Assembly (NCBI GenBank): GCA_037833965.1
Contig: AP031354.1
Location: 14,548,001 to 14,612,000 of the forward strand
DNA: 64,000 nt
Direction: 5' to 3'
Source of the DNA: Marchantia polymorpha subsp. ruderalis
Taxonomy: Eukaryota > Streptophyta > Marchantiopsida > Marchantiales > Marchantiaceae
In this document: positions 1-64,000 of the stretch, piece by piece
Position numbering within the stretch: position 1 is the first letter of the stretch
Layout: the number at the start of each line of letters is the position of its first letter
Translations under genes and position numbers: made by a program
The notes under the pieces: model-generated
The model's input: only the letters and a program-made list of their open reading frames with translations
Told to the model about the DNA's origin: nothing
Database searches by the model: none

Positions 1-317
1 TGCAAAGATTGGCGCATCTAACAAGGGGAAGGGGGCAGGCTCAATTGGGCTGGTATAGTTTGATTTGATCATGGGGAAGTGGTAGAGATTGGCATTGAGG
101 TTGTGGAAGTGAAATGGCAGACCAGCTTAATGCATTTGTCGCCTTAAGCTCTGCACCTGCTTTGAATCTCCAGCACTCGCCCAAAGGTTTCAGCCCACTA
201 TGTGTTCCGATCCCCCGTCAAAATTCTCACTCTGCTGCTCCCTCGTGGTTGAATTAGTCTCAAGAATATATTCATATTAGAACATCTACTAGAGCTCATC
301 GACGGCACACCGTCCCT
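1..317. other. Non-coding flank, nothing recognised
   Basis: Mixed-composition sequence with no convincing open reading frame, RNA gene or repeat. It ends where the AT-rich block with inverted terminal motifs begins. Confidence 0.4.
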
Positions 318-2154
318 GGGGTCCCACAGGGTAAAATGAAACTTAATGGATACCATCAAGCAAATATCTCTTTTTTTATGGTCTCATTATCTCATTCTAT
401 TACAAGCAATAAACACATTTTATGAAAATAAAAGTACAAACTATGTATTAATAGATGATATCATGTTGTATGTTCTTGAATGTAGAATATGAAATAAAAA
501 AAATAATTACTATTTGTACGTTGGAAATATAGTGATTATCAAATGAATAAAAAATAGTGCAAAATATACATTATGAATATAAAAAAATTCATCAAATTAT
601 AGTAATTTATTATAGAAAAAAATTTATATGATTCACTAAAACTTTAAATTCAAATCAAACTGAAAACATAGAATGTTGTAACAAAAACTCATAAATTTAG
701 AAGTATCAAGACAAGCCGTATTATATGCAACTATGCTATTTTCAAAATCATCTACAAAATTACCACATACATCATAAACAAGTAAAGTTTTTTGGATTCA
801 TGGATTCAAGAGAACGTAAGACTTATTTTGATCAATTAATATTTTTTTTATTTGATTATAACCCCTATTGATAGAAAAGATAACAAGTCTATAATTAATT
901 TTCTTGAAAAATTAATTTATTTTTCTTAAGACTTTACATTGGTATATAATTGCAAACCTTCTTATTAACTTTGCTGAGTACAAATACAAACAATTCATTC
1001 AACTTTTGCCACAAAATCAACAAAAAAATTGTTATTAGATATAAATGATCAAAATAATTTTATATCTTCATATATTTGGAAAAGAAATTAAACTAATTTA
1101 AAATTTACCTTCTTGGTAGATTTTATCAAATAGTGTCTTATATCTTGTAAGATTATTTTTAGATTTTTATTCCAGCTAATAGGAGTATAATAAAAATATA
1201 TGTAAAATGTATCAATTCATGGATTCTTTTTTAAAATGAAAATTGAGTGATTTCTTGTTGATTGTAATTTTTTTCTCAAATATATTTACAAAATCTAGAT
1301 GAAAACTACAGATGAAAAGGTATTTACTGTATTTTTTATTTATTAAATTTTGCTGATATTTTTCAAGAAAAAATAGAAAATAATGATTGTGTACTAAAAG
1401 AGAGTTTTAAACTGATGTTCAATTATCAAATATAAAGTATTTTGTTGTTTCATTTATAATTTTTATTATATATTCAATATATCATTTTTAAACTTAATAA
1501 ATTATATTTATATTTATAATTTATTTTGAAAGTAATTTTTTAACATCACAATAAAGGCGTTGCAATTTTCCTAAATTTAAATTTTTATAGTTATTTTGAA
1601 ATATATAATTATTTTATTTTTAATAAAATAAATGAATTGAATCTGATAAATAAAATTTTTATTATTGATGAAAAGTAATATAAAATATTATAAACATTTG
1701 ATTTTAAAAATTTTGTATAATATTTGATAATATATAAATTGTGTTTAATAAATAACCAATCTAATGTACATTTATTTATATCAAAATTGTTCATAGTTTT
1801 AATTTATGAACTCAATATCATAATCTTTTATTTTTTTTTATTTACTTTTTACATGAAAGCATATTATTTATAAAATTGACATTTTGCATAAATAACAAAA
1901 ATTATTTGCAAATTGTATATTATCAATATTTGAAAAAATTACCTAATGCTATACTTGTGGAACACGAAAATTTGTTGAAATTGACACAATTTACTTTGCA
2001 CTCCATGAAGGTACAGCAATTCACCGTTGTAACATTAGGATTCGAAGAGAAGCTCACTCGAATATGGAAACTTAAACTCTGAAAATGAAAGATATCAACA
2101 ATGTTTATATTCTTTCTTATATAACTCTTACCAACAAGTATAAGGAGATAAGAT

Positions 2155-2420
2155 CTCATCATCACCATCCAATCCACTCTTAGCGGATTGGTTTTATGAC
2201 GGATATACCTAAAGAGCACAAAGATTGGAGACGTGTCGCTACCAACTAACACATTCAATCATTACATTCAGTCCCTTCGGGAACATCCGATATTACCTTA
2301 CAAGCACACGGATTAATGTTTTGTCATTCTCAATTAACACACTCAACTAGCACACGGAATGCTGACGTGGCACTGTATATATTCCACTAGTATGTACTCT
2401 ACTCAATTTATAACCTTTAT
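2155..2420. repeat. Dispersed repeat, copy A
   Basis: This stretch shares an ordered series of diverged blocks with 34,250-34,560: a 'ccatccaatcca...ggattg' block, then 'atatacctaa', then 'ccaactaac.cattcaat', then a block around 'cacattcca' and 'atacggat'. The order and spacing are similar, so the two are probably old copies of one AT-rich repeat family. Confidence 0.4.
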
Positions 2421-4320
2421 TTTAGTTTCAATTAACTAAAGATGATTACAACTGTTATCCCTGTTTTTATATGAATTTTGGATTAGATACAATTCATTGT
2501 ATGGATCTAATTCCAATGAACGACATGTACTTATGGCCGAACAAAGAGTAGAGATCCATGTAACAAAACTCCTAAAACGTACTTGAATTCTCTTGAGTGG
2601 GAGTTAAAAATTTTGAAACATACCAACTAGACATTCACAAATGCTATTATTTTGAAATAAAACAACTATTAAAACAATGTCTACAGATAAAGCAATTAAT
2701 TCACAATTTTGATAGCTACTCCCACAATAATATACAAGGGAAATCAAAGAGCGTGATTTGAATTTTTATTCAATAATGTCAAGGTGTGCATGACAATTTT
2801 TATTAACCAGCCAACTATTATGTATATCATTTTATCATAACAATTATTCATATGTTATTACAAAAACACATAAGTCTCATGATCAAATAATTTCTAAAAG
2901 TACTTTAGACTTAAGTACAATCAGTAGCTTTCTAACATTTTAGTAACCAAATATTAAGTTACACAAATTTGTTATTGAGCATGAGCGACAGTGGGCTTTA
3001 TGATCGTTGGAGGGGATCCCATCATATAAAATAAAACATGTTGGATCCCAACAAATGTTTTGCGTTTTGCGAATTTACCATCAAGTATTTTTTTTCTCAA
3101 AATCTATTGAAACATCTTTAGCTTTCAAGTATGTTCAAAGTTAAAATGAACTTCTAAACAACCTACAACAAAAATGGATTCATTTTTATAAAGTTAAAGA
3201 AATGTAATAAAGCAAATTCAATTTATGCCTCAATAATATAATATAAGATGGTATGATTATATAATTGATTTAAATTAATAATGATATTCTAAAAAAAAAT
3301 ATACATGCATATAGAATTGTGTATTAAATCAAAATCTTCATTATATGAATTGAAAACATGATGTGTTTAAACATTGAACAACTTTAAAAAAATGAAATTA
3401 TGAATATGAATATAAAAAAAAAAAATTTAGAGCATCAAATTTTTGAAAAATATAATAATAATAAACTTTATTATTTTTCAAATGATTTTATGTGATTATT
3501 TTCAAAATAATGATGATTTTTTTACATTTCAATATTTTGTTATATTTTTACAACAAAAAATTAATATATAATTTTTACATTCATTGGTAAAGTCATATCA
3601 AAATCTATTTTATATTGAATATTCGAATGTGTACATTAAATTTTAAACTTTTTCCCTATTTTTAAATATATATTTAAGCCAAAAATATATAAGTTATAAA
3701 CTATGAACAAATGTTGCAAAAAAATATATACTTCAACTTCATAACAAATTTTGATAACTTCATTTTGATTACATCAAATATAGATTATTTGAATATTTGC
3801 AAGTATCAATTGTATATGTTATATTTTAAAGCTTACTTCATTCAACAAAACAATACTTGTAGTATTTGGAAAGAAATTGTGAAAGTAGTCAAAATGTTTG
3901 TTTATATGTTTGATCCAAACATATACAAAGATAGATTTTATCTTGGCTATTATATTCATTGATCGTGGATAAAGTACATGACAAATTATTCAAACAATCA
4001 AATGATTTTCTCAAATGTTGCATTCAGTCAAAAAATTCAAATTTCTAATTATGTACACGATAATCAAGTTATTTCACTATAAATTCACTCATATACTAAT
4101 TTATATTTGAATGATAATTAACTAAATATGATTATAATACTTATGTTTAATTTAATATGATATGTTTATATATTCAATTTAAATGAATATTATAATAATT
4201 TTAAATGAATATCAAATTAATCAGAATTAAAACCTATTTCTTCCATTTTTCATGCACATTTTGCTCATATTAAACTTGATAATGTGTACACAAAACTGAA
4301 ATATATTCAATGAAATTTGT

Positions 4321-4350
4321 TTTATTATTATTATTATTATTATTATTATA
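4321..4350. repeat. TTA trinucleotide microsatellite
   Basis: About ten uninterrupted TTA/ATT units in the AT-rich block. Confidence 0.9.
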
Positions 4351-5118
4351 TGAAATGACCATGCTATACATTATTTGTAATGTTTTATGACCAATTAGCT
4401 TCTAAAATTATCTAGAGATAGATATTAGATTGATTTCTTATTTAAATTTTTTTGGGTATCTACTCTTGATATTGATCAACATTTTTTATATTTTGGCTGT
4501 CTATATGTTTTAATATTATTTGTAAAATTTTTTTATTCAGATAAAAATAATATTTTGAAGTGTATGTACAAATTTGAATCATGTCTTTCATAGTATGATA
4601 TAATTTGATGGCATATTACTGTGTGAGATATTCTATCTTCCAAAAATAACTCTATTATCTTTAATGATTTCTAATTATCTATGAAATCATAATGCTAAAC
4701 TTGATGTATTTATATAACTATCAAATCATTAATTATTATATATAATCATAGATTATTTTGAATTTTTTAGTAGTAGGTCTAATATTTAAACTTGTGAATT
4801 TTGATTTGATAATGCATCTATCAAAATCTGATACTTTAAATTAATTCATGAAATTCAAAAATTTACAAAACAATTTGAAAACTCTAGTCTAACTAATCCA
4901 TCTCAAAATGAATTAAAATCATTCAAAACTTTAGCTAAAACTTAACAGTTGCATCTAAGTTGATGAGATATTGAGTTTCAAGTCCAATTTTTATTCTACA
5001 TGTTGTATTTGATTGAATCAAATGAATCATGTGCATATTAATTCATTTAGATGCACCTTCATAATGCATGTTAATATGAATATCTTTGAATATAATAGGA
5101 TTTATATTGAGCAATGGA

Positions 5119-5192
5119 TTTTCAAGATATGATTTATGTGAAATGAGCACTATGATGCTCATTTCGTACACATACATCATATCTTGAAATAT
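5119..5192. repeat. Long imperfect hairpin, miRNA-precursor-like
   Basis: Two arms of just over 30 bases pair with only a few mismatches and a small bulge. The left arm contains 'caagatatgat' and 'gaaatgagca', the right arm 'tgctcatttc' and 'atcatatcttg', with a loop of about 6 bases near 5150-5155. It may be a miRNA precursor, a small MITE or a foldback; sequence alone does not decide. Confidence 0.5.
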
Positions 5193-5788
5193 CTTTAAAC
5201 TGCATCAACTTTTTTTCCATTTAAACATTGTTATGCTTTCTAATCAACAAACTTATATTAGGTTCAAAAGCATAAGATTTTGTTAATATCAATACTATAC
5301 ATGAAATAAAAATAAAGTTATGATGTTACTATTTTTTAAATTTTGATGGCATGTATTGCTTAATCATAAAGTGAATCTAAAACATAGATTTTTGTAATAT
5401 CAAATTTAGTTTATGTAGATTTAATTTCACATTAAATTAAGAAGTCTGACTTCCATATATATATATATATTTGATACATAGTCAAGAAGATAGCTAACAT
5501 AGGGACATGTATATATCTTTTGTTATATAAATGTGTAATATATTTTAGTTTACATGCATCTATCGTATTTGTTGTAACAAAGATTAGCTGCAATACCTAG
5601 ATAATCAGTCTTATTATGCTATTATATTAAATATTTGTTAATCTAACTTTGAAATTCTATGAAGTTATATAAATTGAACTCCACATGTTTGTAACATAAA
5701 ATGTTGAAGAAATTACTTGATGATTTCTTTGGGAAACTCAAAGTTTTAGATGGGACTTGACAGGTTTCATTTTACCCCATCGGACTCC

Positions 5789-8100
5789 ACTCGTCAACCA
5801 TACAATCCACCGTCAATCTTATTCCACTAAAAGTTTTTCTAATCAACAATGGGAAATTGAGTAGTAGCAATCTTCTGACCCCCGTTCATTTGTTTACTCG
5901 CCTGTGATTTACAACACTGGTGCAACATCGAACATTCATACCGTACCGCAAGCATGTACCTTTAGACACGAGACAAGATTAGATGCAAAAGAAAAACTGT
6001 ACAAAGAGACTTCATTTCGTTTGTTCTTCAATCCTATCAATCGATTAGCCATCAGATCGGCATACTCTTTTGAAAATTTTGGTCATCGGACCGGTCTGGC
6101 TTTCTAAACATGCAATCTATTTTCATAATCCGATTAAATTAAAAAGGTAAAATCCGGGCTCAGATTAATTAGCTCAGATGCGATCGTCACCATGAGTTTG
6201 TAGTTTGTAGCCATGTCTGAAAAAGCTACGAGCACAATCATGAGTTTGAAGTACTTCCGATGTGATTTTGCGGAACCTCATATTCCTACCCAAAATAACA
6301 TCCATAATGTATTGGAACATCACCAACGGTGGGCTGGGGTCACATTGGGTAAAAGTAAAACTCTTGGGTACCATCGAGTGTTTTGACTTTCCCCTTAATC
6401 CCATCAAGTAATTTCCACTAAAAGATTGCATGATTTACTATTTACTTACTGCGTCTTATTGTAGATCATGTGCACAACATTCCTCTCCATTGATCAATGG
6501 GTGGCCAATACAATCATACATCAGTCGAAATATTATTCCATCATACATCAATCAAATCAAAATATTTTGTTTGGTAATGATTCCTTCCATTACATAGTAT
6601 TTGATAAGATAATAAAGATGTTTAGATGCATTAACTCATATCTTATACTGTGAAGATATTCGAGCCAAGTCCTATTATACCTCGCTACTTTCCTCCCTAA
6701 AAGAATTCTGGGGTGTTCCCTCTTTTCGACTACATTTCTCGCTTCCGTTCCCCTCTTTATCTAGATACCTCATAGAAACATGTGCGTGTACGAAAAGAAA
6801 CTTAACCAAGGGGATGACATATCATGGACGTTTATAATGAAGGCTATATATCTGCCAAAGTGTTGAAACTCCTGGTCTATGCCCCTCGATTACGTACAGC
6901 ACAGTACAATGGTTTCCTCTGCAAAGCCTTCCCGGAGTAGCAGGAGGTACGCAACAAAATCCGGTCAGAGTGGAGGGTCAGGCTCCTCTTTAACAGGCCA
7001 CAAACCCGTTGCATTCCTTTTCGGCCGTCCTTGGAATACCGGGTTTCGTGGGAACCTTTGACGTCGTCAGCCCCGTTGAGGTCGCGAAGGAACCAGGGCA
7101 ATACAGGTGTCGCAGATACGGGCCAATGGAAGTCGGTCCTGTTCCGAGCGACGACGAATAGATCAAATTATTTGATATGTAATTATGGTGGAGCCCACCA
7201 AGATGGTAATGATTAGGACCAGTATCCGGGTTGCCAGCGGCACGAAGAGGTGTTGACAGCAAGGGCACTGGTTTCTATTGGGTCAGCTCAAAAATCACTC
7301 TGGAGCCTACCTAATCTTCGACCGTCGATCTCCATCGTTGGCTCGGATTCTGCGACTGCAAAATAGGCGACAGTGGCGCTACTCGCCCTCTTGATGTTGA
7401 CTACCCTTTCGCAGCTCCGTTCAGATTCCGACGGTGCATGCGAGGAAACCAGAGGGAACCTGGTTCCGGAGAACTAACGGAAGTACATCATTATATGATT
7501 TCCAAGTGTACAATTTCAAAGAAGGAAGTTTGCTACAGTAAAATAAAATTATGGGAAGACCCATCAAACCTTACATGAATGGAACGAGCGGGGATTACAT
7601 TGTAAACTGGAAATGAAAAATTGTACCTAGGATATTAAAATCAATAAGAGGTGAAATGCCTAAAAATAAAAAAAGATATTCATAATCTCATCTATTTTGC
7701 TAACTATTCTGTAAGATATTCGATAAAGAGGGATTCGATCAGATCAAATCAGCTAGATATTAAATAACTAGCTAGGTGTTATGTAACCATATCACCTAGT
7801 ATAGCAATATCTTTCTGCTAAATGGTTGACATTTCCAAGTCTATATTCATAGGTACATATAACTCAAAAGTTAGATCTATAATCAGACGATATTCATGCA
7901 CATCACTATATTCTGGAAAACTATGATTACCGTTTCTGAACTCAATCTCACATTGAGTAGGATGCTTATGACCGTTTCTAGGAAAAATTATTGGTACAAT
8001 CTATTAGCATAATTTATACAACATTTATATGAAAATAAGATCGAATAAAAAAGGGTGACCTCACAACCATATTCCACTACGATTCATGATAACGCTCGTT
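5789..8100. other. Intergenic region, no gene recognised
   Basis: Mixed composition. Between about 6,660 and 7,500 the GC content rises, but reading frames on both strands overlap without homology that I recognise. A further copy of the GGGTAAAA motif seen at the ends of the upstream AT block lies at 6337-6362. Confidence 0.4.
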
Positions 8101-8817
8101 CCATATTAGCAGAGGAAAAAAGCAAGGAAATTATTTTGAGATAACCCAAAAAGAGGGAAAAAAGAAAAACGAAGACGGTTTTTTAACATTCTGTAAGTTC
8201 CACGTGTTCGCACAAGTAAAGGACGCGTAGATCTACCCGCAAAAGGTGCTTCTCTAAAGTCCGATGGCGCAAGAGAAGTCGGAGAAACTGGCTCTTTCGG
8301 CAGGGCGAGAGAGAACAGAGCGACAGACGGAAGAGGTAAAAAATGGAGTGTCGAAGGAGCCCCAGTGGAAAAGAAGTGACCTGTCGTCGGGGAGGAGCCC
8401 GCGGAGGAGGAACGGGAAATGGTTAGAGTTGGGGGGTGACCGACAGGTGGCAACAGAGGCGGAAGGGGAGCGCTTGTGGCAGCCAGTGGGGGAGGCGCGG
8501 GGGCGGGGCGGAGCCCTTCTGTCGCTGGCTCCCTCTTTGAGTCTGAGCCTCGGCACTTCTCTGCTCTCAAAGGAGGAGCACAGAGGACAGAGGCAGAAGA
8601 GACGACGGCGACTCCTCACGAGAGCAAAAGAGCTCCAGCGCTGCAGCGTTGAGGCCATGGACGCTCTTTAGAAAGGAAGGAGAATTGCATTGCATTCAGT
8701 GGATCGAATCCGACCAGAGCAAGGCAGCGAGCACAGCACCCACCCTTGTGAGCGAGAACGCGAGAGAGGCTCGCAGACCATCGGCAGTACTCCCCCTCGA
8801 AAGGATCGTACGCAGCC
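8101..8817 (+). promoter_or_regulatory. Probable promoter and 5' leader of VHA-A
   Basis: A purine-rich, GC-rich stretch (long GA/GGAGG runs from about 8,330 to 8,620) directly upstream of the VHA-A start codon. This looks like the 5' untranslated leader and core promoter of a plant housekeeping gene. No TATA box or transcription start can be assigned with confidence. Overlapping open frames on both strands here are compositional by-products. Confidence 0.4.
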
Positions 8818-15144
<6,327 letters not shown>

Positions 15145-17640
15145 GGAGATTGTGCTATACATATATATCTATATATAGTCTGTGGCGGGCCCAGGCACCG
15201 CATCCACGAGAAATTGTCTGCAGGTCTCCGACAAAAGGCCCTGCACACAATATCCGGGCGGACGTTCCGTTCCGCGTATGAATAAACGTGTGGATGCCCA
15301 GCCTAGTTTTGTGCGGATCAGCTGCCTTCGGAGGCACTTACCGAGTGCAGATAAGGTGGATTATCTGCAAATGCGGTTTTGAGTGGCGTGAAGATCTGGG
15401 TGCGGGAAGGAGCGGGTATTTCTTCAAGTGTACATTTTCATGCAGGCCTTGATTCTTTGAGCAACATGGTTGTGATTATATCGTGCAAAGTGACTCTTTC
15501 CATGAGTTCAAGTGAAAAACAGATTCTGTTACCTTTGTCTAGTTTAGCTAAATATGTAAACGCATTGTATGACCACATTATTCGAGGATTCTTTGTCTTG
15601 CGGAGTTCTCCACGCATCTGTCAGATATACTTGCCTAAGTTCCGCCACTTTGATCTGGCCTCCGTTCAATGCAAATGATTCAGATATTGTTGTAAACCTT
15701 CCTTGTCAGAAGCAGTTGTAATCAACCTAGCTGTTTGACGTACGGTCGAAGCGGGTATGCTCACTTGTACTGCATCCACGCACGCACACGGGTAGATTTC
15801 GATGTTTTTAAAGATCCGTAACGTGGGCTGAGTATGTTCGTGTCTATTTTTTCTATTTCCGAACGACGAGAAGGCTGTTATACTTGGATATGACATCGGG
15901 AGGAAATGTTGTATTCACAGCGCAGAACGACTAGAAAGATGTCACAAGGGAGGTCCCATAGAGGATTCAAGTTCTTGCAACTTTCAAGCAATATCTGACT
16001 TATGTCTTTAGTTTTAAAAAAAGTACTTTGGAGAATGGAAGCTTGAGACTCAAGTGCTAACAATTTCATCAAGATACAAACTTACTTCGTTACACGAGGC
16101 GAACTAGATTAACTCGAATCGAAACAACTCGTGAGCACTGTGTATCATTTCAATTGATTAAGGAAAAATAGAATTTACTGTATTTGGCCAAACTGGGATA
16201 ATCTGTTGAATGGTCAAGAACAATCTTTATCCATGGTTTGTAGATGCAACTGTAGGATTAGGTTCCAAAATAGTGTAAGTGTAAGCAGAGCAGGTGGTTC
16301 CACTACAAAATGTATTACTATTTCGGTGACCCTGACTTTCTTTAAGAAAGTTTGTAATGTAGAGGTAATAGCCAAGAAGATTACAATGTAAAGTTCTATT
16401 AGAGTAAGACAGTGTGTTTGTCAGGTACAGAAAAAAACTCTTCGTCACAACTAGTTGTCATAATAATTAATCTGTACTACAAGCTCACAGGTTAAAGATA
16501 GAATATACACATATTTCACATGTTCAATTGAGTTTGAAACTGAAGAGAGTGGTTCTGAATAATTTTTATTTATCTAAAGAATATGTCTCATTTCAGGCTG
16601 TCAAGTACGCACATTTTGTAAGCGGAATCAAGGTAAAATGAATTTTGGACTGTATTAATTACAATATGGTAAAATACTGCTGTATAACTTAATTGTGTGT
16701 TAAATGTTTGAATATCTTTCCTGGAATTTTTCCATATATATATGTATATATATTGCACAATATAATATTTATAATAATATAAGTTTTCTTAAAATTTTTT
16801 ATTCAAATATGGAGGATTATTTTTTTATTGGTTTGTGTTTTTTAATTTCTGTAATCTTTTTGTTTCATACTAATCTTTCCAGATTTTAAGAATTAAATTT
16901 TTCGATCGGAGGTTGAAAATGGTTTCACAGTAAAATATCTATGCTCAAAAAACGCCGGTAAGTAAAATATCGAAGTTCACAAAGTAAATTAGATTTAACA
17001 TACACTATTAACATTTAAACTAATGATATTTCAATACATATATTTTTTATTTTAAATATAATCAGTTTTTTGACTTGACTTTATTTAAATAAAAAACCTA
17101 AGATTGATTAGAATTGTATAAGAATATTCGATTATATGTATTAAACGTTTAAACATAAGGAAAATATGATGAAATTGGATCGTATGTGTAAAAAATCTTA
17201 TTATGTAAGAAATTTTATTTCTAGACATGCAAATGATGTAAATTATTATAGACTATGAAACATTGTAGTATGTGATGTCAAAGTAAATAATGATATATCT
17301 TTTGAAGAATACATTTATTTGAAATAATGGAAGGTTTATTCTCCTCATTGTATTTTCAAGAGCATATCGTTAAGACTGAAAAAAACAAAAAGATAATTTT
17401 TAAACTCCTGTAGCATATAAAAATTGAATGGAGTGAGATATGATTTTCTTGCAAAAAGGTTTATACTTACGTAATACTTGGTGCACATTTAAAATGATTT
17501 TGGATCCTAAAATTAGACTTGGTGTGCCAATCAAACTTATGATTTGGTATTTTTAATCATGATGACAACCATCCATATGACTAAACAGCTACTTTATCTA
17601 TGCAGTTAGTAATGCAATATGTGTATCATATGACAATGCT
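15145..17640. other. VHA-A 3' flank grading into AT-rich DNA
   Basis: The first few hundred bases presumably hold the VHA-A 3' UTR; an AATAAA lies near 15,281. Beyond that I recognise no gene. From about 16,480 the sequence becomes strongly AT-rich, the same composition as the decayed transposons downstream. Confidence 0.4.
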
Positions 17641-17649
17641 ACTCTTTTT

Positions 17650-18000
17650 CCTTTTTCTACGTACTCAACATTATTCACAATTTCATAATTATAAATTACT
17701 TAAAAATCCAACACTATCACTTGACAAGTAGTTAACTTTTTACGATTCAATAGTTTTTTTTAATCAAACGTTGATAATTTTCTTACAAATACCTTTATCA
17801 ACACATCGGCAACTTTATCTTCAATCAAGAATTATTTAAAGTTCATATTGACATCATTTAACTTTATGAAAAAAATGATGTTGAATAATACTATGCTTTG
17901 TGCAAAAGTGGTGTGTGCAAGAGCATCCTTGGTTGTTTACATGAAAGATGGATGCATCTTTCATCTCATTAATTCCTACATCACTCAAAAGCTTGTAAAT
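17650..18000 (-). pseudogene. Decayed Ty1/copia RNase H fragment
   Basis: On the minus strand, broken frames read in order like the end of a copia-type pol: a 'NNQGC' block (family: DNQG.IALA.NP), then 'TKHSIIQHHFF' (family: SKHIDV..HF.R), then 'EDKVADVLIKVF' (family: EDQ.ADIFTK.L). Stops and frameshifts interrupt it and the composition is AT-shifted. A 'tgttggattttt' sequence (plus-strand position about 17,700) follows, like the start of a copia 3' LTR. Identification rests on motif order only. Confidence 0.45.
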
Positions 18001-18570
18001 CAAATTCATTTTTTGATATTTGGATGGGGATCATGTACTTCACTTTGTTGTAGATAAGTAGATTGTTTTATTCTTTTGCAAATTTAAGCAATAACATCAT
18101 TTACAAGAGAAATATACAAAAATTGTTATTGACACTTCGCATATTTGTCAGTCCAATTTTAATCTCAAAAATCCAACAATGTGATTTTTGTGAAAAAATT
18201 CATAACTTCTACTTCAAAATATCTTACAAGTACAACATAATGCATTAGATTGACCTCCAATGTGAAGATTTATAATCTATAACATGTCAGATGTTTTTTT
18301 TAATATTTTGATAATAACAAATAATAATAATTTAAATTAGATGTAAATTATACTTGTATTCATATATATATATATATTATATAATCACATTTTTGATTAG
18401 TTAATCTAATATATAAAACACAATTTCAAACATAAAATTCCACATCTTTTCATATTTTTGGCCAATAGTACACTCATTGTATAATTCATTGTGCATAATT
18501 TCTCACCTTGTGGAATTGATATACGTTATTTGTAAAACGTCAATACTCAACACTTTTATGCCTTTGCAAC

Positions 18571-20544
18571 TTGCAGTGCTCAAGTGATATTTTTATTCTC
18601 TTTTATCATAAAAGAGAAACGTACGTGAAACACCATGTTCAACAGCATCCCACAGCCTGGAAACTGTATGATGCTGCCGATGCTGATGACAAGAAGCAAT
18701 TCTTCCTCGACAAGATGGAGCATAAGAATACCTTGCATGCCCATCTGGGCAATGCGAGCACTCCGCTGACCTTCTCGTTCGACGCCGCCATCATAGATGA
18801 TATCATTCTATCCGCGTTCTTCGACGAAGACGAGATCGACAGCAGCTCATACCGCCGTGCCGTAAAGTTGTTCCAGAAGGTTGTGGATCGTGAGTCCGAC
18901 GGCGCGTACCATTATACGTCTACAATCAACAGGGCCATGCAATTTCAACTGACAGCGCGCTTCCTCGCCATAGGTATGTCGTTCCGACAGATCGAACGTG
19001 CAGTTGATGCCACGCGGGAGGTCGCCAATGTCGCAAAGCTAGGCACGCTCAACGAGATGTTGGTTGGCGACTATGCCCGTATCCTCGTCAGCGCCGGCTT
19101 GCAGATGCTCAGCAACGTTCTGAATCGTAGCGAGACCTGGGCATTCTCGCTAGCCAACGACAGCTCGACACACTTGAGCCTGTCGTATTTCGAGCAACGA
19201 ATTCGTCTGCACGTTGCCGGCGATATCTTCAACCTGCATTTGATATCCATGCCCATGTTCGACCGGCACACCTCTGAGAACATGGCGTTGCTCGTGTTCA
19301 AGATCCTGGACGTCGTTTGTCCCAGCTGGCGCGACAAACTTCTCTGCGTCAGCACCGACGGTGCGAATACGATGACCGGCCGTCACAATGGCGTTGTCGC
19401 ACGCATTCAGCGTGAGGCCACTCATCCATTGTACCGTATTTGGTGCCTGATTCATCAGGTTGACCTGGTCTCAAAGCGCAATCTGCTCGCTCTATTCGAC
19501 GGCGATTTCCAATGCATCATCAACAAGGTCGCCACCTGCTTGCGTAAACAGCAGAAGCTGATCGACGATATGGGTGCGACCTGTCCGAAGATGACCACTC
19601 GCTGGCTGGCCTTAGGCGTCTGGACCAAATGGCAACTCGATCATCGCCTCGACCTGGAGACCTGGTTTGCGAGTCGTACCGCGCCAGGGCAGCTGCAGCT
19701 GCCCCGTTGGTGGTGGCCAATCATTGCAGGCGTGTGTGCGGTGATGACGCAGCTGAACTTTGCCATCGTCAAACTGCAGTCGAAGAATCTGCTGCTTTCG
19801 CAGCAGATCGCCGAGATCGAACGCGTCGTCAGTATCATCTGCATCAAGTGCGAGGTTGAGGTCGTGAATCCGCTCGTCGAAGGAGAAGTTGCAGCCGACG
19901 AGACGCAATCGGCAATCTGTGGTAAGTGGTCGATCACTCATCGCAATGTCGAGAAGTTCTTGCTTGACCAGGGTTCGTTCGTCAAGCATGTCTTGGATGC
20001 CATGACCGTCATTCAGCGTGCTGAGGTGTTCAGTGAGATGGGTACTTTCGTTGTCGGCATGATCGATGGCATCTTACAACTGGTCGCTTCTCGGGACGCT
20101 GACAACCTACCATCGGAGGAGGAGATTCCGCCGGTGCTGCCCCACCAGCTTATCGCGATTCGACCAGCCGCATTCGCTGCACTCGCCAACAAACACGGCG
20201 GACGACTTGCTCAGCTGGGCGAGAACGTCATGGATCGCATCGAACAAGATCACCGTGAACTCATCACTGCATTCGACAACGAGCCGTCGCTTCACGACGC
20301 GCTTGGTCGCTGCAACAACGATACGTCATTTCGTGAAGGTTGGGCGGTCGTCGAGGGTCGTTTCCGTGGTCTGCGTGACTTCTGCGGTGGCATCGCCACC
20401 ATCTTTCCAAACACTGCTTCGGTGGAGTCCAGCTTCTCAATTCTCGGCTGGGAGAAGGATGCAAACCGCATGTCCCTCACCGATCTGGCGTTGGAAGGCT
20501 GCATGCAGGCGCGGCAGTTTGATCTCCTATCAAAACTAGCCTAA
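18571..20544 (+). CDS. hAT-like BED zinc-finger transposase
   Basis: An uninterrupted, intronless ORF of 657 codons, visibly GC-richer than the AT-rich DNA on both sides. Near the N-terminus YVKHHVQQHPTAWKLYD resembles the histidine half of a BED zinc finger; the CxxC half is not clear, so the true start may lie upstream or the 5' end may be lost. In the middle, STDGANTM followed by RIWCLIHQVDL resembles the hAT catalytic-core region, including the C-x2-H signature of the family. The C-terminus (TASVESSFSILGWEKDANRMS, residues about 610-630) matches the hAT dimerisation domain, where a SVE/S..FS pattern is typical. The protein would bind transposon ends and catalyse cut-and-paste transposition in the nucleus. 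It lies between decayed elements, which suggests a younger insertion. A domesticated gene is possible but there is no direct sign of it. Confidence 0.75.
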   Translation: MQCSSDIFILFYHKRETYVKHHVQQHPTAWKLYDAADADDKKQFFLDKMEHKNTLHAHLGNASTPLTFSFDAAIIDDIILSAFFDEDEIDSSSYRRAVKLFQKVVDRESDGAYHYTSTINRAMQFQLTARFLAIGMSFRQIERAVDATREVANVAKLGTLNEMLVGDYARILVSAGLQMLSNVLNRSETWAFSLANDSSTHLSLSYFEQRIRLHVAGDIFNLHLISMPMFDRHTSENMALLVFKILDVVCPSWRDKLLCVSTDGANTMTGRHNGVVARIQREATHPLYRIWCLIHQVDLVSKRNLLALFDGDFQCIINKVATCLRKQQKLIDDMGATCPKMTTRWLALGVWTKWQLDHRLDLETWFASRTAPGQLQLPRWWWPIIAGVCAVMTQLNFAIVKLQSKNLLLSQQIAEIERVVSIICIKCEVEVVNPLVEGEVAADETQSAICGKWSITHRNVEKFLLDQGSFVKHVLDAMTVIQRAEVFSEMGTFVVGMIDGILQLVASRDADNLPSEEEIPPVLPHQLIAIRPAAFAALANKHGGRLAQLGENVMDRIEQDHRELITAFDNEPSLHDALGRCNNDTSFREGWAVVEGRFRGLRDFCGGIATIFPNTASVESSFSILGWEKDANRMSLTDLALEGCMQARQFDLLSKLA

Positions 20545-20566
20545 TTCGTCAAATAAACCATTAGTT

Positions 20567-20650
20567 CCACTTTTACCCCTTTTAAGCTTTGTGGCGACCA
20601 TTATATAAGCTAAAAGGGGTAAATGTGGATATTACCCCTTTTAAGGTGGC
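20567..20650. repeat. Hairpin and repeated TACCCCTTTTAA motif after the hAT ORF
   Basis: Just past the stop codon, 'ccacttttaccccttttaagctt' (20567-20589) pairs almost perfectly with 'aagctaaaaggggtaaatgtgg' (about 20607-20628). A third copy of 'taccccttttaa' follows at about 20633. This may be the subterminal or terminal binding-site repeat of the hAT element. I did not find a matching copy upstream of the ORF. Confidence 0.55.
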
Positions 20651-20659
20651 CTGCTTTTA

Positions 20660-23150
20660 TGGCTTGTGTCATCTTGCTCCATCAATTAGTTTAAATTTTC
20701 ACTTTTGAAAGTATCTTGCAAGTTGTATCTTGACCTCCACATACAAAATCTTCATATTGAAGCGCTGATGACATTCCATTCATCAAATTTATTGCTTATA
20801 TGATTGCTTTTGAATTTTCAAGTAAATCAAAGGTTTATGGATAGTTTTCATCAAAAACTTTTTTTCCATTCAATATAATGCTTCCAATGCTTTGTTGCCA
20901 ACATAATAGATAGTTTCTCTCATTTATTTATGCGATAATTTTGTTCTTCCACCCTTAGCTTTTAAGAAAAGAAAACAACTAGATGTCATCCATACTCCAA
21001 CTCTTGTTAAAGTATGCCATACACTTTTGTAGCTGATGTTGTAGAAGGCAATTTGATAGAGTGATTAGTATCATATCATTTGAGTTCAAGGTTGTGTAAC
21101 AAAGCATTTTTCAATGCTTCAAAGTTCAACCTTTGAACTGTTTTTCATCTCTATTTTTGAAATTTTTTTAACATGGATTTTAATGTTTGACCTAAGAGAG
21201 AAAAACTTTTCATAAATCTTTGATAAAATCTAGTGAATTCTAAAGAACTTTTTAATTGAGTTTGATTTTCATATGTTCATTTCTGAATGACTTCTATCTT
21301 TTCACTCATCACTTGGATTTCTTCAGTCATAATTCTATGATCCAAATAGTCTACTTCACACTTGTCAAATTCACATTTTGAAGTTTTGGCATATAGTTTA
21401 TTGTCTTTTAAAACTTGAAGTACTCATCTTAAATGAAATCTATAATCATTCAAAGTTTTGCTATACACCAAAATATCATCTAAAAAAATAATTAAAAGTT
21501 TATCTAAATAGTTATAAAAGATATTGTTCATCAATCACATTGGTATAGCTAGTGCATTAGTGAGATCAAAAGTCATTACTAGAAATTCAAAATGACCATA
21601 TGATACAAAAAAAATATTATGGATATTTTCATCTACAATTCAAATTTGGTTGTAGCCGCTTCGCAAATAGAGTTTGATGAAGTATTTTGCTCCTTGAAGT
21701 TAGTCAAAAATTCATTCATACAAGATATTGAATATTTAAGTTTCACCGTTTTTTGGTTCAATCCACGGTAGTTCAGTCGTAATCTCATGGATCAATTTTT
21801 TTTCCACAAATAGCACCGGAGCATCATACGTAAAAACAATCGGTTGAATGAATCCTTTGCTCAACATCTTCTTCACTTGAATTTACATTCATTCAATTTG
21901 TTTGGAGCCAAAAGATATGAAGCCTTGCAAGTTGATGGATCTCCAAGTATCACCTCAATTTTATGATCTACACGTTTCTTTGATGAAAATATTGCAAATA
22001 AATTGTCTAAAAAAACATGTTTATACTTCATAAAAATATTGTTCAATAATTATGAGATATAAATTTCGTCAAGTCATCTTATAAATATAAATAAACATAC
22101 ATCATCTCTTAAAAATAATATTTGATTCATCAAAAAAGGAATTAAATTTAAATTCTAAGATTTATATTTTTTTTCCATAAATTTTCTAATCGCTACTTAT
22201 TATCATTTTTTTCTACAATCTACCTTATTATTATATTGTTCCATGTATGGCATAACAAAAATGATATTATATCAAGCTAAGCTCTTCTTGTATCTACCTA
22301 TTGATAATCTAACATTTTGTGGCTATGTCTCTATACCTTAAGTTTCAACATTTGACAATTCAACTTCTTCATTCACGTATCTTCTTAACATCAAAGCTAA
22401 TTTCATAATAACATTTCGTGACACAAAATTCTCTGTTCTTCGAGTATCAATTAGAACTCTTATCTTGTGATCTTCATCATCTCATTTTTGACAATAAGTT
22501 AGGTATGTTTTTTCTCGTTCCATGAGCTTCCTACCATTGTTGTATTTCAACTTTGCACCTTCTTTGTTTTGTGGATTCAATAAGGCCGCAAGGTGATATT
22601 TCTTTTTTGAAACTTCTTACTGACTTTCTTTATACTCCATATATTCCATGTTGTTGAAAGTTTGTTGTTGTATGGATCATTCTCCTTGTGGTCTTGATTG
22701 AGTTCAACAAAACTTGGCAATATGATCAATTCTTTTACATGCATAATATTAACGATTGTCAAAATTTTAACTACTCTTAGAACAATTCCATTATTTGCAT
22801 TTTCTTCTTGCAATTTGAAATCACTATGAAATTACGACAAATCTCAACTCCAAATCTTTGAGCTAATCCTTGTGCTGGTGCAAAACCTTTTATTTGTCAA
22901 AGATTTCCCAACTTGATTGACGTAGGTTCGGATGAATCTCAAAAATAGCTTGATGATTCATTGTGTCACCAAAAGATAAAAATTTATTAAACAATGACAA
23001 TTGCTTCATTCACTTTGGATAAAATTGTTTACCATCATTTTTTTTGAATGCGATATTTCAAATTTAATTTGAACACATCCAAGGTTTTTGCTTCATTCAT
23101 ATCCATGATAAATACTTTGTCATGTAGTTTTCGGTGTTTTCTAAAAATAG
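20660..23150 (-). pseudogene. Heavily decayed Ty3/gypsy pol and gag remnant
   Basis: On the minus strand, family motifs follow in the expected order from high to low coordinates: a zinc-knuckle remnant with the first Cys lost (YYACKRIDHIAKFC, about 22,720), a protease-like block (VLIDTRRTENFVSRNV, about 22,450), reverse transcriptase start (DAPVLFVEKK, about 21,810), GAKYFIKLYLRSGYNQ (about 21,670), the RT active site IIFLDDILVYSKTL (about 21,480), and an RNase H remnant (about 20,850-21,050, including INERNYL). Many stops and frame breaks and a strong AT shift show that it is dead. The protease Asp is retained but the adjacent Ser/Thr-Gly is not. The left part abuts the hairpin behind the hAT gene. 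Confidence 0.75.
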
Positions 23151-23159
23151 CTTGGCTTG

Positions 23160-25329
23160 GAAAGTTTGTTGATTAAGCACGTAGCCTTTCTTCTGCAAGG
23201 ATTACTAATCGTAGATTGGTTCATATTCTTGAATTCTAGAGCTTCGTGCTGAAGCTTGTTGCGAGTGCTTGCCGTGAGATGGGCTCTATATTGGTGGTAC
23301 CTCAAAGTGTCTTGTCAGAGTATGCTGGTGGAAGGTGCAGTAGGCAGCACTAAGGAATTTGTCGTGCTGAGAGTGCCAAATTCGATCGAAGAAATCACTT
23401 ACACCGGCCATGCCGATTTGAGCGAACGCACTTTGATGGTTCTACCGTAACCTTGAAGCTCAAGAATTTGTAATTGTCATCAAGGTGTGGAGGTAATCAG
23501 ACGCTGAGGAAGTCTATAAGCACAAAATTGGGATACGTGGAAGAGACATAAGGAATATCACGAACACGTCCGGGCATGGTTGTGTCGTACATGTAGAATT
23601 TTAAGCGGACCTAGCTCGACAAGGGAGGCCAATAAATTTGATCATGAGGGAGAGCGGTGTAGGTGCTAGTTTGGAGGCATAGGTACCTGGAAACTGAATC
23701 TCAGGTCTTCGTGGAGTCATTAACACCAAGCACATTGTTTGTCACTGATCTTAGCGTTGTTTACATGACAACGCCATGTAGTGTCGGCTGAGATCAGGTG
23801 TTTTGGTGCACGTGGATGCTACTGTCACATCTCTAAGAGCATCTTCTTACTGAAAATTCTAGCTGGAAGCCACGTTCAGTCTGAATGAAGAGGCACATTG
23901 GGTCTCAAACAACTTGAGCATGTTCGTCTCTTGGCAGATTAGAGATCTTCAAGTAATGGTGTGAAGCCAATCTACATTATAGCGACACTCTTGACAGGAA
24001 CAGGATCGGTAGCTACGTCCTTCCAGTTCAATTCGTGACGGGCTTTGTTGTGGCATACCTGCGTTTGATAAGCGTAGCTATGAGGTTTTAAACGTAGGTT
24101 TAGTTTTTGGCCTACTGCTTCTGTTTAGGTTACAGCTGTGATCTGCCGGCATGTGACATTTTTTTCATTACAAGCGACCGATGCAATTACTGTCAACTTT
24201 TAGAAGGCATTAAACTGCGATTTTGATGAAGTTAAGTCTTTTGCGTAGTCTAGGTGGAGGATATCAGGAAAGCAAGGACGATAATCAAAGGCATAATAGT
24301 GAAAACGGGAATCTTGGGGAGAGCTATCTCATTCACTTGGACACAAGAAGCACTCTCTTCTGACACAAGTACATCCTCATCTGAAAGTACATTTCGCGAC
24401 CAAGAATGAGAGAGTGATGGATGTGAAGAATCTTGATTCTCACGGTGGTCTTGCAGGTAATATGCCTTCGCAATTCTACAAGGCGGATATTCGTAAAGCG
24501 TGCAAGCGTGCAAGGCACATGGACACCAGATATTGAATTTTGAATTACGCTTTTGTAAGCCTTTGCATATACTAGGCACAACCCTGACAGGGAGGGCATT
24601 CTTATGCATCTACAGAGGTTGTGTGGTTACGCTGAATCCTCACCGTGATGTCAGATGAGCCGGGTTTGGTTGGTCAAAAGACCGTCGTACAGGAGCATCA
24701 CTAGAGTTGACCTCTGGCTCATAGTCATTAAAGGGGTGCACACCGATATACTTAAGGAGTGGATTGGGTACAGATAGTCCTGAGCAAACAACGTGGAGAG
24801 CCTTCTAGGCCTAGAAGAGCTTGATGGTTAAAGCAATAAGGTGCTTTTGCATATAGTTTGCTACTTTTGCATAATAGCTGCGTTGCGGAGTAGATTGGTT
24901 GTAGTAACGTTGAGAAGCAATTATGCAAGGAAGATAGTGACAATTTAGACAGTTGCCCATCTTTTCACACTTTGAATAGTTCTTGACTCTATCTTGTGGA
25001 GTGAGTCATGTAGCAGTCAAGGAGCTGGCCGAGTAGTCTTCAAAAGCTTACAGAGAGGATTTTATTCAAATTTCCCCTCTTGGATGCAGTAAGATACAAG
25101 ATTTAGATATCGAGTGAAAGAGAGTGGAACAAAATTTGTTCATGATATTAGTCATGATAGTTTACAGAAGATTACTTTGCTGAACTTGTCACTTTGTTCA
25201 GACACTCCCACCAGACGTGAGTTGCTGTGGAATATTCAACTATGATTTTTGCAGGTTAGGTTATCACTATAATGTTGTAGTGATAAACGGTAGTAGAGGT
25301 TTTACTTGGGGTTTACAAAGGTGGAGCCT
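23160..25329. other. Unassigned region before the DNMT retrotransposon
   Basis: Moderate GC, no long frame and no homology I recognise. It may contain older repeat sequence or part of the 5' LTR of the downstream retrotransposon. A hairpin (arms 25261-25269 and 25278-25286) lies at its right end. Confidence 0.35.
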
Positions 25330-25343
25330 TTTGTGAGGTGGGC

Positions 25344-25353
25344 TTTATATAGG
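25344..25353 (+). promoter_or_regulatory. TATA-like box, possible LTR promoter
   Basis: 'tttatatagg' lies about 200 bases before a small ORF and 1.4 kb before gag, in a position suited to a U3 promoter of the retrotransposon. No LTR pair exists in the window to confirm it. Confidence 0.3.
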
Positions 25354-25550
25354 TCTTAAAGTTCCTTTCAGTTTTATTGTGGTGAATATACATTAGTGAT
25401 TACTTAAAGTAAAAAGTTTCCTTATGCTCATGTAAAACTTTGTGATAGTTTATAGTTAAACTATTTTTAGTTTCCACTTTAGTTATTTGGTTTACAGATA
25501 CTCTGTGAACGATCTTTGTACATAGTGGAGTTTTGACTTGTGAAGAGACC

Positions 25551-25909
25551 ATGCCGCTTGGAGACAAAGTGGGAGACAGTTTACCAGAAATTCAGACAGT
25601 GGAGGTTGTCAGCAGCGAGGAACGTGATCAGGAGTAGGAGGTGACGGTGCAGCCTCAAGTAGAAGTGAATATGGTAAACACAGTTGTGGTAGAAGAAAAA
25701 AATTATGGGTTAGATTGGTACGAGGCACTAGCCGTAGAAAAACTTCTAGAGGAATCCGGCCTAGAGTATAGGATATGTGAGGATGAGTTATTCGACCTTC
25801 CAAAGAATATTGCTGATCATTTGAGAGATGTTCAGTATATTCAAGACTGTCTATCAGAAGAAATTCTTGTATTAGAGAAATTTCTTGATAGTCTTAAAAA
25901 GGATTGATA
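25551..25909 (+). pseudogene. Small acidic ORF upstream of gag
   Basis: From ATG at 25551 a frame of about 118 codons runs to a stop at 25908, broken once by TAG at 25635. The second part (25641-25907, 88 codons) is intact and acidic, with a predicted helical, leucine- and glutamate-rich stretch (YEALAVEKLLEESGLEYRI; later LSEEILVLEKFLDSLKKD). I recognise no family. It lies between the TATA-like box and gag, so it may be an accessory ORF in the LTR or leader of the retrotransposon, or a remnant of an unrelated gene. Confidence 0.4.
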
Positions 25910-26776
25910 GTGAATACCTGTAGAAAAGAGGTACTGAAGGGATCGGGAGTTTGCACCCGGTCTCACTGCCTCTAAACTTGATGTTTTGAAAGCATTGTAA
26001 ATATATATATGACGTAGTCAATATATTGAGCTTTCAGTGTGTAGTGTGTTTGTTGAGAGGAAGTGTGACTCCTGTGTGAAGGAGAAAAAAAAAAGAAAAA
26101 AAAGTTTTCAAACAATTTTTGTTTGCAATTTGATGGAAGAGGGCATCGTAGGCGCTGGAGGCCCAAGTTGATGGCGGGCGATGGAAATCAAATCGGGATC
26201 GCGAAGCGATGCGATGTACCGTGTGTGTTGTCTTGTTTTGTGTTGTGTTTCTTTTAAATTGGAGAGTCGTTGCTAGCTGTTTGCTTGCGTTTGGATCCTC
26301 TCCAGTTTTGCTTCTTGGTGCGCGCCCGTGTAGGGGTTACGTTGATTTCTGGAGTAGTTTTACTCCTGTGTGCTGTCGATAGGGGGCTTGACTTGATCAC
26401 CGGCCAGCCTATCTATGTTTCTCTCACAGTGAGACTAGAGTGATGACTAGTAGGCCGTGAAAGTCTTCTTGCTGTGATGATAGGTTAGATTGCCCATACC
26501 TCTTAATTAGTAGGGCTAGAGTAGCTCAGTGCGGCACGACGTCAGGTGCACATAGGGTTATTGGGTGGAGATCTGGCAGTGGTGCAAATTGAGGTTTCGT
26601 CATCACGGAAAGTCTAGTGGTCCTGTTGAGGACCGCGGTGGATTTACGCGGAGTGAGTTGAGGTATCGGCTACCTTCACCTACTCGCCAATTGTTGCAGA
26701 GGAGGACTAGAGTGTTGCAGACACAGAGTCTTTGGTGGTGATATCGTCAAGTGTTCCAACCCCATTGATTTGGGAC

Positions 26777-28640
26777 ATGGACGGGATGTACGGGGCCGTG
26801 AAGGGCCCTCGACGTTACTCTGGTGCAGTGGGCACCATCGAGCTCGATGATTTTATTTAGGAGTTCGACACGTGGTGTGATATGCAGTTTCTGCGTAACC
26901 CACGTTGTTAACACCCTTCTTTGCATGGAAGGGGTAATTTTAGCATTTGGAGGGGCCTCCCATGGACGATTATCATGAGTTTGGGAAAGATTATGCTGCA
27001 GAGATTGATGCATGGAGACGTCATTGGTCTCCGAACTACTTATCCATTACCCAGGGTGATGTGAGTACCAATGGAGGTGCAAATATTGGCATTGGTGGAG
27101 GTGCGAGTAGTAGCATTAGCGAGAGTACCAGTGGAGTAGTTGGCGCAATTGGTACCAGTACCAGCAGCGGTACTGTTAGCATTGCTGGTGGCAGCACGAG
27201 GGGAGATGCTAGTGGCGTACCTTCGTTTAGCCCCATTCCTGAGTTCTTCCAGAGGTTGAGGAAAAACTATCAGGGGGTGAAGACGGAGAAGTTGAGGAGT
27301 CTCCAAGGATTCAAGCGGAAGACTGGTGAGAGTTTTCGTGAGGCATACACTCGTATGCGACGGCTTATCTCCGTTACTCACGGTGTGACTGAGGCACAGG
27401 CTGTCCAGTATTGGTATCAGTTTCTGGATAGAGAGTTGCGGAGGAGAGTTCATGATGCTACTCTCATGAGCGACTCATCATCCACATTAGCCCATGTTTC
27501 TACTCTTTCTTAGAAGATTGAGCTGAAAATGGTGGAGGAGAGGGTGATGAAGTCTACATTTGCGAGGGACACGACCACTACTTCGCGTATCCCACACAAT
27601 ACATCACAGTCTCGCCCCATGGGCGGTGGTGGTGGGAGTCGTGGAGTTCATACACGACATCCTTCAGGTCACATACAGCCTAGTGCGCGACCACCACTAC
27701 CTTCATTTTCTATACAGCCAAAGAGACCGTCATGTTGGACATGCAAATGTGGTCATATGAAGAAGGATCGTTCCCAGGAGAGAGAGGAACAAACTTCACA
27801 TGCTAGGCCACAGTCGACACATGAGACCTCTGATCATTGTCATCGATCGGATCACTCTCGAGAGCGTTGTTTTGACCTTCATCTTGAGTTGAGATCTGGA
27901 GGCAGAGGTCGTGGCGGTGATGCTCCACGAGGCCGAGGTGGTAGAAGTACCGGTGCCATTGAGCGTACCGCAGCAAGTGCTACTTTTGCCACAGAGAACG
28001 CTATGGCTGCTCAGATTGAGCAGAGGCTTGATGCTATGACTGGTCTGAAGGCGAGCACTTTTACATCTTACGAGAGAGAGGATTTCTCCTATTTGGCCAG
28101 TACGGCACAGGTTGAGGCATCAATTGCGGTGACCAGAGGTGGTGCTCGCGCTTTAGAGCCATGTGGTGCGACTGTGGAGTTGGACCCTCAGAGGGATGAG
28201 GATGGACGTCAGTCTAGACTTCCCCAGCCCTTTTTATTGTTGGAGATGGCTAGCAGTTTATCAATGAGACCTGCACCACCTAGTGACACTGGAGTGAGAA
28301 CTGAGGTTCTTACATCATCTGTTGTGGACGAAGAGGTGCCATCTAGTGCAGTGATGCGGATGGCCACTTCAGTCTTGCGATCTCCATTGTTTTCAGCCAC
28401 GGAGTTGATGGACTCTGATATTGATTTGGCTCGAGTATTTTGGGTAGCAGGCACGTCGTGTGAGCGTGAGAGAGTCACTGCTACGAGTGTCGACATACGT
28501 GAGGATGCGGTTGAGGACTCATCCGCAACGTCTACATTGTTCGAGGAGACGACTTGGCAGGCGGCAGCGGCAAGGATGGAGTCCTTACCAGCTCGACCAG
28601 CCATTGATCGTGAGAGGATTGTCCCTGGTGTGTGTATGGT
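26777..28640 (+). pseudogene. Retrotransposon gag with two degenerate zinc knuckles
   Basis: Capsid-like polyprotein part of the Ty3/gypsy element. Reading starts at ATG 26777 in one frame, meets TAG at 26858 and TAA at 26909, and resumes in another frame from about 26947. The gag core is at 27,240-27,510 (EFFQRLRKNYQGVKTEKLRS, then ESFREAYTRMRRL). TAG at 27511 breaks the frame, which then continues to 29,151. Two CCHC knuckles are recognisable but damaged: CWTCKCGHMKKDR (about 27,733; last Cys is Arg, spacing one residue short) and SDHCHRSDHSRERC (about 27,829; first Cys is Ser). A Gly/Arg-rich patch follows (27,895-27,950). The central part (28,000-28,640) has no clear domain. The protein would have packaged element RNA. 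Confidence 0.7.
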
Positions 28641-29154
28641 GGACAACCGGGGTGGATTATTTCACTTAGTGAGCTCTACCGGACAAGTGTATGTTCCTGC
28701 CAGATTTTTGCTGACTTCTGGTGCACAACCCTTGATGTTGGACAAGACTGCATGCATTAGTTTGGGTATTCGGAGGTCAGAGTTGGAACCTTGCCCATTC
28801 CAGATCCAAACATCCCTTCTTGTTGGCGCCAGCGATAGGTCTTACTTTATGACCAGGGAGAGCATAGCGGTGCAGTTGAGGCATGATCACCCTCATGACA
28901 GCTCGCAGTTTGGAGTTCGTGCGGTGGTTACATCAGCAGAGTCATATGATGTGGTTGTTGGTGGAGCTGTGTTATATCCGATGGGTTTTTCGATGGATTA
29001 TTGGACGGAGACAGCTGCCTATCGTCCTGGTTGGCAGTCTGGCGATGGACGTATGAGCCAGCTACTAGTGAAATTTATTTCTCGAGATCAACCTCTTGGA
29101 TCTTCATCTGCGGTCTTTGCATCTGTTGCGGGTTTCAGCGGAGTGCTTACCTAG
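28641..29154 (+). pseudogene. Retroviral-type aspartic protease of the DNMT retrotransposon
   Basis: Same frame as gag, directly downstream. The segment VYVPARFLLTSGAQPLMLDK (about 28,690-28,750) has the layout of the protease active-site loop, where the family has D-[ST]-G. Here the position before Ser-Gly-Ala is Thr, so the catalytic Asp is missing. The following ISLGIRRSEL, the hydrophobic strand and YDVVVGGAVLYPMGF (family: D.ILG...L...G) support the assignment. The frame ends at TAG 29152, but related sequence continues in the same frame. The domain would have cleaved the Gag-Pol polyprotein. Confidence 0.6.
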
Positions 29155-29307
29155 CCTGATGACTTGTTAGAGGAGAACATGTCCGCCGACGATACCTCAA
29201 TCTACAAGGATGTGGAGGAGGTTGTGAGTTTTGCAGCGGTGGTGCCTTCACCCTTAGATGCTCCACTTTGGAGTTTTTGTCAGACACTATAGCTGGAGGC
29301 TGATAGG

Positions 29308-30472
29308 TTGGTGAAGAAGGTTTGGAGTGAAGCCTTTTTACCAGTAGAGGCAGAGAGAGATTCAGGTGACCGGTTAGTATGTGGTTCTAGCACGCTATCA
29401 CCATTGGTTACTACATCTATTGCATGGGAGTATTCCTCAGAGGGCGTTTGTTTGCTGGATCTTTTTGGTGGGATCAGCACAGGTTTGGCTACAATGTTGC
29501 ATTCAGGTGTTCTCGTTCGGAGATACTTGTATGTGGAGAAGGACAAGACTACACGTCGAGTCTCTTCACGGCATGTTGCACAGTTGATGCAGCGTCTTCC
29601 TTCGTTATTGCCGCGATCAAGTGTTCGAGGTTATCAGAATGCGTTGCCTTCAGACATTTTGTTGCTGGGGGCGCCGGACCTTGACAGCGTTGGTCATATT
29701 GATAGGGTGATTGCGGGCTGGCCATGTCAGGGACACACGCGCTGGACATGGGACAGGGTTGCATGATCCCAGATCTCGGATGTTTTGGGAGATGATGCGA
29801 GTGTTACATCATCTCAAGGTGCAGCAGACACGTTCTCCAACATACATTCTGGAGAACGTACCATTGTGGGATGACACTCGGGCTCAGTTGATGGCGAGTG
29901 TCAATCATGTCCGAGCATGGATTGGATCAGCAGTATTGTTGGTTGCTGCGAGGGTTGGATCACGTGCTCATCGTGCACGTTTATGGTGGATTAAACTTTT
30001 GCCACGAGAGATACTGCGTCATGCTTATGATTCTGTGTAGTGTGATCCTACACTCACCGTTGACAGTATCTTGAATGTTTCCCGACACTCTCAGGTAGTG
30101 ATAGTAGTTGACAGGTCACCTATGGCGTTGGGGAACCGCGTAGGTCAGCCTCAGATGACTTTACCTACATTTGTCAGTTATCCGACATCACATGCATATC
30201 GTGATGATGGACCTGGACTACTGTGGTACAATACAGTACATCAGTTGGTGGAGCCCAATGCTAATGAAAGAGAGCGTGCGATGGAATTTATGACTTGTGT
30301 AACCGAAGTTGCTACAGTTTCAGAGGCTTCGCGTCGTCAGGTTTTGGGTCAAGCTATGGACTTGAACTGTTTGATGTGGATTGTGAGCTTGGGTTTGGCG
30401 GAGCAACGCCGTTTGCGCGTTGATTTGGTGGTTAGTCACCACTTGTTAGCTCATTGCCTACCAAGACGGTAA
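29308..30472 (+). pseudogene. C5-cytosine DNA methyltransferase domain in retrotransposon
   Basis: Transfers a methyl group from S-adenosylmethionine to cytosine C5. Motifs occur in the ordinary, unpermuted order: I, LLDLFGGISTGL (29,449); II, YLYVEKD (29,528); IV, GWPCQGHTR with the catalytic Cys codon at 29725; a DPRSRMFWEM block (29,774); VI, ENVP (29,852); VIII, GSRAHRARLWW (29,957); then a stretch of suitable size for target recognition; finally ERERAMEF (30,267) and EASRRQVLGQAMDLNC (30,328), like motifs IX-X. The order excludes DRM-type enzymes, and the HRAR and RR..LG blocks resemble the DNMT3 group. The frame shifts after PCQG (net +1, about 29,735) and returns to the gag/RT frame by 30,472; TAG at 30038 adds a nonsense codon. 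Upstream, TAG at 29290 separates it from protease. This copy is inactive, but its ancestor probably encoded a working enzyme. Confidence 0.85.
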
Positions 30473-30474
30473 TG

Positions 30475-32190
30475 GCAATGGCTGGGGGCAACAGGCGAGA
30501 TATTTGTCATCCTTGGAGTTCATGGGACGTGATGAAAGAACTTGCTAGAGTTGCAGCCCATGCAGTTGGAGAGGATTCTCATGTGGAGGTGGCTACGAAG
30601 TAGGGTATGGAGAACCCTTCTTTGCAAGATGTAGCGTAGCAACCATTGACAGTGTCGCCTCTCCATAGTGTGTCTATGGAGGAGGAATGGGAGCCATTGA
30701 TTGGTTCCCAGATCACAGGAGGAGAGAGGCGACAATTGACACAATTTTTACGAGACTATATGAGTTGTTTTGCCTTCAGTATGAAGGAGGTGGGTGCGTT
30801 GATTGGACCTGTTATACGGATAGAATTGGCTAGTGATACGCCAATCTTCCGTCGTCCTTATCGATATAGTGAGATAAAGAGGGATTTGATTCGAAGTAGG
30901 ACGTTGGACCTACTGGAGGATGGAGTAGTGGAGTTATCGCATGGTGAGTATGCGTCAGCCACTGTCATGCCGGTGAAGAAGGATGTACATGGCAACTACA
31001 CGGATAGGCGCATGTGTGAAGACTACCATCCTATCAATCGGCAGACGAAGTCTGATAAGTATGCCATGCCTACACTTGAGGAGATCTTCGATATGGTGGG
31101 ACATGCGAGGATTTTTAGTACTTTGGATCTTCAGGCAAGATACCATCAACTGCCAATTCGGGAGGAGTACAAGATCAAGACAACGTTTTGAGGCGTCAAC
31201 TCCCACGGCAAGGATTGTTTGTATTAGTGACGATTCTTACCCTTTGGGTTGAAGAATGCACTTGCTGAGTTTCAGAGGGTTATGGACAGAATCCTAGCGG
31301 AGCTAGATTTTGTTAGATGTTACATTGATGATATCTTGATGTTTAGTGACACTGTGGAGCAACACCAGATTCATTTGCAGGTTGTGTTTGAGCGGTTGAG
31401 GGCTCATGGTTTGAGGTTACATCCTGGGAAATGTAAGTTCTTCCATGAGAAGGTTGAGTACTTGGATCATGTGATATACCCAGGTGGTTTAGGAGTTCAG
31501 CAAGCAAAGGTGAAGGCTATTGCACGCATCTCTTGTCCCACTGATGTGAATAGAGTTCGTGCATTCATGGGTTTGGCGAACTACTACACGAGGTATGTGA
31601 AGGGATTGAGTGCTATAGCTAAGCCTTTGAACCAGTTGCTGAAGTCAGATCAGGAGTGGCAATAGGAAGATGAGCAGGAAAGAACTTTTGTTGAGCTCAA
31701 GGCCAGGTTGGTGGCCGCTCCCATCTTGACGAGACCTATCAGAGGTCGTCTATACCAATTGCACACTAATTGAAGTATGTTGAGACTTGGAGCGGTGTTG
31801 ACGCAGCGTGATGATGAGGGCAAGGAGTTTGTGATGGCCTACGCTAGTCGTTCGAACAATGCAGCGGAGTCGCTGTATAGTTTGTACGAGGGAGAGTGCT
31901 TGGCAGCGGTGTGGGCTGTGGCACACTTCAGATGTTACTTGTTTGGTACGCAGTTCGTCCTTGTTACTGATCATCAGTCGCTCAAGTGGTTGATGGAGTC
32001 CGACAAGCTCACAGGGAAGATTGCACGGTGGGCTCTCATCTTACAAGAGTACAACTTTCAAGTAGTGCATAGACTTGGAGTTGCGAACCTGGATGCCGAT
32101 GGTTTGAGTCGGAACTCATGCACTAGCCAGGAGGATGACACTGGAGCTAGATGTCATGATGAGGTTGACGAGGAGATGGTGCATGGTTGA
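30475..32190 (+). pseudogene. Reverse transcriptase and RNase H of the DNMT retrotransposon
   Basis: RT copies element RNA into DNA; RNase H removes the template. The linker from DNMT (30,475-30,645) carries TAG at 30601 and 30637. RT motifs: PIFRRPYRYSEIK (30,841), the first catalytic Asp in FSTLDLQARYHQLPI (31,112), the FLPFGLKNA block (31,234), the YIDDILMFS active site intact at 31321-31347, and GLANYYTRYVKGLS (31,570). RNase H: the first Asp of the family TD motif is Asn here (HTN, then TGA at 31771), but the Glu of YEGECLAAVWA (31,885) and Asp of VTDHQSLKWL (31,964) are kept. Nonsense codons sit at 31189 (TGA), 31225 (TAG), 31228 (TGA), 31663 (TAG), 31771 (TGA) and 32188 (TGA), all in one frame, so decay is by substitution here. 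Confidence 0.9.
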
Positions 32191-32205
32191 CATGCATCTG
32201 CCTTC

Positions 32206-33140
32206 ATGTGTTGGTTACGTGAAAACTCCAACAGAGAGGATCATCTGACATCTTACTCTAGGCAGAGAATAGATGGTCGATCTTCAGATCCTGAAGTTGA
32301 GGATCGTGGTGTGGATCAGCGTGATGTTCACGATGATGCATCGATGCACGATTTGTTGGAGTTGCTACGGACCAGCATGGTGCCAAGCACCGTGGGTGCC
32401 AAGGAGCGAGATCGTGTTCTCCAACGGGCGAAGAGATACCGATTGGAGGGATCACATGTTCTCCGAGTCTGGAAGGACGGTAGGGTACGAGTAGTATCAC
32501 ATCCAGCTCATAGAACACGCATTGTGAAGCATGCTCATGAGGAGTTGGGACATTTTGGAGTGAAGCGTACATACAGCTTACTCCTTGGTCAGTATTGGTG
32601 GCGTGGTATGCATACTCAAGTACAACAATTGGTATCACGTTGCATAGTTTGTGATCGGGTGAGGGCATCGTTCAATGCTCCGACACCAGAGTTACATCCA
32701 TTACCCATCATGGGATTGGGTTACCGTTGGAGTTTGGACTTTGCTAGACCACTACCTTTGACTATACGACATCATCGGTATGTGTTGGTCATGGTAGAGC
32801 ATTTCTCCAAGTGGATTGAGTTGGTGGCATTACCTGACAAGGCAAGTGAGTGAGTAGCATACGCTTTCCTTGACAAGGTGCTTAGTCACTATGGTGCACC
32901 AGCTGTGGTGTTGACCGATCAGGGGACGGAGTTTCAGGTCTTGTGTGACAAGACGCTGATTGATCACCGGATCATATCGCGAGATCATCTAGAGGCGAAT
33001 GGTTTAGCTGAACGTGTTGTACAGACGGTGAAGAGGGTGTTGCGCAAGCATGGCCTCCAAAAAGGTTATCTTGGGGACTGGGATATTCAGTTACCATGGT
33101 TGGCCATGGTATATCGATTCAGTCAGCAAAGCTTCAATCA
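32206..33140 (+). pseudogene. Integrase of the DNMT retrotransposon, truncated
   Basis: Inserts element DNA into the genome. The HHCC zinc domain is complete (HAHEELGHFGVKRTY, then CIVCDRVRA; 32,530-32,670). In the catalytic core, the first Asp is in WSLDFARPL (32,731), the second in LTDQGTEFQ (32,914), the Glu in ANGLAERVVQ (32,995). Only about 30 residues separate the last two, against 35 in the family, so roughly five residues are lost right after TEFQ. TGA at 32851 breaks the frame. Homology ends after LPWLAMVYRFSQQ (about 33,130), where AT-rich unrelated sequence begins: the C-terminal domain and any chromodomain are absent. Confidence 0.85.
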
Positions 33141-33846
33141 AAGCTTACATGTTTGTTTTACATGTTTGTTTTCATGACTTTTACATTCAAACAAAAGATT
33201 TGTTTGTTTTTGAATCTTTTGAAAACGTCTCCTATTTGACTCAACTTCATAAAAAAGTTGATTCTTATTGAACTTGGAATCCCTGATCTTAAAGTACAAC
33301 TTTCATCTTTCCAACTCTCTTTATCTAGTTTCTCACTTTCCAATGCAAATATAGTGTTTTCCATGATTTATTGCTAATCTCAACTCTTCGAATTTTACCA
33401 CAATTACATTGAGAATCTGATCAATATCAAGTGATGTCTCCATGTTTTATCTTTGTCACTCCACTACAAAGTAAGAATGATAACTATTAAATATCTCAAC
33501 AAAGAAATCACAAAAGTTGTAGTTGATTCTACGACAACTCTATAATACTCATTTCCAAAGTTTCTCACAAGGAAATATTTTCACATATTCTTCTGATGAT
33601 ACATAGTTTTAATCTTTATGTAAGTGTTGAATCAAGCCGGGTCAGATGGTTCACCATTCAAATCATCAAAACATTTATTATAGAATGTAGATGATATAAT
33701 TCCAAATTTCTCTTTAATTAATGATTAGAAGTAATAAAAATATTCTCATCTCTATTAGTCTAATCATAAAATCTGACTTTCAATAAACCACAAAGTATAT
33801 CCAAAAATGATGTTTTTTCATGCAACAAAGTTCAATATCAAATAGA

Positions 33847-33920
33847 TTTAGGATTAATCAATGCGTTATAAAAAATCCAATAACGCATTGATTAATCCTA
33901 AATGCGTTATTGGATTTTTT
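33847..33920. repeat. Two overlapping perfect hairpins
   Basis: Arms 33847-33868 and 33881-33902 are perfectly complementary over 22 bases (12-base spacer). Arms 33870-33889 and 33901-33920 are perfectly complementary over 20 bases (11-base spacer). They share sequence, so only one can form at a time. It may be the product of rearrangement or inverted duplication of a short segment, or part of a foldback element. Confidence 0.9.
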
Positions 33921-34249
33921 TAAGCGCTTAGATATCTCAAAAAAAACACAATTTCATCTTTTCTCTTTCTTTGTACATCTAAATCAATGAACTCTGTCAA
34001 TCCCTATAAACTTTCATCAAATGACTAAATTCTAAACTAAGTTCTATCATCATTCTCTTGTTGTTTCATGAATGATCATCAACAATTTCAAAAAGCAATG
34101 TCACTTTGATATCATTATAATATTCATATCGACTAGAGAACTCATGTGAAGATGAAACAAAATCTCTAAAGATAAGAGAAATCTAAAATGATTTATTTCT
34201 TCTCTATCTAAAAATTTCAAATTTGTACACAACGATAATGTTATCTCTT

Positions 34250-34560
34250 TACCATCCAATCCAATCATAGTGGATTGATAACATGACCAATATACCTAAC
34301 AAATACAGAGATGATTGATGTATAATTTCCAACTAACTCATTCAATTTTTATTTAACAAACACACTAATTATTGATGTGTAATTTCCAACTAACTCATTC
34401 AATTTTTATTAACAAACACACTAATTATTGATGTGTAATTTCCAACTAACTCATTCAATTTTTATTTAACAAACACATTTATTATTGAGATGCTGCTACT
34501 AATTAGTATAATGTGTCACATTCCACTTGCATACGGATTTGTTTATATGACATTATAAAT
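34250..34560. repeat. Dispersed repeat, copy B
   Basis: Diverged counterpart of 2,155-2,420 with the same succession of short blocks. Its middle part has expanded into the 57-bp tandem repeat. Confidence 0.4.
34317..34486. repeat. Tandem repeat, three copies of about 57 bp
   Basis: Units start at 34317, 34374 and 34430 with 'gatgt[ag]taatttcc'. Units are 56-57 bases long and nearly identical apart from one base missing in unit 2 and a few substitutions at the ends. Confidence 0.95.
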
Positions 34561-35042
34561 ATTTCATTATAGTTTATTTTACTCCAACTAAAAATGATTT
34601 TTATTCAACATAAAATCATCAAAGTTGATGCTTTTAACAAACATAATTATTATAAAATATTGATGATTTTGTTGTTTTTTTTCAATTTATTCATCATCAC
34701 AACTAGATTAAAACATTCTAACTTGTTTAATATATAATTACAATATCATACTTTAATTTCATCTTCGTGACAATCATGATTAAGAAAATCATCAACTTTG
34801 ATATTCTAATGTAATTACATATTTAGCTTCTATGATATTAGTATAATGTACAAAGTATACGTATTTTCAACATATTCATGAATAAAAATGTACTTATATA
34901 TATATGCAGATTTAATCTCATATAGATATTATTCATAGCTAATATTTACATAATCAATAAATGATTTGACATTGTAGAAATATATAGCAAATATGATACT
35001 AAGATGCAACATTTCTGAAATACATGAATATTTTACCATATA

Positions 35043-35086
35043 TATTTTTGCGATGTACCATCTAAATATGGTACATCGCAAAAATA
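35043..35086. repeat. Perfect hairpin, 19-base arms
   Basis: Arms 35043-35061 and 35068-35086 are perfectly complementary around a 6-base loop. The arm core is 'gcgatgtaccat'. Possible small foldback or MITE core. Confidence 0.9.
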
Positions 35087-35429
35087 ATCTCAAGCCTAGT
35101 AGACAATCAAATATTTCTCGATATTTTGTCATAACACATAAGTTATTTACATTGTAGCAACAAATAATCAGAACATTGATTTTTTCATGTTCGATCATCA
35201 AGTATTTTTCTACTCTATTTGACTTGAATGATTCATAATTTTTTTTCCATAATTCTTTGGATAGTCTTCCTCAAGATACATCTACATCATTTTTTTTTCA
35301 TTTCAATACTCATAGTAAATTCATATTTATCAATATTAATTTTGTTGGGTACGATGAAGTTGTAAGGTTTCATGAAATTTCCACATGATCAATGATCGTA
35401 AGGATCAAAGGTCCGAAATCCGAAAGGTC

Positions 35430-36718
35430 CTATGCTAAATCCGCAATAAAGTCAAAAGGTCCCAAAGGATCCGAAAATAAAGCAAAACAAAGATCTTCTA
35501 ATTCGATGAAATCATAAGCTTTTTCCCAACCTTTTGCGCACTTCTCACATACGCTCGACAAGGCGCTAAAAGTGGTACTCTCCATGAAATCCCTCTTGTG
35601 CTTCCGGCAAATGACGGTGTTACACTTTGCGTACTTGGGCGACTGCGCCCAGCAGCTGAAACAAAGATACCGCTGGCAGCAGGCCCTCTCAAACTGTTCG
35701 TCATCCAGAGGCAAGCAAGTACCGCACCCACTACAACTCGGCAAACAAATGAAACACCCCTCGCAAGCTTTGATGGTGTCAATCCTTGCTGCATTCTCAC
35801 AACTTTTCCTCGTACAGTCGAACACAACCGTCGCATAATCAGATTTGCACAAGTGACAAATCTCAACATCCATAGCTCGATCGTCATCAATGGTACTTGA
35901 GGACAAGTAAACAGGCCAAGTTTTTGGTGATTGGTAAACAGTCCAAGTGGTCGTTAAATGGTGAACGTTTCCTCTCAAAATCATATCTCTCTGAGTAAAC
36001 TCGTTCTGCTCCTGGATTTTAAATTTTCCAAGGATTTGCAACTGTTTGATACCGCTCATCCCTTTCGAACGACTCATTGCACAGTGCTGCTCCACCGTAA
36101 GCACAAGGGCATCAATATTGAGCTGTATACATCCTGGGACCTCCAGCTGCAAGAATTTGTAGAAGGAGTAAGCTACTATGGAAACCATGTAAGAAACAAA
36201 GTTGATGGTAGAAACTGCAGATAGAAGAAAATGAAGTTTCGGCAGGAGATGTTGCTAACCTTCTCAAGCTGGGGACAGAGTGATAGCGCATTGGACAATC
36301 CTTCATCAGTGATCCTTAAACATGTGATCAGTCTCATACTCTTCAGTAATCCACCTGCCCTCTTGACAAGGGTCATAAGAATGTCATCTGTCAGGGCCCT
36401 GTTTAGAGGGCGTTCAACCCCTAACTTCCTCCACACCAGAACATCATTCACTCGGATGCGCATTTGCTTGCTTACCCTCTCGAGCGTGAGAAGAGATTTC
36501 AAATCTGCGTATGGTAAGATGGAGAGAAACCCGTCGGGAGTGCCATCGGAGTGTTCAGTTCAGAGAGCAGCCTCCTCTTCCTGCCTTTCCTGCAACATCG
36601 AGTTGGAGCAAGATGGTCGATGTGAATTTTCTGTTAACTCTTGCTCCAATTCCGCGGAAGAACTTTCACAAGACAGACCTGACAGTTTCTCAGTCAAAGC
36701 TTTCTCTACTGTCCCCAT
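35430..36718 (-). pseudogene. F-box plus cysteine-rich gene, copy 1, with nonsense codon
   Basis: Near-identical to copy 2 at 39,688-40,979. Exon 1 is 36718-36260 and exon 2 is 36146-35430, joined in phase over a 113-base intron. Codon 53 is TGA (36562-36560) where copy 2 has TGT (Cys), so the frame ends before the F-box. A downstream Met (36502, codon 73) could at best give a product lacking the start of the F-box. The rest of the frame is open: F-box/LRR-like block (LSNALSLCPQLEKV, end of exon 1) and the C-terminal cysteine clusters (CHLCK, CEGCFICLPSCSGCGTC, CFSCW, CEKCAKG). Either a recent pseudogene or an N-terminally shortened protein. Substitutions relative to copy 2 are scattered. Confidence 0.75.
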
Positions 36719-37490
36719 GTTTACTACCCTAGCAATTTCTCACGATCTCAGTTCGCTGACGACCCCGCACTGTCAAACTGAGTCTTTGATTATTGGCAGC
36801 GTCGTAACGAGAATTCACGAGAATTCTTCACAAAAGTATCATGAATCCTGAGCAATCTCTTCTGCAGATCGTTTTTCTCTAGCTCCAATTCCAGCTTCTA
36901 TTACTGAACATGCTCCAGTAATAAAAAAATGTAATAAAAAAATGTCTTTCGAGAACCTAACCCGAAACCTCTTCTTAACTGCATCTGATTCCCACTAGAG
37001 TAACGTTGAACTCAGAAACCGATATATTCCGTTTGGTGATTCATTAGTCTAATCCACATGCATGCGTGCGAACGAAGCTTTCAAGATTAAACTACTCAGT
37101 TTGTTCTCATCTTCTGCAAATCCTACAGAATACTCCAAGAGCATGAGCGCCTACTAGATTGCTTTTCAGGTCTCTCAGGGAATTATAAAGTATCATGTCC
37201 TCTGACCTCTATCAATGCCGCCGCATATTGAGAACAATCGATGATGGAGGGGGTATGGGGAAAAATAATTACCTGGATTGGAATCTAATTTTATAGGTTG
37301 AAACATCATTAGATTGAAAATAAGAATTTGAGACAAAAATAATAGGTCAAAAACTATATTGAGAACAATCGATGACGACGAAGTAATACAGCCAGTTCCA
37401 ACGCGTACCAGTACCTCAACTTGCTGACCATAGACATAGCACATCACAGACCCATCGCAACTTTCTCAGCCGGTGAGTCTGATTTGGCAG
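35430..37490. repeat. Segmental duplication, unit 1
   Basis: This unit of about 2.06 kb matches 39,690-41,808 in the same orientation at high identity, covering both F-box exons, the intron and the upstream region. The right end, 'tttctcagccggtgagtctga', is shared; beyond about 37,490 the copies diverge completely. The left end lies near 35,430. Confidence 0.9.
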
Positions 37491-37524
37491 CCAAGGTAGC
37501 TCGGGACAGTACCGCTGCCCCGTT

Positions 37525-38473
37525 TCAGTGAGAGGCTGAGCATCGATCGCCGCACAGGAAGCTGCCGAGCAGATCCAGAAGTCGTCCGAGGCAGTACACG
37601 ATTCGAAGAAAGCTCCTCACAAGCACTTGCTGGCTCATTCGGTGATCGTCGGGGTAAAATCCGATGCTGGTTAGAGAGGATGCCGAAAAATGGCAAGTGC
37701 TGCTGCCATTCCTGTCTGTCACTCTTGCATAAAGTCTCACATTCTTGCCCGCACGAAATAGGGGTCCAGTGTCTTCGTGCTGGAGGGCATCCCAGAGCAT
37801 AGAAATGCCATTGAACAGAGCATGTCCATGGCTGGGGCCAGTTTATGAAGGAGAACAACACAGACGGCTCATACACTCATTCATGACACGTATAATGAGG
37901 CTCAAAGTCTTCGAAATTGTCTGTATCGCGTAGCACTGTGGCATCGAGTTCGGGAGTGTGTCTCATGCCATCGTGATATGGCGTCTTCAGCTTCAGGCTC
38001 TCGGTGATATTCTCGGGCAGTGAGCTGCAGTCGCCGGATCTGGTGAGCAGATGTTGTCTACCCACCAGCATCACGTTCCGAAACACGGCGTACTGGGGAC
38101 TACCACGAGTACTGCTGTCGACCTCATGCCTTCTGCTACAAAATTCTGTGAGAGGAACGCTATTGTTAAATGTTTCGTTTGGCAGCTTCAGAGCCGGAAA
38201 GTTCTCGTCGTGGCACACTTGTGCGATCCAGCTGACTTCATTCTGAGTGAAGTTGAGCTGGAGCATTGCATCTTGTGCAAGGAGTGTCGGGCTAGCTTTG
38301 GAAGCAAGCCGACGCTGGACATCTTTAGACAACCATCCTCCACGATCACATATGTCCAGCGACCAGGATGAAGTGTGCGTGGCAATGGCGATGAGAACGC
38401 CCACGAGGACTTGGTTGATTAAAAATAGAACAAAACATCGCTTCATCTTGGTACCGAATGGATGAACTGTCAT
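37525..38473 (-). CDS. Unknown signal-anchored protein
   Basis: Exon 1 (38473-37890) encodes an N-terminal basic patch and a hydrophobic segment (CFVLFLINQVLVGVLIAIA, residues 13-31), consistent with a signal peptide or type II anchor, then a soluble domain with several Cys and N-glycosylation sequons (NFT, NET, NNS, NIT). A 58-base GT-AG intron (37889-37832) joins in phase to exon 2 (37831-37525), which opens with ALFNGISMLWDALQ and continues RAGKNVRLYARVTDRNGSS. Predicted total 296 aa if the frame runs to the TGA at 37525; another intron near 37,680 is possible, because the final 50 residues look less protein-like. I recognise no family. Its 3' end lies at the edge of the duplicated unit, close to the F-box gene on the same strand. 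Confidence 0.5.
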
Positions 38474-39687
38474 AAGCTGAAACTACTATGGAGATGAAGA
38501 GGATCCGGCGGTAGAGCAAGTGTCAGCTGCTGAAATTGTTGTTGGCAGTGCACGGTATAGGATCATCACAATCATCTTCTTCTTACAGTCATTTCTGATG
38601 TTCCTTTCAGGTCGCGTACTTTCCCGGTGGCTCTCTGAACTTCTTTAGATCCCGGACTGCCAGAGCAAAACTTGGACTCGCAAACAAGAGAGAACTAGTG
38701 CTGGCCCCGTTGAGTTCACTCACAGTCTGCCAACCAGTCAGTCAGTCAATCAGTCTATTCGATCCGTGACTCCTCCATCACATAGAAAACATAGAGAACC
38801 TATTATTCCAGTCCGAACTGAAGGTAAGCCAATGGTACTCTGCTTCGTGAGATACGTAGCTGTCACCATCCATTTTCATGGATGGTGACCGCTAGGTGTG
38901 AAAATGAAAATGGACTTTTTCTCCAATCGAACGAGCAGGAGTTGGAGCAATTCTCTGAACGTGAGTTGAACAAAAAATAATTAAAGGAGCTTAGATTTTT
39001 CAGATCTCCTTTTGTCCTAGTCAAAACCCGGCGCTCATCAGGTGCGTTCTAATCTACAATCCTCAGAGTCTTCTGTAACAAATTAGGAACCAAGCAATTT
39101 TCATCATGACTAAAGGCCCTTCTGAAGATAACCCAAGGTATGTTTAGAAGGATACATGAGAAGTGTATAGAAGATCAAACTGAGAACGAAAATAGAGGTC
39201 ACTGTCGATATGTTCAGCAAGATAGGTACTCTGTAAAGAGTTTAGGCTACTGATTCCATGCGATCTGATCAGGAAGAAGAAGCAGTAGAAATGACGTCTC
39301 TGCTTGCATGGTAAATATAGACAATAGCACATAGTAGCAGAGCACGTGAAAACGCAAGCTCGTATAAAGTATAAGGATGAGTTCTTATGTTCAAAAAATG
39401 AATGGTCCTGTTTTTCCAATCGTCGTGCAGAGCCGCAGGTGAATCAGAATTGTAACTGGTTACGGTCCGGTGCCTGAAAACATAGTAGAATGCAGTGGGT
39501 CTGCTCGATGGGTTATCATGCATTCCTATGTGGACTCTTCTTATTCTATATCAAAGCATGAATCGCCTTCCAAGAATTCATCCAGGTGCACTCTATCGTT
39601 TATCTCACACGATGACTTTTGTACAGGCTGGCTCGCATGATGCCTTAAAGGGGTAGAAAAAACCATGCACAAGTTTTGTTCTACCTC
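38474..39687. other. Intergenic region between the duplicated units
   Basis: No gene recognised. It presumably includes the 5' region of the unknown minus-strand gene and the 3' flank of F-box copy 2. A 12-base-arm perfect hairpin (38862-38889, loop tttc) is present. Confidence 0.4.
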
Positions 39688-40979
39688 TTACAGGTCCTGA
39701 AAAAAATTCGAAATAACGTCAAAAGGTCCCCAAGGATCCGAAAATAAAGCAAAACAAAGATCTTCTAATTCGATGAATTCGTAAGTTTCTCTCCCACCTT
39801 TTGCGCACCTCTCACATACCCCCGACAAGGCGCTAAGAGTGGTCCTCTCCATGAAATCCTTCTTGTGCCGCCCGCAAATGGCGGTGTTACATTTTGCGCA
39901 CTTGGGCGACTGTGCCCAGCAGCTGAAACAAAGATACCGCCGGCAGCAGGCCCTCTCAAACTCCTTGTCATAAGGCACGCAAGTACCGCACGCACTACAA
40001 CTCGGCAAACAAATGAAACACCCCTCGCAAGCTTTGATGGTGTCAATCCTTGCTGCATTCTCACAACTTTTCCTCATACAGTCGAACACAACCTGCGCAT
40101 AATTATGTTTGCACAAGTGACAAATCTCAACATCCATAGCTCGATCGTCATCAATGGTACTTGAGGACAGGTAAACAGGCCAAGTCGTCGGTGATTGGTA
40201 AAGAGTCCAAGTGGTCTTTAAATGGAGTCCGTTTGCTCTCAACATCATATCTCTCTGAGTAAACTCGTTCTGCTCCTCGATTTTAAATTTTCCAAGGATT
40301 TGCAACTGTTTGATACCGCTCATCCCTTTCGAACGACTCACTGCACAGTGCTGCTCCACCGTATGCACAAGGGCATCAATATTGAGCTGTATACATCCTG
40401 GGACCTCCAGCTGCAAGAATTTGTAGGAGTAAGCTACTATGGAAACCATGTAAGAAACAAAGTTGATAGTAGAAACTGCAGATAGAAGAAAATGAAGTTT
40501 CGGCAGGAGATGTTGCTAACCTTCTCAAGCTGGGGACAGAGTGATAGCGCATTGGACAGTCCTTCATCAGTGATCCTTAAACATGTGACTAGTCTCATAC
40601 TCTTCAGTAATCCACCTGCCCTCTTGACAAGGGTCATAAGAATGTCATCTGTCAGGGCCCTGTTTAGAGGGCGTTCAACCCCTAACTTCCTCCACACCAG
40701 AACATCATTCACTCGGCTGCGCATTTGCTTGCTTACCCTCTCGAGCGTGAGAAGAGATTTCAAATCTGCGTATGGTAAGATGGAGGGAAACCCGTCGGGA
40801 GTGCCATCGGAGTGTTCAGTACAGAGAGCAGCCTCCTCTTCCTGCCTTTCCTGCAACATCGAGTTGGAGCAAGATGGTCGATGTGAATTTTCTGTTAACT
40901 CTTGCTCCAATTCCGCGGAAGAACTTTCACAAGACAGACCTGACAGCTTCTCAGTCAAAGCTTTCTCTACTGTCCCCAT
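39688..40979 (-). CDS. F-box plus cysteine-rich protein, copy 2
   Basis: Exon 1 is 40979-40521 (153 codons), exon 2 is 40410-39688, with a 110-base GT-AG intron in phase 0; the product is 393 aa. Exon 1 holds a Glu/Ser-rich N-terminus, then an F-box-like segment (FPSILPYADLKSLLTLERVSKQMR, residues about 63-86, followed by VWRKLGVERPL) and one leucine-rich-repeat-like motif (LRITDEGLSNALSLCPQL). The F-box would recruit SKP1 in an SCF ubiquitin ligase. Exon 2 ends in cysteine clusters (CHLCK; CEGCFICLPSCSACGTC; CCRRYLCFSCW; CAKCNTAIC; CERCAKG), probably zinc-binding and a candidate substrate-binding part. I know no named family with exactly this pairing. Copy 1 (35,430-36,718) is its broken duplicate. 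Confidence 0.75.
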
Positions 40980-41808
40980 GTTTACTACCCTAGCAATTTC
41001 TCACGATCTCAGTTCGCTGACGACCCCGCACTGCCATACTGAGTCTTTGATTATTGGCAGCGTCGTAACGAGAATTCACGAGAATTCATCACAAAAATAT
41101 CATGAATACTGAGCAATCTCTTCTGCGGATAGTTTTCCTCTAGCTCCAATTCCAGCTTCTAGTCCTGAACATGCTCCAGTAATAAAAGAATGTCGTTCTA
41201 GAACCTACCCTGAAACCTCTTCTTAACTGCATCTGATTCCCACTAGAGTAACGTTGAACTCAGAAACCGATATATTCCGTTTGGTGATTCATTAGTCTAA
41301 TCCACGTGCATGCGTGCGAACGAAGCTTTCAAGATTAAACTACTTAGTTTGTTCTCATCTTTTGCAAATCCTACACAATCGTCCAAGAGCATGAGCGCCT
41401 TCTAGATTGTCTCCTGGAATTATGGTAAATAGATCAACCCCGTGGATCGAAAAGGTCAAAAAGCTGAAAAATACGATACAAACAATCCAACTCTAACCTT
41501 TATAAAGTATTCTGTCACTCTTGCCTCTATCAATGCGGTCGCACATTAGAAACAATCGATGGTGGAGGAATGGGGAATCTAATTTTATACGTTGAAAAAT
41601 CATTAGATTGAAAATAAAAATTTGAGACAAAAATAATAAATCAAAAACTATATAAAAAACAATCGATGACGACGAAATAACACAGCCAGTTCCAATTCGT
41701 ATCAGTACCTCAAGTTGCTGACCATAGACATAGCGCACCCTGACCATAGACATAGCACATCACAGACCCATCGCAACTTTCTCAGCCGGTGAGTCTGACT
41801 TGGCAGCA
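39690..41808. repeat. Segmental duplication, unit 2
   Basis: Direct counterpart of 35,430-37,490, with small indels (for example a deletion near 41,190, and an added repeat of 'gaccatagacatagc' near 41,740). It ends at about 41,808, after which AT-rich unrelated DNA begins. Confidence 0.9.
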
Positions 41809-44800
41809 TTAATGTGAAATGTTATATGTCATAAATTAGAATCATGGATATTTTTATTTACAAATAATAAAAATATTTAGCAAACTTAAAATTAATCAAG
41901 TCAGGAGATACTTTCTCGTACTGAAAGTTTCGGAGTAAATCTACAATAATACGCCAGAGTCAAATCCGAACACTATATATACATTAAGGAAAATATGGAA
42001 GGATTAAAACTTATATGTGAAGAACATTATAGCAAACATTGCGTCAAATCCCTGCCATTATAATGGAATTTTGAAATTTTTTTTGTAAATGGGTAAGTGT
42101 ACTGGATATAAATTAATTACATGACTAAAATTGTGCTATAGGGCCTCTTATTTATCTTAAAACCTACATTCAAATGAAGTGAGTTTTGTGAATTCTATAT
42201 AATTATAAAAGAATGACAGATGATGCAGCAACAAATCATTATTTGGAAAAAGAGAATACATTAGAATGACCTTATGTAACAAATATATGTGTAATGTAAA
42301 TATTACAAGCACTATATTTGCACTTTTGGGCAAAATATCGCTTTTGTTTTGACACTTTTCTTGTTTTTGCAGTTACGGTATTCGAGAAAGTCATTTTGAA
42401 ATCTACAAATTGATACAAATAAAGTGAGGAATAGCTCTCTATATAGCCATTCCACTAGTCACTAATTGAATCCGTACTGAAAAGTTAAGCTTATTTTCCA
42501 TGCAGTCTGAACATTCGACAAAGTGTAATCTCATGTTCTCGTAACATAATCTCACTGGTGTTACCCTCAGAATTGTGGGCATTGCCATCGGAGTAGGCGC
42601 GGAGATCCTTATCCTTTCCACATTCAGATTCTCGCGGATTTTCAAGCGTCCGTGAGCATTTATTTGATCCTTTCATATGTTGGCGTTTCTAGCAAGCTTG
42701 TAGTTTGGAATTTGCACTTCGCCTTTGGCATTTCGGCACTTTTTTGTTTAGGTTACAAACTTTGTCTTCTGCTATGCATTTCTATAATTCTGTTTTCGCA
42801 CTATGACTATGATGACTCGTCGTTTTTTTACTTCGGCTCTTTTCCATTTCCACATTTTGGCTTTTCAAGTTCGGCGCTTCAGTAGTCTGACTGTTTGGCA
42901 CTTTAACACTTTAATCCTTCGGGAAAAATGGCGCTTTTGCGCTTCAAGAATTTGTTATTTACCTATGTCGCATACCTATATTTGACTCTTCTTCATTTGA
43001 ACTTCTTTCATTATTTACCCTTCCTACATTTCTTCTTTTCATCATCTTGGCACTTAAATATAAATCATTCTGTATAGCATTAGAATGGATTGTCATAGAG
43101 CATCAACTATATTTTTCGTATCATGTTTGTAAGAGATGTGCATATGAATTGTGAACTCCGAGTTAGTTTCACTCATATATATCTTTAATGACTTTTTGAC
43201 AGCTCAATATATATATTTACTGTATATAATATGTATTATATACAAAAAATAATTTCTTCTTGAATAGTTGCACATAAGAAATTCTCTTCACTCATCACTT
43301 CATTTCAACCCTTATGAACATTTAAAGTATTTTGCAAAATATACTCTTCATGAATGACATACTTATTTGCTACCAAATTGTTACCCAATTTGCTTGCAAA
43401 TTGGGTAAGTTGATACTCCACTTCTCTATAGTACATAATTTAAATATTATCAAAAAATAAAATAAGGGATATTATGTAATTCTCTTTGATTTGAATTTCG
43501 ATAATAATCAATATTTTGAAAAATAAAATTGACTATTTTAGGTATTCTAGAAATTCATTAATTTTTATATTGACATGAATAATATGTGATAACATTAGTA
43601 TTAACGTGAGCAAAATAGTTTGGCAATGATAGTGGCACTTCATATCAGCACTCACATGGCATGGCTTGGCACGTCTGGGATCTCCTTCTCCAGTCATGAT
43701 CTACGGTTCAAGATGGCTTTATCCATCCAATAATGACCACAAAAGTTTGATAGTAGTGTACAATTATGAAATCTTGTCACAATGAATTTGTTAATGTGAT
43801 GTGCATGATTCATCTGCTGGGTTTGATGGAGAGCTTCTGTAGATCATCATCAGAAAACATAAAGAACATGTCAAATTTTTACACTTAGTTTGAATCAAAC
43901 AATAGAGTATCTAATATAAATATCTACATTTTAATTTATTGATATTGATAAAGTCAATATCAATATTAGATTTTTTCAGATAATTTGCAGATTTTGCAAA
44001 TATGCAGAAGTCAAAATTTCATAAAATCAAAAAATCAATGCGTAATAAACACTCAAAATCAAAAAAATACTTAAGTTTGATTTCGAACAAATAGATTCAG
44101 ATTAGAAAATTCCATAGTGCCAAAAAGCCAAAATATAGATGATTCACAATTCCGAAATGAAAGTAAAAAGATCCAAATGCAAAAGCTTATCAAAGTCCAA
44201 AATGTTTATATAATAATTTGCCTCAATGATAGTGTTAAGTAGACAAAAAGAAATAAGAAATGTGCAAGCTAAAATGCATAGTGCAATCAATAAATTTGAA
44301 TATTTTCAAACTCAAATATGCAAAATCAAAAATTTAAATACTCACTTTCTTCTCTAGAAAATCAAATCTACATCTTTGCATCTCATTCGAAACAACAAAC
44401 CACTATTTTAATCATATATGCAAAGAATTACTTTAATGACCTCTAGAGAGCATCATCAAGATTCTAATATGCATCTTAGCACCTAAAGCACTCAAATCAG
44501 CACCTCTACACAGCAAGCAAGCACAACCGCAATATTTGAACACCCACAAGGTTCAAATGCTTTGATTGGTACACCATCACTACTCTTCCAATTCTATGTT
44601 CCTTCTAATAGTTTCAGATGAATTTTTATTTATCTTTAAAGAACCAAATGAATCTTTGTGCGCCTTCAATGTTTCAAATCATCCCTTGTGCATCCAAACA
44701 ATTGAAAACTTTTAGGATTTTTTTCAAACTATTAAACAACAAAAATGTTTTCACTTGCAACTCACATAAGTCTACCCATAACTTGTTCATATTGAAAAAA

Positions 44801-47460
44801 TTATCAATATTCTTGCTTAAAACAATGTAGATGAAAGGAATAAATACAGTAAAATGTGATTTTTTCCTAAAGGGCTTTATTTATAATGTTTGATGCATGA
44901 TAACAAATAACTTCAAATTCTAAAAATTTTGCATTAATTTGATATCTGTCTCTATGATCTAGTTGCCATTTTATTCATTTACCTCACTATGTGACATATG
45001 CACCATGTAATAATACACCTCTTTTTTTTTTTAATATACCTTAACCTTGTTGACAATGTCATAATACAACTTATCATAAATTCCAACACAAATTTTCATT
45101 CATAAATATTGCTGATAAAAATGTATTAAATGATGTCAAAAAACATCTATAGTAAAAATGAAGTAACACTTTTATCTACTAAAATTACATGTGAAAAAAA
45201 ATCTGTTGAATGCTAAGATGTTGCATAAAACCATGAAGTTCAATAAACGTATGTTACTTTGAAAATCATTAAATCAAATCGAAATTTATTTTTGCAAGGT
45301 TTTAAATATGGAAGATTCATACATATTTGGAGGTAATCATATTAATATGGATGATGATAATGTATTGATTTTGTAAGAAAAAAAGCTTTGTTCTTATAAA
45401 AAGATTCAAGATTCTGTTTAAAAGCTTGAATAAAATATCATTATGTTGTGAAAACTGCAAGTTGTGATTGATAACAAAAATTTGAAAGCTAGTAGAAATT
45501 TTAAATAATCAACTTTGGATTGATAATAAGTGAATGTTCAAGTTGAATGATAATGAAAACGATGATAAAAATAGATAGTGCATCCAAAATCAAGACAATG
45601 GCTAAGGTTGTGGATGTTTTTGAGATGTTATTTTTATTTTTTAACTGTTAAATAACTCAAAAGCAACAACATATGAGGTAAAAATGTTAAACTAATCTAT
45701 GTGATGTATAAAATATTTAGATAGCGATAAAAGTGAAAATGATTGTGAATTGTTTTATATCATATCATATCTAATCTTTTGCATTCACTAGTAAGGTGTA
45801 TAGCACCATCCACTTCTTTCTTACATTTCTTCAATTGCTCTTGGATCCTCCACCTTTTAGCTATTTATGTATACTCTTTTATTTCCATCAACATGCATTG
45901 GAACCTAAAACATTCACCAATTCAAACAATGTGACACGTGTAGCAAGATGGTTAATCTGTCAACAGTGACAACAAGTATGTTGAAACAAGAAAGCCAATA
46001 ACAGATTATTTTCAACTGACACAAAAGATTTGTGGTTTATCTCAGCAAGGTAATGTTGATAAGTATATTATTGAAAACCTTAAAGTATGTGTTGTTAAAA
46101 TCTACAATCAATTTTTTTTTATATATGGCAAACTAACACTAATTAGTAAGCATGAGTAAGCTAAAAAAAAGTAAGCAAGATTTGAATCATTTTTTGATGT
46201 AGATTTTGATAGTAAAGTTGACTTATCCAAGATGGATTGTGAATTTTATCAGCTTGATGCATTAATAAAAATTTTGCAATTTTTTTCCCAATACATCGTG
46301 TTATCATGCAATTTTCACATGTAATATAGAATTAGAGAGTAATAACAATTAAGTTACATTTCTATATAAGATTTGAATATATTAATGTGTCTACGTTATA
46401 TTTTATCTAACTTTCATGTATAAATTTACTCATGTAAGAATTTCAAAATTTTTAAGTAACATATTTATAACAAATTTTAGGGAATTCTTGAAATATATAT
46501 CAGTTTTACCTTTAGATCAAGTGCCCAAAACTCTTGTGTTTTGATTTTAATTAATCAAACTAGTTAACTTGTCACTATACAAAAGATTTAATTGTATCTC
46601 TCAATTGCACAAAGGTTTAGATTTTTAGAAAAACTACATATTCTTCCTAGGAATATATCCTCATTATAATAAGTGTTTTCATGCATACATGTTTTATTTT
46701 AACGGATTAAAATACTTATTTTTAGGATAAAATGTTAAAAAGTGGATGGAAAATTAATATATCAGTCTGATCTCTTACATGATATACATTAAAAATAGCA
46801 AGGTTTTCACAATTATTTGAAGACAAATGTATGGCAAAAATAATATATATATATATGACCAGATGGTATTATGTAGGAAGTGCGTTCAGGAAGTATGTGG
46901 AAAATATTTATTTATGTAGTGTGCAAAGAGTTTGATGCAAATTATCATCATGTACTTTTTTGATGAAATGTCAATAAGAAGATGTGTGATGATGGTTAGA
47001 ATAAAATGATCAATTCATGAAAAGAGTTTGTAATCGAAATAAATTGGATAAAAATTGACTTAATTAACTGCCACACTAATATGTATTAAGAGAAGTTATA
47101 TGTTGAACTTATGTTTATGTGTGATGCTGAATCAAAAACAAGATGAAGCCAGCCATGATGGACAATTTTATCATGTTGTTACTTACTTCATTAGGATTAT
47201 GAAATCTTAGATTTGGATGAATATGAACGATGCAATTTTTTCAAGTTTATTCTTAGGTTTTTGCAATGCTATTTGAAAGAAAAAAAGCTGTTTTTTTTAA
47301 ATGACGAAGGTATCGTAATTGTAATAATGTGCATTTTGCATAAATGTAGAGACATCAGCACAAAACCACAAGATGTCTCTTTCAAAATCAGAAAGAGGCT
47401 ACAATTATTGCTTCGCGAGAAAAGTGGGATAATTAGAAATGGTAATTAAAGTTTCGCAAT
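41809..47460. other. AT-rich region, no gene recognised
   Basis: No convincing gene. From 42,700 to 43,060 short words such as 'ttcggcactttt' recur in slightly changed form (a cryptic repeat). A 28-base near-palindrome lies at 43,381-43,408. Decayed transposon sequence is likely but no family motif could be confirmed. Confidence 0.4.
43381..43408. repeat. 28-base near-perfect palindrome
   Basis: Arms 43381-43393 ('ttacccaatttgc') and 43396-43408 are perfectly complementary with only a 2-base centre. Confidence 0.9.
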
Positions 47461-49564
47461 TGAAAAGCACAGAATGATGTCCGGGCTCCTGGAGCGTGAG
47501 GGAATCTACCAACGGCAGGATTATTGCTGTTGTCTATCCAGGGTGACCCGTACGGGACTCAAATACGGTCAACAAGGCATACGGTGAGAGGCAATTATGC
47601 GAACGAAAGGTTAGTTATTGCACGTGACGAAGCCATGCATCTCATGCAGGATCTGCGGCCCGTTCTTGGAGTACAAGAAAGCAAACAGCCATTGCCGCCT
47701 CTCGCCACCGTCGATCCGATGGACGCTGAGCGAAACCGAATTCACAGTCCCTTGTCCAGAGGTTCCACTCCGAGAACGACCACCATCTGCCCTTATCCTC
47801 CGGATCTAGCCCTTCCAAACCAAACTCGAGTCTCGAGCCTCGACGGGACTGCCGACGACGACGGCTGCTGGTCTGTGGAATCTCAGAGTCTTTGGGTTTG
47901 GATCCCGTTGAGATACTTCGACCATCGAAGTCTGGAATGCAGTTCGATCTTCAATCTCCCCGAAACGACTCTTGCAGAGTCAATTCGACGAGGTTCATGC
48001 AGTCTGATGGTCGAGTCCAGTCACGCTGTGATCTCGATAATGTAGTCTGATTTCGGGAGGACGTAGGAGGCGAAGGAGTGCGGGGCTTGCAGTGCCAGAT
48101 ACGCGAGCGCTGTCGCTCAGTCCCTGCGCAGTCTATGGGTCCTGGGGTGCAAGTTGAGGGCATACGTTTGGCAAACGTGACGGAGCGGGATTGTCAAACA
48201 CGTGAGCTGCGTTCGCTTGTGGCGGCCAACTGTTGGAGTGCTCGCAGACGCCTCACCAACTTCTTGTGAAGAATTCCGAGGAAGTGGCGAGATGGCGAGT
48301 TGTCAGATCGTGGTCTGAGATCTGACGTCTAGAAGACGCTCATGTTTCAGGACGAGGAAGTCGTTTTGTGGTTTCTGATAATTTGCAGTCTGGGTGGAAG
48401 CTTAACATAAGGAATTACATGGATCAGGCGTGATGCCCGGGCTTGGTTTCAGAAGGACGTGACGTTTATTCATGTGAGCACTCGAAGCCTGAGTTCTTAT
48501 ATAGTCTCATCCTGAGCTAGATGGCTCTCAGCTCTTTATGGACTTTTCTAGAGCACTTCGGAGGTGGCCTAGATGATGATGATGATGATGAAAATGATTC
48601 TCTCGTCACAGCTCTTCAAGTGCCTCTCGGTCATTAGCTTAAACATTAGCTTCTGTCCGTAAAAGTCAGACTTCTTCGCTTGTGTTACTACGCAGGATTT
48701 GGACTTCTAGAGGGTTTAGATTTTTGCGAAGTGCTCGTAGTGAAAGTTGGAGGAGAAAAATAAATAATTAGCCAGTCAGCTAGCCGCCAGTATTAAAATG
48801 TCACTAGTTCTATAGAAACAGCCAGTTCTTGTCGTGAGTATTTTCTATATCTTTTCAGTAGTCATGCCGCAGTATGTCGTTGATGTTTGTTTTGACTGGC
48901 AGCTGTGTTAGTATTTTTCAGATTTTGCAACTGCTGTCTGAGGTTCTGCGGTAGGTCATTTTAGAGCCTGAGACAGGGAGATATCAAGTCATGGACAACA
49001 GAGATCAGCCTGGCTGGTGTTTGGTCACAGAGGTTAGTGCGCACTACATAATTTTACGGTTGTTTGTTCGGTTATGAATGTTAAACCCCATCTGCATTTA
49101 TGAAGATCCCATAACTCCTTGTATGATTCACTCCTACTATCATGGTAAGCTAGAACTTGAGATGTAGATTCCGTTAGAACACACCCACAATTTGTGCAAG
49201 GGCAAAGCATTTTGTTTTTCTGTTTGCGAAGCGTCAATTCCAGCAGTTAATGGACACTGATGGAACGTGCTGATAGGCGGCAGAGTTTTAAGTTATCTTC
49301 GGATGTGAATGCATGTATGAATGAAGGATCCTTTGAAAGTTGTGTTCTGGTGCATGGGCTGAGTTGAGCTTCTAAGTGTGGGCTCCTTTGCAGGACCAGT
49401 TAGAAACAGAACAATTTCTGGTTTGGGTCCGTTTAAACCAGTGTAATGCACCCTCGACAGCCAGAGATCGCTTCCAATATTTCCAGCTGCAATGACATCC
49501 AGGAGCTGGACTGCTTCTCTTGACCGAGTTTCGAAACATTAGCTCGCTCTAAATCACAGCTGCA
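47461..49564. other. GC-richer region upstream of the TBL gene, unassigned
   Basis: Composition shifts sharply from AT-rich to GC-rich at about 47,460. A 173-codon open frame (47524-48045, +) exists but has no homology I recognise and no typical protein pattern, so I do not call it a gene. The region may include promoter and 5' UTR of the TBL gene. A short GAT microsatellite lies near 48,570. Confidence 0.35.
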
Positions 49565-52500
49565 ATGGAACTGGAGCTTAAGAAGCTGTGTTCGTCTTTA
49601 GGAATGTGTATTAAGAATTGGAAGGTAGATGGAGACCAGGCTAACAGACGATACATTCTCCTGGGCACCTTTGCTGTATTTTTGCTGGGAAGTCTTTGGC
49701 TAGTCACTTTGGAAAGCCGCGACCCATACCTGATGAGTATGCCATGGTCAGACTTCTTTCCTTACGGCACTCCGACAATAGCTGAAAATCCGATGACAAA
49801 CTCAACTGAGGAGCCAGTAATCAAGGCAACTTATCTGAAAGGGAAGAAGGCAGTGGAGCAGTTTCGAAATCATCTTGCTTGTTTCAGGTCCAGCTCTAGT
49901 TCCTTCGATCTTTGAATACCAGCCTCTCTGTCACTAAGCAATAGCGTTGCTTGCGTTCCTGAACTTCCTGTCGACCAATGACGGAACATCCTTGGATGCA
50001 AGAGCAATTGTCAACAATTGTTGTCTTTGTTTCGGTGTTGTGATCATTATTTGCTTGCACTTAGCATACCAGCTGATGAAAAACCACAATCATTGCACTG
50101 TAGTCGGTCTAGAATTTTAACGCAACAAGTTGCTCGTTTGTCTTTGCTCAGCCTGTCTGCCCTTTCAGGTAGACACTGGTATCGATAGCTCTTTCGATGG
50201 CCGAAAACATGGAAGCATTGTAGTGCACGACATTAAAGCAGGCTTTTGTAACTATCCCAAAAATTGTTGCAAGGTCGATGCAGAAGTCGAACTTGTCCGA
50301 CTTTGTTTTGAAAGCACCCAGCTGAGGCGCTTGTTTCTAATGCTGTTATCTTGAAAACGTTGTCCTTTTTGTTCAGTGAGTCAGGAAAGTGGGTCTATGA
50401 CACCACACCACGGCACATGCCATGGAACTCTATCGGAGATACTTATGCTTCGGGATGCGATAGTCGGCATCAGTGGACAGGCCCAGGTCATGTCTCTGGC
50501 GATCAGGCCGAAGCTATAGCAATGGAAGGCGACCCGAAAGACTGGTTGGTGAGCTGCTGAACTGTCTGTGCTGCCGACCAAGTTGTAGAATTTACCTGAG
50601 CCTTCAGGAAAGAGTTCAATCAGAGGCCATTCTGGGGATTTCTTAACACTACTCAAGTTATTTAGTATAAGAATACTTTCAGAGTATGACAAAATCATCT
50701 TCTACTTTTTCAGGTTCGTGAGGAGTTGAAATGGGTGTGGCGGACAAATAGCAGCTGTACTTTCTGGCCAGTCGACCGTGATGACTTCTGCAAGTAAGTC
50801 TTCAAAACTCTTTCGTCCAGTCACTACCATATGCCTCGAATGGGCAACCGATCTTCCACACAGAACGGGCGTAAACCTGGTCCAAGCTCACAGTCATGCA
50901 GCTCAGAAGACAGAAGATGTAAAGCACAATTCTGGGTTAAGACCAAATCAGTCATGCTGACGCTCGTAGATGCTGATGTGCAGCAGTGATTTCGAGTACG
51001 TTTAGTTAGTGACAAAATTGCCACTTAGTGCAGTAGAGCGTGTCTTCTCGTGGAGTGAAGACTTAGTACACACGAATGACTGCAGCGGACATGATATGTC
51101 TTTGGCAAGAGCCTGGCTCGAGACTAACGCCAAATCCCCACAGGTTCTACCAAATAATCCTTTCTTCTACTGATGTGAGATCTTGCTCTGGGTCACGGAT
51201 GTTGGAATGCCACTGCTCGCGGTTTGGACAGAAGACAAGTCTGTTCACTATGTGCAGTATAGAGTGTCGTAGTCCAATCGAATGACCTTAGTGGACATTA
51301 ATTGTCTCCACAGCATTCAAACTCTGTCTCCGTAAACGTCTTCTAAGTTTGCTGGCTGCCAAACGATTGTTTGGCACTCAACAGCGTGACTACACAATGG
51401 CTCGGAGTGATGTTCAGTTGAGATGCTAATTCAGGATGTCCGATATCGTCAAGAGGTTCAAAGCCAGCCATCCCCGGCCATGGGACAGTAGTATGTCTTT
51501 GGAAGCAAACTCAAATCACATCAACGCAAATAAGCATGAATCTCCTCCGGGTAATCCACACAGTTGATAGACTGTGTGGATCTAAAGCATGTAAGGCAGC
51601 TGAAAAGGTCAGATGCCTTATATGCTTAAGAGTTTCGGGGCACTCCCGTTGATTCTTGCATTCGGCGCTGTAACATTGATCTTGTGGCGTTAGGTTGAGC
51701 TCCAATGACCGGCAACTGCCATCGTTTGTGCAGAAGGATAGGACCAAAGAGGAACGTGATGGTGGTAGGGGATTCTATAAACCACGAGATTGCCTGGTCC
51801 TTCATGAACCACCTGGTGCTGAGCGGACAAGGATACGGTCACATGAGCTCCGGAGACCGCAGTAACGATGGAGTGTACGAGATGTGCGGGGACATCTTTG
51901 GGGCGGGAAATGGTTTCAAGGTAGCATTCGTGCGCAACGACCGTCTTTCACCCGTGGCCAACATCAGCGTGGACACATGGAGAAACTTCTACGAGTGGCC
52001 GTGGCTGGATCTGTTGAAAGAGTACGACGTGAGGCTTCTGCTGTTGAACAGGGGGGCACATTACGAGGACGACAAGACTTTCGTGAGAGCTCTCAGACTC
52101 ATCTTTACCATCCTTTCCGAGCACTTCCCTCACATGCAGGTCATCTTCCGCAACACTCCTCCGGGTAATGTACCTTCCCTTCCTGCTCTGCTCGGTTGTA
52201 TCCTTCCTTTCCTGGAAACCTTCAGCAGAAGTCAAACCAAAGTCAATTGTGAAAATTCCACATCCCCATCAGTGCTCGCTCTACGATCCTAAATCCTGAT
52301 GCTGTGCAAACGATCATGATCATGCACTGGTACTTCAAATATAGTAGTCAACTGTATCAACACCCTGCTCGTATAGGATCTAGATACAACTGCTGCTGGG
52401 TGCGAGGCTGCATTCCTGTTAGTGCTCCAGCTGCTAACTCACTTTATTGAGGAATAAAATACTTCAGCTTTGGCACTTGTCTTCCCAAATCTTCTCCATT

Positions 52501-54920
52501 TGCCATCAGTCTAGCGAGGTCTGGGTGATTGGAGGCCGTCAAGCCTGGGAAAGATGTTCCTTACAGTGTTCTCCCATCCAGATCCATTTCTGCATGTTAG
52601 ATTCTTACGGAGGAAATTGGTCGACCGACGACTCGTCACAGGAAAAATCTGTACGAAGCTCGAAACTGCGTCTACTGTATTGACATTCCATCCCAGAAGG
52701 GGCACAACAGCCGAGATTGGGGGTCTTTCCCGAACTCTGGGAGTTATCGACTACATATTCCGAGAGTCGAATTCAAATATCTATCGAAGCCTGAATATCC
52801 ACAGAAGTGGGAGGATCTTTCAGATCCATGTCTCCTCCTGAATCAGAAAGCTCTGATTTCCAGAATCCATCTTGCTGCCACCCGGGATGCCCCACTGCCT
52901 CCACCTGCGAATACTACACAAACAATTCGCTAACGCTAGCGCGTCGGGGGAGGGATGAACCCAGAAATGATTGGGAACGTGGTCATCTGCTGATGCACTG
53001 ACACGAGTTCCTCGACGGTAGACATAAGATGCGACTCGTCTACGCGTTTATCAGTCCTGACTGAGTCTCCACGGTCTCGTCTCAGAAGACCCGCCAGCAA
53101 AAGCTACACTCCGTCATCTATTTTAGTGGTGAGACTTCAGCTTTCTGATGTACCCCATCCCAACGGACCGAGTCTCGAGAAGTGCGCTTCCATAGATTGA
53201 GGTTGACTCGTCAGCTGTGAGCTGCAGATGATGCCTTCCGTGTCAACGGAGTAGTTAGTGTTCATAGCCGCAGCTTCTTTCTTCAGCTGTCGTCTAAGAG
53301 GAAAAAGAAATCGTGGATGAGGTTTTGCACTTCTATTTTATGATAGATAAACTCTCGCGAAGGATGTGGACTGACTGACCGACCTTTAATGAGAAGGGAG
53401 CCGTGCTCCCTCCCACAAGAGGGCCCTATTTGTATATTTGGACGAACACTTGTCGGTCACGCGTTTAGCTCAGGGGTGGGGGCTATTTCCGCAGGGCTGG
53501 GCAGGATCTCGGAGGATCCCAACATTTGTTCACGCAGGTCCTCTTCTTAAAATAGCCAGGACCTGAGAATCTCTTGTCCGGAATCATGACTGAGATTCTC
53601 GTGACACTGTGGGGGAACATCTCCAACTCTTGGCTTGGCCTTCAAAACGACATGTTCAGGCCTCGAGAAGAGCGAGATCTGTCAATGTTTCGCTCAAAAT
53701 GACCCTCGTGTCGGATGCCTTCCGTCAGAACCTGCTTAGATCTACCGTTTCGTAATGCTGCCTTCGTACGCGCTATTGACGTGCAAGGACGTTTTATTTA
53801 CTCCTCTGCACTTTGAAGAAAAGTGCAGAAGCTTCTCCTTTTAGCTCAGTATTTGAGGTAAAGAAGTAAATCTTGCAGGGAAAGCTTCTTCTGAGATCAA
53901 TTCAGTCTCCACCTGAAAATAGGGGAAACTATCTATTGTCAGACTTCCCAATATCAACAAACATGTCTTACTATCTCGAGTTTGAGTGGCATGCCAACAG
54001 CCCTCGAATAGGGTACTGAGGGTGGACGTCGATTATTAGGATCCTCAACAGAGCCAGGTATGGATTAATATACATAGTATTGTTTCCTTGCTAAATCGGG
54101 CTTATCAAATAGAAGTGAACCAAGTTTCCGATCCTTCTACCAAGAGAAGATACGGATAGCAGGGATTCATAGAGATTTGCTTGGCAAGACCCCATCCAGT
54201 AGTAATGGAACCAAGGGGCTAGGACCAAGTAACATCACAACTTGAAGTATATTCTACTAGATCTAACATATAAGAAGAATCTTCACATAACGGGGATTGT
54301 GTACTATGGAGTTCACGGGCATCGGATTTGTGTAGAAAATCTATGAACTTCACCACAAATAAATTACACAATATGATAAAGTTATTGGTGCCCATGTAAG
54401 CTCTCAATAACGCCCATAATTTGATAAACTACGAGAAGTCGCGAGGAGTAAAGAGATAAGTCTCTTCGGACCCATAATACCAGGTCTAATTAATTCACTC
54501 CACTCGTGGGCCATCCATAAATACGAGGAATGTGCGAAATTGTGTCAACTTAGCTTACGTAACCATGATATTTTGTTGCAGAGACCTGCTTCTCGAGAGA
54601 GTTTAGGCATAGTGTATAAACTGATCTAAGACTTATGTTTCTGATCAGGGCATGCTAACTGCTCGTTTTATCATGAACCTCTATCGGAGCGGCAACATAG
54701 CGACCTTCCTCATGGCTACCACTGGGAGGACTTCTACCGACAGAACAAGCTTGCAGCCGAGATTGTGAAGGAATTTCAGTACATGTACATGGATGTTGAC
54801 ACAATGCTGAGCTTACGACCAGAGGGACACATTACGGACACTGATTGTCTTCACTACTGCCTGCCTGGGCCACTAGACCTTGCCGTCCAATACCTTTATA
54901 ATATACTTCTGCTTTTGTAA
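49565..54920 (+). CDS. TBL-type PC-esterase domain protein
   Basis: Probable Golgi type II membrane protein of the TRICHOME BIREFRINGENCE-LIKE/DUF231 kind, which O-acetylates cell-wall polysaccharides; the substrate cannot be told. Exon 1 (from ATG 49565) has a single membrane anchor (YILLGTFAVFLLGSLWLVTL, residues 30-49). Later exons: about 50169-50330 (FDGRKHGSIVV), about 50385-50548 (GKWVYDTTPRHMPW, like the family's G.WV.D), 50714-50793 (CTFWPVDRDDFC), 51734-52164 with the GDS catalytic motif (VMVVGDSINHE), and 54649-54920 with the second motif (DTDCLHYCLPGPLD; family DC.HWCLPG..D). Exon 4 to 5 and exon 5 to 6 join in phase. The exact ends of exons 1 and 2 and the start of exon 3 are uncertain. 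The last intron is long (2.5 kb). The stop is TAA at 54918. Confidence 0.8.
52165..54648 (+). other. Long last intron of the TBL gene
   Basis: GT at 52165 and AG at 54647-54648 flank 2.5 kb with no gene that I recognise. Both flanking exons join in phase 1 (PPG to HANCSFYHEP), so the splice is well supported although the intron is several times longer than its neighbours. Confidence 0.6.
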
Positions 54921-56468
54921 AGAAAGCTCCTCGTCACCTTTTCCTCCAGATGTGCATATGATGGTGTCAGACCGAGGAGCCGATGTTGAACTTGTAGCTG
55001 CAATTCAACACCCTCGCGGATGAAAACGTACATTTACGAAATGTTTCTCCCCTAGAATCTAAAGTGGAATAGTCGCCTTTTTGAAGAGACGAGTGAAGGG
55101 CTTTGTGCATGTAAAGTAGAACATTTGGATCTCCTCCACACAAAAATGTTGTAAGATGCAGTACAGTTAGTTTGTACAGTACTGGGGGGCTGACATTACG
55201 AAAGTTTGGATTATGTAGACTGGGAGCTTCTCCGCTATTTCAGCTGGAGGTCAGATTGAAACGCCAACACCTGAGGTTGACTTACTTCTGGTTGTCAAAA
55301 CACTCTGTAATCCTCCGCTTGAGTACTCCTTAGCGAAGTGATGGATACGGAGGGGGAAGAAGTCGACTGGACAGAATTTTCATGCTGTGGTAACATTGAA
55401 GATCGATCAATATAAAGAGCTAAATTGCTCCTGCTTAAACTCACTTTCGTTTCTCTTGAGAGAGTGCGTGGAACCTGCTGAAGAATTGTAACGATGCAAG
55501 AATGTCTGTGTAACAGTCGGTAGCAGGCGCAGGTCTGATTCCACTCATGTTTTCACGATATGAATTCCGATGCTAATACGAGCTCTGAAGAGTGATTCAA
55601 ACTGAGCAGGAGGACTCTCATTTGTATCCAATGTAATTTAAGAAAGGAGGCGTCATACTTTGCACTTCCTGCACTCGAGGTTGTGATGCACAAGAATTGA
55701 GGCTTACTGTTACAAGCATAGACGCACAAGTACGACAAGTGCATCCAATATCTTGTGAGACCGGGAAAGCCTAGCTGGAAAACTCCATCACAGACGTGAA
55801 GGTTAAAAGGTTTTTTTCAGAATGATTAAAATGGATGTACAAAGGCATTGACATAAAAGATGCCTCGAGTGAAGGTCGCTGTGGCAACCTGATGTATATG
55901 ACACAATGAATCTAGTGCTTGCTTCTTCCTTTGCTTGAATTGCAAGTCTACAACATGAAGTCTGCCCCATCCTTCGCCTGTGCGGTGATAACAGGGAGCA
56001 AACCTTAGTAGACACGAGACTAGCCCGAAGACACCACGAGTGGACCTTGCTCCTGTTGAGAAGTTATGACTTCGCGGGTGGCTGGGTGATAAATTTGCCT
56101 CACGAGCTGGAGTGGGTGTTGCAGCGCAAATCAGCCCTCATGAATGGCCGTTTCCCACATAGCTGTGCTTGCTGCTCCAAGTCATGGGCTGCCTGACTGA
56201 CGTCTTAACTTCACTTGACTGGCTGCTTGCTGCTGACTGACGAGTTTAAGACCTATATACATGTTCGTGTGCGCAGTCCAATTACATTCAGCTCTCCAAA
56301 CCTACACTGTGATATCTGTACACAAAAATGGTGCCCAGGCCCAAGAAAGAGCCCTCTCCTTCTTTCTTGCTCCTAGCGGGGTACCTGATCTCTCCTCTTG
56401 AATAGCATCTGAAGAAACAGTCCTCTCTTTCTCTGTGGCCAGGTCGGTGCATTCATCGCGACGATTCG
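54921..56468. other. Convergent intergenic region
   Basis: Lies between the 3' ends of the TBL (+) and KUP/HAK (-) genes and probably holds both 3' UTRs. No gene recognised. Confidence 0.4.
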
Positions 56469-59400
56469 TCACACATAGTAAACCATACCCACCTGCAAGC
56501 AGCTCTCGTGTGGGACATTGTACATCACCTTGCTTTCTCTGCAAGTTCTCCTCAAAAATGCATAGATGTAGTTGATGGCAATCCTCTTCAGAAGTCCAGA
56601 TCCCGTCCGCGCCCTGACCATCGTGTTGCCTAGCAAGTACACCACCCCAATCTCCTTGTTCTTCAGGAAGGTCTCCAACTCGCTCACGCTTTCCTCACCA
56701 ATATCATCATCTGACTCAATCACTGCCGGATGCAAAGGCCGACCTCCTCTCTGCCTTGGTGCACTGATGCCATCAGGAGAATCTGGAGGGCTGTCTTCTT
56801 CCTGAAAGTGAACTGTCCTTCCAGGAAGTTGCGAATGGTCGCTCTCCATTGTTGTCGTGCGCGCACTGGATGTGGTTAACGAGGACACCGAGGTCCAGTC
56901 TCCTGGATAGTTGGTCTGAGTGGATGCTACCAGGGCTTCATATTTTATATAATGAGTCAGCTTTTCAATCAAAGTCTCTTCAAACTTATCGTCTTTCTTG
57001 TGTAGATCCTGGTAACCGTACCTTGCAGCACATCGGAACATGGAAAAGCTGGTAGGACCGATGCGCTTGATGTGGAAACGTTCCTCGTTAGGTACAGTAT
57101 TGACTGGCAAGTACTTGATGCATACGAAAACCAAAGTGGAATGGATGGCAGGCAGGTTGGTGATGAAGTGAGAGAATAGGGGAGGAACTCCATGGGCCAA
57201 ATCTGTGTATACAAGCCCGATTCCGGGCACTCTGACGAGACCTAGTCCTGTGCCAAGCCCTAGTACCCAGCCCACTGACACTTTGTTCTGTATCTCGAAC
57301 TCATACCGCTTAATCGTCCCGTAGTGCCACACGTACATCACTATGAGCATCGTCGCAGCTATGGCCAGAGGCACCCAACCGCCTTGCTGAACCTTGAACA
57401 ACACAGCAGAATAGTAAACCGCCTCAACCGTACCAAAAACTCCTAGGAATAACGCAGCAACCCACAAATTCTTGTGCCAAACCATTATCATGACCAGGAA
57501 CATGAGGACCGTCGTGGATAGCATCACTCCTACAACGGCGATGCCTGTACACACATTTCCAAGATTTGTCAGCTTCAAAACGATAAGATTGGTTCCATAA
57601 AGCTAACATGAACTCCGGAAGATGCATAATTTTCATAGAGTTGAGCTTGGTTTGTGACGGAATGGGAATGGAAACGAGGGCACAAAAGAGGGAACAGAAG
57701 CTGATTTACATACCATAAGCGTTTCCGATCTGCTCTGTGTCCTTGAAACCAGCAGTAATTATGAGACAAAGAATCATGACTATCCAGTTGATCTCAGGAA
57801 TGTACACTTGACCCATCAATTTGTGGGACGTGTGCACAATCTTTACTCGGGGGAAGCATCCGAGAGCCATGGATTGTTTCACAATCGAGAATGTAGCAGA
57901 AATGATGGCCTGACTTGCAATCGATGCAGATATAGTTGCCAAAACAAACATCGGCCAGTACAGAGGATCTGCATATAAAAAAACCAATTTCAATTAACTT
58001 AAATTTCAGCCTTTTGATCGGACCAGATGCAGCAAAACTTGAAACGCTGGAAAATACATAGATCAGTGAGAGATGTGGTCCGTACGTGGAAGCGACTTGT
58101 AAAACGTGTCTTTCACGTCTTCGGGGTGATGCATGAGGTACGCAGCTTGACCCAAATAAGACAGTAACAAGCAGGGGAAAACGAGAACACTAAACGCGAT
58201 CTGGAAACACCCCACAACACTTGTATGAGCACATGCTTTGTTTCTTTCTCAGCACGATTCGTAAATTCGTCAAGGTGGAGAGCAGTATTAAAATTGCGAG
58301 CAACTTTGAAGCAAAATGAGCATGCCAGGGTAGAGGGGCAGGGTAGCGACTATTCATCGCTCACCTGGATTGCTTTCGCGGTATAATGTTCGCTCACCTG
58401 AATGGATTGTGCTGAAAAGTGTCCCAAATCAGCATACAAGGCTTCCGTCCCTGCGATGATAACGAAAGAGGTTAAAGAATTCCTCGCTCATTCGATGCAT
58501 ACGTACTTCTGCGATGCATGAATTGAAGGAAATTTCATCTCACAAAAGGCAAAACATAGGTTGCCTCTTAAGAATTTTGAGGCGAATTTGACATATCCGA
58601 CTAGATTCCATCTCACCTGTGATGCACAATACAATTCCTCCAAGTGATGACCATGCTTCTTTCTTATTCTTTATTAGGTATCTGATGCCATAATGAGGTG
58701 AGAAAGCTTGGAAAACAGAATGATGATGCTGGTAGATATTGTAGATGCCGATAGACCCATTAGCCAAGAACCAGATCATAACGATCGGAGCAAAAAGAAA
58801 CCCAATCTGGCCCGTCCCGAATCTTTGCATGCTGAAGAGCAGCACTAAAATGGCCAGAGAAATTAAAACCACCACAGCTGCAATAGAAAGACATTCGGGT
58901 GAGCCTTAAATTCAACAAATTTAACTTCAACCTCAAAGATACCCATGCGGAGAACAGATTTCCAGCTTTTACAACCTCGAAATGACATTATAGTCAAAAA
59001 GGAAAAAGAAAAATTTTCTGCTAGAAAATCAGATGGCAAAGCGGTTGACAAGGAAGCCCTCCGTTGCTTACTTTGATTCAATTTAGATGATGCCACCTTA
59101 ATTCCATCGACCGCTGACAAAACTGCAGACGGAGGAAAATTTGTCAGAGAGAGCATAATGGGCCAAACTGTTACGAAAAACTTTGGAATGATCAGACTTC
59201 GTGGATCGCTTGAATAAATTGACGATTGCCCAAAGGTTGGACGGATGAAAATCGAAGTATAAAAACATGGGAATTGACTCTCTGAACGAGGATATTTTTG
59301 CGACAGGAGGGGACATATGACGACCATTGATTGATTGCATGTCCTGCTCGTCAGAAAGCAAAAAGAGCAGGAGAAACGATGAGAAATACAACATAATGTA

Positions 59401-61322
59401 AGAACAACCAGAGCATTCACCTGATATTGCCGGCGTTAAGATGCCGTCTCCTATAACCATACACGTGCTTAGCAAAACAAGCATCAAAAGAAGGAACTGA
59501 AGAAACGAGCTCTTCTCCAGCCGTGTTTTCATGCTCTCCGCACGAGAATTTGGCAGTGGTAGTGTTTTGATATAAGTTGTAAGCTCTTCGTCCGTTGGAT
59601 GACGGCTAGGAAGGGAACTGATGTTGCAGTATCGGCACAGTAATGAATATAGAGCGAATGTGCCTCCTGCAATGAAACGAATGCGATAGGACTCTGTAAA
59701 TAGCCAGAAATCTAACTTCTGTCATCGACGTCGATCCTTCAAACAGCGCGAAAAGGGGGACCGAGTCGCCAAGCTCAATAGCCAAACATCGACAGGGAAT
59801 TTCATCGTCAATGACCCAAGCACAAAGCTTTGATGTGGCTAGAGAGCCAGTCAGACGCATGACGTGGTTCAGATAAGAAACGCACCTTCACCATTGTCAT
59901 CGGCTCTCAGCACAATGAACATGTACTTGATGAGAGGTATAAGAGTGAGAGTAAAAATGATGAGACTGAGTGCCCCTAAAACTTCGTGTTCATGCTCTTC
60001 CCTCAGCCCACTCGGGAACGTGCTGCGGAAGACATAAAGCGGTGATGTCCCCAAATCACCGTAAACGATACCCAAACTTTGGAATGCCAGGCGTAGGAGC
60101 GCAGCCAATGGTACTGCCTGTATCACACATCAACACCAAACAATTTTCAGATTTCCAATCCACAATCTATCAAGATTCCGCTTCCGTTATGGGCTCGAGC
60201 TACATCGTTTTCCCTGCGCATCAGTCCACAAGTTCCAAGAACGCCCAGCCTCCGTAGAACCTTCGATACAAACTTACAACATACCAGGGCCCCCGAATTT
60301 CAAAGCCCGATGCAGAATTCTTATCTCAAAGTCAAATGTGGACAACTAGACCGGACAAATTCCCAGACAGAAGGCATATCTCGTACAAAAGGTGGTCCTC
60401 CGCACAAGATTCTCTGATACTACGAGACTGAGGAGAAGAGCTTTGGCTGGAGGTTTGGATTGATTTCGTGCGTAGATGGAATTACATTCTTTAAGAGAGA
60501 ATCCTTCGTGCTGTGCTTGACGAGGGCGGCAGCAATTATTGGGAGCTTTTCTGCGCTGAGGGTGTTCGTAAAACATCGCGAATGAAGTACGGCTACGAGA
60601 CAGTGCAGAAGCCAGCTAACACGTTATTTATTCTATTTGCACAAAACTGCCATACCGCGCGGAGGTTGACAAATTTCCTCATCATTATGGGCATATTCAG
60701 CCTTCAACCCATTTCAGCTTTAGATGATAAGAAGGATCCAAATTACTTCTAGCGCTGAACCAGCTGACACCCCTGAGAACGACCGTAGACCTGGTGCAGC
60801 AATTCTAGTTACGGGTAATTTCCTGAGCATCGAGACAATTGACTTTCTTATGGACATGGCAAACATTATCGAGAGCAACCTCTCACAAGGTCCACAGCAC
60901 GATTCTAATCCTAGAGAGTGATCATAAAATCACGGGCAAATCTTACAAGCTGATTTTAGAAAAGAGAATGTCAACGACGAATTCAGCCACTCCATAAACT
61001 TCTAACGCCAAGAGGATTCGGTGACAAACATCGGACCCGCAAACCAGCGAGTGAATCGAGAGGCGGGCCGAAGCGACATACAGACATGAACTCGAGATGA
61101 TACGTGCACTCTCACCTTTTTGCCATCATTCATGATCCGAATCCGACCGGACTCGGGTCCGAGTGGCTGGTCCATTCGCTGGTCTATCGCCCACATTTTC
61201 CCCCGATCTTCCGTGCCCATGCCCATCTCCTCATCTCTTTTCATCGCCGCCTCCATACTCATATTCATATTTACGTGTCTTTCAATTTGTCGTAAACTCA
61301 CTTCTCTCGAGCGGTCGATCAC
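56469..61322 (-). CDS. KUP/HAK/KT potassium transporter
   Basis: Multi-span plasma-membrane or tonoplast protein for K+ uptake. Nine exons join in phase: 61322-61116, 60117-59886, 59666-59421, 59122-59072, 58877-58617, 58450-58398, 58200-58086, 57968-57714, 57544-56469. Product about 831 aa from the first ATG, usual for the family; a later Met cannot be excluded. Exon 1 carries [20 protein letters not shown], like the N-terminus of the KUP5/KUP7 group. Family signatures follow: [20 protein letters not shown] (exon 2), [25 protein letters not shown] (exon 3), [10 protein letters not shown] (exon 5), [13 protein letters not shown] (exon 6), [11 protein letters not shown] and [13 protein letters not shown] (exon 8), [19 protein letters not shown] and [12 protein letters not shown] (exon 9). 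The long hydrophilic C-terminus has a Ser/Thr/Asp-rich linker and ends in a conserved [18 protein letters not shown] block. All introns are GT-AG. No damage seen. Confidence 0.95.
60118..61115 (-). other. First intron of the KUP/HAK gene
   Basis: About 1.0 kb between the N-terminal exon (donor after ...DGKK at 61116) and exon 2 (acceptor ATACAG before AVPLAALL at 60117). Nothing else recognised in it. Confidence 0.7.
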
Positions 61323-64000
61323 TCTCCGGGTCTGTCTGTCCGTGTGAAGGTGTCTGTGTGTCTATGTGTGTCGGTCGGTCTGTGGTATGCGCCGTTGTAG
61401 AGGTAGGAAGAAGTGGCGAAGAATTGCGCTGCAGGGCTCAGCATCTGCGAGCGAGGCTGTATCTAGACTGAGCTTGGAGGATGTGGAAGGATGAACGGGA
61501 GAGGGCAGCGAAGAATTGGAAGAACAAAAGGAGAGAGAAGAAGAACAACAACAAGGGGAGCGAGGCCGGGGATGCGGGAGGGAGGGACGGGCTTATGTGC
61601 TCGACAAGCACTACATTGTTTCTTCGAAGAATGAGGTGGGTTCTTGCGGCATGCACCACCGCTCGCTCCCCTCTAGCGGAGACTCCTCTTCTGTACGACA
61701 ACTCTCGAGAACCGATGTTGATGGAGCCCAAGCCCAGTATTTACAAATGTTTGCCCGTGCCCGCCCGGACGCGGACGCAGACGCAGACGCAGGCGCCGTG
61801 GGGCCCGCCCGCCCGCTCGCCCCGCGCTCCGTCCTCTGCTTTTCGCCCGGTGCTCGTGACGCATGGAGCGCATCACCATCACGCGGGCCCCACGCTCACA
61901 TTCACATTCGAGCCCGAAAGCACTCGCCTTCGCCTTCTGCTCCTCCTCGTCCTCCACGTCCTCGCCCAGTCCCCGTTTCCCCGTTTCCCTCCCCTCCCCT
62001 CACCGCCGTCCGCTCGCCGCCTTGCCTCCATGACATGACAGACACAGTTTCTCACAATTCACTCTCGTTCCGCTGCTGCTGCATCCATCGACAGGGGGAA
62101 GCCTTGCCCAGAGCCTCCCAGGCCAGGCCAGGCCCGGCACCGCCTGCTTGGCCCACCCACTGCTCGAGGTGGCTACTGCCTCCCCACTCCTTGCAACTAC
62201 AGGGGTTTTGTCTGGCATGTTGGGCAGAATTAACTTCTCTTGCCTTTCTGCGCCTTGGTTGTCGATTCTGATAACGATGTTGTCGCCGGTGTGCGAATAC
62301 TCGTCCTGCGACCGGGAGTGAGCTCTGGAGCTTTTCACCCGTTCATGGCGTGGTTTTGGAATAAAACCGTGTTCCGCTTCCTGGCAGACAGCAGGAATGC
62401 TGCAGTTTCTCTGGAGCGGAATTGGGTTGGATCCATCTCATTTCGCTTCTTTCTAGGAGCACTGAGCTGCATTCTCTCCCTTCTTCTTTTCCTCTTCCAG
62501 GGCCCTGGACGCTTGCTTGCTGTTCTCCCTTGGCCTTCCAAAGCTTCGGCACCGACACTACGCTGTTTGTTGTAGCTGCAAATCATGTCTACTTTACATC
62601 TTCTGTGCCCAGTTTTTCTGTACTCTGTTTGGCTATTTCACATAGGCCTCATGATGTTGCTTTTCTTGTTGTTGTACTGGTCTGCTCATTCCCGTCCAAC
62701 ACCCTCGCATCCTCCCACCTTTCTTTTCGTATTTTTTCTCTGATTCCGTTCACATGAAATCATACATCTCGTTCCAAATTCCATCTTTTTGGACTGTATG
62801 TGCCTCTGGTCTGCCATCGTTTCATCATCTCGGCCGTCTCATTCATCCCCATGTTCATCTCGCTAGACTACTTCAAAGGGATGCAGTAGCGATCCCTACG
62901 GGCAACACTTGCTCACCAGCCAAAGTCCTCTTGATTCTCGTCAGAGCTGGATTTCAGATTCTCCTCAATTGAAGATCAGGATATCGGAGTTTCACGGATT
63001 TTAGTTTTGACATGTAACTCCCGGGAATTTCGAAAAACATACATTCTCACTGGACAATTTACCAAGAAGATCCGATGCATCTCTCTGCGACCAGACATTC
63101 TTGAAAGTCAAATCAGGATTTGGAGTTGGAACGCAAGAGAGTAGGTGTAATAGTGGCTTGAGGGCTCTAGGGTGCAGATAGTCTTGCTGAGGATCACTCT
63201 AGCCTTCGGGATTGGAACACATGCCGAAAAGACAAAGTCAGTCGATTATATCTCCAATGGGACGATGGGAACAGAAATTATACCCTTCATTATTTGTGGT
63301 GGAAACAGAAAGTATATTCCTGCGTGTTCCGGTGAGGCCATGGTGACATATTCTCTTATCATAAAGTCTTATGTCACGAAGGGGCCGGGCCCGGGAGGAA
63401 TTTTCTTATGAATTTGTGTGGAAATAAACGGAGCCTCGCTGCAGGAGTCTTTATACAGCAGGCGTGCTCATGTAACAAAGCTGAACTCCACGGAAGAGGG
63501 TCCAGGGTCTAGGAGCCAGACTGTGACTTGCGTTTTTTTTTCTCCGCAGGAGCATACAAAGGCTGACCGTGCTCACCTCATGCAGGAGGTGACATGGTTG
63601 TTCAGCCTCGTACATCGATCACTTTTCCTCCAATACTCATTTCTTTTTATGGCAGCTTGATACTGCCATAACACTCGGTTGGAGCTTATGTAGGCCACCC
63701 AACTATCAGAAAAAAACGAAGCCCTAGTGAGTTTGAACCAGGACCAACTCAACTCATGGTCGTTTACTCAGACACTACTCTGATCAGACAGAAGACTTTG
63801 TATGTTTCCCTGGTCTCTCGAGTTCTTCCTGATAGTTCTGTAGCTGCTTGGAGCAGAGTTGAGAATTGAGAATTGAGAACAGTATGACAGAAAGAAGACT
63901 ATAACGTGAAAAGCAGGAACACTAACACAGGAAAAGCACTCGTGCTTTTCCTGCGTACAGTGCTGGTGATAAGCATGAGAGGATGTACCTCTTTCGGACC
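61323..64000. other. Probable KUP/HAK promoter and flank, unassigned
   Basis: The part next to the gene (61,330-62,200) is GC-rich with low-complexity purine and pyrimidine tracts, typical of a plant 5' leader and promoter. Overlapping frames on both strands are compositional. From 62,200 to the end I see no gene I can support. Confidence 0.35.

What the first reader, a model, noticed from the sequence alone, without database searches (positions are those of the whole stretch)
29308..30472. DNA methyltransferase captured inside a Ty3/gypsy retrotransposon
Seen: SAM-binding LLDLFGG, catalytic GWPCQG, ENVP, GSRAHRARLWW and terminal RRQVLG motifs occur in order, flanked on the same strand by gag/protease and by RT, RNase H and integrase, with the gag/RT reading frame shared on both sides. 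Known: Ty3/gypsy elements do not normally encode a methyltransferase; capture has been reported in dinoflagellate and charophyte retrotransposons. Inference: this element family may methylate its own or host DNA, either as camouflage or to alter silencing, and its presence beside bryophyte-like genes would widen the host range of this system.
Basis: partly seen in the sequence, partly recalled or inferred. Interest (0 to 1): 0.93.

Follow-up and report, generated by a model that had tools for sequence, protein, structure and literature searches.

The report
DNA-methylating Gypsy retrotransposons in liverworts
A jumping-gene family with many copies in a liverwort genome carries its own DNA-methylating enzyme, encoded together with the particle's shell protein just before what looks like a leaky stop signal, so these elements may mark their own DNA as they copy themselves.

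Summary
Window 29308-30472 is a decayed C5-cytosine methyltransferase (MTase) inside a decayed, truncated Ty3/Gypsy element. It is not a private insertion. The genome (liverwort, most likely Marchantia polymorpha) has 40 scored DNA-level places, window included, and 123 scored MTase places, 24 of them in open frames of 1351-1365 codons. Undecayed copies read gag - protease - MTase - in-frame UAG CAA CCA - RT - RNase H - integrase - PHD finger, between split direct repeats A...B-A-B. The stop is TAG in 30 of 30 loci examined and fits the UAG-CARYYA leaky-stop motif in 29. A relative with 47-48% MTase identity keeps the same order and motif. The enzyme is DNMT3-like by sequence, predicted fold and tree. 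It groups with 25 related enzymes, away from the host's own DNMT3. Purifying selection is strong (dN/dS 0.14). DNMT3-bearing Gypsy elements with such repeats are known from Klebsormidium. New here, as far as my searches go: land-plant hosts, the gag-side position before a conserved leaky stop, the PHD finger, two alternative MTase positions, and captured spliced host transcripts. Self-methylation of cDNA is inferred.

The parts
25343..26898 (+). 5' leader of the decayed element, homologous to the leader of copy L035; the A terminal repeat is missing
   Evidence: blastn to L035 88.7% identity over 25343-27942; repeats A and B give no match in the window
26899..28650 (+). gag region with remains of CCHC zinc knuckles (the first at 27733-27768) and an RGG-rich stretch, interrupted by stops and frame changes
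   Evidence: tblastn of L031 ORF1; PF03732 E=0.004, below its cut-off; motif place
28650..29290 (+). retroviral-type aspartic protease region and spacer; LLTSGAQ at 28708-28728 where the undecayed copy L031 reads LLDSGAQ
   Evidence: in the relative P0153 an Asp_protease_2 match lies at the like place, upstream of the MTase
29308..30472 (+). DNMT3-like C5-cytosine methyltransferase domain, pseudogene, frame change near 29740
29452..29472 (+). motif I (SAM binding) LLDLFGG
29716..29739 (+). motif IV (catalytic Cys) GWPCQGHT
   Evidence: for GWPCQG, for HT; codons intact in 29 of 37 loci by pattern
29852..29863 (+). motif VI ENVP
29957..29989 (+). motif VIII region GSRAHRARLWW
   Evidence: aligned to DNMT3A SAAHRARYFW
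30332..30349 (+). motif X region RRQVLG
30637..30645 (+). TAG CAA CCA: the ORF1 stop in a type I readthrough context, still present in the dead copy
   Evidence: TAGCAACCA in 29 of 30 loci, TAGCAACAA in 1
30640..31665 (+). reverse transcriptase (broken), CYIDDI at 31318-31335
   Evidence: PF00078 E=2e-19 on 31231-31665
31774..32190 (+). RNase H
   Evidence: PF17917 E=1.9e-31
32191..33130 (+). integrase: H2C2 zinc domain and truncated rve core; the copy ends about here, so the PHD finger and 3' repeats are missing
   Evidence: PF17921 E=8.5e-17; rve pieces below cut-off; DNA homology to L032/L036 ends at 33128

Best explanation
Shown: this is one dead copy of a large, recently active Ty3/Gypsy-type family in a liverwort. 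The undecayed members encode gag-protease-DNMT3-like methyltransferase, then a conserved UAG in a tobamovirus-type leaky context (UAG-CARYYA), then RT-RNase H-integrase-PHD finger, between split direct repeats A...B-A-B. Inferred: the enzyme is made at Gag level and packed with Gag in the particle, while RT and integrase arise only by readthrough of the UAG. In the particle or pre-integration complex it methylates cytosines of the newly made double-stranded cDNA de novo. The PHD finger steers the integrase to chromatin with a particular H3 tail state, probably unmodified H3K4. The new copy would thus arrive already marked, to be maintained or silenced by host MET1-type activity. My own weights: family, architecture and selection 0.95; UAG readthrough 0.85; active DNA methyltransferase 0.75; own cDNA as main substrate 0.5; PHD targeting 0.5.
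Against: No expression, methylome or activity data were available. The window copy shows little CpG-specific decay (C-to-T at CpG 54 of 511, elsewhere 188 of 2250), so it gives no footprint of CpG self-methylation. The catalytic motif is PCQ, not the PCN of human DNMT3A; host DNMT3 in the same genome reads PCQD. Readthrough is inferred from context alone. One relative (P0158) has MTase and RT in one open frame without the stop, and in others the MTase lies between RNase H and integrase, so the gag-side position is not universal. In one of six copies open on both sides of the stop, the motif IV Gly is changed. The residues that set PHD specificity were not tested.
Confidence: 0.6

Rival explanations
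1. The element's enzyme acts mainly on the host genome in trans, changing methylation or silencing to the family's benefit (or as a by-product of its copy number), not on its own cDNA.
For: Copy number is high. PMC5890265 (abstract and passages) raises an effect on the host epigenome.
Against: The enzyme is encoded in one frame with Gag-protease and would be expected in particles (inference); PMC5890265 reports that Klebsormidium, with such elements, keeps a plant-like methylome (passage). No host data here.
Confidence: 0.15
2. The domain is kept for nucleic-acid or SAM binding, packaging or a structural role, not for DNA methylation.
For: Its position next to Gag would suit a packaging role; the motif IV codons are altered in 8 of 37 loci by pattern, though those loci include decayed copies.
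Against: In an alignment of 55 rows down to 33% identity, the Pro-Cys-Gln of motif IV, the Glu-Asn of motif VI and the Ala-His..Arg of motif VIII are kept in 90% or more, and dN/dS is 0.144.
Confidence: 0.12
3. The enzyme methylates RNA (element RNA or tRNA primer) in the particle.
For: Some C5 enzymes of this superfamily (DNMT2, DNMT6) are associated with RNA (PMC12344493, passage); PMC5890265 discusses RNA methylation for the LINE-type elements (passage).
Against: Sequence, fold and tree place it with DNMT3/DRM. tRNA-methyltransferase matches are far weaker: best E=0.0018 against 2.3e-10 for DNMT3A.
Confidence: 0.08
4. The methyltransferase is a separate insertion or host pseudogene that happened to land in this one element.
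For: The window copy alone would allow it, as the domain is in broken frames.
Against: 40 scored places, window included, carry the segment; one ORF runs through gag, protease and MTase in undecayed copies; the arrangement recurs at 47-48% identity in L055; 8 of 11 re-examined RT places also have it.
Confidence: 0.01

Closest known systems
KnitGypsy-Dnmt3 of Klebsormidium nitens (PMC5890265, first part and passages read)
   Same: Gypsy-type coding domains, an intronless divergent DNMT3, repeats in the order A-coding-B-A-B, purifying selection on the enzyme.
   Different: There the enzyme is reported in the Pol ORF; here it lies with gag-protease before a UAG. 'PHD' does not occur in the paper's main text. 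The host here is a land plant with many copies; the paper says K. nitens has fewer copies of such elements. Direct sequence kinship not tested.
SymbioDIRS-Dnmt3 and SymbioLINE-Dnmt of Symbiodinium (PMC5890265)
   Same: Retrotransposon-encoded C5 methyltransferase under purifying selection, many copies.
   Different: DIRS (tyrosine recombinase) or LINE backbone; here a DDE integrase.
DNMT3 / DRM de novo methyltransferases
   Same: Motif order of DNMT3 (not rearranged as in DRM), best sequence and fold matches.
   Different: No ADD, PWWP or other host domain found in ORF1; separate clade in a tree with few host rows; PCQ motif.
UAG-CARYYA (type I) readthrough of tobamoviruses (PMC5382211, passages)
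   Same: UAG followed by CAACCA or CAATCA, both fitting CARYYA.
   Different: Found here in a Gypsy-type element, where it splits gag-protease-MTase from RT-integrase.

Membership tests
Ty3/Gypsy (Metaviridae-like) | RT, RNase H, integrase in that order, gag with zinc knuckles, aspartic protease upstream | tested here: met
   order RT-RNase H-integrase by Pfam; gag weak by Pfam; zinc knuckles and DSGA protease motif by eye
Ty3/Gypsy (Metaviridae-like) | two simple terminal LTRs | tested here: not met
   split direct repeats A (293-294 nt) ... B (119 nt) - A - B in 5 of 6 copies examined, in one of them with a shorter second B
KnitGypsy-Dnmt3 kind | DNMT3 domain inside Gypsy coding region | tested here: met
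KnitGypsy-Dnmt3 kind | A-coding-B-A-B repeats | tested here: met
KnitGypsy-Dnmt3 kind | DNMT in the Pol polyprotein ORF | tested here: not met
   MTase is in the gag-protease ORF, RT behind an in-frame TAG
KnitGypsy-Dnmt3 kind | sequence kinship of RT and enzyme with the K. nitens elements | not testable with these tools
DNMT3 family | best sequence and fold match DNMT3, motif order I-IV-VI-VIII-X | tested here: met
DNMT3 family | falls inside the DNMT3 clade | tested here: inconclusive
   sister to DNMT3+DRM in a tree with only 4 such rows; the host group has 85/90 support
DNMT3 family | C5 DNA methylation activity | not testable with these tools
   no assay
DIRS | tyrosine recombinase instead of DDE integrase | tested here: not met
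   rve and Integrase_H2C2 found, no PF00589 listed
Chromovirus | chromodomain at the integrase C-terminus | tested here: not met
   PHD finger at the C-terminus, no chromodomain listed
Type I stop-codon readthrough | UAG followed by CARYYA | tested here: met
   29 of 30 loci TAGCAACCA, 1 of 30 TAGCAACAA, which does not fit; TAGCAATCA in L055
Type I stop-codon readthrough | measured readthrough | not testable with these tools
   no assay

The most novel reading that the evidence does not exclude
A single ancient capture of a DNMT3 founded a retroelement clade spread through liverworts, Sphagnum and unknown metagenome hosts (probably green algae). Its members carry a methyltransferase and, where the end of Pol was seen, a PHD finger, and the methyltransferase has moved between two positions in the polyprotein (protease-MTase-RT or RNase H-MTase-integrase). 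In the land-plant branch the enzyme is made at Gag level before a conserved leaky UAG and methylates the element's own cDNA as a regular replication step, so copies enter PHD-selected chromatin already methylated.
Probability: 0.35. Interest if true: 0.88.

Novelty: new variant of a known kind. Interest (0 to 1): 0.72.

Why it matters
Retrotransposons are normally the targets of DNA methylation. A family that spreads while carrying its own de novo-type methyltransferase, encoded with its shell protein, makes the question 'why would a transposon methylate DNA?' directly testable in Marchantia, a tractable model plant with many open copies and published methylomes (PMC5784723, passages). [quoted passage not shown] for bryophytes that needs amending. 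It also bears on how methylome surveys count host DNMTs: of the 136 methyltransferase places found here, 3 were identified as host genes and nearly all others look like the element.

Tried and rejected
Chance motifs or a lone inserted pseudogene: rejected. Bacterial or contaminant methyltransferase: rejected as origin; DNA search of the plasmid collection gave no match, and relatives in IMG/VR and Streptomyces are 24-43% identical over parts; the 6 of those 12 loci put into the tree fall outside the clade. Capture from the host's own DNMT3 or DRM: not supported, those fall outside the 100/99 clade. DIRS element: the repeats look like it, the integrase does not. I first read the 294-nt repeat as a plain LTR and corrected this. 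A CpG-decay footprint in the window copy was weak: 54/511 against 188/2250. Two rows labelled type I in the tree (P0161, P0184) had unknown architecture when labelled; the end of P0184 resembles, by eye, the pre-integrase region of type II, and P0161 stays unknown. My first pN/pS windows were about 100 nt off the MTase borders; one search repeats them with exact borders. No match of the leader ORF of L035 to Pfam. Literature: in the library held, searches listed no paper that I could see reporting methyltransferase-bearing retrotransposons in bryophytes; most listed papers were not opened, and supplements and subscription papers were not searched. PMC12344493 (passages) calls the retrotransposons of streptophytes and dinoflagellates Copia and DIRS where PMC5890265 says Gypsy for K. 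nitens. Papers seen: PMC5890265 first part and passages; PMC12344493, PMC6338049, PMC5382211, PMC10952607 and PMC5784723 passages only; others search listing only.

Full report
OBSERVATION. The first two are in frame 1 and the other three in frame 2. Flanking pieces on the same strand match gag (weakly), RVT_1, RT_RNaseH, Integrase_H2C2 and, below cut-off, rve. Read against an undecayed copy, ORF1 is recognisable at 26899-30636 in frames 1, 2 and 1, with more frame changes near the gag start, and the RT-to-integrase frame is recognisable up to 33159. DNA homology to the copies compared starts at 25343 and ends at 33128, and neither terminal repeat is in the window. The window copy is therefore a dead, truncated member, about 10% diverged from the others.

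HOST. The window lies in a genome of 241 Mb in 9 contigs. The best named proteins are from Marchantia polymorpha (for example P0154, 90% identity; P0179, 96% over 62% of the query), with M. paleacea, Riccia sorocarpa, Calypogeia fissa, Sphagnum troendelagicum and S. tenellum among named relatives. I infer Marchantia polymorpha; the genome handle itself is unnamed.

THE FAMILY. The MTase segment has 40 scored DNA matches of 421 candidates, window included, all over at least 1154 of 1165 bases. PF00145 scores at 123 of 290 candidates, 24 of them in open frames of 1351-1365 codons (counted by eye from the table). The two calls together give 136 distinct places, of which 3 are host genes by motif order and tree: one linear DNMT3 (L045) and two rearranged DRM (L043, L044). 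Of the first 100 of 150 scored RT places (2899 candidates), 72 have an MTase place listed upstream within 6 kb. Both lists are capped, so I fetched about 2.1 kb of upstream DNA of 10 of the remaining 28 and already held an eleventh. Eight carry the MTase across the span looked at, one (L075) has a ragged internal deletion, and two are truncated (L077 before the MTase, L040 with only its last bases). No clean MTase-free version was seen.

ARCHITECTURE. In copies L031/L032, L033/L034 and L035/L036 one frame of 1355-1361 codons carries Gag with two zinc knuckles and an RGG-rich stretch, a DSGA aspartic protease and the MTase (knuckles and protease by eye in L031). It ends at TAG. In the same frame follow RT, RNase H, integrase and a PHD finger (Pfam run on two of the three copies). 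The nine bases from the stop are TAGCAACCA in 29 of 30 loci and TAGCAACAA in 1; the 30 are the best DNA matches, not a random draw. The pattern UAG-CARYYA is the type I readthrough signal of tobamoviruses (PMC5382211, passages). The terminal repeats are split direct repeats: A (293-294 nt) at the 5' end and B-A-B (B 119 nt) at the 3' end, in 5 of 6 copies examined, one of them (L032) with only 85 nt of the second B; the sixth (L039/L040) is rearranged. The copy L037/L038 has A joined straight into gag, so its leader and gag start are lost. The A repeats of one copy are 98.0-99.7% identical in 5 pairs, so insertions are recent; no clock was applied.

A DEEP RELATIVE. L055 (contig CADCWO010000201.1, 9285 nt, filed in a cyanobacterial MAG but by its domains a eukaryotic-type element) encodes gag-protease-MTase (47-48% identity), then TAG CAA TCA, then RT-RNase H-integrase-PHD. 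Its ends overlap as in a circular assembly. Searching the liverwort genome with its RT-RNase H piece returned 150 scored of 3003 candidates, at 63-67% identity; of the first 30 rows, 27 lie within 700 nt of an RT place of this family. Order and leaky-stop context therefore persist over a long divergence.

TWO POSITIONS OF THE ENZYME. Of 10 metagenome proteins scanned, 8 show by Pfam the MTase after RNase H or before the integrase (type II); P0170 shows it after RNase H by its profile hit and sequence; in the tenth, P0158, MTase and RT share one frame without the stop. P0160, P0174 and P0177 end with a PHD finger. P0153 and P0155 show protease-MTase (type I). In the tree the 9 type II enzymes form a clade at 97/93 that also includes P0161 (architecture unknown) and P0184, inside a clade of all 26 element-type enzymes at 100/99. 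Human DNMT3A, host DNMT3 and host DRM form the neighbouring group at 85/90; six bacterial and viral enzymes are the outgroup at 99/98. Retroelement domains were seen directly around 14 of the 26; the other rows are fragments or were not checked. One capture followed by relocation is the simplest reading; two captures from one lineage are not excluded. Only four eukaryotic non-transposon rows were available, and no RT tree was made.

MECHANISM. From this anatomy I infer that Gag-protease-MTase is the major product and Gag-to-PHD the readthrough product, so the methyltransferase is present at Gag level in particles where cDNA is made. A DNMT3-type enzyme acting on unmethylated double-stranded DNA would then methylate the new cDNA; PMC5890265 (abstract) reports de novo CG methylation by retrotransposon DNMTs. 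The PHD finger resembles fingers of CHD4, KMT2, PHF12, PHF21A, DPF and ATXR5, several of which read unmodified H3K4 (recalled), and may direct integration. Not shown: activity, readthrough, packaging, substrate, targeting. The window copy has no strong CpG decay, which neither supports nor excludes this.

CAPTURED HOST TRANSCRIPTS. The leader between A and gag differs between copies. The leader of L035 holds pieces of at least three other genomic loci, with introns removed at 7 of 7 junctions tested (6 as CT..AC, that is antisense, 1 as GT..AG); a further gap was left out by my distance rule. The one junction tested in the leader of L031 had no canonical border. Whether these loci are annotated genes was not checked. 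Each leader is found at three places, over at least 2556 of 2751 and 2600 of 2601 bases, the query's own place included, so captured pieces were copied on. This fits template switching during strand synthesis near the 5' repeat (inference).

NOVELTY. DNMT3-bearing Gypsy elements with such repeats are known in K. nitens (PMC5890265). I found no report for land plants in the library searched. The new points are hosts, gag-side placement before a deeply conserved leaky stop, the PHD finger, the two positions, and transcript capture. Hence: new variant of a known kind.

Noticed in passing
L035 1200-3950, L031 2100-4700; other loci L067, L068, L069, L070: The leader between the A repeat and gag contains spliced fragments of other genomic loci, mostly antisense: 7 of 8 junctions tested have canonical intron borders removed. 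Each of the two leaders is found at 3 places, its own included.
   Followed up: partly
L055; protein P0068: Eukaryotic-type retroelement sequence is filed under bacterial MAGs (Synechococcales AVDCRST_MAG81; P0068 named as Candidatus Obscuribacterales): probable algal or plant contamination in bins.
   Followed up: partly
P0177: A type II relative has a weak Tudor-like match (PF21743, below cut-off) after its PHD finger.
   Followed up: no
L039, L040 (G000 C2 about 20.75 Mb): A 3.76-kb stretch is present as a near-identical (99.9%) inverted pair around the element.
   Followed up: no
window 35430-36559 and 39688-41112: A tandemly duplicated gene region about 4.3 kb apart; the first copy has an F-box-like N-terminal piece (PF12937, E=5e-5, below cut-off).
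   Followed up: no
window 18520-20544: A 674-codon open frame that looks like a hAT-type transposase by eye (recalled features); Pfam gives no match at E 0.01.
   Followed up: no
window 56469-59721 (- strand): Exons of a HAK/KUP-type potassium transporter (PF02705, PF22776).
   Followed up: no
window 26176-31378 against L031: Transitions from C/G are more frequent than from A/T (8-11% against 3.5%) but only slightly enriched at CpG.
   Followed up: partly
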